In this document: piece by piece, positions 1-64,000 of the stretch
How the letters are laid out: every line of letters begins with the position of its first letter
Numbering within the stretch: position 1 is the stretch's first letter
DNA from: Branchiostoma floridae
Lineage: Eukaryota; Chordata; Leptocardii; Amphioxiformes; Branchiostomatidae
NCBI RefSeq assembly: GCF_000003815.2
Contig: NC_049996.1
Coordinates: 3,618,572-3,682,571 of the forward strand
Length of the DNA stretch: 64,000 nucleotides
Reading direction: 5' to 3'
Position numbers and translations under genes: made by a program
Notes under the pieces: model-generated
Database searches by the model: none
What the model was told of the DNA's origin: nothing
The model's input: the letters and a program-made list of their open reading frames with translations, nothing else

Positions 1-3000
1 TGTCTCGGATTCTTTTACATCTGTTGACTTGCTTGTGCTCCCCGATGCCGTACTCTGTTTCTTGTCGTCTTCCAAAGCTAACAATGCTTCCTCGAACTTC
101 TCAGAAGCAATCTTGGTGTACTTGTTGTTATACGGCTGATTCTTGGTACCGGCCATGACTTCAAGTATCTTCTGAAGGAGCTTGGATCTTTGTGATTTCT
201 TTTTATACTGGTCGTCTGTGTAGTTGTCGAAGATCACGTATCTGTCTTTGACGTGTTTCAGTAGCTCCTTGAACCATTTGGGGTTGCTGTCAGCGAACAC
301 GCAGTCTTCCAAAGTGTAACCGTGTCGCTCAGATTTCTTCTCAAAATCATCCCCGTAGGTAAAAAGGATTATGACATGCTTGAGGATGTCTTGTCGAAAC
401 ATTTGGAGTAGACTGTCGTAGGCCCTTTTCTCTTCGTCTGTAAAGCGAGGGGGGAACCTGAAAACCAGTATAATGGCGTGTATACCACTATGTGCTAGAA
501 GATGCACCCTACTTATCTCTTGGATAACTGTCTCATGTGGTACATCGGTATCAGCAAACCCTGGTGTATCAATAACATTGAGAATGTATCCGTTAATACA
601 GGCCTTAGCGTTATCACAGTTCTTAGTTTGAGATCCCCCCATGTCAGACTCCTCGAACACCCTGTCTCCAACAATGCTGTTACCAGTGGCGCTCTTACCA
701 CTCCCCGTCCTTCCCAGCAGCACTATGTTGTACGGAGGCTGAAAATAATAACAGATGCACATCCAATATAAACAATATATATATATATATCTAAATCTAT
801 ATCATACAGATTTGGATATAGATATTGTTTATCTATATCTATATCTTTATCTATATCTATATCTATCTAGTATCTATCTATCTATTTATCTTTCAGTCAC
901 TCACTCACTCACTCACTCACTCACTCACTCACTCACTCACTCACTCACTCACCCTCGTCAGATTATCTATCTATTTATTTATCTATCTATATCTATATAT
1001 CTATATCTATCTATCTATATCTATTTATTTATCTATCTATCTATCTACATCTATATCTATCTATATCTATCTATCTATATCTATCTATATCTATTTATTT
1101 ATATCTATATCTATATCTATACATGTCTCCCCCCCCCCTCTCTCTATATATAGATACATAGATGCATGCAAGGCTTATGGCTTCTATTTGTATGTAAATA
1201 TGACCTTTTTAAGTGACGATTAACTCTTTACCTGCCAATGTACTTGAGCCGCAAGGGGTGACACATCTGCGTAAAATAGACATTATTGGAACTTTTATTT
1301 AGAAAACAACAGGAGGAAAAGATTCAAATTAGATGCTTCAGATACATTTTAGAATTAATGCAAATTAGATTCTAACAGTTGCTTACCCGGTGTCTGGCTC
1401 CTTGGTTCGAGCATTTCAGCCAAATAGTCCTGTTTGACGTCATCTTGGCGCAGTGCCGAGCAGAGAGACTGGACCGCCCGCTCCCCACCTCTGGCTATCT
1501 CTTCAAGTATCAACTCGTTCAACAGCTTGATAAGATAAAAGAGTTTTGGAAATGTTTTAATCACAATTAAGGGATGAAGTACACTTCATTAGTAAACCTC
1601 TTCACTATGAGGACAAACAAAAGGGGCTTTTTGCCATCAGTTACCACAATTTCCCCGAGCTTTTAGTTTTCTCTTGAAAACGTAAAAGAAGCTTTACTAG
1701 AATCACAAGACATCATCATTTAAAGGAGTCACTATTCATTGGCCACTGCCTCCAAAGAAGAAGCCTGCTTTATCCGAATGAAAGCTCATCTGTGTTGGTA
1801 AATTCCATAGTGAAACGTTTAAACTTTGTTCCAACACAAGGGAAGAAACTCACCATAAATTTTCGGCCGAACACTCCGACCTTCATCAGATGAATGATTC
1901 GCTGCACTAATCCGGAAGTCGTCGGATGACGTCAGGTAGCAGCGAATCATAAATGGCGGGAAGGCGAAACCTGCCACCGTCACGGTTCAATGAGGGTTGA
2001 TGTGCCCTGATGTAGATAGCCTCCTTGACGCCCCTCACGAACCAATCCTGTTCAGAGTCCAAGATGCGAACTTGGTCCAGAGACACGGAGTGGCCCGGAG
2101 ATTCGACGTGTATATGCTGAGACACTTCTGAAGATGTTGAACTGCGACGTTTATGTTCCATGAAACGGGTTCTTAATGATCGTGCCGTTTCCCCGATGTA
2201 CGACTCAGTGCACGGACCTCTGAGGTTCTGTCCCGTACAACGAATGTGGTAAACCACGCCGCACTATTTTCTTTGGGCGTCTTATCCTTAGGCGCCACCA
2301 AAAGCTGCCTAAGTGTCCTAGTCGGCCTAAAGCAGGTCTTAATGCCGTGTGAGTTGAAGGTTCTACGTAAGGCTTCAGACAAATTTTGAATATATGGCAA
2401 CACTACTAGTCCCTTGTTTACAGAAGTGGGGCGGTTTTGATTGCCAGTCCTAGTAGTTTTGGGTGCTGTCGCTCTGGACACTGCCCACTCGGGGTAACCA
2501 CACTTACGTAAAGCTTGAGTAATGCGTTCTGTCTCTCTTTTTCTATCTTCCGGGTTGGTGATGATAGAATCAGCCCTATGGAACAAGGTACTGATGACAC
2601 CCAATTTGTGTTCTAATGGGTGACTAGAGTGGAAATTTAAATACTGCTCCGTATGTGTGGGTTTTCTATAAATTGTTAAAACATCTTCAGAAGTGTCTCA
2701 GCATATACACGTCGAATCTCCGGGCCACTCCGTGTCTCTGGACCAAGCTCGCATCTTGGATTCCGAACAGGACTGGTTCGTGAGGGGCGTCAAGGAGGCT
2801 ATTTACATCAGGGCACATCAACCCTCATTGAACCGTGATGGTGGCAGGTTTCGCCTTCCCGCCATTTATGATTCGCTGCTACCTGACGTCATCCGACGAC
2901 TTCCGGATTAGTGCAGCGAATCATTCATCTGATGAAGGTCGGAGTGTTCGGCCGAAAATTTATGGTGAGTTTCTTCCCTTGTGTTGGAACAAAGTTTAAA

Positions 3001-5096
3001 CTTTTCACTAAAGAAGCCTGCTTTGTTCATTGTCACATTATGTTTTCACCATGTACTTAAATTGTAATTAGCCTCCGGGCATAAACTTGAAAATTTAAAG
3101 AAAAAAAAAAACTTTCTTTCCTATAAAGCGCCATATCTTTGGTACACTAAAAAAACGACTTTTTAAAATGTTTCCTTTGATTTTCTTTGTTGCTTTTTTA
3201 CGATGAAAATATCTTTCACAAACAACAACATTTGCTAATCACCTGTTTCCTTTGTCCGGCTTCTGCTTTCATCTCGCCATGCTTCTCAATAGATACGATA
3301 CCGTCTTTGACCAGGTACTTGAGGATGTAGTTTCCCGCCATGTTCTTCACCAAGTTGGGATAGTTGCGACCGAGTGGGCTTGTTGTTTGTGTTGGTGAAA
3401 CAGCTGACGCTGCTGAAACAGTGCAACAGTGTACATCTAAATTTTAACACTTCCCACAATTGTTTGCTACAGGTGGCCATCAGATTTACGACAGTGTTAA
3501 ATATTGGAGTTCGAAACTGGCTGTTGACAAGATGATCAACAGAATGTTTGAACTATTAATACGATTATCCTGGGTCATCCTGTCAATAGTGCTATTTTCC
3601 CCACTATTGACAGGATGATCCTGTCAATATCCATAGGCTTGGGTCTTACTCGTAACATGGTATGATATTTTCTCATCCGGTTTCATGAAATTAATGATTA
3701 TCATATGCCCTAGATCTTGGGAAAACACGTTTGTAGATAGATAATCTGTAAATACATTTTGCTTTAATTTTACGGGAAGTTTACACGACAGTTTAAACAA
3801 ATACCAGGGTAAATCTCCTAAAAGATACAAACTCTTCGCGTTTACGATACTGTCGCAAACCTCCGACCACTTGTCCTTGTAACAAAGGATTATGGGAAGG
3901 GAACACAGCATCCGATACAACTTCCTACTGTATGATACAGTAAGCAATAAAAAGATAAGCTTTAACGATTAACAATAAACAGTTTGTTAATTAATGTTTT
4001 TTTACCTGCATTGCATTTCGGCGAGTCCTGTCGATTTTGTGAGACAGCATGGAAACTGGGAGCTGCAACATCCTTCATTTCAATGTTTATGTCTACCCAT
4101 GATCCCAAGTCGGCATACGCACTGCCTGAAAATGTTATAACGAAAAGGGGATTAAGTCTTCACTGATTAATTGTACACACACACACACACACACACACAC
4201 ACTCAAACACACAAACACACACACGCACACACACACACACACACACACGCTCACACACAAACACACACGTGCGCGCTCACACACACACTCACAGACACAC
4301 ACGTGCAAACACAGACACGCACACACACACGCTCACACAAACACACGCACACACACACACATACACACGCTCACATACACACGCACACACACAGACCACA
4401 TACACGCGCAGTCACACTCACACAAAATTATCACTGTAAATAGAAAATATAATTCGCTTTTTTACACATAACGTACTTTTAAGTGATAGAGACATGATAT
4501 CTACAAAGATATCTACCTCCAAGTCCCCCACAGAGAGCTGAGATGACCTCCACCTCATCGTAGCTTTTCGCATCCGGCGCCAAGTTTTCCTGTGCCTTCA
4601 GTGACAGAAAGCTCGCATGTGTAGCTTTCCCAAACGAGAATACCACATCCACATTGCCATAGACACTATAATCATCACTTTGATGTTGCCCATCCTCCTC
4701 TGCTTGTTGTGGTTTGATAGTGTTTATGATGACTAATTTTGAATCAGGGTACCTTTCCTCTTTCAGGATAGATGCAGCGTCTAAGGTTGTGGCTGTATAC
4801 CCTACGATGCAGCTGACATCTGTAGGAAGGTCAGGGAAATGTCTTGCATGGTATTCGCCTAACCAAGCGATATCTGGCACTCTTTTCCTCTTTGTGGTTT
4901 GTGGTTGGATGATGATGACCCCCTTTGTTCTTGCGTGTTTCAAATCGTCGTCGTTGTCTGTTAGGGCCAGAGTCGTGGAGTAAGTTTCCACGCCCCTGTT
5001 GTAAAGTTTCTGGGACAAGGTTGTGTTGATTTGGTTGACAGTTTGTCGGCTCTTGTCGTTTCGCTTCCAGTAGTCGTTTACAAGAAGTACAGCCAT
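1..5096 (-). CDS. GT4-like domain / CARD / AIG1 (GIMAP-type) GTPase, 5' six exons, runs off window
   Basis: Coding exons in transcription order: 5096-4517, 4125-4006, 3412-3243, 1525-1387, 1266-1232 and 738 to beyond 1. Phases match at every junction, giving about 594 codons so far. Residues 1-193 begin [10 protein letters not shown] and resemble the Rossmann-like N-domain of GT4 glycosyltransferases that I recall at the start of amphioxus and coral death-fold proteins; the usual GGIS stretch is missing. Residues about 255-336 form a CARD split by an intron after QRKQ ([16 protein letters not shown], then [17 protein letters not shown]). From residue 349 an AIG1 GTPase starts, with P-loop [13 protein letters not shown], switch-2 DTPGFAD and a TYGDD motif like the TRGDD of the family. 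The start ATG has a good context (gccATGg). A cytosolic immune-signalling NTPase is an inference; the domain order is read directly. The 3' end is outside the window. Confidence 0.8.
755..1160. repeat. TATC/TATA and CTCA microsatellite block
   Basis: Imperfect (TATC)n and (TA)n tracts surround a run of (CTCA)n at about 895-950, within the intron before the GTPase exon. The Tyr/Ile/Leu-rich open frames here are products of the repeat and are not genes. Confidence 0.95.
1232..1266 (-). other. 35-nt coding microexon linking CARD to GTPase
   Basis: The CARD exon ends in phase 1 and the GTPase exon opens in phase 0, so they cannot be joined directly. A 35-nt segment between a cgcag acceptor and a GCAG|gtaaag donor supplies D plus [11 protein letters not shown] and corrects the phase exactly. 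Confidence 0.7.
1861..1889 (-). ncRNA. Hammerhead-like ribozyme motif, Penelope left copy
   Basis: Reading the minus strand: CTGATGA, one extra A, a 6-bp stem GGTCGG/TCGGCC closed by AGTGT, then GAAA. This is the hammerhead core plus stem II. Stem III would be only the palindromic AATT, suggesting a dimeric form as reported for minimal hammerheads in metazoan Penelope elements. The extra A at the core/stem junction makes activity uncertain. Confidence 0.55.
1907..2604 (-). pseudogene. Penelope RT-linker and GIY-YIG endonuclease remnant
   Basis: Two overlapping frames together cover the C-terminal third of a Penelope polyprotein. The GIY-YIG module shows the SYIGET core, the R-x3-H-K helix and the conserved tail [14 protein letters not shown]. 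The main reverse-transcriptase catalytic domain is absent. The frame change near 2257-2270 prevents continuous translation. Confidence 0.8.
2693..2911 (+). pseudogene. Inverted copy of the Penelope GIY-YIG C-terminus
   Basis: This encodes the same 72-residue tail as the minus-strand copy ([18 protein letters not shown], then [16 protein letters not shown]) with one visible substitution. It is part of the inverted terminal repeat and not an independent gene. Confidence 0.85.
2929..2957 (+). ncRNA. Hammerhead-like ribozyme motif, Penelope right copy
   Basis: Identical core to the copy at 1861-1889 but on the plus strand, because the element's ends are inverted: CTGATGA at 2929-2935, stem II 2937-2942 with 2948-2953, GAAA at 2954-2957. 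Confidence 0.55.
3575..3618. repeat. Perfect 17-bp stem hairpin
   Basis: tcatcctgtcaatagtg at 3575-3591 is followed by a 10-nt loop and its exact reverse complement at 3602-3618. It lies in an intron of the CARD-GTPase gene. It is probably a MITE relic, since another partial copy of the stem follows at once. Confidence 0.8.
4168..4430. repeat. (CA)n microsatellite
   Basis: Imperfect CA/CACG dinucleotide run of about 260 bp in the first intron of the CARD-GTPase gene. The Thr/His and Cys/Val open frames across it are artefacts. Confidence 0.97.
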
Positions 5097-5164
5097 GGCT
5101 TTGTAGAGCTTTAGATGTTTTTTTTTGTGTGTGTAGAAAAACACGCTTTCGTTTAGTCCTCTGA

Positions 5165-5430
5165 CCCTTCTTAAGTTGATATGACCCGAAGCCTGACCGG
5201 TGACGTCACCAACAGATCAAAGGTGCCCGGTAATCAGTATCGGCCCCCGTCTTGGTTGAGGGATGGTTGATATATCTGGCGTATTTGTCTCCTCTTAGAA
5301 AGTTATTTCATTCCATGCCCAGTACCTTAACCGGAAGTGTGACGTCAGCAACGGGTCAAAGGTACATGACCGGCAGTCGGTATCGGCCCCGTCTCGGTTG
5401 AGGAATGGTTGATATCTCCGGCCTCTTTGA
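5165..5430 (-). mobile_element. Two tandem Penelope 3'-tail fragments
   Basis: Two degenerate copies (about 5170-5265 and 5335-5425) of the GIY-YIG C-terminal coding tail read on the minus strand, with the recognisable stretch around PQPRRGRYRLPVMYL and ttgctgacgtcac. They lie just upstream of the CARD-GTPase start codon. Confidence 0.6.
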
Positions 5431-5639
5431 CAATCCTAAGCTATCTAATATCAAAATAAAATTGGCATTCAGACTGTCTATTTCCATTGCAACTGAGAAG
5501 TTTGGAAGTAGTTTACATAGAGTTTGAATACCCATAACTAATACATTTAGTTTCACTTTCTCTTTCAAAAGTTTGGCACACCCAAACGTACACTTTTTAC
5601 TTTCGGCCTCAATCGCTGTCTACCACTCAAAAATCATAG

Positions 5640-5870
5640 CCACATTATGACTCGAGATATCAAACCTGGAAGTTCCACTGTAGTACAATACGAGCCGCTA
5701 GGGGGCCCAACATCTAATCGTTTCCAGGTCTCATCGACACCTACCCACAAAACGAATACCAATTATCACTATCCTGATTCATGTACTCTCGAGTTATCAT
5801 GGACTTTTCTACACACACAAACGTACAAACGTTACCCAAAATATAACCCTCTCGGCGAAGGTAATTATAT
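5640..5870. repeat. Dispersed intronic/intergenic repeat
   Basis: A segment running from gatatcaaacctggaagttc to ctcggcgaaggtaat. Related copies occur at about 33410-33600 and 34490-34640, and its terminal ggcgaaggtaat motif recurs at 13143 and 33880. No coding capacity seen; family unknown to me. Confidence 0.6.
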
Positions 5871-7081
5871 TGTCAACGATTGGAGAAAGAGGAACTAGTG
5901 TACATGAGCGAAAGTTAGTAACCACGGGGAGGGTCTTTTTAGCGAATGCCCACAAACGCCCACTCTAGAGAAGTCCGCGCTGCACGAATCTCATTTTTTT
6001 TGCTTGGAATATGTCCACGTTGTGCTCCCATGTATTAATCCTGAGTTTCAAGTCAATCCATTGACCCGAAGTGACATAAATCAAAGTTTTCGATTCTCGA
6101 TGGTCTTTTTAGCGAACGCCCAGCAAAATGTCTTTTTAGCGAATGCCCACTATATCCACAAAAATATCGGCCGTCGCGCAACGACACCTAAACCTACCGC
6201 CACAAACATGTTCAAGATGGTGTCCCATTGATGTGTACGGAGTTTCCGTGCTTTACAAGCATTTTAAGTCCCTGTTTTTGGTCAAAATATACGGCGACGA
6301 TACTACCATACTTTAACTATAGCAATTCAAAATGGCGGGCACTAGTCATGTGACCTCCTTGCGGGACTGTTCTATAAGTATCGCGGGAGGGACTGTTGTA
6401 GCATAGCTTCTCATACAACCATTTTAGAGTGAATTCTGAACAAGATTTTCATTTCATAGTGCTATCATCTGACTGATATTTACAATGTGGTCATTTTTTC
6501 TGTGCTATTATTACCCAGGTTTGAGGAACTTAGTGCAAATGTGGATATTGATTCACCTCAGTGCCCAATTAATGTACAAAAGGCCCAGACACATTAGTGT
6601 TATAAACCTGAATAGGGGCAGGTAACCAATACTAGAAAAACATAGCTATTTATTATTAACAATACTATTTACATTATAATAATAACTCTTCACCAAACTG
6701 GACTTTTCGTATCTTTATTTATCACAGAAACATTGTTACAATGAGGATTTGATTAGATGAGTATCTGAAACAGTGTGTACAAACTTATTTCAAATACAAA
6801 AATGTATTTCGTTTCACTTCCTAAATATTTTTAAAGTATTGGAAGAAGTTGCGCATAAACAATATTAATTGCATTATTTATGTGCAGTAAAATGTGACCA
6901 CATGCTATCAATAGCCTAATAAAATGTTGGAACATGGCACAAGCGGGCTCCCCTTCTGAGTACAGAAAGGAAATGTTTTATAACATTAAGTTATGACGTA
7001 GAAAATTTCAATTGTAAAATGTACCTTTATTAACATTTACAAACAAATTGTTTTTTTCTCTTCTTAATAAATTACAACAAT

Positions 7082-7480
7082 ACAGGTAAGTAAGGTGTGT
7101 TTCCTTTTATAACAGGCCAGGTAAGACACCGTACAGGTAAGTAAGGTGTGTTTCCTTTTATAGCAGACCAGGTAAGACACCGTACAGGTGAGTAAGGTGT
7201 GTTTCCTTGACTACAGACTAGGTAAGACACCTTACAGGTGAGCAACGTGTATTTCCTTTCATTACAGACCAGGTAAGACACCGTACAGGTAAGTAACGTG
7301 TAGTTCCTTTGATTACAGACCAGGTAAGACACTGTACAGGTGAGTAAGGTGTGTTTCCTTGACTACAGACTAGGTAAGACACCGTACAGGTGAGTAACGT
7401 GTATTTCCTTTGATTACAGACCAGGTAAGACACCATACAGGTGAGTAACGTGTATTTCCTTGATCACAGACCAGGTAAGA
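7082..7480. repeat. Tandem repeat, left core, rich in splice-donor-like motifs
   Basis: About eight units of roughly 50 bp, each with two sites resembling consensus 5' splice sites on the plus strand (caggtaagac and caggtgagt or caggtaagt). The same units occur inverted at about 8230-8505. Confidence 0.9.
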
Positions 7481-7499
7481 CAGTATATAGGCAAAGGAA

Positions 7500-7807
7500 A
7501 GTGGCTCTCACGTCCAAGTAATACTCTGTCTGGTCTATAGGCAAAGTAAAGACATCTTACTTACCTGTATAATGGCCTATCTGGTCTATAGGCAAAGGAA
7601 AGACACCTTACTCACCTGTTTAATGGCCTATCTGGTCTATAGGCAAAGGAAAGACACCTTATTCACCTGTATAATGGCCTATCTTGTATATAGGCAAGGG
7701 AAAGACACCTTACTTACCTGTATAATGCCCCATCTGGTATATAGGCGAAGGAAAGACACCTAACTTACCTGTATAATACCCTATCTGGTCTACAGGCAAA
7801 GGAAAGT
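7500..7807. repeat. Tandem repeat, central core
   Basis: Units of about 53 bp containing ctatctggtctataggc, aaaggaaagacacctta and cacctgtataatggc. These are diverged, oppositely oriented relatives of the flanking arrays. The array runs into the N gap. Confidence 0.9.
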
Positions 7808-7907
7808 NNNNNNNNNNNNNNNNNNNNNNNNNNNNNNNNNNNNNNNNNNNNNNNNNNNNNNNNNNNNNNNNNNNNNNNNNNNNNNNNNNNNNNNNNNNNN
7901 NNNNNNN
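7808..7907. other. Assembly gap (100 N)
   Basis: Exactly 100 N inside the tandem-repeat core, probably a gap of unknown size. Confidence 0.99.
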
Positions 7908-8505
7908 ATACCCTATCTGGTCGGTTTTTTTCCCTGGGTACGGCGCTATTGGGGTTCCGGGGAAAGAGAGGGTCCTTCTTTTCGCGGTGAAAAATTACCT
8001 GTCTGTGTCAAAGGGAAAGAGGGAGGACTGTTTTCTTCCAGTAATCTGGGTCTGACGTGGATAGAGTGAAAGGAGAAAACTCGTTATCCACCTTTTAAAG
8101 GCCCTATCCGGCTATTGGGCAGATGGGAAAAGCGCCTTGCCCTCGCGTATAGACCCGTTCCGGGTTGGACAGGAAAGTAAAGCCACTTACTTCCCCGTAT
8201 AGTGCCCTATCTGGTCTGTAGGCAAAGGAAAGACGCCTTACTCATCTGTGCGGTGTCTTACCTGGTCTGTAATCAAAGGAAACACACGTTACTCACCTGT
8301 ACGGTGTCTTACCTAGTCTGTTATAAAAGGAAACACACCTTACTTACCTGTATGGTGTCTTACCTGGCCTGTAGTCAAGGAAACACACCTTACTCACCTG
8401 TACGGTGTCTTACCTGGTCTGCTATAAAAGGAAACACACCTTACTTACCTGTACGGTGTCTTACCTGGCCTGTTATAAAAGGAAACACACCTTACTTACC
8501 TGTAT
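7908..8505. repeat. Tandem repeat, right core, with a corrupted-looking stretch
   Basis: From about 8200 the units are the inverted counterparts of 7082-7480. Between 7915 and 8190 the sequence keeps only traces of the repeat and contains many homopolymer runs and random-looking changes, as expected from poor read quality beside a gap. Confidence 0.7.
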
Positions 8506-9667
8506 TGTTGTAATTTATTAAGAAGAGAAAAAAACAATTTGTTTGTAAATGTTAATAAAGGTACATTTTACAATTGAAATTTTCTACGTCATAACTTAAT
8601 GTTATAAAACATTTCCTTTCTGTACTCAGAAGGGGAGCCCGCTTGTGCCATGTTCCAACATTTTATTAGGCTATTGATAGCATGTGGTCACATTTTACTG
8701 CACATAAATAATGCAATTAATATTGTTTATGCGCAACTTCTTCCAATACTTTAAAAATATTTAGGAAGTGAAACGAAATACATTTTTGTATTTGAAATAA
8801 GTTTGTACACACTGTTTCAGATACTCATCTAATCAAATCCTCATTGTAACAATGTTTCTGTGATAAATAAAGATAAGAAAAGTCCAGTTTGGTGAAGAGT
8901 TATTATTATAATGTAAATAGTATTGTTAATAATAAATAGCTATGTTTTTCTAGTATTGGTTACCTGCCCCTATTCAGGTTTATAACACTAATGTGTCTGG
9001 GCCTTTTGTACATTAATTGGGCACTGAGGTGAATCAATATCCACATTTGCACTAAGTTCCTCAAACCTGGGTAATAATAGCACAGAAAAAATGACCACAT
9101 TGTAAATATCAGTCAGATGATAGCACTATGAAATGAAAATCTTGTTCAGAATTCACTCTAAAATGGTTGTATGAGAAGCTATGCTACAACAGTCCCTCCC
9201 GCGATACTTATAGAACAGTCCCGCAAGGAGGTCACATGACTAGTGCCCGCCATTTTGAATTGCTATAGTTAAAGTATGGTAGTATCGTCGCCGTATATTT
9301 TGACCAAAAACAGGGACTTAAAATGCTTGTAAAGCACGGAAACTCCGTACACATCAATGGGACACCATCTTGAACATGTTTGTGGCGGTAGGTTTAGGTG
9401 TCGTTGCGCGACGGCCGATATTTTTGTGGATATAGTGGGCATTCGCTAAAAAGACATTTTGCTGGGCGTTCGCTAAAAAGACCATCGAGAATCGAAAACT
9501 TTGATTTATGTCACTTCGGGTCAATGGATTGACTTGAAACTCAGGATTAATACATGGGAGCACAACGTGGACATATTCCAAGCAAAAAAAATGAGATTCG
9601 TGCAGCGCGGACTTCTCTAGAGTGGGCGTTTGTGGGCATTCGCTAAAAAGACCATGCGGTAACCACG

Positions 9668-11122
9668 TCACGTTGTTGAGTATACCTGACGTTATCAAAA
9701 TCGGAATGTTTGGTCAAGATTGTTGAATAAGAATAACAATTGCTTTTTCTTTTTTGCACTATTGGTCTGTAAATTGTAGTCTAGAATTGTGCAAAAACAA
9801 GCGCAAAACTTTTTGTGTTATTTTCTGCCGGTTGTAACAAGGGTGTTCGTTGTACCGACAACCGTACATGTTAAAATGTCTGGAAATATCTATTAAACGT
9901 AGTAGATGTATAGAATAAGATTTATCATCCCAATTAAGCAACAATTAAACAACGTACAGAATAGATGTCTAGAATGAAAGTTAACAACATAATTTCTTAA
10001 GATATTTAGTAAACAAACCAAGCCGCAAAGACTAAAACAAGTAACTTACCCTCCCCATGGCCAAGACCATGATATGATACATCGTAGGCGTCCTTACCTT
10101 GATATACGTACATTAGGAAATGTAGTTTTCTACACCAAGTACATTTCATTGTATGTCCTTTGGGTGAACCTCACTCCTTTTAGTAGAATAAAATGCTTGT
10201 ACATGTAGGTCTACGTATGCCCTATTTCCTCAAAGATTCATATCACTTTCACTTTTGTCCCCTTTTATTTCCGCACTCTCCCCTTCCCACTTCAAGCAAT
10301 AGTTGTAAAGAATTGAATAGCCAATAATGACTCACCAACTTAGTGTAGTGTCAACTTATCTCAGGAATCATCTTTCCTTCTAATTGTAGACTCAGAAAGA
10401 ACTTGAGGCTAGCATGAATTTGAGCCTTCGTTGTGTTGCAAAACGTCCTCCGAATCGTGGGGACTTTCCCTACGTCACCGAAACCTTCGGTAAGCCCCCG
10501 ACGACGTGGCGGTGGGTCAAAGGACAAACTAACCTGGAATCTAGTCTCCTTGTAGACGTTGAAAGTTATATCTTAAGAAAAAAGGTATATGGTCCTCATT
10601 TGCATAATCTATATTCAACGATGTTCACCTTCACATAACTTCCAAATGTGACTAGGATGAAACAAATCCGCGTTATCTATATAATGCAATATTAGGGTAC
10701 ACCGATACATCGATTCAGACTAATGTTTGTTCGCCATTTAAATCAATGCAAACACACCACTGATATCACAATCAGAAATATTCTATTCATAGGGTTATGC
10801 ATATTTATTGATTATTATCAATCAATCAATCAAGCAAGCAAGCAACCAATCAATCATTCGCAGGAATCATAGTCTGACGCATAGCGGCTACAGACATGGA
10901 AAGTTCACGCCAGGTTGATCTGTCCTGGGCATACTCTCTCCAGTTGGTTCTGGAGACTCCCATGAAGAAAAAAAGTCTACTTGTGCCGTATTTTGTGTTA
11001 ATCATATTTCTCAATTGGCCATCAAGATAGACCTTTTGACCTTTTAAGCCTTGTACTTTAATACCAAATCACAAAAGACCTCGACCTTTGTAACTCACTT
11101 CGTCACATGCATGGACCAAACA
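9668..11122. other. Intergenic stretch, no gene supported
   Basis: AT-rich sequence between the fold-back element and the SDR gene. A small (ATCA)n/(AGCA)n tract lies at about 10815-10857. A short open frame at 10414-10638 shows no recognisable domain. I see nothing else convincing. Confidence 0.6.
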
Positions 11123-14100
11123 ATGTTGCGACCGTTGCTGCGGATTAGTTTGTTGCTGTTCGGTGCTTTGGCCGTTAGGATCTACTGGAAATACGATGGT
11201 TTCAATCCAGGTAAGGAACAGTATTAAAACAACACTCTTTATACTTCATTCAGAGGCTCAAATAACCTATTTGCATACTAACATACACTGATACTGACGC
11301 CACTAAAAACAATTTTATTTTTTTTATATAGTATTCTGCGTGGTATGGGCATCAAACTTGAAGGTCTTCAGCATAAATACAGTCAAAACTTGCAATGGCC
11401 ATCTCTACATAATTGTGAATGTTTGTAACGAATATAGGGTTTGCTTTACCCACAGTGTCTCTGCGGGGGGCCACGGTCGCCATCACGGGCTGCAGTACCG
11501 GTATCGGGGAACAGATGGCGTACCAGTACGCTCGACTGGGGGCAAAGATCCTCATCACAGCTAGGAGGGAGAACAGGCTGAAAGAGGTGAGGGGGCGTCT
11601 ATTCATATCGTTTCAGTTCTATATATAATCATATATTTATATATATATTTAACATAAATCTGCTGAGATCATGTAGTACCAGTGAAATTTTCTGCCGTTT
11701 CCAAAAATGCAAAAAAAAAAAAAATTCAACAATACACTGATCAGCTTCAAAATAAGTTTGTACTATGTTTGTACTATGGACCATTGCAAAAAATAAATAA
11801 ATACGTATTCCTGTTTATTTGACCATAAAAAGATCAATGATGCAGTGATACCTTGATGTGTGCATATTTACTGTGCCTTATGGATCTTTATTGTTGGAAG
11901 AGCCCCCCCCCCCCCCCAAAAGGTTATTTATTAGGTTGATTATTATCATGGAAACTTATCTGTGATGGTAGTGAGCATAGTACAAAGCTAAACTTTCTTC
12001 CAAAACAAAAGCACATACGGATCCAAATTTCAACGACCACTGTCGCCTTCTTCAGGATCAATACTATGTTATTTATCTCCATAACTAAGGTATTAATTTG
12101 ATTTGATTTATTCAGCTGTATAATCATGAGAAATACAGCCAGGGCTACCCAACTAGCCGGAGGCTAATTATCAAGGGCTAGCCCTGGAAACTTTACAATA
12201 TACAATAACAGCATTACGATAAATAAAGGTTCAAACAAACAAACAAACAAAGTTTACCGGTACATGAGGTTTGTTTTTCGAACAAGGTTTTACAGACAAC
12301 GTAACATACATATAACTTTGGATAAAGGCGACAGTGGTCGTTGAAAATTTGATCCGTGCGTAGTTTTGTGTTGGAAGAAAGTTTAGCTTTTGAAATCCAA
12401 ATTGTCTTCAGCTTGATTTTGCCTTACCTTTGTTTTCTTTGGAATCCAAATTGTCTTCTGTCTGAACTGTCTAACAACGTTTCCCATTGGACATCTGAAA
12501 TTGTCTTCATTCATAGTTAGAGTATAAAAGACCTGTTTCTTCCAGATCACTTCGGTGTCACTGACGAAGGATAGTGGATTCTATCCGAAACGTCTGAACG
12601 TTTCCAAAACCATATCCAGTTGCTTGAGTAACTTTTTTTTGGTGTATCTTATTACCTGGATGTCTAACCTACATCGACGTAAAGTTTAGCTTTGTTCTAG
12701 GTTGATTTTTGCCCCTCAGGTCGTAGCAAAAGCGATGTCTCTGGGAGCCCAGGAGGCGCACTACGTGGCCGGGGACATGGGGAAGGCGGAGGACTGTGAG
12801 AGAACCATTCAAACAGCCAAGGACAAATTTGGTAAGGCGAAAAAAACGTCTAAAAAGCTGAAGGCGTGTGATTATATAGACCATTAGCGCTTCATACACT
12901 TCATTCGGATTCTACGAAAGCTTTGCCACGAATTCACTACTAAAATCGGTGGTAAAAGTACCATTTCAAATCCAAATCAGAACATGAGATGTCAAAAATT
13001 GAAGTTTGCTGCAGTACCTTTTCGCAACCGCTACTCAAATACCAAATATTATGAAAAACCATACTCAGCTTCTCAAGTTATATGCTGTTGACCTACATAT
13101 AGAGACACAACAGCAGGCCATAACCGAAAATATAACCTTCTTGGCGAAGGTAATGACAGAGACGGGTGCTTTCTGTTAACGTTTTTTTTCCATTGTAAGA
13201 GCATTTTTCGTAAATATGTATTTGCTAGACACCGAAAATCAATTAATGAAATGATGTCATCCATAAATTTCACTTGCCGTGGCCTAAATGAGATAAGTAG
13301 CTGAACCTCCAGAAATGATCTGTTTATTACCATTTATGAAGTGAAAATCATAATTTGGATCTACTTCAGGTCATCTGGACTACTTGGTGCTGAACCATGT
13401 TGGATCCAATCTCGGATCTGTGCATAAGAAAATTTTGATGGGTAGATCTTGGGACCAGGACCCTGATGTAGACTTCTTCGTGGACTACTTGAACGTGAAC
13501 TTGGTCAGTTACGTCCGGCTGACCTCCCTGGCCTTGCCGCTGTTGAAGGAGAGTAGCGGACACATCGTGGTGATCTCTTCTATTTTGGGTAGCGTTAAAC
13601 TTGCTAAACATCCGTGAGTAACTCCATCAGGCTGGCAATTATGCATACAGTAAGGTTCTTTAGGCACAACCAGGGAGTACTTACTTCCAACGATTCGGTT
13701 TCTGTCAGACACCATCATCAAGAAGTCAGCTCCAGTCATGAACAGAGACGAGGGGGGATACAAACTGAGACAGGTTTGGGACGGCATTCTCGCTGCTGCA
13801 GCGCCACCTACATCGGCTATAAGTAGCAGTGAGAATCGTATCCAGCCATTCTAACCCTGATGATGGTGTCTGATAGACACAGAAATGTTGGAAGTAAGTA
13901 CTCCCTTGTTGTGCATAAAGAACCTTACTATATATATTGCTGTTAAATTTAAAGTTGTTCATACAGTCAACCCTTGTCACACATGCACAACTTTGTCCAA
14001 TTTCATATAAATGTACATAACCAACCATACAGCTAGCTAAATTTATATAATTACCAAGAAGCGAGAGAAAGTCAAATGTACTATATAGAGTAGATTGGAC

Positions 14101-16156
14101 GTTTACTTGGTCATATAATGTATATTTATGTTAGTTACCTTTGTTACATAATTGTTACTAGTTGACCACATGTAGCCCATTTTGAGCACAACTGTGCAAT
14201 ACAGGTCTTTCTTGTTTCTCTATCTCCTCTTTTTCTTTCTTCCCTCCTTCGTTCTTTCTTTCGGGACGATAATGTGTTCTTTTCTGTTGTTCTGCTAGGA
14301 AAGATGCCGTGGCCAAACGACGGCTTCCATTGTACTGATAAAGGTCTTTCTTCCTTCCTTTCTTTCTCGTCTTTCTTTCTTCCTTCCTGCCTTCGTTCTT
14401 TCTTTCTTTCTGTATGATAATGTGCTCTTTTCTGTTGTTCTGCTAGGGAAGATGCCGTGGACAAACGACGGCTTCCATTGTACTAATAAAGGTCTTTCTT
14501 CCTTCCTTTCTTTCTCCTCTCTCTCTTTCTTTCTTTCTTTCTTCTCTCCTTCGTTCTTTCTTTCTGAACGATAAATAAATGTGTTCTTTTCTGTTGTTCT
14601 GCTTGGGAAGATGCCGTGGCCAAATGACGGCTTCCACTGTACTAAAAGGTCTTTCTTCCTTCCTTCCTTTCTCCTGTTTCTTTCTTCCTTCCTTCGTTCT
14701 TTCTTTCTGTACGATAATGTGTTCTTTTCTGTTGTTCTGCTAGGAAAGGTGCCGTGGCCAAACGACGGCTTCCACTGTGCTAAAAGTCTTTCTTTCTTCA
14801 TTTCATTCTCATCTCTTTCTTCCTTCCCTCCTTCGTTCTATCTTTCTGGACGATAATGTGTTCTTTTCTGTTGTTCTGCTAGGAAAGGTGCCGTGGCCAA
14901 ACGACGGCTTCCACTGTACTAACAACTTCGCGTTGGACGGATTCTTCAGCTCCCTCCGTGTGGAACTGATGAAAGCTCAACACGAAGTGTCCGTCACCTT
15001 CGCCGTTCTGGGATTAATCTGGACACCGAGAATTGCGGAAACATTTCAGGTAGGATGAAAAAAAAATTGTAGATTGACGATTTTTTATTGCATTTGATTT
15101 GTGCGCAGGAAGAAAAACAAAAACACGTGGAACACTTTTTATATTGGCTTTCGGAAAGAGGACAATGTGGCACTATACTCAAGTTAATACGTACCATTTT
15201 AACAGTGCCACGTGCTAAGTATAGACAGAAGGTAAACGTAGTATTTTACTCCCCAACCGAAGTCAGGTGCCCTTTTTTACACAATGGATAAAGTGAGGAA
15301 ATGTCGTGTAAAGTGCCTTTCCCAAGAGCACAACGTCGAGGGAACGGCGGGTATAGAACCTGGGACCTCTAAGGTTCCGAGCCCAAAACTCTACCCGTCA
15401 CGCCACAAGCCGTGGTGCACGTGTATGGGTAGTTAATGAGATCAGGAAGAGTCATTGCGATTTTACTTCTACTAGCAGCACATATACATACATGGATTGA
15501 AATACATGTATATTGTCCTTTGTCATATTTCTTCTTCTGCTGCCAAATCTTCAAATGGATTTAACTTTTCATTTTTTCAAAAGCCAACTGATCTGGAATT
15601 TGGTATAGGGGTAGCTTTAGCACAAGAAACAGAAAATGGGTCACATAGACCAGTCCGTTTTTCATAGGGGTGTTCTGGAAGAGTCCATTCTTGTGTGTTC
15701 TTGGGGCAAAAAAAATCCAGTTTGGAGTGGGATGATGTTGTGGGACAGGTCAATTCCTGCAAAAGGTTGATATGGAACAGTACATTTTTGCATAGGGATA
15801 AGATGGATTGAAATATGCTGTATTTGCTCCCAAGCAAATGTCGGCCTTTCTAGTTAACACGTGATGGATAGCACTATGGCATTAAGAAATTCGCAAGAAA
15901 CTCTCTAACGTTATTATATTTCTTCCATTTCTGGTTCCTGCAGTCTGTGCCTGGTGGAGAAAAGTGGCTAAAAGGAGCCGCTCCCATAGAGGATACCGCT
16001 ATGGCCGTTATACGGGGAGGGGCGACGAGAGCGCGGGAGATCTACTATCCTTTTTACACGTGGCCTGTGTCCAAACTTCGGGCGCTGATGCCACAGCTAA
16101 TAGACTACATACATGTAGCTGCTAGCGTGAACATTGGTCCTAAAATAAATGATTAG
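11123..16156 (+). CDS. 11beta-hydroxysteroid dehydrogenase-like SDR, six exons, active-site Tyr/Lys replaced
   Basis: Exons 11123-11210, 11456-11586, 12720-12831, 13370-13588, 14883-15049 and 15944-16156 (stop 16154-16156) join in phase to 309 codons, close to vertebrate HSD11B1. Residues about 1-20 form a hydrophobic N-terminal signal anchor, as expected for an ER-membrane SDR. The NAD(P)-binding TGCSTGIG lies at residues 40-47. The strand preceding the active site reads IVVISSILG, with the catalytic Ser kept (about residue 181). Where HSD11B1 has YSASKFALDGFFSS, this gene has HCTNNFALDGFFSS, so the catalytic Tyr is His (14912-14914) and the Lys is Asn (14924-14926). The C-terminus (PQLIDYI) matches the family. 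Either a pseudoenzyme or a diverged paralogue; oxidoreductase activity should not be assumed. Confidence 0.85.
11975..12390. mobile_element. Penelope-derived inverted-repeat element in SDR intron
   Basis: A segment at about 11985-12060 recurs inverted at about 12305-12386 (aggcgacagtggtcgttg, and ttggaagaaagtttagctt). Each arm carries a hammerhead-like core, intact in one arm and decayed in the other. No coding sequence. Confidence 0.6.
12028..12055 (-). ncRNA. Hammerhead-like motif
   Basis: On the minus strand: CTGAAGA, an extra A, stem GGCGAC/GTCGTT (two G-U pairs) with loop AGTG, then GAAA. The plus-strand partner near 12320-12346 has lost the CTGANGA core. Confidence 0.45.
12545..12645 (+). 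mobile_element. Penelope-type 3' tail with hammerhead-like motif
   Basis: The stretch cactgacgaaggatagtgg ... tatccgaaacgtctgaacg has the typical form of a Penelope tail downstream of the GIY-YIG domain. The core is at 12561-12594: CTGACGA, extra A, perfect 6-bp stem GGATAG/CTATCC with loop TGGATT, then GAAACGTC, giving a palindromic ACGT stem III before the cleavage-site C. Confidence 0.6.
13649..13928 (+). mobile_element. Short Penelope-derived element with about 42-bp inverted ends
   Basis: gtaaggttctttaggcacaa at the left end is mirrored by a near reverse complement ending at 13928. The inner sequence translates to a Penelope tail signature (MNRDEGGYKLRQVWDGIL). It ends in a hammerhead-like core at 13857-13885 (CTGATGA, stem GTGTC/GACAC, GAAA). 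It lies just past the donor of SDR exon 4. Confidence 0.6.
14215..14882 (+). repeat. Tandem array of partial SDR exon 5 with its acceptor (mirage-type minisatellite)
   Basis: Four units of about 138-159 bp precede the true exon. Each has a C/T-rich tract, tgttgttctgctag and the first ~40 nt of exon 5 (aaagatgccgtggccaaacg). Acceptor AGs lie at 14297-14298, 14445-14446 and 14742-14743; in the third unit the AG is mutated (14604-14605). The real acceptor is 14881-14882. Only the last copy continues into the full exon. Confidence 0.9.
15240..15420 (-). mobile_element. tRNA-derived SINE
   Basis: On the minus strand the copy starts near ccacggcttgtggcgtgac (A-box-like) and continues with a B-box-like ggttctatacc and the shared body cttgggaaaggcactttaca. 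It lies in the last intron of the SDR gene. Confidence 0.6.
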
Positions 16157-16489
16157 GACAGAAGAAAGAGACAGAGAAGGATAACTTTTTGGTGAAACCT
16201 GCTATGTTGATTTGATTATATGGATGACATCCTTTGCGGACCCTAAGTATAATCTGAGCCAAATCTTTCCTACAATATATGCAGGTACACATTATTGCAT
16301 GTTAGTAATACAATGAAATTTCATATTGTACTTCTAGATCAAACAGTATTTGCACGTATTACATAGTTACTTTACATCAATTTTGATACTGAAATGACTT
16401 TATCTTACAGCATTCAATCATAAATTAAATTATTCGGTCTCAAATCTGGATACTGAGAATGTTACCTCTATAATGAATAGACATTTAGG

Positions 16490-17031
16490 GCAAAATCAAA
16501 AACGGGCTGCAACTTTAAGTTGAAAATTTTTGTTCTGTATGAAGCTGGAGCTACTAAAGATCAGGCTTTGCAGCTTGCCAAAGTCTTTGTAATTAGATAC
16601 TTTTTTGAGCTCCGTAAGGATGGCCTATTGAGAATTATTGTACACACAAAAGTGAAGGCTCTATTCTATAACTGACGAAACAGCAACTGTAAGTTGAAAA
16701 TTTATGTTCTGTAAGAAGCTGGAGCTTTTACTGAAGATCTTCTTTTGGTCTTGTAGCTTGCCAAAGTCTTTGGAATTGGCCACCCTTTTGAGATTGTTAA
16801 GGATGGCCTATCAGCACTTATCATAAACAAAAGGGAAGGTTCTATTATATAACTGGCGGAGAGACAACATTAAGTTGCATAAGTTTTTTGTCTATGCTAG
16901 AACTAATTAATAAAGATCTTTTTCTGTTCTTTGACTTGCCGGAGTCTTGGTATTGGCCACCTTTTTTGAGATTTCCAAGGATGACCGTCTAATAGTATTG
17001 GGAGGTATTATACACATTATTAGCAAAGGTT
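16490..17031 (-). repeat. Three degenerate tandem copies of the VPS8 terminal exon end
   Basis: Units of about 180 bp start near 16500, 16680 and 16860 and repeat the sequence of the true last exon just beyond its stop. Minus-strand translations keep pieces such as QNKNFQLKVAA and QNINFQLTVAV, compared with QNENFQLKVAAPPVIE in the real exon. All have substitutions or frame breaks and read as decayed duplicates. Confidence 0.85.
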
Positions 17032-20000
17032 CTATTCTATAACAGGAGGGGCGGCAACTTTAAGTTGAAAGTTTTCATTCTGTAAGATGCTTGAACTACT
17101 ACTGAAGATCTTCTTTTGGTCTTGTGGCTTGCCGGAGTCTTCGTACTTTGCCGCCCTCTTCAGTTCCGCCAGGATGGCCAATCGAGAGGGACCTTTGAAG
17201 GACTTCTGTAGCTGGGAGTAGGAGAGCTCCTGTTGGGGGGAGAGGAGGGCGTCGCCATGGGAACGAGGCTGACTGACAGCTCCTGATGGGAGGGGCTCAA
17301 CCTGAAATGGCAGAAAAAAATTGTTGCAGCAAGAAAGTACAATTACTACATGGAAAACTACCAAGTTTGCAAATGACAGGATGGTGCAAAATGGTATAAG
17401 ATGAAAGAAAAATCTTAGTCTAGACTTTCACTTTCAATTCATTTGTTTTTATGCACTAACAGCAAACTTTAAGGAAATTACAATGGTGATGTTGTTGAAA
17501 TACTGCGTCACTTTAAAGGCCCTGACCTGTAAAATACTTTTTTTGGTTGAGTGATTGACCATTCTATAAAACCGCGCCATATTTTTTTGCAAGGTACTGC
17601 GGTATGATACTACTCAAGCCTCTTAGCCTTATTTGAGGCCGCAGGGACAGTGGGTTGTTATCTACTGTCTAGGTATGTAAGGTGGAGCCCATCCCTCTCC
17701 TTCACCACCTTTTACCTCCCCAACTTTGTTGATTCTTAGATTTTTTCAGAAAAAATTGGACAGGTAAAAAAAAAAATAAAAATAAATTTTTTCAAAAGGT
17801 CTGGGGTGAAGATGTGAGGCTTACCTAACACACACAAAAAAATAGCCTGAGGAGTTTAATTACACATTTTATACAATGAATCCCTCCCTTTGATTTGTTA
17901 CATGTACTAATGTTCTGAATGATAGGCCTTGTTTTCAGACTGAAATTATCTGCATGTGGATCTGAATGGTAATATTTACAGGTTTGTGATAGCAAAACTT
18001 AATGTATTATTTTTTTGTGTGACATAATTTGAATTCTTTCTTTTTTTGAAAATGAGAAAATTGGCAAATCCGAGAAGCAACAAATAAAATTAGTCCAAAC
18101 CTGTTTGCTGGCCGCAGTTGCGCTTGACCACGAAAGCGTTCTGCCTCGTCCTGTCTTCGCTTCCCGACGAGCCACGTTACACAGCGAGCAGGACCAATGG
18201 GGCGTCCCCTCGATCATGTGACAACAACCAACAGACTGAAGGCACGACGTGTGGTATGCATGGCCACAACTGGGGGGAAAGACAGAATTTCCAAGTTACA
18301 GGTGTAACGGGCTGGGTTATATATGCCACTGGTAAGAATAAATATCTGGGTATATACATTTTTTTTGCCAGCTATACTGGCTTAACATCATATATTAGCT
18401 TGATTAAATCTCACTTATAGCAGCTCGTCCCACATTGCAAGGAGGGGCCAGTTAAAGCCCAGAACAGCAGAGTCTGTGTTACACAGACTAGATCTTATAT
18501 TTAAGTTGAAACAGAAGCATAAAGTAAACACAAATGCACTTATGTTTGAATGGGTTAAATTTTTTTGGAGGATCTGGAAAATGAAGCATTTGTGGTGGTT
18601 TTGAGTTCGCAGTAGCACCACATACTTTTTAGTTTTAGTCATACTGTAAGTGTAATTGAAAAATGTTTGTGGTGGTTTTGAGCTCCCTACAAAGGGCCAC
18701 TGCAAAAACTGAAAACATAAAATGACCACAAACATTTCTGTATTACTATCTTTGCCAAGAAGGTTACGTTTTTGGCATTGTATAGTTTTACAGGAAGGGT
18801 TTGCTAGCTGTTCCCCTTTAACGTGCTCAAAGCATTCCTCCTCTACATGTAACACTCGACCCCCATTTTACGTCCCATTTACACAGATACACACAGGAGA
18901 TACATGTATCTTCTCTTCTGCTGGGTGTCTTTCTCTTAGTGTGTTTCTCGACTATTGAATTGAGCTTTGCAAGGGCTTACCTAAAGACTATAACTGAGTC
19001 CTGTTCCTCTGTAATGGAGAAGTGTTGCCCACACACACCACAGTCCTCCTGTCTGGGCACCAGACCTTTGTTTACAGCAGCCTTCAGGTTACAGAGGGAC
19101 CAGTGCAGGTCATGGGACAACAGGCTGTTGGTAGTCTTCAGTAACGTCTGGAAAACATGGGGGAAAACTGTTCAAGCATTTTTTTAATCACCTTTATTGC
19201 AGTAGTACAAGATGAATGAATTGAAAAGAAGATAGCTAGGCCTTAATAATGAACAGTAATGAATGAATGAAGACCTTTATTGCACATTTTTGTCACACCG
19301 GGCTAAGTACAGGTCACAACAAGACATGTTGAAAAGATACAGTTCACAGATACAAAATGAGACTATTGCTGGATAAATTTAACTTCTCCTCGCTTTTCTG
19401 TTATAGTGGAGATAAAAGAACAGATATGTTTTATGATCGATGGTTTGTCTACTTGCATTAGGATCAGTAAAATCTGGAGGGCTTAGTCCGGCCTGTATGT
19501 TATGAACCCACTAAGAAACAACCAAGACAATGCATAATCAAGTATTAGAAACCCCCCACATGGAAGTGTAATAGTCCAGGGGAGAGCCTCATTCTGAGTT
19601 AGTCAAACATTCCAATTTTATGGCATGATGAAAAACATCTAGAGATTAAAACGATTTCATAGTATTACATTTAACTCTTACAATCTCAAGACAATGAATT
19701 TCCTAACACACTTGTACAAAAACGCATTTAATCTTGGCTGGTATGTAAATGACCTGTTCTGCATGGTACGGGGGGTCTGTTGTAATTCAGGTGCTTTGAG
19801 GGAGTAATAAAACTAAACGTCAATATTTAAACTAAGGGTGGTAACTTCTGGACGAACAAATTCTACTTGACAGAAAAGAAGTGGGAACATTTTGCTACCC
19901 GACCACAGCAAGATGGCAGTAGGAGGTCAAACAGAAACAGAGTTGGACACAGCCTTTGACATGATACAGTCACATCTGGGTAAAGAGTGGATACAGCTTG

Positions 20001-23000
20001 CCTTGAAATTAGGTATTAAGTACAACGAAGTAGAGGATATTCTGAACAAGAGTGAGGGAAATCTGACGTGGAAAGTCCGTACTGTGCTGGAAAAATGGAG
20101 ACAACAACAAGGGAAGGCGGCAACAAGTGAGAAATTACTGGATGCTTTGAAGCGTGCTGGTAGAAAAGATCTTGTCGATACAGTGAGAGACAAGTTATAC
20201 CCATATTTAGAGGATACCTTTCCTTCAAAGCACAAAGAAGATGTGACTGAAAAGAGTGAAGTTGTCAAGACCCCCGAATCATCAGATACTGCTACAGCCG
20301 TGGTGTCTAGTTCGCAGCCAAAAGGAGACTCCGTAAAAAAGAAGAAAGCGTTACCAGGTACATGTACATCACAGGCTTCACTTAGAGTCAATAAAAACGT
20401 CAAGAGCAAGACTGGTAAAAAAACAAAAGGTGTAACAAGAAGGAAACGTCGTAAACAAAAGACTGACTCTAAAGGCATTGAAAGTGATGTAAAATTTGCA
20501 CTAAATGCCATCGAAAGCATACAGCTTGCAAAGGAAAAGCTTAAGGAATGCTACTATCTTGTGATCGAATCATCTGTAAAGGAAGACCTTTTGGAGGTCA
20601 TTTTCCAGATTGATGACACAGGGTTAGACTTGTGTAAGGACATTATTGCTAAACATTGTAAAGGTTTTGAAATTGGTAAAATGTGGTCATCGTCAATCTA
20701 TGTACAAATGTTTCCAGAAACTGAGAAAAGCATCACTGCATTGAATAAGCTCCAAGAAAGCGGCCAGTTGGTTACAGACTTACAGTTAGAGTTTGAACAA
20801 ATTGGGCTCGACTGTCCCTTAGAAGTGGATGTTATGTCGATGGAAGAGCTGGAAGAAGAGGTTGCAGAGATTGTGGAGGAAGCTATGGACATATTCAAGA
20901 AAGACGAAGTGTTACGACAAGGAAAACCTGAAGAAAGAAACCTTGAGAGAGAGGATGAACTGAGAGATGCACTGTTGCGGATAACGGCCTGGATGGGTGA
21001 TGAAGACAATGTGAGGACACTCCTACAGGCAGGTGTGCAGGTCAACACAGCCAACTCAGATGGAGAAACACCGCTATGGAACGCCGTAAAGGCAGGGCAT
21101 TCCAACATTGTAGCACTTCTGCTAGAGGAAGGGGCCGACACAGATGTTGTTGACAAACATGGCTCCTCCCTGCTTCTTTATGCCAGTTCTATTAGACACA
21201 TCGAAGTGTGCAAAGTTCTTATACATCACACTGAAGCCAATAAGATGGACGAATATGACATTATGGAGTCCGACAATCCTCTCTGGATAGCCATAGATAA
21301 TGCTGATTCACAGTTACTAAGATTTCTCATCAATGAGGAAACTCATATAAAGAAAGCAACCTTTAGCCCACTCTGTCTGTCAGTTGAAAAACTCATGCAG
21401 TGTGAACAAGGCATGAATGGCACAAGAGCCTGGGAAGAACATGTGCATGTCTTTGAGATTTTGGTCAATGCGGGAGAAAATGTTGATGCTACTAATGGAC
21501 GTGGTGAGACCTACCTCACATGTGCCTGCATGCAAGGTTGCAAGAAGACTGTGAAACTACTTCTGGAAAACAGGGCTGATCCGAACACATTAGATTTTCA
21601 GGGAAGAACTCCGCTGCTTATGGCAGTCACGACAGGTAATGCAGAGATTGTGAAAATGTTGACACAGCAGTAGACACTGACTTAAACAAGGCAGGTAAAA
21701 AGGACATGACTCCACTGAGAGTAGCAACCTTGAGATACAAGGCAGAGGTCGTGAGAATCTTGGCACAAGCAGGCGCCGACTTGAACATGACAGACCCCAC
21801 AGGTAAGACCCCACTGTGGCTTGCAGTTTCTAGTGGGCCTGCATATGTAGACATTGTGAGAATCTTGACACAAGGAGATGCTGATGTCAACAAAGCAGAT
21901 AACACAGGAAGGACTCCGCTCTGGAAAGCGGCTTCGAAAGGTAACACAGAGATTGTAAGCATCTTGACACAAGCAGGCTCTGACTTAAACAAAACAGATA
22001 GCAAAGGAAGAACTCCGCTATGGGTGGCAGCTGAGAGAGGTAAAACAGAGATTGTAGCCATCTTGACACAAGCAGGCGCTAACGTAAACACGACAGACTC
22101 GGAACAAAAGACACCACTATGGATAGCAGCATGGAATGGACACATAAGAGTTGTGGAAGTACTTCTCAAAGCAGGTGCAGATAGTTCTCTCACAGATGAC
22201 ACTGGCAAAACCCCACATCAAGTTGCTATAGAAATGGAGCATAATGATGTTGCAAAGATGATTGAAGAGGAGGTTAGAAAGAGATTTAAGAAAAAATCAT
22301 AACTAAAACCATGGGATGGAGTAAGTAGTAGTGCAGGAGTTAACAAGATTTCACTTCATGTAAAAAATCTATTTGCCCGAACTAACTTTTCCCTAGCCTA
22401 AAATTTAAATAACATTTTTCACTTCCCTGCAGCAATGGAATTCTTTTTTAAAATTATTTTAATTTCTGTGTTCACCTATGCTTGATGCCATGACTTTGAT
22501 AAGTAACAAATATATCAAAATCTCACTGAGGGAAAGATTTTGCTTGCCCGATGAGACAAGTAGGTTCAGGACATGCACTTGCCCGGGACAATTGGACTAG
22601 TGGACTTGTCCAACCCTGTGAAACCTTTCTCATCAATGCATTTAGCAGTGTGTTGGGCAAGAATACGCAAATAAAGATTATTGTCATTGTCATTGTCAAT
22701 ATTGATCTCAATGAAGACAATAAACACACACCTTTACTTACTTGTACAACTTTGTTCCAACATAAACGGAAATACTCGCCATGAATTTTCGGTCACTCTC
22801 ATCGGATCAAAAGTGGCGGAAAGACGAAATCTACCACTCCCCGTCTTCCCGCCGCTTTTGATTCACTTATGACATCATCACCTGAAAGTGACACCACAGT
22901 TTTTTTCAGACATTTGATGAAGATCAGCAAGTCTGACCAAAAATTTATGGTGAGTGTTTCATTGTACAACATATGAAATGTATTCTACCAACTTGAAGTT

Positions 23001-23870
23001 GAAAACAGAACCTGTTCATAGTTGTATGTATCTAACATCCCCAGCAGTAGCTCTCGGATCTCCCCAAATTTGCCGGTGTTGTAGGCCGGGTCCTGCATGA
23101 TCTTCTGTAAGATGGACGGGAGGGCGATGTATCCCATCATGCTATTCAGGACGTGCCGTGTTAGGTCCTTGTAGGCTGATAGGGTACAGGAATAATTATA
23201 TATCATTAATGAGTATTTCAGCATTTTTTTCTGGGAAATTTTTATAATTTCATAGTCTTATTACATAAGACTACGAAAAATGAAGCTATTAGTTTTGGGC
23301 TCCATTTGTGTGCATGTGTGTGTGAGAGAGAGCATGTATGTACTATGTGTGTGTGTGTGTATGTGTATATGCATGTGTGTGTGTGTGTATGTGTAAAAAA
23401 TGTGTGTGTGTGAGTGTGTGTGTATGTGTGCATGTGTATGATGTACAGACGTATGTCCGTTTGTGTGTGTATGTATTGTTATTGTTATTGGGGTGGGCTG
23501 ACTACTTTCTCTTCACAGCCATGGGCTGCATTGTGAAGGTGGGGCTAATCACAAGGGTTTTTTTGGAGTGGCTACTATTCGGTGATAACTGACATGTAAC
23601 CTCAATATGGCAGCAATATGAGTGTGTTTGTTAGAGTGTCTGGAGCAATAACTATAGTAACTTAATGTATCCTGAGACCTTACCTTGTATCTGTTCCTGT
23701 GACAGACTGTCCCTGTGTTTCCTCTGTGGTGACAACATGACCTCCATCAGCGGAAACCACAGGCCCTCCCGCTCCTCCTCCTGCATCTTCCCAGAGTTCC
23801 TCTGGAGGATTTGAATGATGACCAGTAGGTTGGTCTGTACGGAGCTGACGGCCACCTGCGTCTGGGAATC
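17032..23870 (-). CDS. VPS8: VPS8 exons 25-29, C-terminal region with RING-H2
   Basis: Exons: 23870-23684, 23175-23012, 19147-18981, 18269-18101, 17301-17032. Residues 1115-1432. The RING is split over exons 27 and 28: CGVC (1267, 1270), then CGHAYHTSC (Cys1288, His1290, His1293, Cys1296), then CSLC (1314, 1317), a C3-H2-C3 RING-H2 like that of human VPS8. Exon 26 uses an unusual donor GAACAG|gttctg, required by the phase and conserved NYEQ|TLL junction. The stop codon is at 17032-17034. Confidence 0.92.
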
Positions 23871-26800
23871 CTATTGAGCGAAACAAAGTGAACTTTATGT
23901 GTGAGTGGCTCAAAACCTTAGCAGTTCTTTGGCCACACATGAGGCATCATATTGAGGTCAAATATTCTGAATTTTAAAATCTTCAGTCAGATTGACGTTT
24001 GTAACAATTATTTCCAAAATATTTGTGCCATTTTCAATTGTCACAACGCGAAAGAAGCAAGCTGCAACCAAATTCTGAATATTCTGAGATATGTTTATAG
24101 ACCAATAAACAATGTTTGTGCTATATCCCAGAGGCAGGTCATTGAACCCTGGCATAGGTCAATGACCTCCTCTGTTACATGTACATTCAACACTGTTACT
24201 TATAACCCAATTTGCAATGTTATCAACTGGTCTGCAACACTGGTATCAAACGTTTTAACAGCCCAGCTATGACATGAATATCAGTTACATGCCACAGTTC
24301 CATGGATGTATTTCAATGATGCAACTACAGAAGAATCAAGACATTGTCCACATTTCAGCTCAAATGTCAAGTTCATTTCCGTTTCACCATGGCTCCAAGT
24401 TCAATTGTGTGCCAAGTTGAAACACCACATCTGGTTTAGGCTACATCACCTTTATCTACGGGGTACCATATATCTGTTGACTTGAAAAACAAGCTACAAT
24501 TGTTATATCAACAAGTTGAAAGCGGTTTCAAATTGCAATATTTTCAATATATTGATTACCTTCAAGACATGATTACATTAATATATATCATTTTGAAACA
24601 ACCATCCATCAACTTGATGCTTTTAAAAACAATGGATATACTAAGGTTACCCCCAGATAAAGGTGAACTAATCTTTAAGTTAGGTTGCACTGGTAATTGT
24701 CAATATACAAAATACCTGTATCTAACTATACCTGCACTTTAATTTGAACTGCATGTGCACGTGTGACTTTGTGACTTTACATTAAGTATAAGTTTATCTT
24801 CAAAGTTCATCTGAGTTCGAAAGAGTCACGCCTTCACGTGTTGCATAATGTGACAATTTTTTCACACAAGCTGACTGCAGTTGGACAGTTGAAAAGTTGG
24901 GTAAGTACAATTTTTGTGTTGAAAATTACAGTGCAACATTATTTCAGAATATCAAGTTTTGTACAATTCATATCTATAATTTGTAGAATGTCACAAAAAA
25001 TCTAGGTTAATGGGCCAATTGGTACATGTACTTTTGACCCATATGTACCGTATAACATTGTGCTACGGGTATTGTATACATTTTCCACACACCTGGCATG
25101 ATGCAATGTTTGTACAATGTCGTGCACTCATGCGTACCTGTTACTAGAGGTTACCAGTGAAATACTGTAAATGCCTTAACATTTGTGTTTATTCAATTAT
25201 GGTGGTAAAAAAAAAATTGCAGAAAATAAGGTGGTTGCAGTGGTTTAAAATTTGTAATAGTGCAACAGTCACATACTGCAAACACTTGTGGCTTTAAGTT
25301 CACAACAAAGAAGTTTACAGCAAAAACACAAACATAAAACTGCCGTGAGAACTTCAAGAGCTACGGTAAGCGTCTTTGCCGACGTGACCTAACCAGTTTA
25401 AACACAAGACACAAAGAGGCCATGGGCAGGTGGTTACTGGTCCCTCAAACACCTGGGGCCAGGTAAAAACACCAAAATGGGTATTTTGGAGGGCCACGTG
25501 GAATAGAGAGCACCAAGAAGACTATTCTAGGGTGCCACTGACTTAGGTGTCTGTTGAGAGCAGGTTAGTTTTGAACTGTTTCTGTTCAGAAATAGAATGA
25601 CTGTATAGGGGCCCACAATAATTGCCCTACAATTGTTCAACATAATATATAGAGTGTAAATTGGGTATTTCGTTTCCTTGCTGTTTCAGTAGTATATTTT
25701 TACAGTAGTTGCTAGCCCTCCCCCTTTATCGTCCATGATTGAGTCACTTCCTCGGACAGGCCTCCATTTTATGTCTATTCAGAAAGATGGGTGCAGCCCC
25801 AATTACGACAGAGACACCCTTCCTAGAATTTGAACAGTTAACGTTACCAGTTACTATAAAAGTTAAGCTAGGAGCTAAGAGCTGATCTGTGTGAGGCTGC
25901 CGCCAGTTGAGCTACATTCAAGGAAGTCCCTTTTCTGAGAGGTAACTCAAAAATTGAGCTACATGTATTTTGATTTCATATCATTTGTAGGGAAAGCTGT
26001 GTAATTTATGTACTAGTAAAAATTGTCATGAGGTAGCCAAATTTGGCATTTTCCTTCTTTTGTGGAGTAATCAGTTAGGCACACTCCAGTCAGAAGGCTA
26101 AATTTTCTCTGGAAACACTGAGTCTTATATCTTGTCACTGACCCAATAAAGTTAAATCTTTATAATATTTAACAAAAATAGTGGACCCCACAACAATGAA
26201 AGAAGAAAAGTCAAAAGACAGGCAAGGTTCATTGTCAAATGTAACGTTACATTAGGGCTTGCTTTCTTGCATAAAATGCTTGGTCGTCCTTTGAATAATC
26301 CCATGGTCAGTTTCGCTTTCACTTTATTTGTTTTACCAGGAGTATACACTCAGGTCGAAGCTAGACTTGTTTTCAGCAGTCATGGACTTAACGCTACATG
26401 TTACTAGTTACTGCAGTAATGGACAATTTGAAGGTCACTAGTACACTCTTATAGGTTGGGAGGTATACAATTATTTAGAAACCAAAGGCTTGTCAAAGTC
26501 TGAGCAAAAGTCAGCCTAAAGGTATAAACAACTAAGTTTTCATTCAAGTACCAAGAAAAGCTGCTTGGGGGCTAAACTTGACCTTGGCTGTGTTCATGCA
26601 AACACGTACCCGCATACCAAATATCATTACAGACCAAATCTGACTCCTAAAACTTTGAAGATTCTTATCAAGGTGTAAAGATGAATAAGGCTGCCCTCTA
26701 GTGGTTTTTGTTCAAACTGCAGCTTCCTTTGTCAACTATCATGTGATCAGATGACTTCCTCAACAAATCCAAGATGGCCGTTGTTTAGTTTTCCTCGGCA

Positions 26801-29800
26801 GAGAACTAGAGTTTCTTTAGAAGTTCATTGATGGCTTTCTGAATATTAAGCACACTAAAACAAGCCAACTGTGGGTGCACAAGACAGGGAAGGAGCTGGT
26901 AATCTAATATTTTGCTTTGTATGGACATCAATTTGTTGTTTTTTGTGTGTGGAAAAAAATGATAGTGTGGGGGAGGGGGGCACTGGAAGATTGCATAGTT
27001 TACTGTATTATTCACTTAAATGTCTTCTCGATACCAAACTTTTGCGTTATGAGAAAATTTAACTTGTTTGTGGAACTAAATGTTCATGGTGGTAGCAGGT
27101 GTACAAAACCAATGAAAATTTTCATAATCTTTCAAAGAGATTCAACAACGAAAATTAAGAACATGCTCCCAAATAATGATCTATTGGACATAAAAAAAAT
27201 ATTAGCCCTGCTACACATAATGTGTATGTGTGAACACTACTACTGACAATAACTGTAACGTTATGTCCTTACGTAATACAATTGTAGGCTAACCAATCCT
27301 TGTTGTACAATGTATTTACAGGGGGGCAAGCAGAGGCATTGTCTAGCAGGACTCAGACAAATACAACTAACGTTACAACAAAGTAAAGAAACAACGAAAA
27401 CATGGCTACTGCAGCACCATTAAGCCTCGAAGAACAATTCAAAGAAGACCTGTCCTGTAGTATCTGCTTGGACCTCTTTGACAGACCCAAGGTTTTGCCC
27501 TGTCAGCACACCTTTTGCCACGACTGCCTAATCGACCACGCGGCAAGACGCGGCATCTTCAAGTGCCCAAACTGCCGTCTTAGAGTCCAGCTTCCGCGAA
27601 ACGGAGTGGCGGGTTTGCCCGACAACTACCTAGTTACGAGTCTGTGCGAGAGATTTGAACAGTCGCCACAGTTCGAAGGACGAAAAGAGCGGTCGCTATC
27701 TGGCGACACACCCAACTTTCAACATGTACCAGAGTGCAACATACCTGTACGTTTTGAAGAAAGCCGTTGTGATAGAAACCCTATCACACCTCTCGCACAA
27801 GCCCAACAACCTGAACAAGAAAGTATTACTACTCTTCAAGGCCAGTATACCGAGCGCGGGAATATCGTAGCAAGCGAAACGGGACCCGTCAAGCAAAATC
27901 AGAACGTTCTCCCGCTACAGAAGGTGACGTTTGGCGGAAAGGGGCAAGAGGAGGGGCTATTCAACCACCCTGTTGGTGCGACGGTGTCTGACGATGGGGA
28001 AATTTTTGTGGCGGACTATGGCAACCAGAGGATCCAAGTCTTCACCCTACAGGGGGAATATCTTTCGCAGTTCCCAACTGTGGTGTCAGGTGAATAGACA
28101 ATTTTGGTTTCATTTGTTTGGAGCCCAATTTTTGTGTTTCCTGATAGCGTAAACATACTGTTTTTGCTGTGTGTTCTTCTTCTTCTGTCAAAAGAAAGCA
28201 GATGTCGGGTGACCCCTTTTCTTTTTATTTAACAATTACTATATGGTGAGCCTAATGGTATAGAAATTTCAATACATTGTAATAATGTTAATGACCCCAA
28301 AACCAAGAAGTTGTAAGGTAGCTCTTTTTACAGAAGACTACAAGAAATACATTTTGCATTTTTGCATAAATGTTGTTGCCTTTCTAGTTTCTTGTTAATT
28401 TTCGTTGCTATATCTTTCCCTTCAAGCTTGTGATGAAATACATTTTTGTCAGTTTCAGATCATAAAAAAGATAAAATTTTGTTTTCGAATGAAACAAGAA
28501 AATTTCTGTTCTTAGAAAGGAGTTTTTGCAATGTTGTAGTTCTATATTAAAGCATCCTCTTATTTTCTGTCTGGTGAATAGAAAATTTTGGTTTCATTTG
28601 TTTGGAGCCCAATTTTTGTGTTTCCCATATAATTTTTTTAAAGGATAGGAGCTTTTGCAATGTTGTAGATGATGATTTTAAGCATTTTCTTGTTTTTTTT
28701 TTCTGTCAGGTGAAGAGACAATGTATCCACATGATGTGGCAATGGACAGGGAAGGGAACCTGTGGGTGGTGGGGTGCACAGATTCCGCTGGCTTCGGCAT
28801 AAAGTACACCAGACAGGGAACGGTCCTTACAAAGTTCAACCTACAGTACACGGAGTGGCGACGGAGATCGGCAGTTGCCGTGGACACCCGAAGGAACCAC
28901 GTTCTCGTCACGCAAACCCTCGGGAACAAGGACAACCTACACGGCCAAGTTCTGGTGTTTAAGTCGGACGGGACGCATTTGCGAACAGTGGGCTGGGAAC
29001 AGGGAATGAAGGTTCCTTGTTACATCCATGTAGACGGACAGGGCGACATCATTGTGTCCGACTGGGGTAACAACAGCATCTACGTGTTCAACAGGTGAGA
29101 CTGCCAGAAATACGGATTCAGCCATACCAATTTAATTTGTTGCTTCTCAGATTTAAAAAAAAAAGAAATGGACCGGCAGGTTGAAAAAAAAAATTTGCAT
29201 ATTAGGTCTTGGGTGAAAATATATGGCTTAAATAGTAAAAAAAAACAGCCTGTCAGGAGGAGTTAAATGGCACATTTTTTATACAATGAATCCCTTCTTT
29301 TGATTTCTTACTCATTCTTACTCCTTTCTTAACACTGTCCTTAATAAAAGGCATTGTTTTTAGACTGAAATTATGTGCATGTGGCTCTGAATGGTAATAT
29401 TTACAAGTTTTTGAAAGCAAAAACAATTTGCTATTAGGACTTTATTTTTTTGTGTGAAAATGAACAAAATGGACAGAGTAATACAAGAAGCAACAAATAA
29501 AATTGGTGTGGCCTAAGAATGATAGTTTTGTTTATATCTCTTATTTGTATCTATCCAAAATGTTTTTTGTGACCTGTACTTCATTCAATCATTTATTCAT
29601 TCAGCTAGGATTTTATTATAGGGAGTCTAAATTTCTTGGTGAGTCGCGTTAAGTGATATAAATGGGGGGCATCCAACTTCCATGGTGCATAGTTTTTGAG
29701 AAATTTAAGTTAAAATGCTGCATTCTTAGGTATTCTGCAGGGTAAAATTACTGTCAGAGAGGTCACAGTAAAAGACTATGACTACTAACAGATGACCTAG

Positions 29801-32800
29801 TGGCATACCTGGTCAATCAGAATTTCATGCTTGTTAGAGGATCTGCTCCCCAGTGTTATGGTGTCTAGTGCATCCAATTTCTTGTCATATTAAGAAAAGC
29901 ATGTCCAAATGACACCATGACTCATTCCTGGCTAAAAGACTGTTCATTCAATCAATAGGGATGGACAGTTCCTGTTCAACTTTGGAGAGAGAGGAAACGA
30001 GGCCGGCCAGTTGTTTCTCCCGCGAGGGGTCTGTACGGACGAGGACGGAAACATCTTCGTGGCGGACAGCGGAAACCGACTCGTGAAGATGTTCGACAGG
30101 GACGGACGATTTCTCACGCTCGTTGCGAAAACGAAGGAGCCGTGGGCTGTTGCCATGGCAATGACAGGACATTTGGTGGTGACCGACTGGGGGAAAAATA
30201 CAGTCTACGTGTTCTACAACTAAAGTAAAAGTGAGATTACTAATAGAATATGGCTGTCTAGTATCTCCAGCTTTAAATTTTTTCATCTCATTTTTTTGGA
30301 GGCTATATTCAACTCAAGTTTGTTATAACTCTAAAACCTGCCAAAATACATTTTTATCAATTCAGATCATAAAATTCAGATATTTTTTTTCAGATATGAA
30401 AAGTGAGAAAGTTTTCCAACAAGCAAATTTCCATCCCTAGACATTTAGGGATAGGTTCTGGAGATAGCCTTAAATAAGAGTTTTTGCAATCTTGTAGAAT
30501 TATCAATTTTTTCTCTCTTCTTTTTGCACCCTATAATTGTTTCAAAAGGATGTCTTCCACGAAATTTACTTCATGTGGCCAAATTCTCAAGAAAAGATTG
30601 CCAACATGGAACAAGAAAGGGTTATTTCTCCACATTCCATTGAAAATTCTAAGACTCGTGTTTGTATCACCCCCAGTCTTACCACAAGCCAGTAATGTTT
30701 CTCCTTTCACTTTTAATGAGTACTTAGAAAGCACCTCAAGTTTTACCACAAGCCAGTAATATTTCTACTTTCAGTTTAAATGTGTTCTTACATGTACAAA
30801 GTACCTCCAGTCTTACCACAAGCCAGTAATGACAGTTACCAGCTGTAGCCAGTCTGTGAGTAATATAATTTTTACTTTAAGTTTGAAATGTGTACTTAGA
30901 AAGTACTTTCAGTCTCACTACAGGACAGTAATGTTTTTACTTTAAGGTTGAAATGAAAGAACTAATAGAAAGAGCCTCCAGTTACACCACAAGCCAGTAA
31001 TATTTCTACATTTAATCAGATTAAACTTCAAATGTGTACTAGTCTTAGAAGGTATCTTCAGTCTTACTATTGCCTGTAATGTTTTAAGGTTGAAATAATA
31101 GAAAGTACCTCCAGTTTTACTTCCAGTCAGTAATATTTCTTTAGGTTTGAATGTGTACTTCAATATATAGAAGTGCCTCCATTCATCATGGTCGCATTAG
31201 CCAGTAATATTCTACTTTTAAATTCAGTTTAAATGATTGTGTACTTAGAAAGTACCTCCAGTCATACCACATTAGCCAGTAATATTCTACTTTCAGTTTA
31301 AATGATTGTGTACTAAGAAAGTACCTCCAGTCATACCACATTAGCCAGTAATATTCTACTTTCAGTTTAAATGATTGTGTACTAAGAAAGTACCTCCAGT
31401 CATACCACATTAGCCAGTAATATTTCTACTTTAGGTTTAAATGTACTACTTAGAAAGTACCTCCAGTCATACTACATTAGCCAGTAATATTTCTACTTTA
31501 GGTTTAAATGTGTACTTAGAAAGTACCTCCAGTCATACCACATTAGCCAGTAATATTTCTACTTTAGGTTTAAATGTGTACTTAGAAAGTACCTCCAGTA
31601 AAATCACAAGCCAGTAATGTTTCTACTTTCGCTTTAAATGTGCATGTAAAAAAGCAACTCATGGTAAAAAATTACCACAAGCCAGTAATGTTTCTACTTT
31701 AGTTTTAAATGTGTACATAGAAAACATCTCCAGTAATATCACAAGCCAGTAATATTTCTACTTAAGGTTTAAATGATTGTGTACTTAGAAAGTACCTTTA
31801 ATCTTACAAGTAGCCAGTAATGTTTCTACTTTCAGTTGAAGTGTGTACTTAGAAAGTACCTCCTACCTTACTATATGCCAGTGATATTCTTAAGGTTGAA
31901 ATGTGCACTCATAGAAAGAACCTCCAGTCATACCACAAGACAGTAATCAGGGATCGAAATACTTTTTTTTTGCTACATGCAAAATTGCAAGTTGGCAAAA
32001 ATTTTACGTGCAATTTGAAAAATTTACATGCAAAATACAACTAGGCGGCGATGGCGACGAGTATCGATAGCTTGAATCGGTGAATTTTGATTACATCTAG
32101 TAAAGTTACCGGAGAAAGTTACTGGCAAAAACAAGAAAGGATAAAGACACACGTCCATTTGTCTTTTTGTCTAAGAGTAGGGGGTCTAATTCCTCAGTAT
32201 TTTTCCAATAGGCCAGGTATTTGCAACATGCAAGATTGCAAGTTCAGAATAATTTTACATGCAAATCTCAAAAATTATGTGCAAATTGCAAGTTAAGTAA
32301 GTGTATTTCGAACCCTGGTTATGTTTCTGCTTTAGTTTACTTAAAAAGTATCTCCAGTCTTTCTCTTAACTCCACACGCTTTTATATTCTAAGGTATAAC
32401 TATCATCTTATTCTGGTGAATAAAATGTTGGCGAAAAAATCCACAAGCTACTGTGAGTCAAAATCTGTTTCATTGATTCACACAACACTAGTCCATGACG
32501 ATGTCCTCCAATATCTACAGGGTTTAACAAGTTTTCTAAAATTCACTTGTCCTATCGGGCAAGTACATGCAAAATTGACTTGCCCAAACCAGCTTTCTGC
32601 TTGCCCAAAAATTTAATCAACATTTTTCACTACTTTTTTTCACGTGCAGCAATGGAATACTTTTATCATTGGCTCTATTTTTCTGTGCTGACCAATGCTT
32701 GATACAGTAACTGTCATAAGCAACAAGTATATCAAAATCTCATGAAAAAATCCTATCGGACAAGTGGGGAAGGACATTCACTTGCCCTGGACAATAGGGC

Positions 32801-35504
32801 TAGTGGACTTGTAAAACCCTGATCTACGTCACTCTGGCAATCACAAGTATGTGTACATTATATTTGACTGTTTATACTAAAACATACAATGTATACAAAC
32901 TTAAGCAACAATCTTGATGCTGATTTGCAAATGCACATAGGCAAACAAAACGGAACTTTAAAGGTACACTTTTGCAACATTTTGACCCCAAAATTGTAAA
33001 TAAAAACCTTTATCACAACCACTTTTCAGCATATTTGCACCATTATTCTTTATTTTCAGTGTTTGTGAACTGTGCAAAAACACGCTGTATACAATGTACA
33101 AGGGCCACCCACAATCCATCTCAATTTAGGTCACTATATGGTTGCAATCGGCAGTGTTTCTGTATCTATATACAAGACTGGAAATTGCGTGGCCATGGCT
33201 GCATTTGAGAGGTGGCTGCTATAGATTATTTCTGAATGCTTAGGTCAATGGGAAAAATCCAAAGGGACCAACAAAAAGTGACCGCAATGGCCAGGTGTCC
33301 ACTATAATGCATTAGTGGCTGCTAGTATAGGTTTGACTGTAGATGAAACATGCACAAAGCATTATGAGTAAACCAAAACTAGGGGGCCCAAACCTACGCC
33401 ACTTACACTCCGCCCCAGAGTTCAACTGCAGTACTGTAACAGGCCACTAGGAGGCCAAAAATCTAATTGTTTCTAGGTCTCATCAAGACCTTAGTGACAT
33501 ACCAAATATCATCTAGTAGGCATTCTAGAGTTATGCTGGTCTTCTTACACACCGATAAACATACAAATGCTACCCAAACTAGAAAGGTAATATTTGCAAG
33601 CAAATACAGAATGATACATTCAGATGTTGTAGTCTAACACTGGCAACTGTTTTTTTCATTCTTATTTGAACACATTTTCTAAATGTAGTGACCCGAGCCC
33701 CTCTAGATCTGACATTTGCTACATTATGTAACCGAACACCACATGGTGCCTGCTACTTTACCGGTTACCATGGTGACAGCCGTCTGGTCCAGGTCGTTGA
33801 CCTTATTTGTGCGGAAAAGAAGAAGAAACAAAGCAAAAACAATATGTTCCCTTCTGTGAAGGTAACATAAATATAACTTTCTTGGCGAAGGTAATAATAT
33901 TTTCCCACCTGTGTAGGAGTGTTTGCGCTGTCAGACAGCATGACTTGGTTCAGCACCTTGACCTTGCTGACCAGTGTCTCTAACATGATGTTGAATGCCC
34001 CCTGGACGTCTCCTGCCTTCTCCAGTAGGTATGCTGTAGCCTCCAGCGACTTGTGCTTTCTGCAGATCTACAAGTAGACAATAAGTCCTGTTATTCTCAC
34101 GCTATCAACATTATCGACTCATCAACATTGGCCTACATGTACCTTTAGAATGCAGAGGTAGCTGGAGACTCAATGGTTGGCAAGAAATGGTAGAGGCTGC
34201 TTTCCCTAGATAACACTCGGCATTTAGCAATGACTTAAAAATGGTACATATAGAAACTGCTTTCTCCAGTTAGCTCTTGGCATTTGGGAATTTAGGGTTT
34301 CAGTTATTAGTAATATAGTTGTAAAGTACATACATTTACATGTACTACTACTATGCAGTGCACTGCAATCATGTACATGTAAGCACAGCATAACAAAAAC
34401 CTGCTGGGAAGCCCAAGGCTACACTACTTAATATTCCCTGCCCCAAGAGACTAAAACATCATGACCATAGCATATCCAGAACACGAGATATCAAAACTGG
34501 AAGTTCTGCTGTGGCCTAATAGAAAACAGCTAGGGGCCCATTATCAAACTTGTGCTTCATTTTCCCAACTCCTACTCACATACCAATTATCCTAAAAGAT
34601 TCACCTAACACATCTCATCTTATTCTGGCAAAAACATAACGTTTCTTGGGTGGGTAAGAAAAATTACATTTACATGTATCTAAGAGTACACACCTGCAGT
34701 GTTTCCTCCAGTCGGTAGGTGTCGTTGTTCTTCAGGAATGCCATGACACCCTGTGGGTTGTATCTACACATCAGGTCAATGTACTTCTCTGTCACAGACG
34801 GCTCTGTGGATACTGGGTCCTTCATCATCACTTGCTCCTGTACAAAATGGACATTGTCAAACAAATTTAGCATTTAACTTCTTTGAGTTCCAGACATTTG
34901 ATCATGTTTATTTGAGAGGGTCAGGAAGTAAACAAAAGTCTTGTTGAGCTAAAATTCATGGAAATGTAAAAAAAAAGACACACACAGCAGGTACATGATG
35001 ATGATGTAACAATATACTATACTATAAAATACTCTGTACCTTATGTCTGTAAGTAAGGGCTACCTAGCTAGTATGGGACTGACAGAGAGAGAGCGATAGT
35101 GAGGGAGGGAGAGAGACAGAGGGGGGGGGGTAGAGACAGAGAGAGAAAGAGAGATGAGAAAGAAAGAGACAGAGAGAGAGATAGAGAGACAGCGGGAGGA
35201 GGATAGAAAGATGAGAGAATTCAGATAAAGAGAGACGGAGAGAGCTTGTTTCGGTGCGATCAGATACGAAGATCGGTTGCAACNNNNNNNNNNNNNNNNN
35301 NNNNNNNNNNNNNNNNNNNNNNNNNNNNNNNNNNNNNNNNNNNNNNNNNNNNNNNNNNNNNNNNNNNNNNNNNNNNNNNNNNNNNNNNNNNNNNNNNNNN
35401 NNNNNNNNNNNNNNNNNNNNNNNNNNNNNNNNNNNNNNNNNNNNNNNNNNNNNNNNNNNNNNNNNNNNNNNNNNNNNNNNNNNNNNNNNNNNNNNNNNNN
35501 NNNN

Positions 35505-35544
<40 letters not shown>

Positions 35545-38500
35545 TTGTACATATATTTCATATTTTGTACCCACCTTGGTATCAAAGAGTCCCTGTAGGA
35601 AGTCATACAGCACCACAGGTTGGGGGTCCAGTTTGGACACTATCTCTGTCAGACTGTGGGCGAAATCTGTGATGACCAGCTGGGCAGTCTTCTTACTGTT
35701 GATGGATACCAGGTCCTGGTGGGGTCAAGGGGAAGCTTTTATAAAATTATTGATACAACAAAAAGTACAGCAACTTTGGTATGGTCTATAACAGACCTGG
35801 GTTGTAGCCAGCACCCGTCCTTCTGTCCTTTGACGGAATTTTGCAGCTAAGGATGGAAAAAAAATTTGCCCATTCCGTCCTGTGATGGACGAAAATTAAT
35901 ATGTAAAGATATGATAAAACTGTCTCCCTTGTGTAATTCTTCACCAAAACAGATGCCTTTGAACAACTTAGTCTACCAGCAAAATTTACACCTCAAAATG
36001 CAGGAAATAGCATTTCAGAGGGTCTAGATTTCAAAATTTTGACCCCCCTAGCGATGTTTTTATGGTTGCTCGATAGAATTCAAAATCGAGGGATGGAAAA
36101 TGATTTCAGGCTAGCTACAACACTGGTCTATAAATTGTAAAATAGAAATACAAAATTATACTAACATTGAGCAAATCTACACCACGTGATAACAGAACTC
36201 TAAGACATGATCTACTGGGTTGAAAAAGAGGCAGAGTGCATTTCGAGTAAAAAAAACCCAACTTTTTTTCGTTGAATTCTTGAAACAATTTGTCAAAAAT
36301 AAATCTAACATTACAAGATAGTATACATGTACGTCATATGTATATGAAAATTTATGTTACATTCAGGTGAAGCTAATTAGGGGTTTCAGGATATTTTCTC
36401 ATTAACAAGGAACATTTTATGTATCTAAGGTAGACGCTGTTGTCAAATGTAAATCTGCTTTTGGGATGGCATTAAATGTATAAATAAATGAATAAAATGA
36501 TAATGCACTTTGGCCCCTATATAAGGCACCCATAGTGCCGGGCCTTGTCTCCCAGAATACAATGGGATCTATGATTAGATCTAATCATGTTAATATGCTA
36601 ATCGACCAATTACGACTCCGTTTACAGGATATATACATTCAAGAATGGCATTCTTCTATCCAGAATAACTCAAAACTTTCCATTTATTCTACGCTAAAGG
36701 AAAGATACGGACAAAAGAAGTATCTTTCGTACACAATTTCGAACTTCGTAGAGCATTTACAAAGATAAGAATCTGTAGTCACAAACTAAATATAGAAGCC
36801 GGAAGATATTCTAACCAGAGGTTTTGTCCATTCTGCCCAAATGAGATCGAAGACGAACGTCACTTTGTTATGGATTGTTCTCGATATGATGATAAACGCA
36901 CAGAGCTGTTCACATTACTTTCCACTTGCTCTAAAGACTTTGCTACTCTCTGTTCGATAGATAAATTCACGTACATTCTGGGAGGCGATAATCCACATTG
37001 TTTACAAGTAGGCAAATATATCCACGATTCTTTATACCGTAGAACCAATAGTGTAAATGACATGCTAGACCCTTTATGTTGATGTATCCATACCTATAGA
37101 TATCCATATATATGTGTTTAGTTGTACTGTAAGTAGTTGTTATACAATGTATAATGTAGACCTTACGAAAGTCGCTGTACTTTTGTCGTGTCAATAAAGA
37201 TTGTCTAATCCCTGGATGTTAAGGTATCTCGGTTGGCTAAATTGGCATTTTGACCTTCCACTGTTTTCTTATTAATAAATTAAGAAAGAATGGAGCCGTA
37301 ACGAATGTTGATAGATGGGCATTAGAGAATTCTAAATCTGATTTTTTGGGGGCCGAATTGATGACGTCATCATTTTTATTACCTCTGATATTATTTTTTC
37401 TATGACAAAATACAGCACTTTGGTACATACCACTGTAATGAAACTTTGTTTTTCGTTGCATAATGATGGAAGCTACAAACGTAGTGTTGTGCAAATTGAT
37501 ATCTACTAATGATCTNNNNNNNNNNNNNNNNNNNNNNNNNNNNNNNNNNNNNNNNNNNNNNNNNNNNNNNNNNNNNNNNNNNNNNNNNNNNNNNNNNNNN
37601 NNNNNNNNNNNNNNNNNNNNNNNNNNNNNNNNNNNNNNNNNNNNNNNNNNNNNNNNNNNNNNNNNNNNNNNNNNNNNNNNNNNNNNNNNNNNNNNNNNNN
37701 NNNNNNNNNNNNNNNNNNNNNNNNNNNNNNNNNNNNNNNNNNNNNNNNNNNNNNNNNNNNNNNNNNNNNNNNNNNNNNNNNNNNNNNNNNNNNNNNNNNN
37801 NNNNNNNNNNNNNNNNNNNNNNNNNNNNNNNNNNNNNNNNNNNNNNNNNNNNNNNNNNNNNNNNNNNNNNNNNNNNNNNNNNNNNNNNNNNNNNNNNNNN
37901 NNNNNNNNNNNNNNNNNNNNNNNNNNNNNNNNNNNNNNNNNNNNNNNNNNNNNNNNNNNNNNNNNNNNNNNNNNNNNNNNNNNNNNNNNNNNNNNNNNNN
38001 NNNNNNNNNNNNNNNNNNNNNNNNNNNNNNNNNNNNNNNNNNNNNNNNNNNNNNNNNNNNNNNNNNNNNNNNNNNNNNNNNNNTTACAAAGGTATGTACC
38101 AAAGTGCTGTATTTTGTAATAGAAAAAAATAATATCAGAGGTAATAAAAATGATGACGTCATCAATTTTGCCCCCAAAAAATCAGATTTAGAATTCTTTA
38201 ATCCCCATCTATCAACATTCGTTATGGCTCCATTCTTTCTTAATTCATTAATAAGAAAACAGTGGAAGGTCAAAATGCCAATTTAGCCAACCGAGATACC
38301 TTAACAGATTCACATGTATGTGCTCACCTCCAGTTGTGTCATGGCCTCCCTGTGTACAGCATTCCTCTCCTCATTACTGTAGCCATACGCAGTCATCACA
38401 GTGTGGATAAAGGAGAACACTTGTTGCTACAGAAAAGAAAATACATAAGATTAAACCTTAGCTCACACAATATAAGATTAGGACAATGTTTGAAACAAAC

Positions 38501-41500
38501 TTTCTACCCTTACAAAAGTGGTGTGCAGTGCAGCATGAGACCGGCACCATTGTCACCTTAGTCCAGCACTTTTAGCATTGGTGCCACCTCAGTCAAGATC
38601 CCAAGGCACTTGGGCACCAATGCTACCCTAATGTGTAGACCATTAATCATCATTTATCGTTCAAACTTCTCAAACTGTCAAGGAAGGAAAGCTTTGAAGC
38701 AATTAGAGGGGATGGTGCTGCATTGGTGCCATTTCCTGTCACGGTGATTATCGAGTGGTAACACATCACCTTTAAAAAATTGTAGCTAAAGATAGTTTCT
38801 TCAAAACTTCTGCTTCTGGCTCCAATGCTGCACTGAGCACCACTTTCGCAAGGGAAGTCATGTCTAGTAAGCTGAATGAACGATATAATTGTACAATGCA
38901 ATTTGTATGGAATGTAACTATACATGTCAACTGACATAGCAGTGGGGACCCCTAGCTGTTGAAAAAATCATTGCAGATCAACAGTGTCACAATAATGTTG
39001 CAGTACTGCCAATGATTATTAGGGGGCGCTTTTCATCTATGAAACTAAAGGTAGCAGAACAAAGTATATCATACTACTAGTCTCTACATGTATAATAATA
39101 TTTTACATTCATGCAACGGGTACTAAGACTGCCAATATAAGTGGATTGCAAAATAGAATGGCTGAAATTTCCAGGTGCAGTGTTTAACTTTGACTGGGAG
39201 ATTTTGGCACTTTTTGACAGTGAGACCTGATACTGAACCATGGACTGTTCAATCATACAATCAATATCATAATGGTAGTAACTAAAGTTTTAAAGACAAG
39301 TTTTTCATTGATTGTTGTTGCTCAACACCTTGTAATGCCATATACAACATGACACGTACAATGTAGGGCTGGAGGTTTCCTTGCTGTTTCTTTTAGCTTA
39401 AAGGGGTATATTTTTACAGGGACGGTTGGCTAGCCCTTCCTCTTTGATGCACTCAAGTCACCTACTCAAACACGGGCCAAATTTTACGTCCTTTTCAAAA
39501 GACTCTACAGCCCCAACAAAGAACTGCGACGCACTATTTTGTAACTACATATAACTACGTGTACCATTGACCATGGCATAGGGGTCACAGAGAAATACTG
39601 TGTTATTCTACCTCAACAAAGAGAGAGAGAGAGAGAAATGGTTTATTATTGCCATTGACATTAAAAACATTTGCAGCACATTTACAAATGGCTGAATTGT
39701 CGCGTTTTTTCACACTCAGTATTTCAACCTCTAACTCAAGTTAACACTTTTAAAATGATCGAGTCACAACATAACATCTACTGTTTACAATAACTGGTCA
39801 GTTACTACACAAAGAAAGATTCGCTACTATACACAAAGTACCCATCTTGGTTCAGGAGCTTTACACGGTACGGTAATGTGCTATTAGCGAAACGAGCAGT
39901 TCTACACTGGAGAGACTTACCCTTCTGGCAGCATCTCTAAGATAGCATGCTAAGATCTTGTCAAAGTCCCTCCTCTTTTCGTACAGGAGTTCGCAGACGC
40001 GGTAGAACCGAGCGTTCTCCGCCAGACTTAGGAGCTTCTCCTCATCCACCTGCTGTAAGCCTCCCGCATTCAGCAGCTCCAGTAGGGCCTGGAGGGGGGA
40101 GGGGGGCAAGCAAGGTCAGCTGAAGGGCATTGATGAAAGGTAGTGCCATAGACTTTGAGGCTGATAGGTTAGTGGGTTCTTGAAATGTTTGAACTGCAAT
40201 TTCCAACACAAAAATTGCACTCACAGTTCAAATATTTCAAGAATGACTTCTACCAACACAGAGGAACTTTCAAGTTAAGGGTGGTGGGTTGTTATCCATT
40301 GTTAAAATAAACATTCTTTTAGCTGTTATTCATGTTTCTGTCATCATGGAAGACCATAGCCTGAGTATCATCCTCCGTAGTAACTGCTGGCTCACGACTT
40401 TCGCTTGCTAACGACGGAAGCAAGCGAAAGTCGTGAGCCAGCGGTTACTACGGAGGATGATACTCAGGCTAGGAAGACCACAGGTTACTTGTCAAATAGT
40501 TCAGGTACAAGTACAGGTACCTGTACCCAAACCTCTGTACTAGTACATAATATTACATTTGATATTATCATAATTGTTATCTACAAATACCCCTACAACA
40601 TCAGAACCTAATAATTACATGATAACCTAATACTTGAGCTGTCTCCAGCTTTAATTTTTTTCCCCGTCCCACTCATCGTTTGGGAGCCAATTTTCTAATT
40701 GTTCCTCTTTCTAAAGACTGTTATGAAAATCATTTTCATGTCATAAAATTCAGATTTATTTTGACAGATGGACCAACATGGTGAAATTTTTGTCCATCCC
40801 AATAAGAAAATTTCCGTCCCAGGATACAGGGATGGCTTTTGGAGACTGCTCTGTACCAATGTTACTTTTATATTAAGCCCTACCTGTTGAAAGTTCATCT
40901 GTGTTGGTAGAAGGCATTCTTGAACTACATGTAGTTTAACTGTGGGCGTTATAGACTTCCTGCAACTTATGATCCACTGCTCACTGAGTCACGTGTTCTA
41001 TCTGCATAATGTGACGTCACGACAGCAGTTCATTCCTTGACAAAGACTGGTGCTGTTCAGTCAAAAATTTGGGTGAGTCCAATTTTTTTGTAGAAAATTA
41101 CAATAAACTAGTTCAAGAATGACTTCTTCCAGCACAGATGAACTTTCAAGTTATGCTTACTTGTTGTCTCTCCTCATGCCGACTGTCGTCCTCGGGACTG
41201 GCCAGAAACTCCAGCACCTGTTCAAACAGAAGTCTGTTCACCAGGATGGAGTTCTCGTGTCGCGCCATCTGTCGTGCCAGGAACGTGAAGAGACAGCCCA
41301 CCTGGGTCGGAGTGAAACCTACGCTCTCCACCATCACCTAGTGGGGAGAGAAATTTTTATCACAATCTTCAGACTTATGAACACGTACCATAGACCAAAG
41401 TACAATATACTCTTTTCACTTACAGTAGTTAGTCTAGTGGTTTGAAAATGGACTTACTCTGGGAGAACTGCATTTAGACTTACTCCCTTCAGTGTTATGA

Positions 41501-44500
41501 AGGACTTACTCTGGATAACAGTCCGTCAAAACTATCTTCAGCCCTGGCAAAATGGGGTGGATGTACTGTGGGAGTAGCTCCCCCTCTGACACAAGTAAAG
41601 TCCACGTCCTTCAGTCTACATTCATCCTCTTTTAGGGCCCAGGTTTGCAAGGGTGACCAGTCTTAGCACACACTTGCACTACTTTTCCCCAAGAAGGCAA
41701 ATAATGTTTTAAAAAAATCCATAATATTATGAAACTTTTAGCCATGATCTTGTATTTCTACTTGTTTTCTTCTGCCCTATCTCATTATTCATTGCGAAGG
41801 ACATCATCCATAAAATACATTTTCTGTGGCCTTCTTAGAACAAGACTTTTAAATGTTACTTCTTCATAATTACTACTGATACTGATAGTAGTAAGATGTC
41901 TACTATTCTCTGTCTCAGTGTCCCATCCCTGTTTTTTTACAATACTGCTGCAGTACTGCCAATCATTAATAGGGGTCACTTTTGATCCATGCAACTTACA
42001 GGAAGACTAGCGGTGTACCATCTTGTATCACAGCTAATGGACGAATAAAGCCTCTAAAGTGGTTAAGTTACCTGTAGTAAGATGTCTACTATTCTCTGTC
42101 TGTCTCATCCCCTCTTCACAATACTGCTGCAGTACGGGTTGGTGGAAACGGCTGCCCGGTCGGTCGGCGGAAACGGCTGCCCGGTCCGGTCCGGAGGTTG
42201 GTTTTGGGGGTTTCGAGTATACCAAATGTAAACAAGTGGCTTGCTATTGCAGCAGTAATTTAAGTGCATTTCTCGTGTAGGCTGACCCTACAATTTACAG
42301 TAGCGCTAATATCGTAAACATTACCGTAATTTCGGAAATTCGAAAACAAACACGGCGAAATTTCGAACTTTGTACACGTTTTCGGTGAACACCAGATTTC
42401 GGTGCTACCAGCTCATTAACGCTAATAAGGTCGATAATGAGCCGCGCCGTGTCCTCACCGTAAGAACTGATTTGCGCCTTGATTTTTTTTCTTTTCAAAA
42501 ATGTAATCCCCAACACTAGTTTTATATTTATATACTCTGGAATGGGAAACTATAGGTTGGATTGGTTTGATTCATCGGAAGTTTTCGGCATTCCATGCAG
42601 CGCACATTAACGTTAGGTCGTTGACCCCAAATACGCAGTGCGTGTGGCCACATGGATATGTGTGAGGCGCTTCTAATAGGGGACAGTAGTAAACTTAATT
42701 ATTACTTGTTCTTCGGAATAGCTTTAGACAAATAAGATGTGGCTATTGATCAGAGTAGAGTCATTCGTGTTGAAGATTAATTGCTAACTAAGAATTTTTC
42801 TCGAGCCGACCATGGCCACGTTGTTTATCGCGGTGTTATTTGGGCTCTAGCCGCTCTGCCGATCTGAGACTGGATGGGATTATGCTGACTTTCAGTGCTT
42901 TGACCACGAACACATTTATTAAATCCTTGGCTAAATTTATTATCTTTATTATCTTATCATTTCCGACATGTGAGAAGATAGTATCGGGATCAATCAAAGA
43001 ATTGCTGTGGGGGAAATCTTCAGACACTGGTGAAATCACCATTTTTATCTTTCAAGAATTCAATGTTCGATGACAAGTTTGCTTACGAGGAGGAAAGACT
43101 ACGGCGGAGCCGTTTTCGTGTGAAGTAACAAAATTATGTGAAAACATTGTACATAATTAATATATAATTGACTACATTAGTTTAAACCAGAACCTGACAC
43201 AAAAAAATTGAATCCATGCGTTTGTAAATGTACATTTTAGTATTGATTTAACTAAATTTGAATTCTTTTACAGTTCTTAGAGATAGTTTCTCCTCGGACA
43301 TGTCGGACAGCTCGGTGCGGTAGTGCTGTCAAAATTGATTGATTTTGTCGCTGGCGCCCGCGGCACATATGGTATACTAGATCAAAGGACCGCCACCCTG
43401 TACAACCTTGACGTAGCAAATTTCTGACGTTCTGTACTGGGGGACGTTCGAATAGTAGCAGCTGGGAATGGGACAATCTTACCAAGAAATGTCAAATTAA
43501 TTTTTTTTTTCAAAAGATAAGTAATTTGGCCAGCTTCCTTTGAACATCTAGCAACATTACATCTAACAACCGTTATGGAATATTTAAGTAGGCATTTTGT
43601 TTACTTCACTTACACTACTGTATGCAATACTGGAAACCCCCCAAACCAACCTCAGGACCGAACCGGGCAGCGGTTTCCACCGACCGACCGGGCAGCCGTT
43701 TCCGCCAACCCGCTGCAGTACTGCCAATCATTAATAGGGGGCACTTTTGATCCATGCAACATTGTTCAATTATAATGTTACCTGTAGTAAGATGTCTACT
43801 ATTCTCTGCCTCTGTCTCATTCCTTCCTCAGTGTTGAACTCTGGCTCCTCGAATGCGAGTGCCAGAACGTTCAGAAACTCCCTGGTGTCAAACTGGACCA
43901 GCGTTCTCAGGTAGGGGTAGGTCTGCTCACCTGGAAATTAATGGAAAAATAAAATTTCAACTTCAATATTTGGCAGGTTGCATGTAGGTATCCTAATAGA
44001 CCAATAATCCTATAGTCCTGTCAAAACATAAATAGCAAATATTTGACAGACACTTTCCCACTGGTTGAACTGCTAATTGCAAAAATAAAACTTTAAAGAA
44101 ATGTAAAAACCTCAAGACCACACAGAAGTTGAAGAGGAGAGAAGCTTGTATTAACTTCATACTCAGTGTGTAGATGTAATGTACTTTTAAGTTATAGAAA
44201 ATGACAAGACACCTTGATAGTACATATAAAATTATCTAGAGTAGAGTAGAGTAGAGTAGACAAATTTCATACTGTTTACACTTATGTCTATTGGTTTGTT
44301 TGTCCCCTTTCATTTTAACGTATAACTGCAAAAAGCCCTCGGTCAAGAATTTGCAATGAGCTATAATTACTAGATTATTGCTTGACAGCTTCTAGGTCTG
44401 GTCAGTTGGGTGAACCGCTGAGAACGAAATTAAGCCAGCTAGTGGACACACACAATTTACAAATTGTAATGGCCTGACTGGGCAAGTGGGATATACACTA

Positions 44501-46942
44501 GCCCAATTGCTTGCCCAGGGCAATCAGAAAAATGGACTAATGTCCAATTTGCAGCCCTACAAACAGATTTCTGATTTGTACCCCACAGCATTCCTACCCA
44601 CCCCATACAGGTATTACTGATGTGTCCCCACAACATACCTTCACTGGCATCTTTAGTGTGCAGTACTGTCACAGTGACACATTTGAAGACTTCATCCCTG
44701 CAGATTTCTGAATTGTCCCCTACAGCATTCCTACCCACCCCATACAGGTATTAGTGAAGTGTCCCCACAGCATACCTTCAGTGCCATCTTTAGTGTGCAG
44801 TACCGTGACACATTTGAAGACTTAATCCCTGCAGATTTCTGAATTGTCCCCTACAGCATTCCTACCCGCCCCATACAGGTATTAGTGAAGTGTCCCCACA
44901 ACATACCTTCAGTGCCATCTTTAGTGTGTAGTACTGTTACACATTTGAAGACTTCTGACTTGACCGTGTCGACCAGATTGGGTGGGATGTCTCCCAGTGG
45001 ATACGCTCGTCCGGCGAGGCAACAACTGATGTACACCAGGAGCTTGTTACCCAGCTTAATCTGGAGTAAAAGGGTAACATTTAGAATATTGACGATCATG
45101 ATCACATTCTGTACTTAGCTTGAAAGGGCAATAACGTGCAATCAAACCCACACTGTAGAAAGAAAATCAGAATCTTTTCCAGCATAATCAGGCGTAGAAA
45201 AGGACTATTTTCCAGCATTCCATAATAAGATTATCTAACAGATTTCAGAGTTGGACAAGTTTTCTGAAATTCACTTGTACTTTCGGGCAAGTACATGAAA
45301 AAAATTTACTTGCCGGAACCAATTTTTTTCAAATTTTCACTTGCCCAAAATTCTAATGTTACTTTATGAGAATGTACAGTATACTGTGTATGCCATTTTA
45401 ACTTCCAGAAATGGAATTCTTATCATTGCCTCTATTTGTTTATGTTGACCATTGCTTGATGTCATAACTGTAAAAAGTACCAAATATTAATATCAAAATC
45501 TCACTCATTAAAAAAAATCTTTCTTGCCTAATCGGACAAGTGGGGTAGGACATGCACTTGCCTGAACAGCACTTTCACTTGCCCTTTCACTTGGACAATA
45601 GGGCTAGTGGACTCGTCCAACCCTGATACATTTTGGTTTACATAGTACAAGCATAGTAATATACTGTGATGCATTTTATAATGTACAGTACTTACCCAAT
45701 TTTAGCCTTTAAGAATACTTAAGAGAGAGAGCCTTACCAGTTGTTTCTTACTCTTTGGAAGCTTAAGTTTGAAAAGTCTGTCCTTTTGTCTAGCAGCTAG
45801 AGAAGTCTACAACAGGAGACACACAAACACACAGAACACAACAAAAGGGTAAAGTAGATCAGAAAAGATGTAGACTAGGAGGAAGAAAATCACTAGAATC
45901 ATTCTACTTAAAACTACAATGTATGAGGCACTATAATAATAAGTATAGAAAAATTTATGGTATGAAGGAAAGAAATGAAGTAAATGACTTTCCTAAAATG
46001 GAAAAAGTTTTTCAACTCCAAACAATATAGTATCAGTCATTCCTGACATATGCACATTTGAGATATACATTGTGTTCAAGAGAATAATAATCATAAACTT
46101 TCTTTTAGACATTAATAAGTACACAATTCCCTTGATTAATACACACTTTCTTTCAAAACACACTTTCCTTTTAATGTGTCAGTCTTAAGGTACCCATTGG
46201 AATTATGAGGGTTGAAATTACAGTTCAGACATAAATGTAGTATAGTTTTTTGTAACGTGTAATTACTATACATATCCACAAACGAGGAACATGAAAATGA
46301 TAATTCTGGGACAAAAGTGCAATGATGAGGACATTCCTGAAGAGATGAAGGAAGTTCTTCATTCTAGAAAAGACGTCACCTACCCCAGACACCGACTGGT
46401 CAAATAAAGAGGGTGTTGCCAAAAATGCCTTCCACCATACCTGGTCGTCTGTGAGCTGTTTGTTGGACTTGATGGCGCTCTGTAGAACCCTGAGCAGCTC
46501 CTCTAGTGGAGTGATGTAGTCCTGCATGCCTTTGTTATAGATGTAGATCAGGGCATCATACAGGCCATGGAGCCAGCACATAACCACAACCTGGCAGGAG
46601 AAATGTCAAATATTCAATTATTAATAAGCATTTTCTGTTATTGTATCTTTCTGTACTCACCAAGCAGAGGCTGATAGGGAAAATCGTGACCTTTCCCTAA
46701 TAGTGATGTTTGTCTCTATCAGCAGGCCCAACGAAAGAAAAAGCTCACGATTTTCCCACTAAACCTCTGCTTGGTCAGTAATTCTCTCTGTTTGTAATGT
46801 CTGTAATACATGTATGCAATGCAAGACCAACAACATGGTGTAGTGCAATACTTTGTATAGTAAAGAAGGCATAATTCGGCCTTTGGCTGCCTTGCCTTTT
46901 GACAAATAAACCACTTGCTTGCTTGATTGATTGGTTGGTTGG

Positions 46943-46987
<45 letters not shown>

Positions 46988-49900
46988 AGAACCAGCACAG
47001 ACATTAAAGATACCAGGTAGTTGTTAGTGGCACCTACATTTGTACTTTCCAAAAACAAGTTTGGCTCTGGTTGTTCTTTGGCATGTTTTTCAACATCGGA
47101 TACACTAGCAAGGTGTGAGCATTTTGTATACAGAGCAGGATGACTTTGTGAAGGGTATGTGGGATTCAGTTTATACCACTGGCTTACAGGGATCGAAATA
47201 CTTTTTTATTGCTACATGCAAAATTGCAAGTTGGCAAAAATTTTACGTGCAATTTAGAATAATTTTATTTACATGCAAAATACAACTAGTCTATACTGCA
47301 ATGTTCTAGCCACCATCCATCATTCTGTACTTTGGTGGAATGTTGCTGCTCTGGATGGATAAGAATTTTGCCCATTCTGTCACTGTTGATGGACTGAAAT
47401 TGGCACATGAAAATATAGACAGAACTGCAGATTTTGGAAAGATATCCACACAATCAGCATGTTAGTTTGCAGCAAAGCCGAAGTTGATTGTTTATAACAC
47501 CTACTGACAACCGGTGACGATCCCTGCAGATAAACAAAGGCATCGTGGCCTCAGTATTTTTGCTATAGGCCATGTATTTTCAACATGCAAGATTGCAAGT
47601 TCAGAAAATTTTTACATGCAAATCTCAAAAATTATGTGCAAATTGCAAGTTAAGTATGTCTATTTCGAACCCTGGCTTATAACCATATAATGTCTGAACC
47701 ATGAAAATGGTTCATGTATGGAGTGAGGATGCCAAGAATGTGACTGAATTCACTATTACCTGATGCACATCCAGATTTGCCACATCCATGTGCACAATAC
47801 AGGCCTCTATGTTCTGTAGGAGTCCCTTGTGTTGGTAGTGTTCCATGAAGTCCTTCATAACCTAAATCATGAATGGAGAAACACAGGTTGAGAAAACCCA
47901 AACTCAACAACATGGACATACAATGCCCCCTACTGACTCTTTAAGTCAAACTGCAGAAACATAGCAAGCAGATTGTGTGATAAAGTTAGAAATTGTTTAG
48001 CATAGTCTAGAAATGTTAGATTTGCAAGCAAATAAATGATGTTATCCATCACATGGGGGGGGGGGTCTAGCCTAATAAACTACTCATCAACAACACATAT
48101 GCTGACCAGCCCCAGCTCTGTCCTGCTACTTGCTACATTATGTCATCAACACTACAGGTTGTCTGCTACTACACACTTAGTAACTATGGTGACAGCTGTC
48201 TAGTCGGAACTATTGAATGAACTGTATACTATTTTACCAGACTGGACGATCAGTTTTCAGCTAATTTTGTAAAACAGACCAATTAGTTTTAGCATAATCA
48301 GACTTTTAAAAATCGTACTTTTAACCCTATTTCAATTTGCTTTTAAGACATTGTACTCCTTGTATTTGTAATGTTCATTCCTCGTAATATTTTTGCTATA
48401 CATCTAATTTGTATTGTTTATGTTACAATGTCTTTGTGAGTAGTACGCAATGTAAACAAGCCTACTAATCATTCAGCTTTCAGGCTGTGACTTGGCTGTG
48501 AAAGAAATAAACCATTCTGTCTAGTCCAGGACATTGACCTTATTTGGAGAAGAAGTAGAAACAATGGAGTAAAAATTGTGAACTTCAAGGTAAACATAAC
48601 AACTACTATAATCTCTTACACATTTAAGATACAAGACAAAGAAGAACTATACATTGTTCAATTACCTGAGGAGTAACTGAACGCAGGTTGTCGTTGAGAA
48701 TGTAGGGTTCCAGACACTCCAGGAACACTCCGCGGGCGATCGGGTCCTGACAGAACCGGTCATAGATCCCACCAAACAGTATGTCCTTCATCAGGGTGGG
48801 GTTCCTAGGAGTGAAATAAATGTTGGTTAAGTCCAGAAAAGATGCACCTCATACTCTGTATATATTACTAGCCCGTTAAAACTGCCCTTCGGTGTAACAC
48901 ACCAGCTTCTGTATCTGTATAGCTGGTATAACCAACATTCTGCATGACATGTCCAGCTTATGTAACTGTATCTGTAAGGCCAGTATAACTGCCTTGAATG
49001 TAAAATACTAGCTTCTGTATCGACTGTATCTGACTGAGTGTATAGTGAGTATACTTGTAACTGCTCTTCAGTGTAACACCATTAAGATTCTGTATCTGTA
49101 AGGCTGGTACAACCACCCTTCAGCTTAACACACCTGGTCCAGCTTCTGTATTCAGCATATAAATTTTGTATAGCTGGTACAACTGCCCTTTGGTAATAAC
49201 ACATTTAAGTGTATCTGTATCTGAATAGCCAGTAAAAAACAGTAGTCCACACACAGATACCACAGACTGGTACCAGTTAGAGCTTCTTACTTTACCTTTT
49301 CCCCAGCAGCAGACAGTAGTCCACACACACAGGTACCACAGTCTGGTACCATAGAGCTGTACTTTACCTTTTCCCCAGCAGCAGACAGTAGTCCACACAC
49401 ACAGGTACCATAGCGCTCTACTTTATTCTTTCCCCAGCAGCAGACAGTTAAGTCCACACACACACAGGTACCACAGTTTGGTACCATAGTGCTCTACTTT
49501 ACCTTTTCCCCAGCAGCAGACAGTAGTCCACACACACAGGTACCATAGCGCTCTACTTTATTCTTTCCCCAGCAGCAGACAGGTAAGTCCACACACACAG
49601 GTACCACAGTTTGGTACCATAGTGCTCTACTTTACCTTTTCCCCAGCAGCAGACAGTAGTCCACACACACAGGTACCATAGTGCTCTACTTTATTCTTTC
49701 CCCAGCAGCAGACAGTTAAGTCCACACACACACAGGTACCACAGTTTGGTACCATAGTGCTCTACTTTACCTTTTCCCCAGCAGCAGACAGTAGTCCACA
49801 CACACAGGTACCATAGTGCTCTACTTACCTTTTCCCCAGCAGCAGACAGTAGTCCACACACACAGGTACCACAGTCTGGTACCATAGAGCTCTACTTTAC

Positions 49901-52900
49901 CTTTTCCCCAGCAGCAGACAGTAGTCCACACACACAGGTACCACAGTCTGGTACCATAGAGCTGTACTTTACCTTTTCCCCAGCAGCAGACAGTAGTCCA
50001 CACACACAGGTACCACAGTCTGGTAGTGTTGTACCAGGACCTCTATCTTCCCACTGGCAGGGCACTGAGTCGTCATGGATACGTCGACGTACGTCAGCAA
50101 CAAATCCAGCATCTAAAGGAAAAACAAAGTTAACACAGCTGTTTTTTTCTAACTGAGAACCTGTGCCCTCATACTCTAAGAAACAATCATATAACTCAGA
50201 TTGGCAAGGGATGCTCCTTGGTGACATATGGCCACAGTCTTCAACTGTGAGCTATCTGACAGCAATTTCAACTCTCATAAAGCTTTAGAATAATTATGCA
50301 ATACACCTTTTTACACAACTCCACAATGTGAAAGGGGGAAAGGAAAGTGGTCTCAATCCAGTTCAGCTCACTGAAGAGCTAGTCTTCCACTGGTCGTGAC
50401 AGAGAAGAAAGATGCTATGTACAGTATTTACAGGTTTATTGTTCAGGGAAATGCTCTAAGGCTAAGCTCTCTTTGACAAGCACAATGAACAGTAGACCAT
50501 GGCTTAATGTCCCATCCTAAAGACTGCAACCCTTCCAGTAACATGTTGGGTGAGCGACACATTGAATTGAACTCATAGCATCTAGTTCTAGAGGCTTAAA
50601 CCACTGGACTACGCATGCTTTGTACAGGAAATTGACAACATCCCTCCACTATTCTTAAAAAATTTTTTTTAAATGGCACTATCATATCATATCAAGACTG
50701 TGTACCTTATCTGCAATGATCTGAGTCCTTTTGTCCAAGCCCCCATGTAGCCCAACCACTGCCCGTGCCCTCCCCATATAGAATGACTCAGCCAATGCCA
50801 CTGTGCCTCAATGTACTTTATACTATTAGGTCTTTATTCAATGAAAGATAATGAAAAAAATCTAAAAAAATGTTACTTTACCTTGTCTGCAATAATCTGT
50901 GTCCTTCTGTCCAAACCCCCATGTAGCCCAACTACTGCCCGAGCCCTCCCCAAGTAGAATGACTTGGCCATGGACAGGGCCTCAATGTACTCAGCTTTAA
51001 AGATCTTTCATTCAATGAAAAATAATGAACAAAAATCTCTAATACTGTACCTTGTCTGCAATGATCTGTGTCCTCTTGTCCAAGCCCCACCACTGCCCGT
51101 GCCCTGCCCATGCGTATGTAGAAATACTATGAATCGGCCATGGACAGGGCCTCGATGTACTTAGAAATAATGAAAAAAGTCTCTAAAACTGTCATACCTT
51201 GTCTGCAATAATCTGTGTCCTCCTGTCCAATCCCCCATGTAGACCCACCACTGCCCGTGCCCTCCCCAGATAGAATGACTCGGCCATGGACAGTGCTTCG
51301 ATGTACTTGTTCTGCTTGACCAACAGGTCAATCCGCTCCATCCAGGTCCGGATGGTCATCACGTGGATGGACTTGGTGCCCAGGAACAGCAGCTGGTTAC
51401 TGAAACTGACCACTGAGTTGTAACATGCTCGCTCGCCTGAAAGTGAAAGTAATATTGATCCAGTTAAGCTCACTGAAGTGATATTCTTCCACTGGTCACG
51501 ACAGACGCTATGTACAGTATTTACTGGTTCATTGCAACAGTACATTCCCAAGATCTAGCTTCAGTTAGGGCAGTCCCTCGGATAGGACGTAAAATGGAGG
51601 CCCTTTGTTTGGGGAGAGCCACACCTCCAGCACTTTAAAGAATCTACCATCCTTATTGAAAAGGCTTTAATTTCGTGGTAGCGGGAAAAGGGACTTTTCA
51701 TGGTGGTTTTTAGTTCGCGGTAGCACCATGCACTGTAGTCTCTTACTGCCATTGAGAAATGTTTGCCATGGTTTCAATTTCGCAGTGAAGCGGCTACCGT
51801 AAAAACTGCGAAAATAAAACCACCGTGAAAGTTTCTGCATTTACAGTATTTCCCAGTGTAAGTGGATGAAATAAATCTGACAGTGTCCCTGGAGATACAT
51901 GTAATATGTAGCTTGTATTGTATAGTACAAACCTGGTGAGTTACCCAATAAGACATTTTACCGGGTATGCAAAAACAAATGATTAATTATGTAACAGTAG
52001 CTATTACTATAATTTTTGATTTGGCTGACTACTGTACTCTCTCTTTTCTTCAACATGTAAAAAGTCTCTTGATAAGCTGTACCTTAAGTTTACAAAGCTG
52101 AATGCATTTTGAGCACTCAGATAAGTCTATCCACATTGATACTCACCCGTCTGTACTTTTGTCTTGAGTTGTGCCCCATATTTCTTAGCTGCATGTTTAA
52201 CCTTCTCAGTCCCATGCCTCAAGTTTTGACCCTTGGAGGCCTGAGCTTTCTTATCTTCACTCATTATTCTAACAAATTATTTTGCTCATTGTTTCACATA
52301 TTCTACCAGTTTTTGTGAGCACTGAGCACAGTACTGAAATGTTTCTGTTTACAATGCTAGGATTTAGAATACTGTAACTGTGATCACTGAACTGTAACAA
52401 GTGTCTACATTTGGGCATACAAGTAGTTGGACTGGTTTTGGGGTAAAACAAAAACATGCTAGTACTAGTAGTAGCACTACTGATCATGTATAGTACTGTT
52501 GTACTAATACTAGAGAAAGATAGTATTAGAGAATGTATAATTCAATACATTAGAACTATTCAAAATTTGTTGTTACAAATTACACCTGGGATTTACCAAT
52601 TATTAGTAACAAAATGAAACCTTTAGTTGACAAAACGAAATTTGGTTAAATTAAAATGTGTGTTTACTGGTCCTATTATTATATTATAATAATTCATGGC
52701 CAACTGAGTCACCCTTGGTGTTTCTAATTTCTTTGACCTCCTTTTTGTATATTACAAACTGTGGTAAGGAACAAATTGGTACAATATGAATTACAAAATA
52801 ATGTATGTTGCATTTACTTGTCCTAAAACAAGTTAGGGTGGCACAGTGGTTGCGGTTAGTGGTTAGAGATATTGACTCAGTTCAGTTTGACTCAAAACCT

Positions 52901-55900
52901 GGAGGCACCGAGTTCGAATTTCTGACAGATCCCGATATCATGTCCTTCGGAAAGGCACTTCACACCATATCCTCACTTGAATGAGGTTAAAATGAGTACC
53001 TAGCTTTGGTTAGAGACGTCCCTCGGATGGAACGTTAAATGGAGGTCATGTGTTTGAGGAGCGCCCCACCTTGAGCATGTTAAAGAACCTACCACACTTA
53101 TCGAAAAAAGTAAGGGTCCCTCCCAGTGTAAAGTGGATCAAACAAATATATCCGGATAGGCAGCTTGTACACTTCAGTACAAACCTGTTGTGTAATGCAC
53201 ATGAGGTGGCTTATAGGGTTACAAACAGACAAACAAACAAATATAGAGTCATTCTGTGGATTTTAACAAGACGCAGATATTGGATTCAAAACAGGATTAC
53301 TTTCTCTGGGGGTGAAAGAGGCCATTTACATCAGAGCCCACCAACCTTCCCTCAACCGAGACGGGGGCCGATACCGACTTCCAACCACCTTTGACTCTTT
53401 GCTGACATCACTTCCGGTCTGGATGTATGACTTAGGCTTTGGGTCATTTTTACTTGAAAAGGATCAGAGGACTGATCAAAAGCTTGTTGGTAACTTAAAG
53501 TGCTTTATTTTTGCGTATGTTTATAAAGTTTAAAGTTGTATCATAAGCAAACACAGTATAAAGTTTACATACCAGCCAAGGCCAGAGCCTTGCTCACGTT
53601 TCCTCCTGTAGCCAGTGACTTGAAGAAGCTGCTGGCATAGACCAACTGTACGTCTGAGATGTCAATCACTTCTAACTCCTCCTCAGTACGCACATCCAAC
53701 ACATGCACCTTCTCATACGCATCCACCAGTACCAGGGTTCTGGAGTTCACCCACTGTGGAATAGAAGGGACTTACAATGTAAGAAAAAAATGCCTTCCTT
53801 TGGTTATACGCTTAATATTGAAGATAAAGACATTAATGCACATTGCGCTAACAATTTATTCAGCACTTTGAACAAAAGCACCAATGCAATGCCAGTTTGG
53901 CTTGAGAACACTTGTTTGAATTTCTGACAGTGGGCCTAATTGTTTGAATCGTAGGAGCCCCGGGCCGTACATTCAATACAGAAAGGTCGGAACACCAATA
54001 TTGAACATAATTACAGCCCAGGTACATGTCTGATCATATAAAAAAACAGTATGGACTTGCTACATTATGTACTTTTGTACATTATGTCTTGAATAAATAA
54101 AATAAAAAGTTAACTTGTCTAAGTAGATTAAGAGTGCTCTATCTAGTTTTTTCTTTTTCTTTCGGCTCTCCCCCCCCCCCCCCTCTGTCTATAACAATGA
54201 AGTTTGGGCCTTCTAGCAGCTTTTCTTGTTTGAACTATGTGTACATTGTATTTGAATGGACAGACTTACAGTGACAGCAATGATGACATACTGTAGCTCC
54301 ATCTTCTGTAGGGCTGAGAACTTGATCTCATCCTCCTGGTAGGAAACCTGAAAAGTGAAAAAGACCAAAAATATAGATGGAACATTGGAACTTATTTCTG
54401 AGAGGTGAAGGTGGGATGTTCTTGTAGCTCAACAGGTAGAATCCTCACAGTTGAGCTCCAGCCTGCTTCCTATTGAAGAAAAAACACTGCTTGTCCTATC
54501 TAATAAAGGATACATGTATCTATTACGCACAAAGTTAAAGTTTGACATGGAAAGACGAGTGTCGTCATGCATTTCAGTTTACTTTGTTCAACCATATTGT
54601 AATGTGTCTCACTAGAATTTTGGCTAGCTTAAAAAGAATTATAAGGGAAAAAGATAATCCCTACCTACCTACCGACCCCATTTTTTTCTGGACTGAAACA
54701 GGAAACACAGCATTTTTTTTCCTAGGTCCTACCTGGAAGAAGAAGAGCTTGTTTCCCCTGCGGTACTCAAGAACAGGATCCTGGATGCGGATGGTGTCCG
54801 TGATCTGAATATAGGCTACCCCACGGATAAAGGTGAAGTAGCATAAATGTACTTACCTGGAAGAAGAAGAGCTTGTTTCCCCTGCCGAACGCCAGGACGG
54901 GATCTACGATGCACGTGGTGTCTGTGATCTGGATATAGGTTACCCCACAGATAAAGGTTACCTACCTGGAAGAAGAAGAGCTTGTTTCCCCTGCAGAACG
55001 CCAGGACGGGATCTACGATGCACGTGGTGTCTGTGATCTGGATATAGGTTACCCCACAGATAAAGGTTACCTACCTGGAAGAAGAAGAGCTTGTTTCCCC
55101 TGCAGAACGCCAGGACGGGATCTACGATGCACGTGGTGTCTGTGATCTGGATATAGGTTACCCCACAGATAAAGGTTACCTACCTGGAAGAAGAAGAGCT
55201 TGTTTCCCCTGCAGAACGCCAGGACGGGATCTACGATGCACGTGGTGTCTGTGATCTGGATATAGGTTACCCCACGGATAAAGGTTACCTACCTAGAAGA
55301 AGAAGAGCTTGTTTCCCCTGCCGAACGTCCGTGATCTGGATATAGGTTACCCCACGGATAAAGGTTACCTACCTGGAAGAAGAAGAGCTTGTTTCCCCTG
55401 CCGAAAGTCCGTGATCTGGATATAGGTTACCCCACGGATAAAGGTTACCTACCTGGAAGAAGAAGAGCTTGTTTCCCCTGCCAAACGCCAGGACCGGGTC
55501 TACGATGCGGGTGGTGTCTGTGATCTGTATCATGACGAACTGCCAGGCCAGCACGGGGAGGGTGGTGGGCTCTCCCTTCAGGGGGTGGGCGAACAGTACC
55601 TTCAGGTGGGGCTTCAGACTCACGATCAACATCTGGAGGGAGACAAAAATGGTAAATCAAAATAATAGAAAATCTTACGCAAAAGTAATTCTCAAACACC
55701 ACAATATACAAAATATATGAGCCAAATACTATCAATACACTGCACAGAAAAATAATCAGGCATGTTTTACATTTAGTCCAGTTGTAATTATACATAAATC
55801 TTTGTATATTGCCCTTTGTTGTCAAAGAATTATTTATTTATTATGTATAATAAATTAGACTAGATTATAAGCATTTCATGACAGATATTAGCATTTCAGT

Positions 55901-58900
55901 ACCATGGCCAGGGAAACCTAACACCATTGATGTCTTTAGTTGCACAGCGCTATCCTAAAAGAAAGGTTCTGGGCCCAAATCACAGTATAAGGGATCAAAA
56001 TCACAGCATATGGGGTTCAACTCAGAGCATAGGGACACAGTGTAGGGAGTCCAAATATGGGGTCCAAATAGCAGCATATGTAGTCCAAATCACAGCATAG
56101 GGGGTCCAAATCACAGAATAGGGGATTCAAATATAAAATCATAGGGGGTCCAAAGCACAGCATAGGGGTATAAGTATCACAGCATAGAGGGTCCAAATCA
56201 CAGCATAGGGGATCCAAATATCTCAACATAGGGGTCCAAATCACAGCATAGGGGATCCAAATATCACAGCATAGGGGGTCCAAATCACAGCATGGGGGGT
56301 TCAAGTGTCACAGCATAGGGAGGTCCAAATCACAGCATAGAGGGTACAACTCACAGCATAGGGGGTCCAAATCACAGCATAGGGGGTCCAAATCACAGCA
56401 TAGGGGGTCCAAATCACAGCATAGGGGGTCCAAATCACAGCATAGGGGGTCCAAACTCTAACTATGCCACCAATCCTACTAACTGTAACAGTAACTGTAG
56501 CTCCTAACAATCTTGCCAGACTGAGGTTTGGTACCAGAAGATCTTTTACTTTCAGTACCTTGGACAGAGAAGCCATTGCCAGCAGACTGACTTCCTTCAT
56601 TGGATGGTCCTGGACGCTCTCTGTCGCCAGGAGCGGTTCGATGGCCGTCACCTCGCCGCGAGCGCCGGAGAACAGACAACGAGACTCGCACGTCCGCATG
56701 CCCATCAACCGCTTAAAGCTGAGCTCGAAGACTGATCCACCGCTGTCACAACACACAGCTAGCGTAGGGTCATCTGTGAACTGTAGAAACAGTACAAAAT
56801 AAAACACAATTAATGCAAATAAAGGAGGAGTGAAGGAGGCAGTGTACATTAGAGCCCACCCCCAAGAGAGACAGGGGCCGACATAGACTTTTTAATACTT
56901 TTGACCCCCTCTTGCAAAAGTGGTAAATCCTGACGTCACTGCCGTCATTCTGTGAACAAGGTCGACGGAGATTGACCAAAAATTTATTTAGAGGGGTAAA
57001 TCCCTATACTATTAGTTTAATTCAGTGTTGGAAGTAAAGTCTTAGCATTTTTCTATACTGCACAAAACATGATCTGAAATGTATTTGCAATAGCTCCTGT
57101 ATACAACAACTTTCAGTCTCAAGTATGAATGAATTTCATGTGCTCATATGTCAGTGACAAATTGCAGCCGAAATCTCATAAGCCTACAAGAATACAGCAC
57201 ATGTACCTGGGAATTCATTTACTTAAGATGACACTTCAAATTTGCAGAAGAAGAAAAATTAAGAGTCTTTGAGTTTGCTGTTACAAAATAAAGGACAGCA
57301 TATGTTTGAAGTGTGGTGTTTTCATTGCAAAAAACTAATAGTATATACATGAAGAAACGGACGAGTATTTAACGATTTACAGTACCTTGATGTGTAAGAC
57401 AGCAGTTCCAGGAGGATGGGCATCAGTGATTGTTCTCAGGAGCTTCCCTGTTGTCAGGTCCCACATTGTTATCTGTGAGGTAAGGTTATATAAATTTATT
57501 GATATGTTTCTACTGGTACAATATAAAATACAACACAATGATTATACGACTACAATGCTTCTCATGCTCACTGTCACATGCACAAACACATGAGCACATT
57601 GTAGGTGTGTCAGGAAATTTTCACAATGGTCACAGATGGACAGAACAGCTACATTGCTTTGTAGTTTGTAGCGATGGCTTCACCACTATATATCATAAAT
57701 ACGTCACAAACACTATATATCATAAATACATCACAAACACTTCTGCCTTTTCCTTATTACAGTATTCTCACCTGTCCCTTGGCAAATCCACTGAGAAGTC
57801 TCGTGCAGTCATGGTTGATACTGAGGGCAGATACAGCCCCGTACTGAGCACCAACAGCTGTACTACCAAGACACCACTTCAGAACCTGCTTTGGGTCTGA
57901 TAAACCAAGATGAAGAAGAAATTTCTTCATGTCATCCCTCGCAAAGCAAGGTTCAATAGTCAAAACTCAGGGGAAACACACCCAACAAAGGAGGAGATAT
58001 CTCCTTTTTTCCCTTAGTCATAGGGTTCTTTATGCTTGCTTTGTATATAGGATACATGATTTTTTTTATGCATATCCAAAAAGCTTCCATATCACCAATT
58101 AGAGACTGTGATGCCACGGTGTACATGCAGCACTTACCAAACACCAGGATGAGACCATGAGATGATCCAATAGCAACCAGGTGTGAGACCGCCATGGCGG
58201 TAGGCATGCCCGCGTCTACCCTGTCCTGTAGGGAAACAAAAAATTAGAAAATATACCTGAAATATTTGTAAATCTTACAGCCCCTCCCCCTCATTCATGA
58301 CATGATGATGCAAAAGAGTATAATCTACTGAAATAGCAAACGTCATGAACATGGGCTTGTAGTTGTAGCAGTACTAGTTGGACATTTCATTTTATCCATC
58401 CCAACTAAACTTGAATAATGTTGTCCACAAACATACAAACATACACAGCCCGCTGCAGTACTGTAGGAAAATGGCAGGTAAACCATTTTTTAACTTGACC
58501 TTCCTTTTCACAATAGGCACTTATCACAACTTCTTAAGTTTTATGCTGTTGATCTCAGTTGTTTTGATATTGTTGTGTTGGTACATACGAGATTTTAACT
58601 AACTGACACGTGAAATGGTTTGAAAAAAAATAAATGTATTTCCACCTATCTCTTGATTTTAATTGCCAATGTACTGTATTTGCATTATCAACTTGTTACT
58701 GGAGTAGAATTTCCTTGTAAAATCGACGCAATTGAAAAGTTTGAATTTGATTTGATTTGATCTACATACAGACCCAACAAGCCCTGGCTCAACCGATTGC
58801 CTCTGGCGAAGGCAATAAGTTGATTGGTTGTGGTGCTACTTACAGCAGCCGACATGACTTGCGCCGACACGCCCTTTAACACGACATGGCGTAGGATAGA

Positions 58901-60668
58901 ACCGTGGCTGGCGTACTGGACGTGAGCCTTCTTTTTGGGCGCAAGGGGTTTGTCCGAGGCCAGCGACTCCAGGCTGACCAATGAGGAAGTTTCGCCGCTC
59001 GCATCTTGAAAGATGTCGAGGTTTTGCTCGTCCAAGTTGAAACTGTCGTCATCGGGCTATAGTGTAGAAAAAAAATTATGTGAACAAGTGAAACTAAATA
59101 TCTATAACCTATAACCCATAAACTTCTGACAATTCATCATCATACTTCTTCATGTGATATCATAGTATACTTAAAATTTCTGTCCTTTAAAACACTCACT
59201 ACAGTCAAACCTGTCTATAGCGGCCATTCAACTTTCAAGGGACTGGAGGAATGTGGCCACTTTTATAGACTGGTGGCCAATATAGAGATGTTGTAGAGTA
59301 GTGTTGATCAATTGACCATGAGCAATAAGTTGAGCATGTTTTTATGAGAATTCAACTTACCCTGCCAAAGTCAAACCTACTGAAAATGATTGATATTGCC
59401 ATGCAGAATGTTGGCCAAGACTTGCACTCTTTTTAAGTCTAACGTTCAAGGCACGCATACCTTCCGCTACCGCAAAAAATGAACTCCAAATCCTCGCAAA
59501 CTACGATTTTAAACCGGGCGCAGGGTGACATACGGCTTTTCTCACACACGCAACTAATGCATGGGGGCATGCATTTTTTTCTAGATAAGCACCTTATTAT
59601 TACATCAGTCCTCTACAAACACAACATGCCTACAATGTACCTCATTTAGGATGCTCTCCAGCGATGGCGGGGCAACGACCTCTGGGAGGTCAAACTCGCT
59701 GTCGTCCAACTGCTCCATCTGGGCAAAACACAGGACGATTTCTTAGTACAGGTTATGTTTGTTCAATACGTTTATCTGGTAACCAAGCTTATTTCAATTC
59801 CCAAAACTTCAGCTATTATTCTCTCTATATGTATCGTATATAAGAAAGCCACCTTATTCAAATCTTCAAGTTATCATAACAGAAAGGGGTTTTGTCTAGT
59901 ATTGTGTAGAAGTAGAAGTAGAACAATGACTACAGAAGCTGGCACTCACTTTTTTGCAGTTCTGTTTATCTGTTTTATACAATAGACCTTTGACTCACAG
60001 ATATCACATGGCATGTTAATCAAACATAGGGAGAGGGACTAACAAATAGTGGTAAAAAAAAAGAAACAATACCAGCATGCATACTTAATATTCATAACAT
60101 TAGACACACAATAGCAGCAAGCTCATGAATAACAAAGATGCATGTTTAAAATTCATGTCTGTCTTTAGATGTCAACTATACATCATAAAAAGTGCATTTC
60201 GAACAAGTGTTCATTTTCTTATAAATCACCATCCAGAGCAAGAGTTTACAAGGGTTGGTTTCTTGTCGAAAATAACACTTTCCCACATCCTATCAAAATC
60301 AATTGCAGCCAAGTTGCAGGTTATTTTATCATAATATCATTTTGAAGCTCATATTTTTCGCAGCGATCTTTCTATGCTACTATAATCCAGTATATCTTTT
60401 TAGATCGCCACTAAGCCGTAAGATGTTAAGTGCAAAAACCACGAATTGTTAAAACACGTACTATTCGAACCACTATAAGACAAACATCTTTTTATTACAC
60501 CCTTACTAGTACAGTTACATGCATCCTCCCCTTCCGCCCCCCCTCCCCATCCAGTCAAGACCGTCAAATAATCAACGTTTTCAGCTTGTTTTTACACCAA
60601 GAACATACCTCGTCAAGCCCGAGACCCTCGGACAGCCCTTGGGCTTCGCCTTGCTTCCCTTCTGCCAT
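17032..60668 (-). CDS. VPS8: VPS8, CORVET complex subunit, 29 coding exons
   Basis: Complete gene of 1432 codons (human about 1428) with all exon phases continuous. The protein is the VPS8 core subunit of CORVET, the Rab5-effector tether for early endosome fusion on the cytosolic face of endosomes. Signatures in order: the N-terminal EFDLPEV..PPSLESILNE motif; a beta-propeller with SILRHVVLKGVSAQVMSAA and LGSTAVGAQYGAVSALSIN; the middle alpha-solenoid with GNKLLVYISCCLAGRAYPLG and QVGCLFTFLARQ; and a C-terminal RING-H2 followed by the tail NENFQLKVAAPPVIE. Start ATG at 60668 with a conserved second exon. Exon lists are in the three block entries. Introns hold two other genes and many mobile elements; several exon ends are tandemly duplicated into the adjoining intron. 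Confidence 0.95.
17712..18096. mobile_element. MITE abutting VPS8 exon 28 donor
   Basis: This copy shares internal blocks with 29125-29513 (atacaatgaatccct, gactgaaattat.tgcatgtgg, gagaagcaacaaataaaatt). Its right end stops about 5 nt from the exon 28 boundary (18101), so most of the intronic side of that splice donor derives from the element. Confidence 0.65.
18560..18725. repeat. Dispersed MITE-like repeat
   Basis: A segment with gtggttttgagttcgcagtag and ccactgcaaaaactgaaaac. Related sequence occurs at about 25190-25370 and 51660-51850, the latter inserted inside a SINE. Non-coding. Confidence 0.55.
19913..22302 (+). pseudogene. Intronless Death domain-ankyrin repeat gene with one frameshift
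   Basis: ATG at 19913 (caagATGg). The first frame runs to a stop at 21671-21673 and a second in-register frame continues to 22302. Removal of one base near 21667-21669 (consensus ttgacacaagcagg, here ttgacacagcagta) explains the shift; otherwise the total would be 796 codons. Residues about 14-95 are a Death domain (HLGKEWIQLALKLGIKYN, LDALKRAGRKDLVD). Next comes a Lys/Arg-rich stretch (about 125-195), an unrecognised conserved-looking region, then ankyrin repeats (GETPLWNAVKAGHSNIVALL, GRTPLLMAVTTGNAEIVKML) that continue after the break. It is nested, antisense, in the VPS8 intron between exons 26 and 27. The lack of introns suggests a retrocopy. A genuine mutation, an allele or a sequencing error are all possible. 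Confidence 0.85.
22334..22618. mobile_element. CAGGG-ended MITE (copy 1)
   Basis: Starts caggagttaacaag and ends gacttgtccaaccctg. The same family is at 32518-32821 and 45246-45625, sharing aagtgg.g.aggacat.cacttgcc and gggctagtggact.gt. Termini of this form suggest a hAT-type non-autonomous element. Confidence 0.6.
22740..22975. mobile_element. Penelope-derived inverted-repeat element
   Basis: Ends are inverted relatives (ttgtacaactttgttcc and a partner ending attgtacaac). The interior carries the Penelope tail (cttcccgccgcttttgattc), and the right end has a decayed hammerhead-like core (ttgatgaagatcag...ctgacc) before aaatttatggtgagt. Confidence 0.6.
23310..23480. repeat. (GT)n microsatellite
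   Basis: Imperfect TG-rich tract in the VPS8 intron between exons 25 and 26. The Cys/Val frames over it are artefacts. Confidence 0.95.
23960..27380. other. Intronic stretch of VPS8, no exon seen
   Basis: AT-rich intron sequence before the nested RING-NHL gene. It holds dispersed repeats at about 25190-25370 and about 25680-25850. A YY1-like aagatggccg lies at 26769-26778 and could mark a 5'UTR exon of the nested gene. No further coding signal. Confidence 0.5.
27402..30223 (+). CDS. RING-NHL protein (malin/TRIM-NHL-like E3 ligase), three exons
   Basis: Exons 27402-28089, 28710-29094, 29959-30223 join in phase to 445 residues. An N-terminal C3HC4 RING is complete: Cys19, Cys22, Cys34, His36, Cys39, Cys42, Cys55, Cys58 (CSICLDLFDRPKVLPCQHTF). 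No B-box or coiled coil is visible before the NHL repeats, which start near residue 175 (GLFNHPVGATVSDDGEIFVA) and recur (HDVAMDREGNLWVVG; PRGVCTDEDGNIFVADSGN; VAMAMTGHLVVTDWG). A ubiquitin E3 ligase with an NHL propeller for substrate or RNA binding is the family role. The architecture resembles NHLRC1/malin more than classic TRIMs. It is nested antisense in the VPS8 intron between exons 24 and 25. Confidence 0.88.
28565..28627 (+). repeat. Duplicate of the RING-NHL exon 1 donor junction
   Basis: gtctggtgaatagaaaattttggtttc repeats the real junction at 28084-28140 (gtgtcag|gtgaatagacaattttgg) within the same intron, about 480 bp downstream. A two-copy version of the exon-border duplications seen elsewhere in the window. 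Confidence 0.75.
29125..29513. mobile_element. MITE with inverted ends
   Basis: Left end gccataccaatttaatttgt, right end acaaataaaattggtgtgg. Related to the elements at 17712-18096 and 62439-62789. Intron 2 of the RING-NHL gene. Confidence 0.7.
30640..31950. repeat. Minisatellite, units of about 65-75 bp
   Basis: Around 18-20 imperfect units containing gtacttagaaagtacctcca, gtcataccacattagccagt and aatatttctacttt. Units at 31200-31560 are almost identical; the edges are more diverged. Lies downstream of the RING-NHL gene in a VPS8 intron. No exon-derived sequence recognised in it. Confidence 0.93.
31948..32317. mobile_element. MITE, cagggatcgaaatac ends (copy 1)
   Basis: Left end cagggatcgaaatac, right end gtatttcgaaccctg. 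Internally shared tracts such as tacatgcaaaattgcaagtt recur in the second copy at 47187-47674. Confidence 0.75.
32518..32821. mobile_element. CAGGG-ended MITE (copy 2)
   Basis: Starts cagggtttaacaagttttc and ends ggacttgtaaaaccctg; same family as 22334-22618 and 45246-45625. Confidence 0.65.
33400..33900. repeat. Dispersed repeats beside VPS8 exon 24
   Basis: 33410-33600 is related to 5640-5870 and 34490-34640. 33690-33900 (tacattatgtaac...ggtgacagc, ending ggcgaaggtaat) is related to 48110-48590. Non-coding. Confidence 0.55.
33909..51436 (-). CDS. VPS8: VPS8 exons 11-24, alpha-solenoid core
   Basis: Exons: 51436-51198, 50112-49973, 48804-48666, 47861-47760, 46590-46441, 45806-45738, 45060-44907, 43930-43782, 41337-41161, 40088-39921, 38426-38328, 35715-35575, 34837-34694, 34067-33909. 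Residues about 438-1114, including the segment equivalent to the Pfam Vps8 family (FLECLEPYILNDNL, MCWLHGLYDALIYIYNKGM, LGNKLLVYISCCLAGRAYPL). Exon 16 (45806-45738, 23 codons, TSLAARQKDRLFK...) has no counterpart in the human sequence I remember and can be skipped in frame. Confidence 0.92.
35080..35540. repeat. (GA)n tract interrupted by a 221-N gap
   Basis: GA-rich sequence on both sides of N at 35284-35504, just downstream of VPS8 exon 22 (ends at 35575). The Ser/Leu and Arg/Glu frames through the N are meaningless. Confidence 0.95.
36535..37205 (+). pseudogene. 3' end of a non-LTR retrotransposon ORF2
   Basis: Two plus-strand frames, offset at about 36765, encode the C-terminal region of a LINE-type protein: WHSSIQNNSKLSIYSTLKE, then a zinc-knuckle-like FCPFCPNEIEDERHFVMDC. 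The tail ends in caataaagattgtctaatcc, a 3' end form common in such elements. Frameshifted and 5'-truncated. Confidence 0.7.
37219..38304. mobile_element. TTAA-flanked inverted-repeat element (Kolobok-like MITE)
   Basis: Left TIR begins TTAA|ggtatctcggttggctaa at 37219; the right arm ends ttagccaaccgagatacc|TTAA at 38304. The arms match over more than 220 bp, with shared differences such as tgatgacgtcat. The interior is unknown because of the N gap. TTAA duplications with GG termini suggest Kolobok more than piggyBac. The right end lies only 24 nt from the VPS8 exon 21 boundary. Confidence 0.75.
37516..38083. other. Assembly gap (568 N)
   Basis: Run of N inside the TTAA-flanked element. Confidence 0.99.
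40348..40480. mobile_element. 115-bp hairpin MITE with perfect 9-bp target duplication
   Basis: Element 40357-40471 starts tagcctgagtatcatcctcc and ends in its reverse complement; the two halves pair over about 52 bp with one visible mismatch and a loop of about 11 nt. ggaagacca flanks it on both sides (40348-40356, 40472-40480). A 9-bp duplication fits a Mutator-type MITE. Confidence 0.9.
40886..41150. mobile_element. Penelope-derived inverted-repeat element beside VPS8 exon 19
   Basis: Ends ttgaaagttcatctgtg and cacagatgaactttcaa are exact reverse complements. The interior has the decayed tail (gacaaagactggtgctg ... caaaaatttgggtgag). A shorter related piece lies at 40185-40262. The right end is 11 nt from the donor of exon 19. 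Confidence 0.65.
41870..42125 (-). repeat. Partial duplicates of VPS8 exon 18 donor end
   Basis: gtaagatgtctactattctctgtct at about 41888 and 42074 repeats the real exon 18 end at 43782 onward (gtaagatgtctactattctctgcc); the copy at 42066 retains the ttacctgtag donor. The units also share the intronic cactgctgcagtact region. Confidence 0.8.
42126..43721. mobile_element. 1.6-kb DNA transposon with TIRs and 10-bp target duplication
   Basis: TIRs gggttggtggaaacggctgc (from 42136) and ccgtttccgccaaccc (to 43711). gctgcagtac flanks both ends (42126-42135, 43712-43721). The empty site exists as a paralogous repeat unit at about 41939-41996, where actgctgcagtactgccaat is uninterrupted. No transposase frame seen, so it is non-autonomous; a duplication of 9-10 bp suggests a Mutator-type element. 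Inserted in a duplicated VPS8 exon 18/intron unit. Confidence 0.9.
44460..44560. mobile_element. hAT-like MITE fragment
   Basis: Contains ggcctgactgggcaagtgg and ends aatttgcagccctac; the cagggct-type end and internal symmetry suggest a hAT derivative, without a clear target duplication. Confidence 0.4.
44570..44906 (-). repeat. Tandem copies of VPS8 exon 17 donor end
   Basis: Two partial copies (about 44637-44700 and 44772-44830) precede the real border at 44907. Each has acataccttcagtgcc or acataccttcactggc (a gtatgt donor on the minus strand) plus the next ~60 nt of exon 17. Units of about 130 bp. Confidence 0.9.
45246..45625. mobile_element. CAGGG-ended MITE (copy 3)
   Basis: Starts cagagttggacaagttttc and ends gactcgtccaaccctg; related to 22334-22618 and 32518-32821. 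Confidence 0.65.
45738..45806 (-). other. VPS8: Candidate VPS8 cassette exon 16
   Basis: 69 nt, phase 0 on both sides, acceptor gttgtag and donor AACTG|gtaagg. It encodes 23 residues, eight of them Lys or Arg, between ..QLTDDQ and IKLGNKLL... Human VPS8 joins these two segments almost directly. Alternative splicing is an inference. Confidence 0.6.
46660..46775. mobile_element. About 110-bp inverted-repeat MITE
   Basis: accaagcagaggctgatagg at the left and cctctgcttggt at the right are inverted, as are aaaatcgtgacctttc and gctcacgatttt. No clear target duplication. Confidence 0.6.
46915..46988. repeat. (GATT)n microsatellite
   Basis: Tetranucleotide run with ggttggttggttg at its left edge, VPS8 intron 14. 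Confidence 0.95.
47187..47674. mobile_element. MITE, cagggatcgaaatac ends (copy 2)
   Basis: Same termini as 31948-32317. gctta occurs on both flanks (47182-47186 and 47675-47679), a possible 5-bp target duplication. Confidence 0.7.
48196..48526. mobile_element. Truncated retroelement 3' end inserted in another repeat
   Basis: ctgtctagtc at 48196-48205 and 48517-48526 flanks a 311-bp insert ending gaaagaaataaaccatt. The outer repeat (tacattatgtcatc ... ggtgacagctgtctagtc | caggacattgacctta) is continuous when the insert is removed, compare 33720-33800. Confidence 0.75.
49245..49972 (-). repeat. Tandem copies of VPS8 exon 12 donor end
   Basis: About ten units of roughly 55-75 bp, each with the last ~45 nt of exon 12 (minus strand TGTGTGGACTACTGTCTGCT, GGGGAAA) followed by gtaaagt or a variant such as gaataaagt. 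The real border is at 49973. Frames such as VCGLLSAAGEKVK are translations of this array. Confidence 0.92.
50700..51190 (-). repeat. Three degenerate tandem copies of VPS8 exon 11 donor end
   Basis: Copies start near 50704, 50880 and 51047, each matching the real exon end at 51198 (taccttgtctgcaataatct) and continuing about 110 nt into the exon (ccccatgtagcccaac, gaatgact.gccatgga). Units of about 165 bp. Confidence 0.9.
51555..51955 (+). mobile_element. SINE body interrupted by a second repeat
   Basis: 51560-51650 (gtccctcggataggacgtaa) and 51845-51955 (cccagtgtaagtggatgaaa) are consecutive in the intact SINE at 52845-53220. Between them lies the dispersed repeat also found at 18560-18725. 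Confidence 0.65.
52845..53220 (+). mobile_element. tRNA-derived SINE
   Basis: Head ggtggcacagtggttgcgg with an A-box-like tggttagag and B-box-like gagttcgaattt, then the body cttcggaaaggcacttcac and a tail cagtacaaacctg...aaacaaacaaa. The A-rich end supports retroposition. Confidence 0.65.
53267..53435 (+). mobile_element. Penelope GIY-YIG tail fragment
   Basis: Plus-strand translation [20 protein letters not shown] then RYRLPTTFDSLLTS is the Penelope C-terminal signature, 5'-truncated. It follows the SINE directly. Confidence 0.75.
53573..60668 (-). CDS. VPS8: VPS8 exons 1-10, N-terminus and beta-propeller
   Basis: Exons: 60668-60609, 59718-59641, 59056-58844, 58225-58138, 57896-57772, 57472-57386, 56780-56559, 55632-55453, 54347-54270, 53753-53573. 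They encode residues 1 to about 437. Conserved stretches include DAGMPTAMAVSHLVAIGSSHG, ITMWDLTTGKLLRTITDAHP, FTDDPTLAVCCDSGGSVFEL and WVNSRTLVLVDAYEKVHVLD, which are the blades of the WD40-like propeller. Exon 7 ends at AAG|gtactg; a second possible donor lies 7 nt further on but would break the phase with exon 8. Confidence 0.93.
54728..55452 (-). repeat. Tandem copies of VPS8 exon 8 donor end
   Basis: Seven units (starting near 54731, 54857, 54967, 55074, 55181, 55293, 55371) repeat cctggaagaagaagagcttg, i.e. the last ~75 nt of exon 8 plus its donor and ~30 nt of intron; most are 107 bp long. Two units have an internal deletion. The real border is 55453. Confidence 0.95.
55980..56458. repeat. 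Minisatellite, about 20-bp unit (ggggtccaaatcacagcata)
   Basis: Around 24 units, most regular at 56340-56455. It lies between VPS8 exons 7 and 8. The repeat frame WTPYAVI is not coding. Confidence 0.95.
56826..57000 (+). mobile_element. Penelope tail fragment with decayed hammerhead-like end
   Basis: gtgaaggaggcagtgtacat begins a degraded KEAVYIRAH tail with internal deletion, followed by ctgtgaacaaggtcgacgg...attgaccaaaaatttattt. Confidence 0.6.
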
Positions 60669-60823
60669 CAGAACCGGTGTATATTACTCATCAACCTTGC
60701 GAAAAAATTGTCACCATCAAAAAATATAACTTCCGGGGTCAGCCATGTTGGTTTCGGGGCATGATGGGAAATATCGATCAGCTGTTATTTGGCGGGAAAA
60801 TTTGTATTCTTCTTGTGTGAAAG
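60669..60823. promoter_or_regulatory. Compact divergent promoter between VPS8 and an unidentified gene
   Basis: Only 155 bp separate the VPS8 ATG from a plus-strand ATG with good context (aagATGg) at 60824. An ETS/GABP-type acttccgg lies at 60729-60736, a YY1-like gccatgttgg at about 60742, and an E2F consensus tttggcgggaaa at 60788-60799. No TATA box. Sharing by both genes is inferred. Confidence 0.6.
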
Positions 60824-60943
60824 ATGGCAGAAAGTGGCTCAAAACCGAGACGTCCTGGTTCGAGTTCCCTGGTATGCTACGACGTTGGAAAGCCACCACA
60901 TGATAGAAGAAGAAGAACTCCAATTGCACAACAACTGTAACAG
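60824..60943 (+). CDS. Putative first exon of divergent gene, product unknown
   Basis: ATG at 60824 opens MAESGSKPRRPGSSSLVCYD and continues through a basic stretch (DRRRRTPIAQQ) to an in-frame TAA at 60938-60940, just before a good donor CAG|gtacga at 60944. Either an upstream donor (CCTG|gtatgc, after SSSL) is used, or the exon is an upstream ORF or leader. I do not recognise the product. Confidence 0.35.
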
Positions 60944-60954
60944 GTACGATGTGT

Positions 60955-61345
60955 GTATAACGATTGCGACGATTTTTGGTGTATGGGTGGGTGGTTGTTG
61001 CCTATCGTTCATGTTTGATTTTGGGCCTCCTTGTGTTTGAACTTGACACGTACGGCAGGTAGCTTTTTGTGTGTGGATGGGATATGTGGAACGAATGGTG
61101 CGAGTGCGATGATATTTGGTTTATGTGTTGGTGGTGGTTGCCTAATTTTGTTTTTGTCCCTCTTGGTGTTTGAACTTGACGCTGCACGTTACCTTTTGTG
61201 CGGGCAAGGAGCATGCGCTGTATCTCCAGGACGCAATGTACGATTGTGTTGTTATTTGGTACATGGGTTGGTGCTCTTGTCCTGATGGTCAGGTTTGAGT
61301 TTGGGTCTCTTTGTGTTTGAACTTGATACTGTAGGTTGAGGCTGT
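60955..61345. repeat. Degenerate triplicate, about 120-bp units
   Basis: Three units share gatatttggt.tatg, gtggttgcct and ccttgtgtttgaacttgac. Intron or flank of the divergent gene; the membrane-protein-like frames across it are spurious. Confidence 0.7.
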
Positions 61346-61870
61346 TTGTGTAGTTGGGCATCCCCACGTACTAGTATCTGCTTGGTTGTGAATATAGGTA
61401 ATGGTTGAGTTTGTAATTACAGGTGATGGTTGGGGTTGGGTAACAATGTGATTGATAGGTCTTAGTTTACATCTGTTTTCTAGTTTTGGTCGTCTTAAAG
61501 GTTAGTCTTAATACTTCAGTTGGCTATTCATTTTGCGTCCTTGACTGAGACTTACTGTGGTCTTATTTTGGTGATGCCATCCCCATAATGTGAGTAGGTA
61601 ATGAGATTTAGGCCACCAACATCTGCTATGTTTTTGACCTGGGTAATCTATAGTCAAGGCAATGTTTGGTATAATGTAAGTGGTAAAGGCTTTGTTCATG
61701 CTTTAAATTTAATATTGTTTGTAGCTTTTGGAAGACATTATCTTGTCACTGAACATATGTTATAAAATTATCTACGCAACCACTCCTTGGTTTTGGAAAA
61801 TGTTTGCTGTTTTTTTGCTCTGTATATGTGCTTGTTTGCACAAGTCAGATGGTTGCTTCACTGGTAAATG

Positions 61871-62327
61871 GTCCCTGCTAGGGCTGGGCACCGGTACAGA
61901 AAATTCAGGTCCAGGTCCGGTTCAGGTCCAAAGGATCAGGTCCAGGTCCGGACCTGAACCTGGACCTGATGCAGTATGACTCATACCAATGGTCCATTTC
62001 ACTACAAAGAAATCTGTTTGGTGGAGTATTAGACTTACACTGGCGTTTTAATTTAAAATCCTACAACGCTAACTAACCTGTACGATTGGCTGTAAAACTT
62101 GGTAGAAATTACTATAAACTCTACTCTACTTCACTCTTGTTATTTTCTTCCACCTGCAAGCGCCAAAACGTATGAATGCCTGATAAGATAATCTGTTAAT
62201 TTTCTAATCGGTCCAACATCCGGTCCACCTAATTTTTTCAGGTCCCGTTTTTCTGGACCGGTCCAATAAGAAAAATCGGTTTTATCGGTACCGGTACGCT
62301 GTACCGATACCCAGCCCTAGTCCCTGC
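61871..62327. mobile_element. hAT-type MITE with 8-bp target duplication
   Basis: Element 61879-62319 (441 bp), ends tagggctgggcaccggtac and gtaccgatacccagcccta, flanked by gtccctgc at 61871-61878 and 62320-62327. The interior carries caggtccaggtccgg runs and inverted counterparts. No transposase frame. Confidence 0.92.
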
Positions 62328-62438
62328 CGAGACTGCTCTGATTGGTCGGAGGCGGTTAGGTTATCGGTACAACTGCTAGTGCCCAGCGATACAAGAGACA
62401 CAGTACAAAAAGAAGTATCCAGCAAAAGTATATTAAGT

Positions 62439-62789
62439 CCACACCAATTTAATTTCTTGGTTCACGGATTCGCTCGCTCCTATTTTTTGGAAAAAAAAAA
62501 TTACCACTAAGCAAATTTTCACCATTAATGAAACCATTCACCAACTTTCTGGTGTAGCAAATTGGCCTTTATATTATAACTCCCTAAAGTGTGGGTACAG
62601 GTGCTGTTACTGTACAATGAGTGTTTTTCTACTTTTTTCAAGCTGAACACTTTTTTTCTTTGTGTTCTGGATTAGTCGTTACCTTTATCCCAACCATTTT
62701 ACAATTATTATTTTTATTTTTATTTCGCCCTCTCGCTCCATATTTTTTATGAAAAAAATCCGTGAACCAAGAAATTAAATTGGTGTGGC
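62439..62789. mobile_element. MITE with about 32-bp TIRs
   Basis: ccacaccaatttaatttctt at the left, and its reverse complement ending aattggtgtgg at 62789. Same family as 29125-29513 judging by the termini. Confidence 0.8.
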
Positions 62790-63151
62790 CTAAGAGCCCA
62801 AAAAAGACGAAAAAAGTCCCAGAGAGCCTGCTATGGAGGCTAGCACGTGGAAGGTACATTTTTTTAATTATTTACAAAGTTAAATGGCTGCACGTGACTT
62901 TCCTATGAGCTGGAAGCACATCACCTCCAACACACTAGTTGGTTAACAAAATGGCTACTAGAAATTGTATACAATGCAAGAAAATGCAACTATTTGCTTT
63001 ACAAAAATTATCCAACCACATACAACACACACAATCAACTTCCACCGAATTACATGTAATAAGTCTACAAACACCCAATACATTTCATGCAGGTCTGAGG
63101 TCTACGAACTCTTGTTAATATAGATTTTGAAAAAAATGTTTTGTTTATATT

Positions 63152-63662
63152 TACGAGGGGTGATCAATAAGTCCTCGGCCTCACCCAGAAATATTAAGCA
63201 CAACTCAAATTTTGAGGCACAATGTCATAGTATGAAGCCTTTTATCAATATCCTCCAAATTTCAAGTCATTGCAGTCATTTCTTTCCGGGCATTGAGAAA
63301 ACAAGGGTGAATTGTGATCAGACATGTGTGGATCAATTTCCCGTAAATTCTTTCATCAACAAAAGACATTGTCAAAATGTTTGATAATGATTCTCTTTCT
63401 ATTCCAAGCAGAAAGAAGTGGGTGTCTGACTTCCAGCAGCGCAAGTTGACGCGCACACCTCAGGTCGCAGCTCAATTGTCCAGTTTTATATCCTTCTATC
63501 TTACCTAACGTTACTGGGTGTCGCCTGCAAAGCAATGATTACAATAAGTTGAATTTCGGTACATATTTATATAAGAATTTATACTGGAAATCTTTGCTTC
63601 GAAATCTGAGCTGTGCTTATTATTTCTGGGTTAGGCCGAGGACTTATTGATCACCCCTCGTA
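63152..63662. mobile_element. mariner-like MITE with TA target duplication
   Basis: Element 63154-63660, ends cgaggggtgatcaataagtc and gacttattgatcacccctcg, a perfect TIR with TA on both sides (63152-63153, 63661-63662). Termini of this form are typical of mariner elements. It is 507 bp with no transposase open frame. Confidence 0.9.
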
Positions 63663-64000
63663 CCCTTATGTTTTCCAGGCCGCTGCTACTGCCTGCATTA
63701 ATATAAAAATAATAATAACTAGAGTTCGGCGACCTCATACCTCCATGAAAATTTAGAGCTTTCGTGAATTTCATGCAATTGACTAAGACATTAACATAAT
63801 TTATGCATGGTGTTGTTCATCATTGACAAACGTACACATTTCATAATTATAAAATTCCCATTATTAATCATAAAGTGGTTTTGCAATTTTTACTTAAATT
63901 ATGCAAATAAGTTCTCATTACCATATTTGGTATCTGCTTATATTCCACCTATCACAATTAACATGTGTTACATTTATTGAAGTCCAGTTATTGCAAACAA

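Follow-up and report, generated by a model that had tools for sequence, protein, structure and literature searches.

A predicted lancelet gene joins the N-terminal half of a GT4-conflict domain to a CARD and an AIG1/GIMAP-type GTPase

Predicted gene structure

A minus-strand gene at positions 5096 to 1 of a 64,000-nucleotide stretch of the Branchiostoma floridae genome (contig NC_049996.1; referred to as the window; GC content, 40%) was predicted to encode a GT4-conflict half-domain, a CARD, and an AIG1/GIMAP-type GTPase in a single chain. With a probability that we put at roughly 0.55, the product is an intracellular immune GTPase of the AIG1/GIMAP kind that carries a CARD and a probably nonenzymatic N-terminal half of a GT4-conflict domain and would act as a CARD-recruiting switch. 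The in-frame joins, the domain matches, the GTPase motifs, and the loss of the other GT4 half were all computed, and as a predicted gene model the GT4-CARD-AIG1 architecture was confirmed.

Six exons separated by GT-AG introns with matching phases gave 1,782 nt in frame, corresponding to 594 amino acids, and no stop codon was present in the joined coding sequence (Table 1). The six-exon reading frame put forward in the original prediction was thus recovered, with residue borders that agreed with its modules. The context of the start codon (AAAGCCATGG) was graded good. The frame was still open at window position 1, and the end of the protein therefore lies outside the window, leaving the model truncated at its C terminus. 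A tblastn search of the window with the 594-amino-acid protein returned nothing outside the gene itself below an E value of 4.7.

Table 1. Exons of the predicted GT4-CARD-AIG1 gene and the element inserted in its third intron (window coordinates)
Feature	Coordinates	Strand	Residues and content
Exon 1	4517..5096	-	Residues 1-193; start codon and N-terminal Rossmann half of the GT4-conflict domain
Exon 2	4006..4125	-	Residues 194-233; linker, without a domain match in the full-chain scan
Exon 3	3243..3412	-	Residues 234-290; linker and first half of the CARD
Exon 4	1387..1525	-	Residues 291-336; second half of the CARD
Exon 5 (proposed 35-nt microexon)	1232..1266	-	Residues 337-348; brings the GTPase back into frame
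Exon 6 (incomplete at the window edge)	1..738	-	Residues 349-594; AIG1/GIMAP-type GTPase with P-loop GRTGSGKS and DTPG
Transposon-like insertion, intron 3	1803..3015		Inverted arms of 336 nt (1803-2138 and 2680-3015), 97% identical; not a protein-coding part of the gene

The AIG1/GIMAP-type GTPase

Exon 6 matched the AIG1 family (PF04548) with 190.4 bits (cutoff, 27; E = 3e-56; profile positions 2 to 204 of 212), as expected from the AIG1 GTPase originally proposed. The GTPase also matched the solved structures of GIMAP4, GIMAP7, and GIMAP5 across 214, 209, and 194 residues, respectively, as well as those of GIMAP2 and GIMAP1; the AIG1 GTPase core is what the window protein has in common with these five proteins, and the match covers the GTPase only. 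When the full chain was compared to the PDB, 26 of 26 matched sequences fell on the GTPase. In the alignment to GIMAP4 and GIMAP7, the motifs that we take to be the P-loop, DTPG, and the conserved box were intact. GIMAPs have a C-terminal coiled coil or membrane anchor and cluster in a GTP-driven manner; to our knowledge, vertebrate GIMAPs contain neither a CARD nor a GT4 domain.

The CARD

The CARD had been described as complete. On spliced exons 3 and 4, a match to PF00619 above the cutoff (25.2 bits; cutoff, 23.9) spanned profile positions 6 to 83 of 85, but in the scan of the whole chain the score fell to 21.3 bits, under the same cutoff, and the assignment as a CARD is considered borderline. 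Neither exon 3 alone nor exon 4 alone produced a CARD match, and a match that appears only upon splicing supports the junction between these two exons. Compared to the PDB, the stretch was most similar to designed alphaRep proteins (about 20 residues, E = 1e-4), with the CARDs of Apaf-1 at an E value of 0.46. No Pfam match at E ≤ 10 was obtained with shuffled controls, of which five were derived from exon 1 and five from the CARD stretch.

The GT4-conflict half-domain

Exon 1 matched the Pfam family GT4-conflict (PF20706) at residues 15 to 134 (34.0 bits; cutoff, 26; E = 2e-8), and the score remained above this cutoff in the full-chain scan (30.6 bits), in keeping with the GT4-like N-terminal domain that had been predicted. 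The family takes its name from GT4 domains found in conflict systems, and this name is consistent with a role in immunity. The match spanned only profile positions 9 to 122 of 385 and not the two-Rossmann layout of the complete profile (positions 1 to 385). The half of GT4 that holds the donor sugar was absent from the 594-amino-acid chain, in which the N-terminal half is followed by a linker and the CARD.

Sequences potentially encoding the C-terminal half were sought elsewhere in the window. No Pfam match to this half was found in three frames each of introns 1 and 2, and a C-terminal-half profile compared to 1,603 window ORFs of at least 25 amino acids returned nothing significant (best E value, 4.2). 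The positive control for this profile was a 95% identical relative, and the negative results obtained with it are therefore weak for divergent sequences. A C-terminal half hidden in an intron was likewise unsupported, with introns 3 to 5 covered by the weak bacterial profile and by Pfam searches of two ORFs in intron 3.

Within the N-terminal half, 25 alignment columns were invariant in five bacterial rows, three of which are close kin (78 to 95% identical); the window protein keeps 8 of the 25 and changes 17 (alignment A3). The changes in this alignment included the glycine loop, HGGI in bacteria and RQTV in the window protein (residues 17 to 20), and GHD, which is replaced by GYT (residues 99 to 101). 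The glycine-rich GGIS stretch was accordingly missing, as had been noted from the sequence before any search was made. A four-sequence profile of the bacterial GT4 N-terminal half failed to detect exon 1 (E = 8.7), and hhalign of bacterial GT4 against exon 1 gave a probability of 0.7%, the sole weak alignment falling at residues 135 to 167, in the expected register and just beyond the Pfam match. Neither the GT4 part of the full chain nor profile A3 matched a solved structure at E ≤ 1. Because the bacterial profile, hhalign, and structure searches failed, the homology to GT4 rests on the broader Pfam model. With the donor-binding half gone, catalysis is improbable, and we infer that the GT4 half is probably a noncatalytic binding module.

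Bacterial relatives of the GT4-conflict domain

Bacterial relatives were fished with a composed 36-amino-acid loop probe. Searches with the bacterial GT4 domain recovered one relative in genome_contigs (L003) and eight plasmid records; the domain had no match among phage records, and the bacterial alignment had none among viral contigs. Exon 1 itself matched nothing in the plasmids or genome_contigs, and PADLOC returned no match for exon 1 or exon 6.

Two Rhizobiaceae plasmid proteins (L001 and L002) matched PF20706 over positions 1 to 385 (E = 1e-110 and 4e-114, respectively). The second half of GT4 in both carries EGFGLTGLE, a stretch that is presumably the motif called E-x7-E and that sits within the part aligned to solved GT4-type enzymes (WaaG and an enzyme that we take to be MshA). 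Both proteins (L001, 233 to 5191; L002, 278 to 5191) are about 1,640 to 1,650 amino acids long, with the complete GT4-conflict domain at the end. The L002 gene adjoins genes annotated as encoding a Tn3-family transposase and a recombinase and an annotated dfrB gene, and the ORF of L001 contained, elsewhere in its sequence, a weak PADLOC match to mad8 (E = 0.001).

The microexon and the CARD-GTPase join

The proposed 35-nt microexon is the weakest part of the gene model. The GTPase of exon 6 is read in phase 0, but exon 4 terminates in phase 1, so that a direct splice between them breaks the frame; when the microexon is skipped, a stop follows residue 350, which is 14 residues beyond the CARD exon and upstream of the GTPase. 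Between exons 4 and 6 there were 30 open candidates, 2 of which passed a simple donor/acceptor filter. The microexon chosen had a higher acceptor pyrimidine value than its rival, a 14-nt candidate at 966 to 953 (0.59 versus 0.24), and a slightly lower donor score (7/9 versus 8/9). An alternative acceptor within exon 6 (ATAG/TG, unscored) also leaves the GTPase in frame, and the link to the GTPase is therefore not dependent on the microexon alone. Judging from the frame, splicing of the microexon could determine whether the full protein or a GT4-CARD version lacking the GTPase is made.

Sequences surrounding the gene

The transposon-like element in intron 3 contained two minus-strand ORFs (2176 to 2697 and 1910 to 2263) without a significant Pfam match. 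One of these ORFs contains letters that we take to be GIY-YIG-like, and the element is possibly Penelope-like. An inverted repeat of 1,429 nt (5932 to 7360 and 8225 to 9653; 99% complementary) flanks an 864-nt spacer with a 100-base gap of N at 7808 to 7907; it is either a genuine palindrome or an assembly artifact.

Other putative genes were found farther along the window. On the plus strand, two overlapping ORFs at 19871 to 22299 represent another death-fold gene, with numerous ankyrin repeats accompanying a Death domain, at a distance of about 15 kb from where the GT4-CARD-AIG1 gene starts, and ORFs at 27387 to 29095 encode a RING finger and NHL repeats, as in a TRIM-like gene. Pieces of VPS8 were located on the minus strand (46228 to 46605 and 56304 to 56891). 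A family of direct repeats at 54741 to 55554 comprised six overlapping 218-nt copies, mostly spaced by 109 nt and 61 to 100% identical to the reference.

Interpretation and alternative explanations

Beyond the computed features, we infer ligand binding, clustering, and recruitment. The GT4 half may bind a ligand or a partner; candidates include glycans, glycosylated molecules of microbial origin, and other GT4 proteins. By analogy, binding of GTP would lead to oligomerization of the AIG1 domain and thereby bring the CARDs together, and the clustered CARDs would recruit a CARD-bearing caspase or adaptor, with death or inflammation as the outcome. The CARD-recruiting GTPase sensor suggested by the original prediction is plausible. 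A more specific version, in which a conflict-type glycosyltransferase lost all but the N-terminal (acceptor-side) half and now serves, without catalysis, as the sensor of a CARD-GTPase receptor, with the microexon as a splice switch between signaling-competent and GTPase-less forms, is offered as a tentative and rather unlikely extension.

The locus could instead produce two transcripts, one starting at an internal promoter and specifying CARD-AIG1, the other representing either a GT4 half-gene or a GT4-CARD form; the triple chain would then be an annotation artifact. CARD plus AIG1 alone is a known architecture according to the text considered from the lancelet pangenome (PMC12373286), the joins of exons 1 and 2 and of exons 4 to 6 were deduced solely from splice sites and reading frame, and skipping of the microexon ends the frame upstream of the GTPase. 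However, all five junctions are in frame at GT-AG sites, introns 1 and 2 are short (391 and 593 nt from the exon coordinates), and the alternative acceptor in exon 6 still gives an in-frame GTPase when the microexon is left out. We regard two transcripts as unlikely. A decaying fusion left by transposon-driven shuffling would account for the transposon-like element with 97% identical inverted arms in intron 3 and would be compatible with a gene end that lies outside the window, but 1,782 nt without a stop, intact GTPase motifs, and a good start context make a pseudogene improbable. Still less probable is an active effector that transfers sugar to molecules of the invader, with the missing GT4 half supplied in trans or by a missed exon. 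GT4 domains have been predicted to be effectors in the text considered from PMC8195603, but here the half with E-x7-E is missing from the chain and was found neither in introns 1 and 2 (Pfam) nor in the window (weak profile), and both HGGI and GHD are changed. A CARD-bearing GTPase with a probably nonenzymatic GT4 half therefore remains the preferred reading.

Relationship to known immune proteins

Comparison with published architectures drew on portions of the text of each cited paper. Kaur et al. (2021; PMC8195603) described GT4 domains N-terminal to TRADD-N in cephalochordates, hemichordates, and cnidarians, with more than 500 GT4 paralogues in Acropora digitifera; they also reported fusions of AIG to TRADD-N and proposed that GT4 was laterally transferred from bacteria and has an effector function. 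The GT4-TRADD-N(-LRR) proteins described there likewise place GT4 N-terminal to an adaptor domain of death pathways, whereas the window protein has only the N-terminal half of GT4, a CARD in place of TRADD-N, and an AIG1 GTPase in place of LRRs. AIG-type GTPases are also among the bacterial conflict effectors described by Kaur et al. (2020; PMC7159879).

A CARD preceding an AIG1 GTPase has likewise been reported. In the 2025 lancelet pangenome (PMC12373286), an N-terminal CARD and a C-terminal HINT were the most recurrent lancelet AIG1 architectures (CARD+AIG1 and CARD+AIG1+HINT), and a DD-CARD protein with AIG1 and a coiled coil is known from Biomphalaria glabrata (PMC7053062). In contrast to the window protein, no glycosyltransferase module was named for these proteins in the text compared, the figures and supplements of both papers lying outside the comparison. 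In Acropora digitifera, proteins with NACHT/NB-ARC and glycosyl transferase group 1 domains (PMC4083563) similarly join a glycosyltransferase to an immune NTPase, but the NTPase is NACHT/NB-ARC rather than AIG1, and a half-domain is not described in the portion of that paper compared.

Among the literature matches listed (in one case, 30 of 469), no title or text passage named the GT4-CARD-AIG1 order, which may nevertheless appear in figures or supplements; it was also absent from the portions compared of PMC2575513, PMC3723955, PMC11508797, and PMC13133943. The triple order thus looks new in combination, and its pairings resemble those already reported in immune proteins.

No test of the function of animal GT4-conflict domains was present in the portions of the literature covered, in which these domains are proposed effectors. 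The fusion predicted here combines, within a single chain, two immune families that are subject to shuffling. A probably nonenzymatic half-domain that shares a reading frame with a CARD and a GTPase would uncouple binding from catalysis, which would permit a direct test of whether GT4-conflict domains sense invaders rather than modify them.
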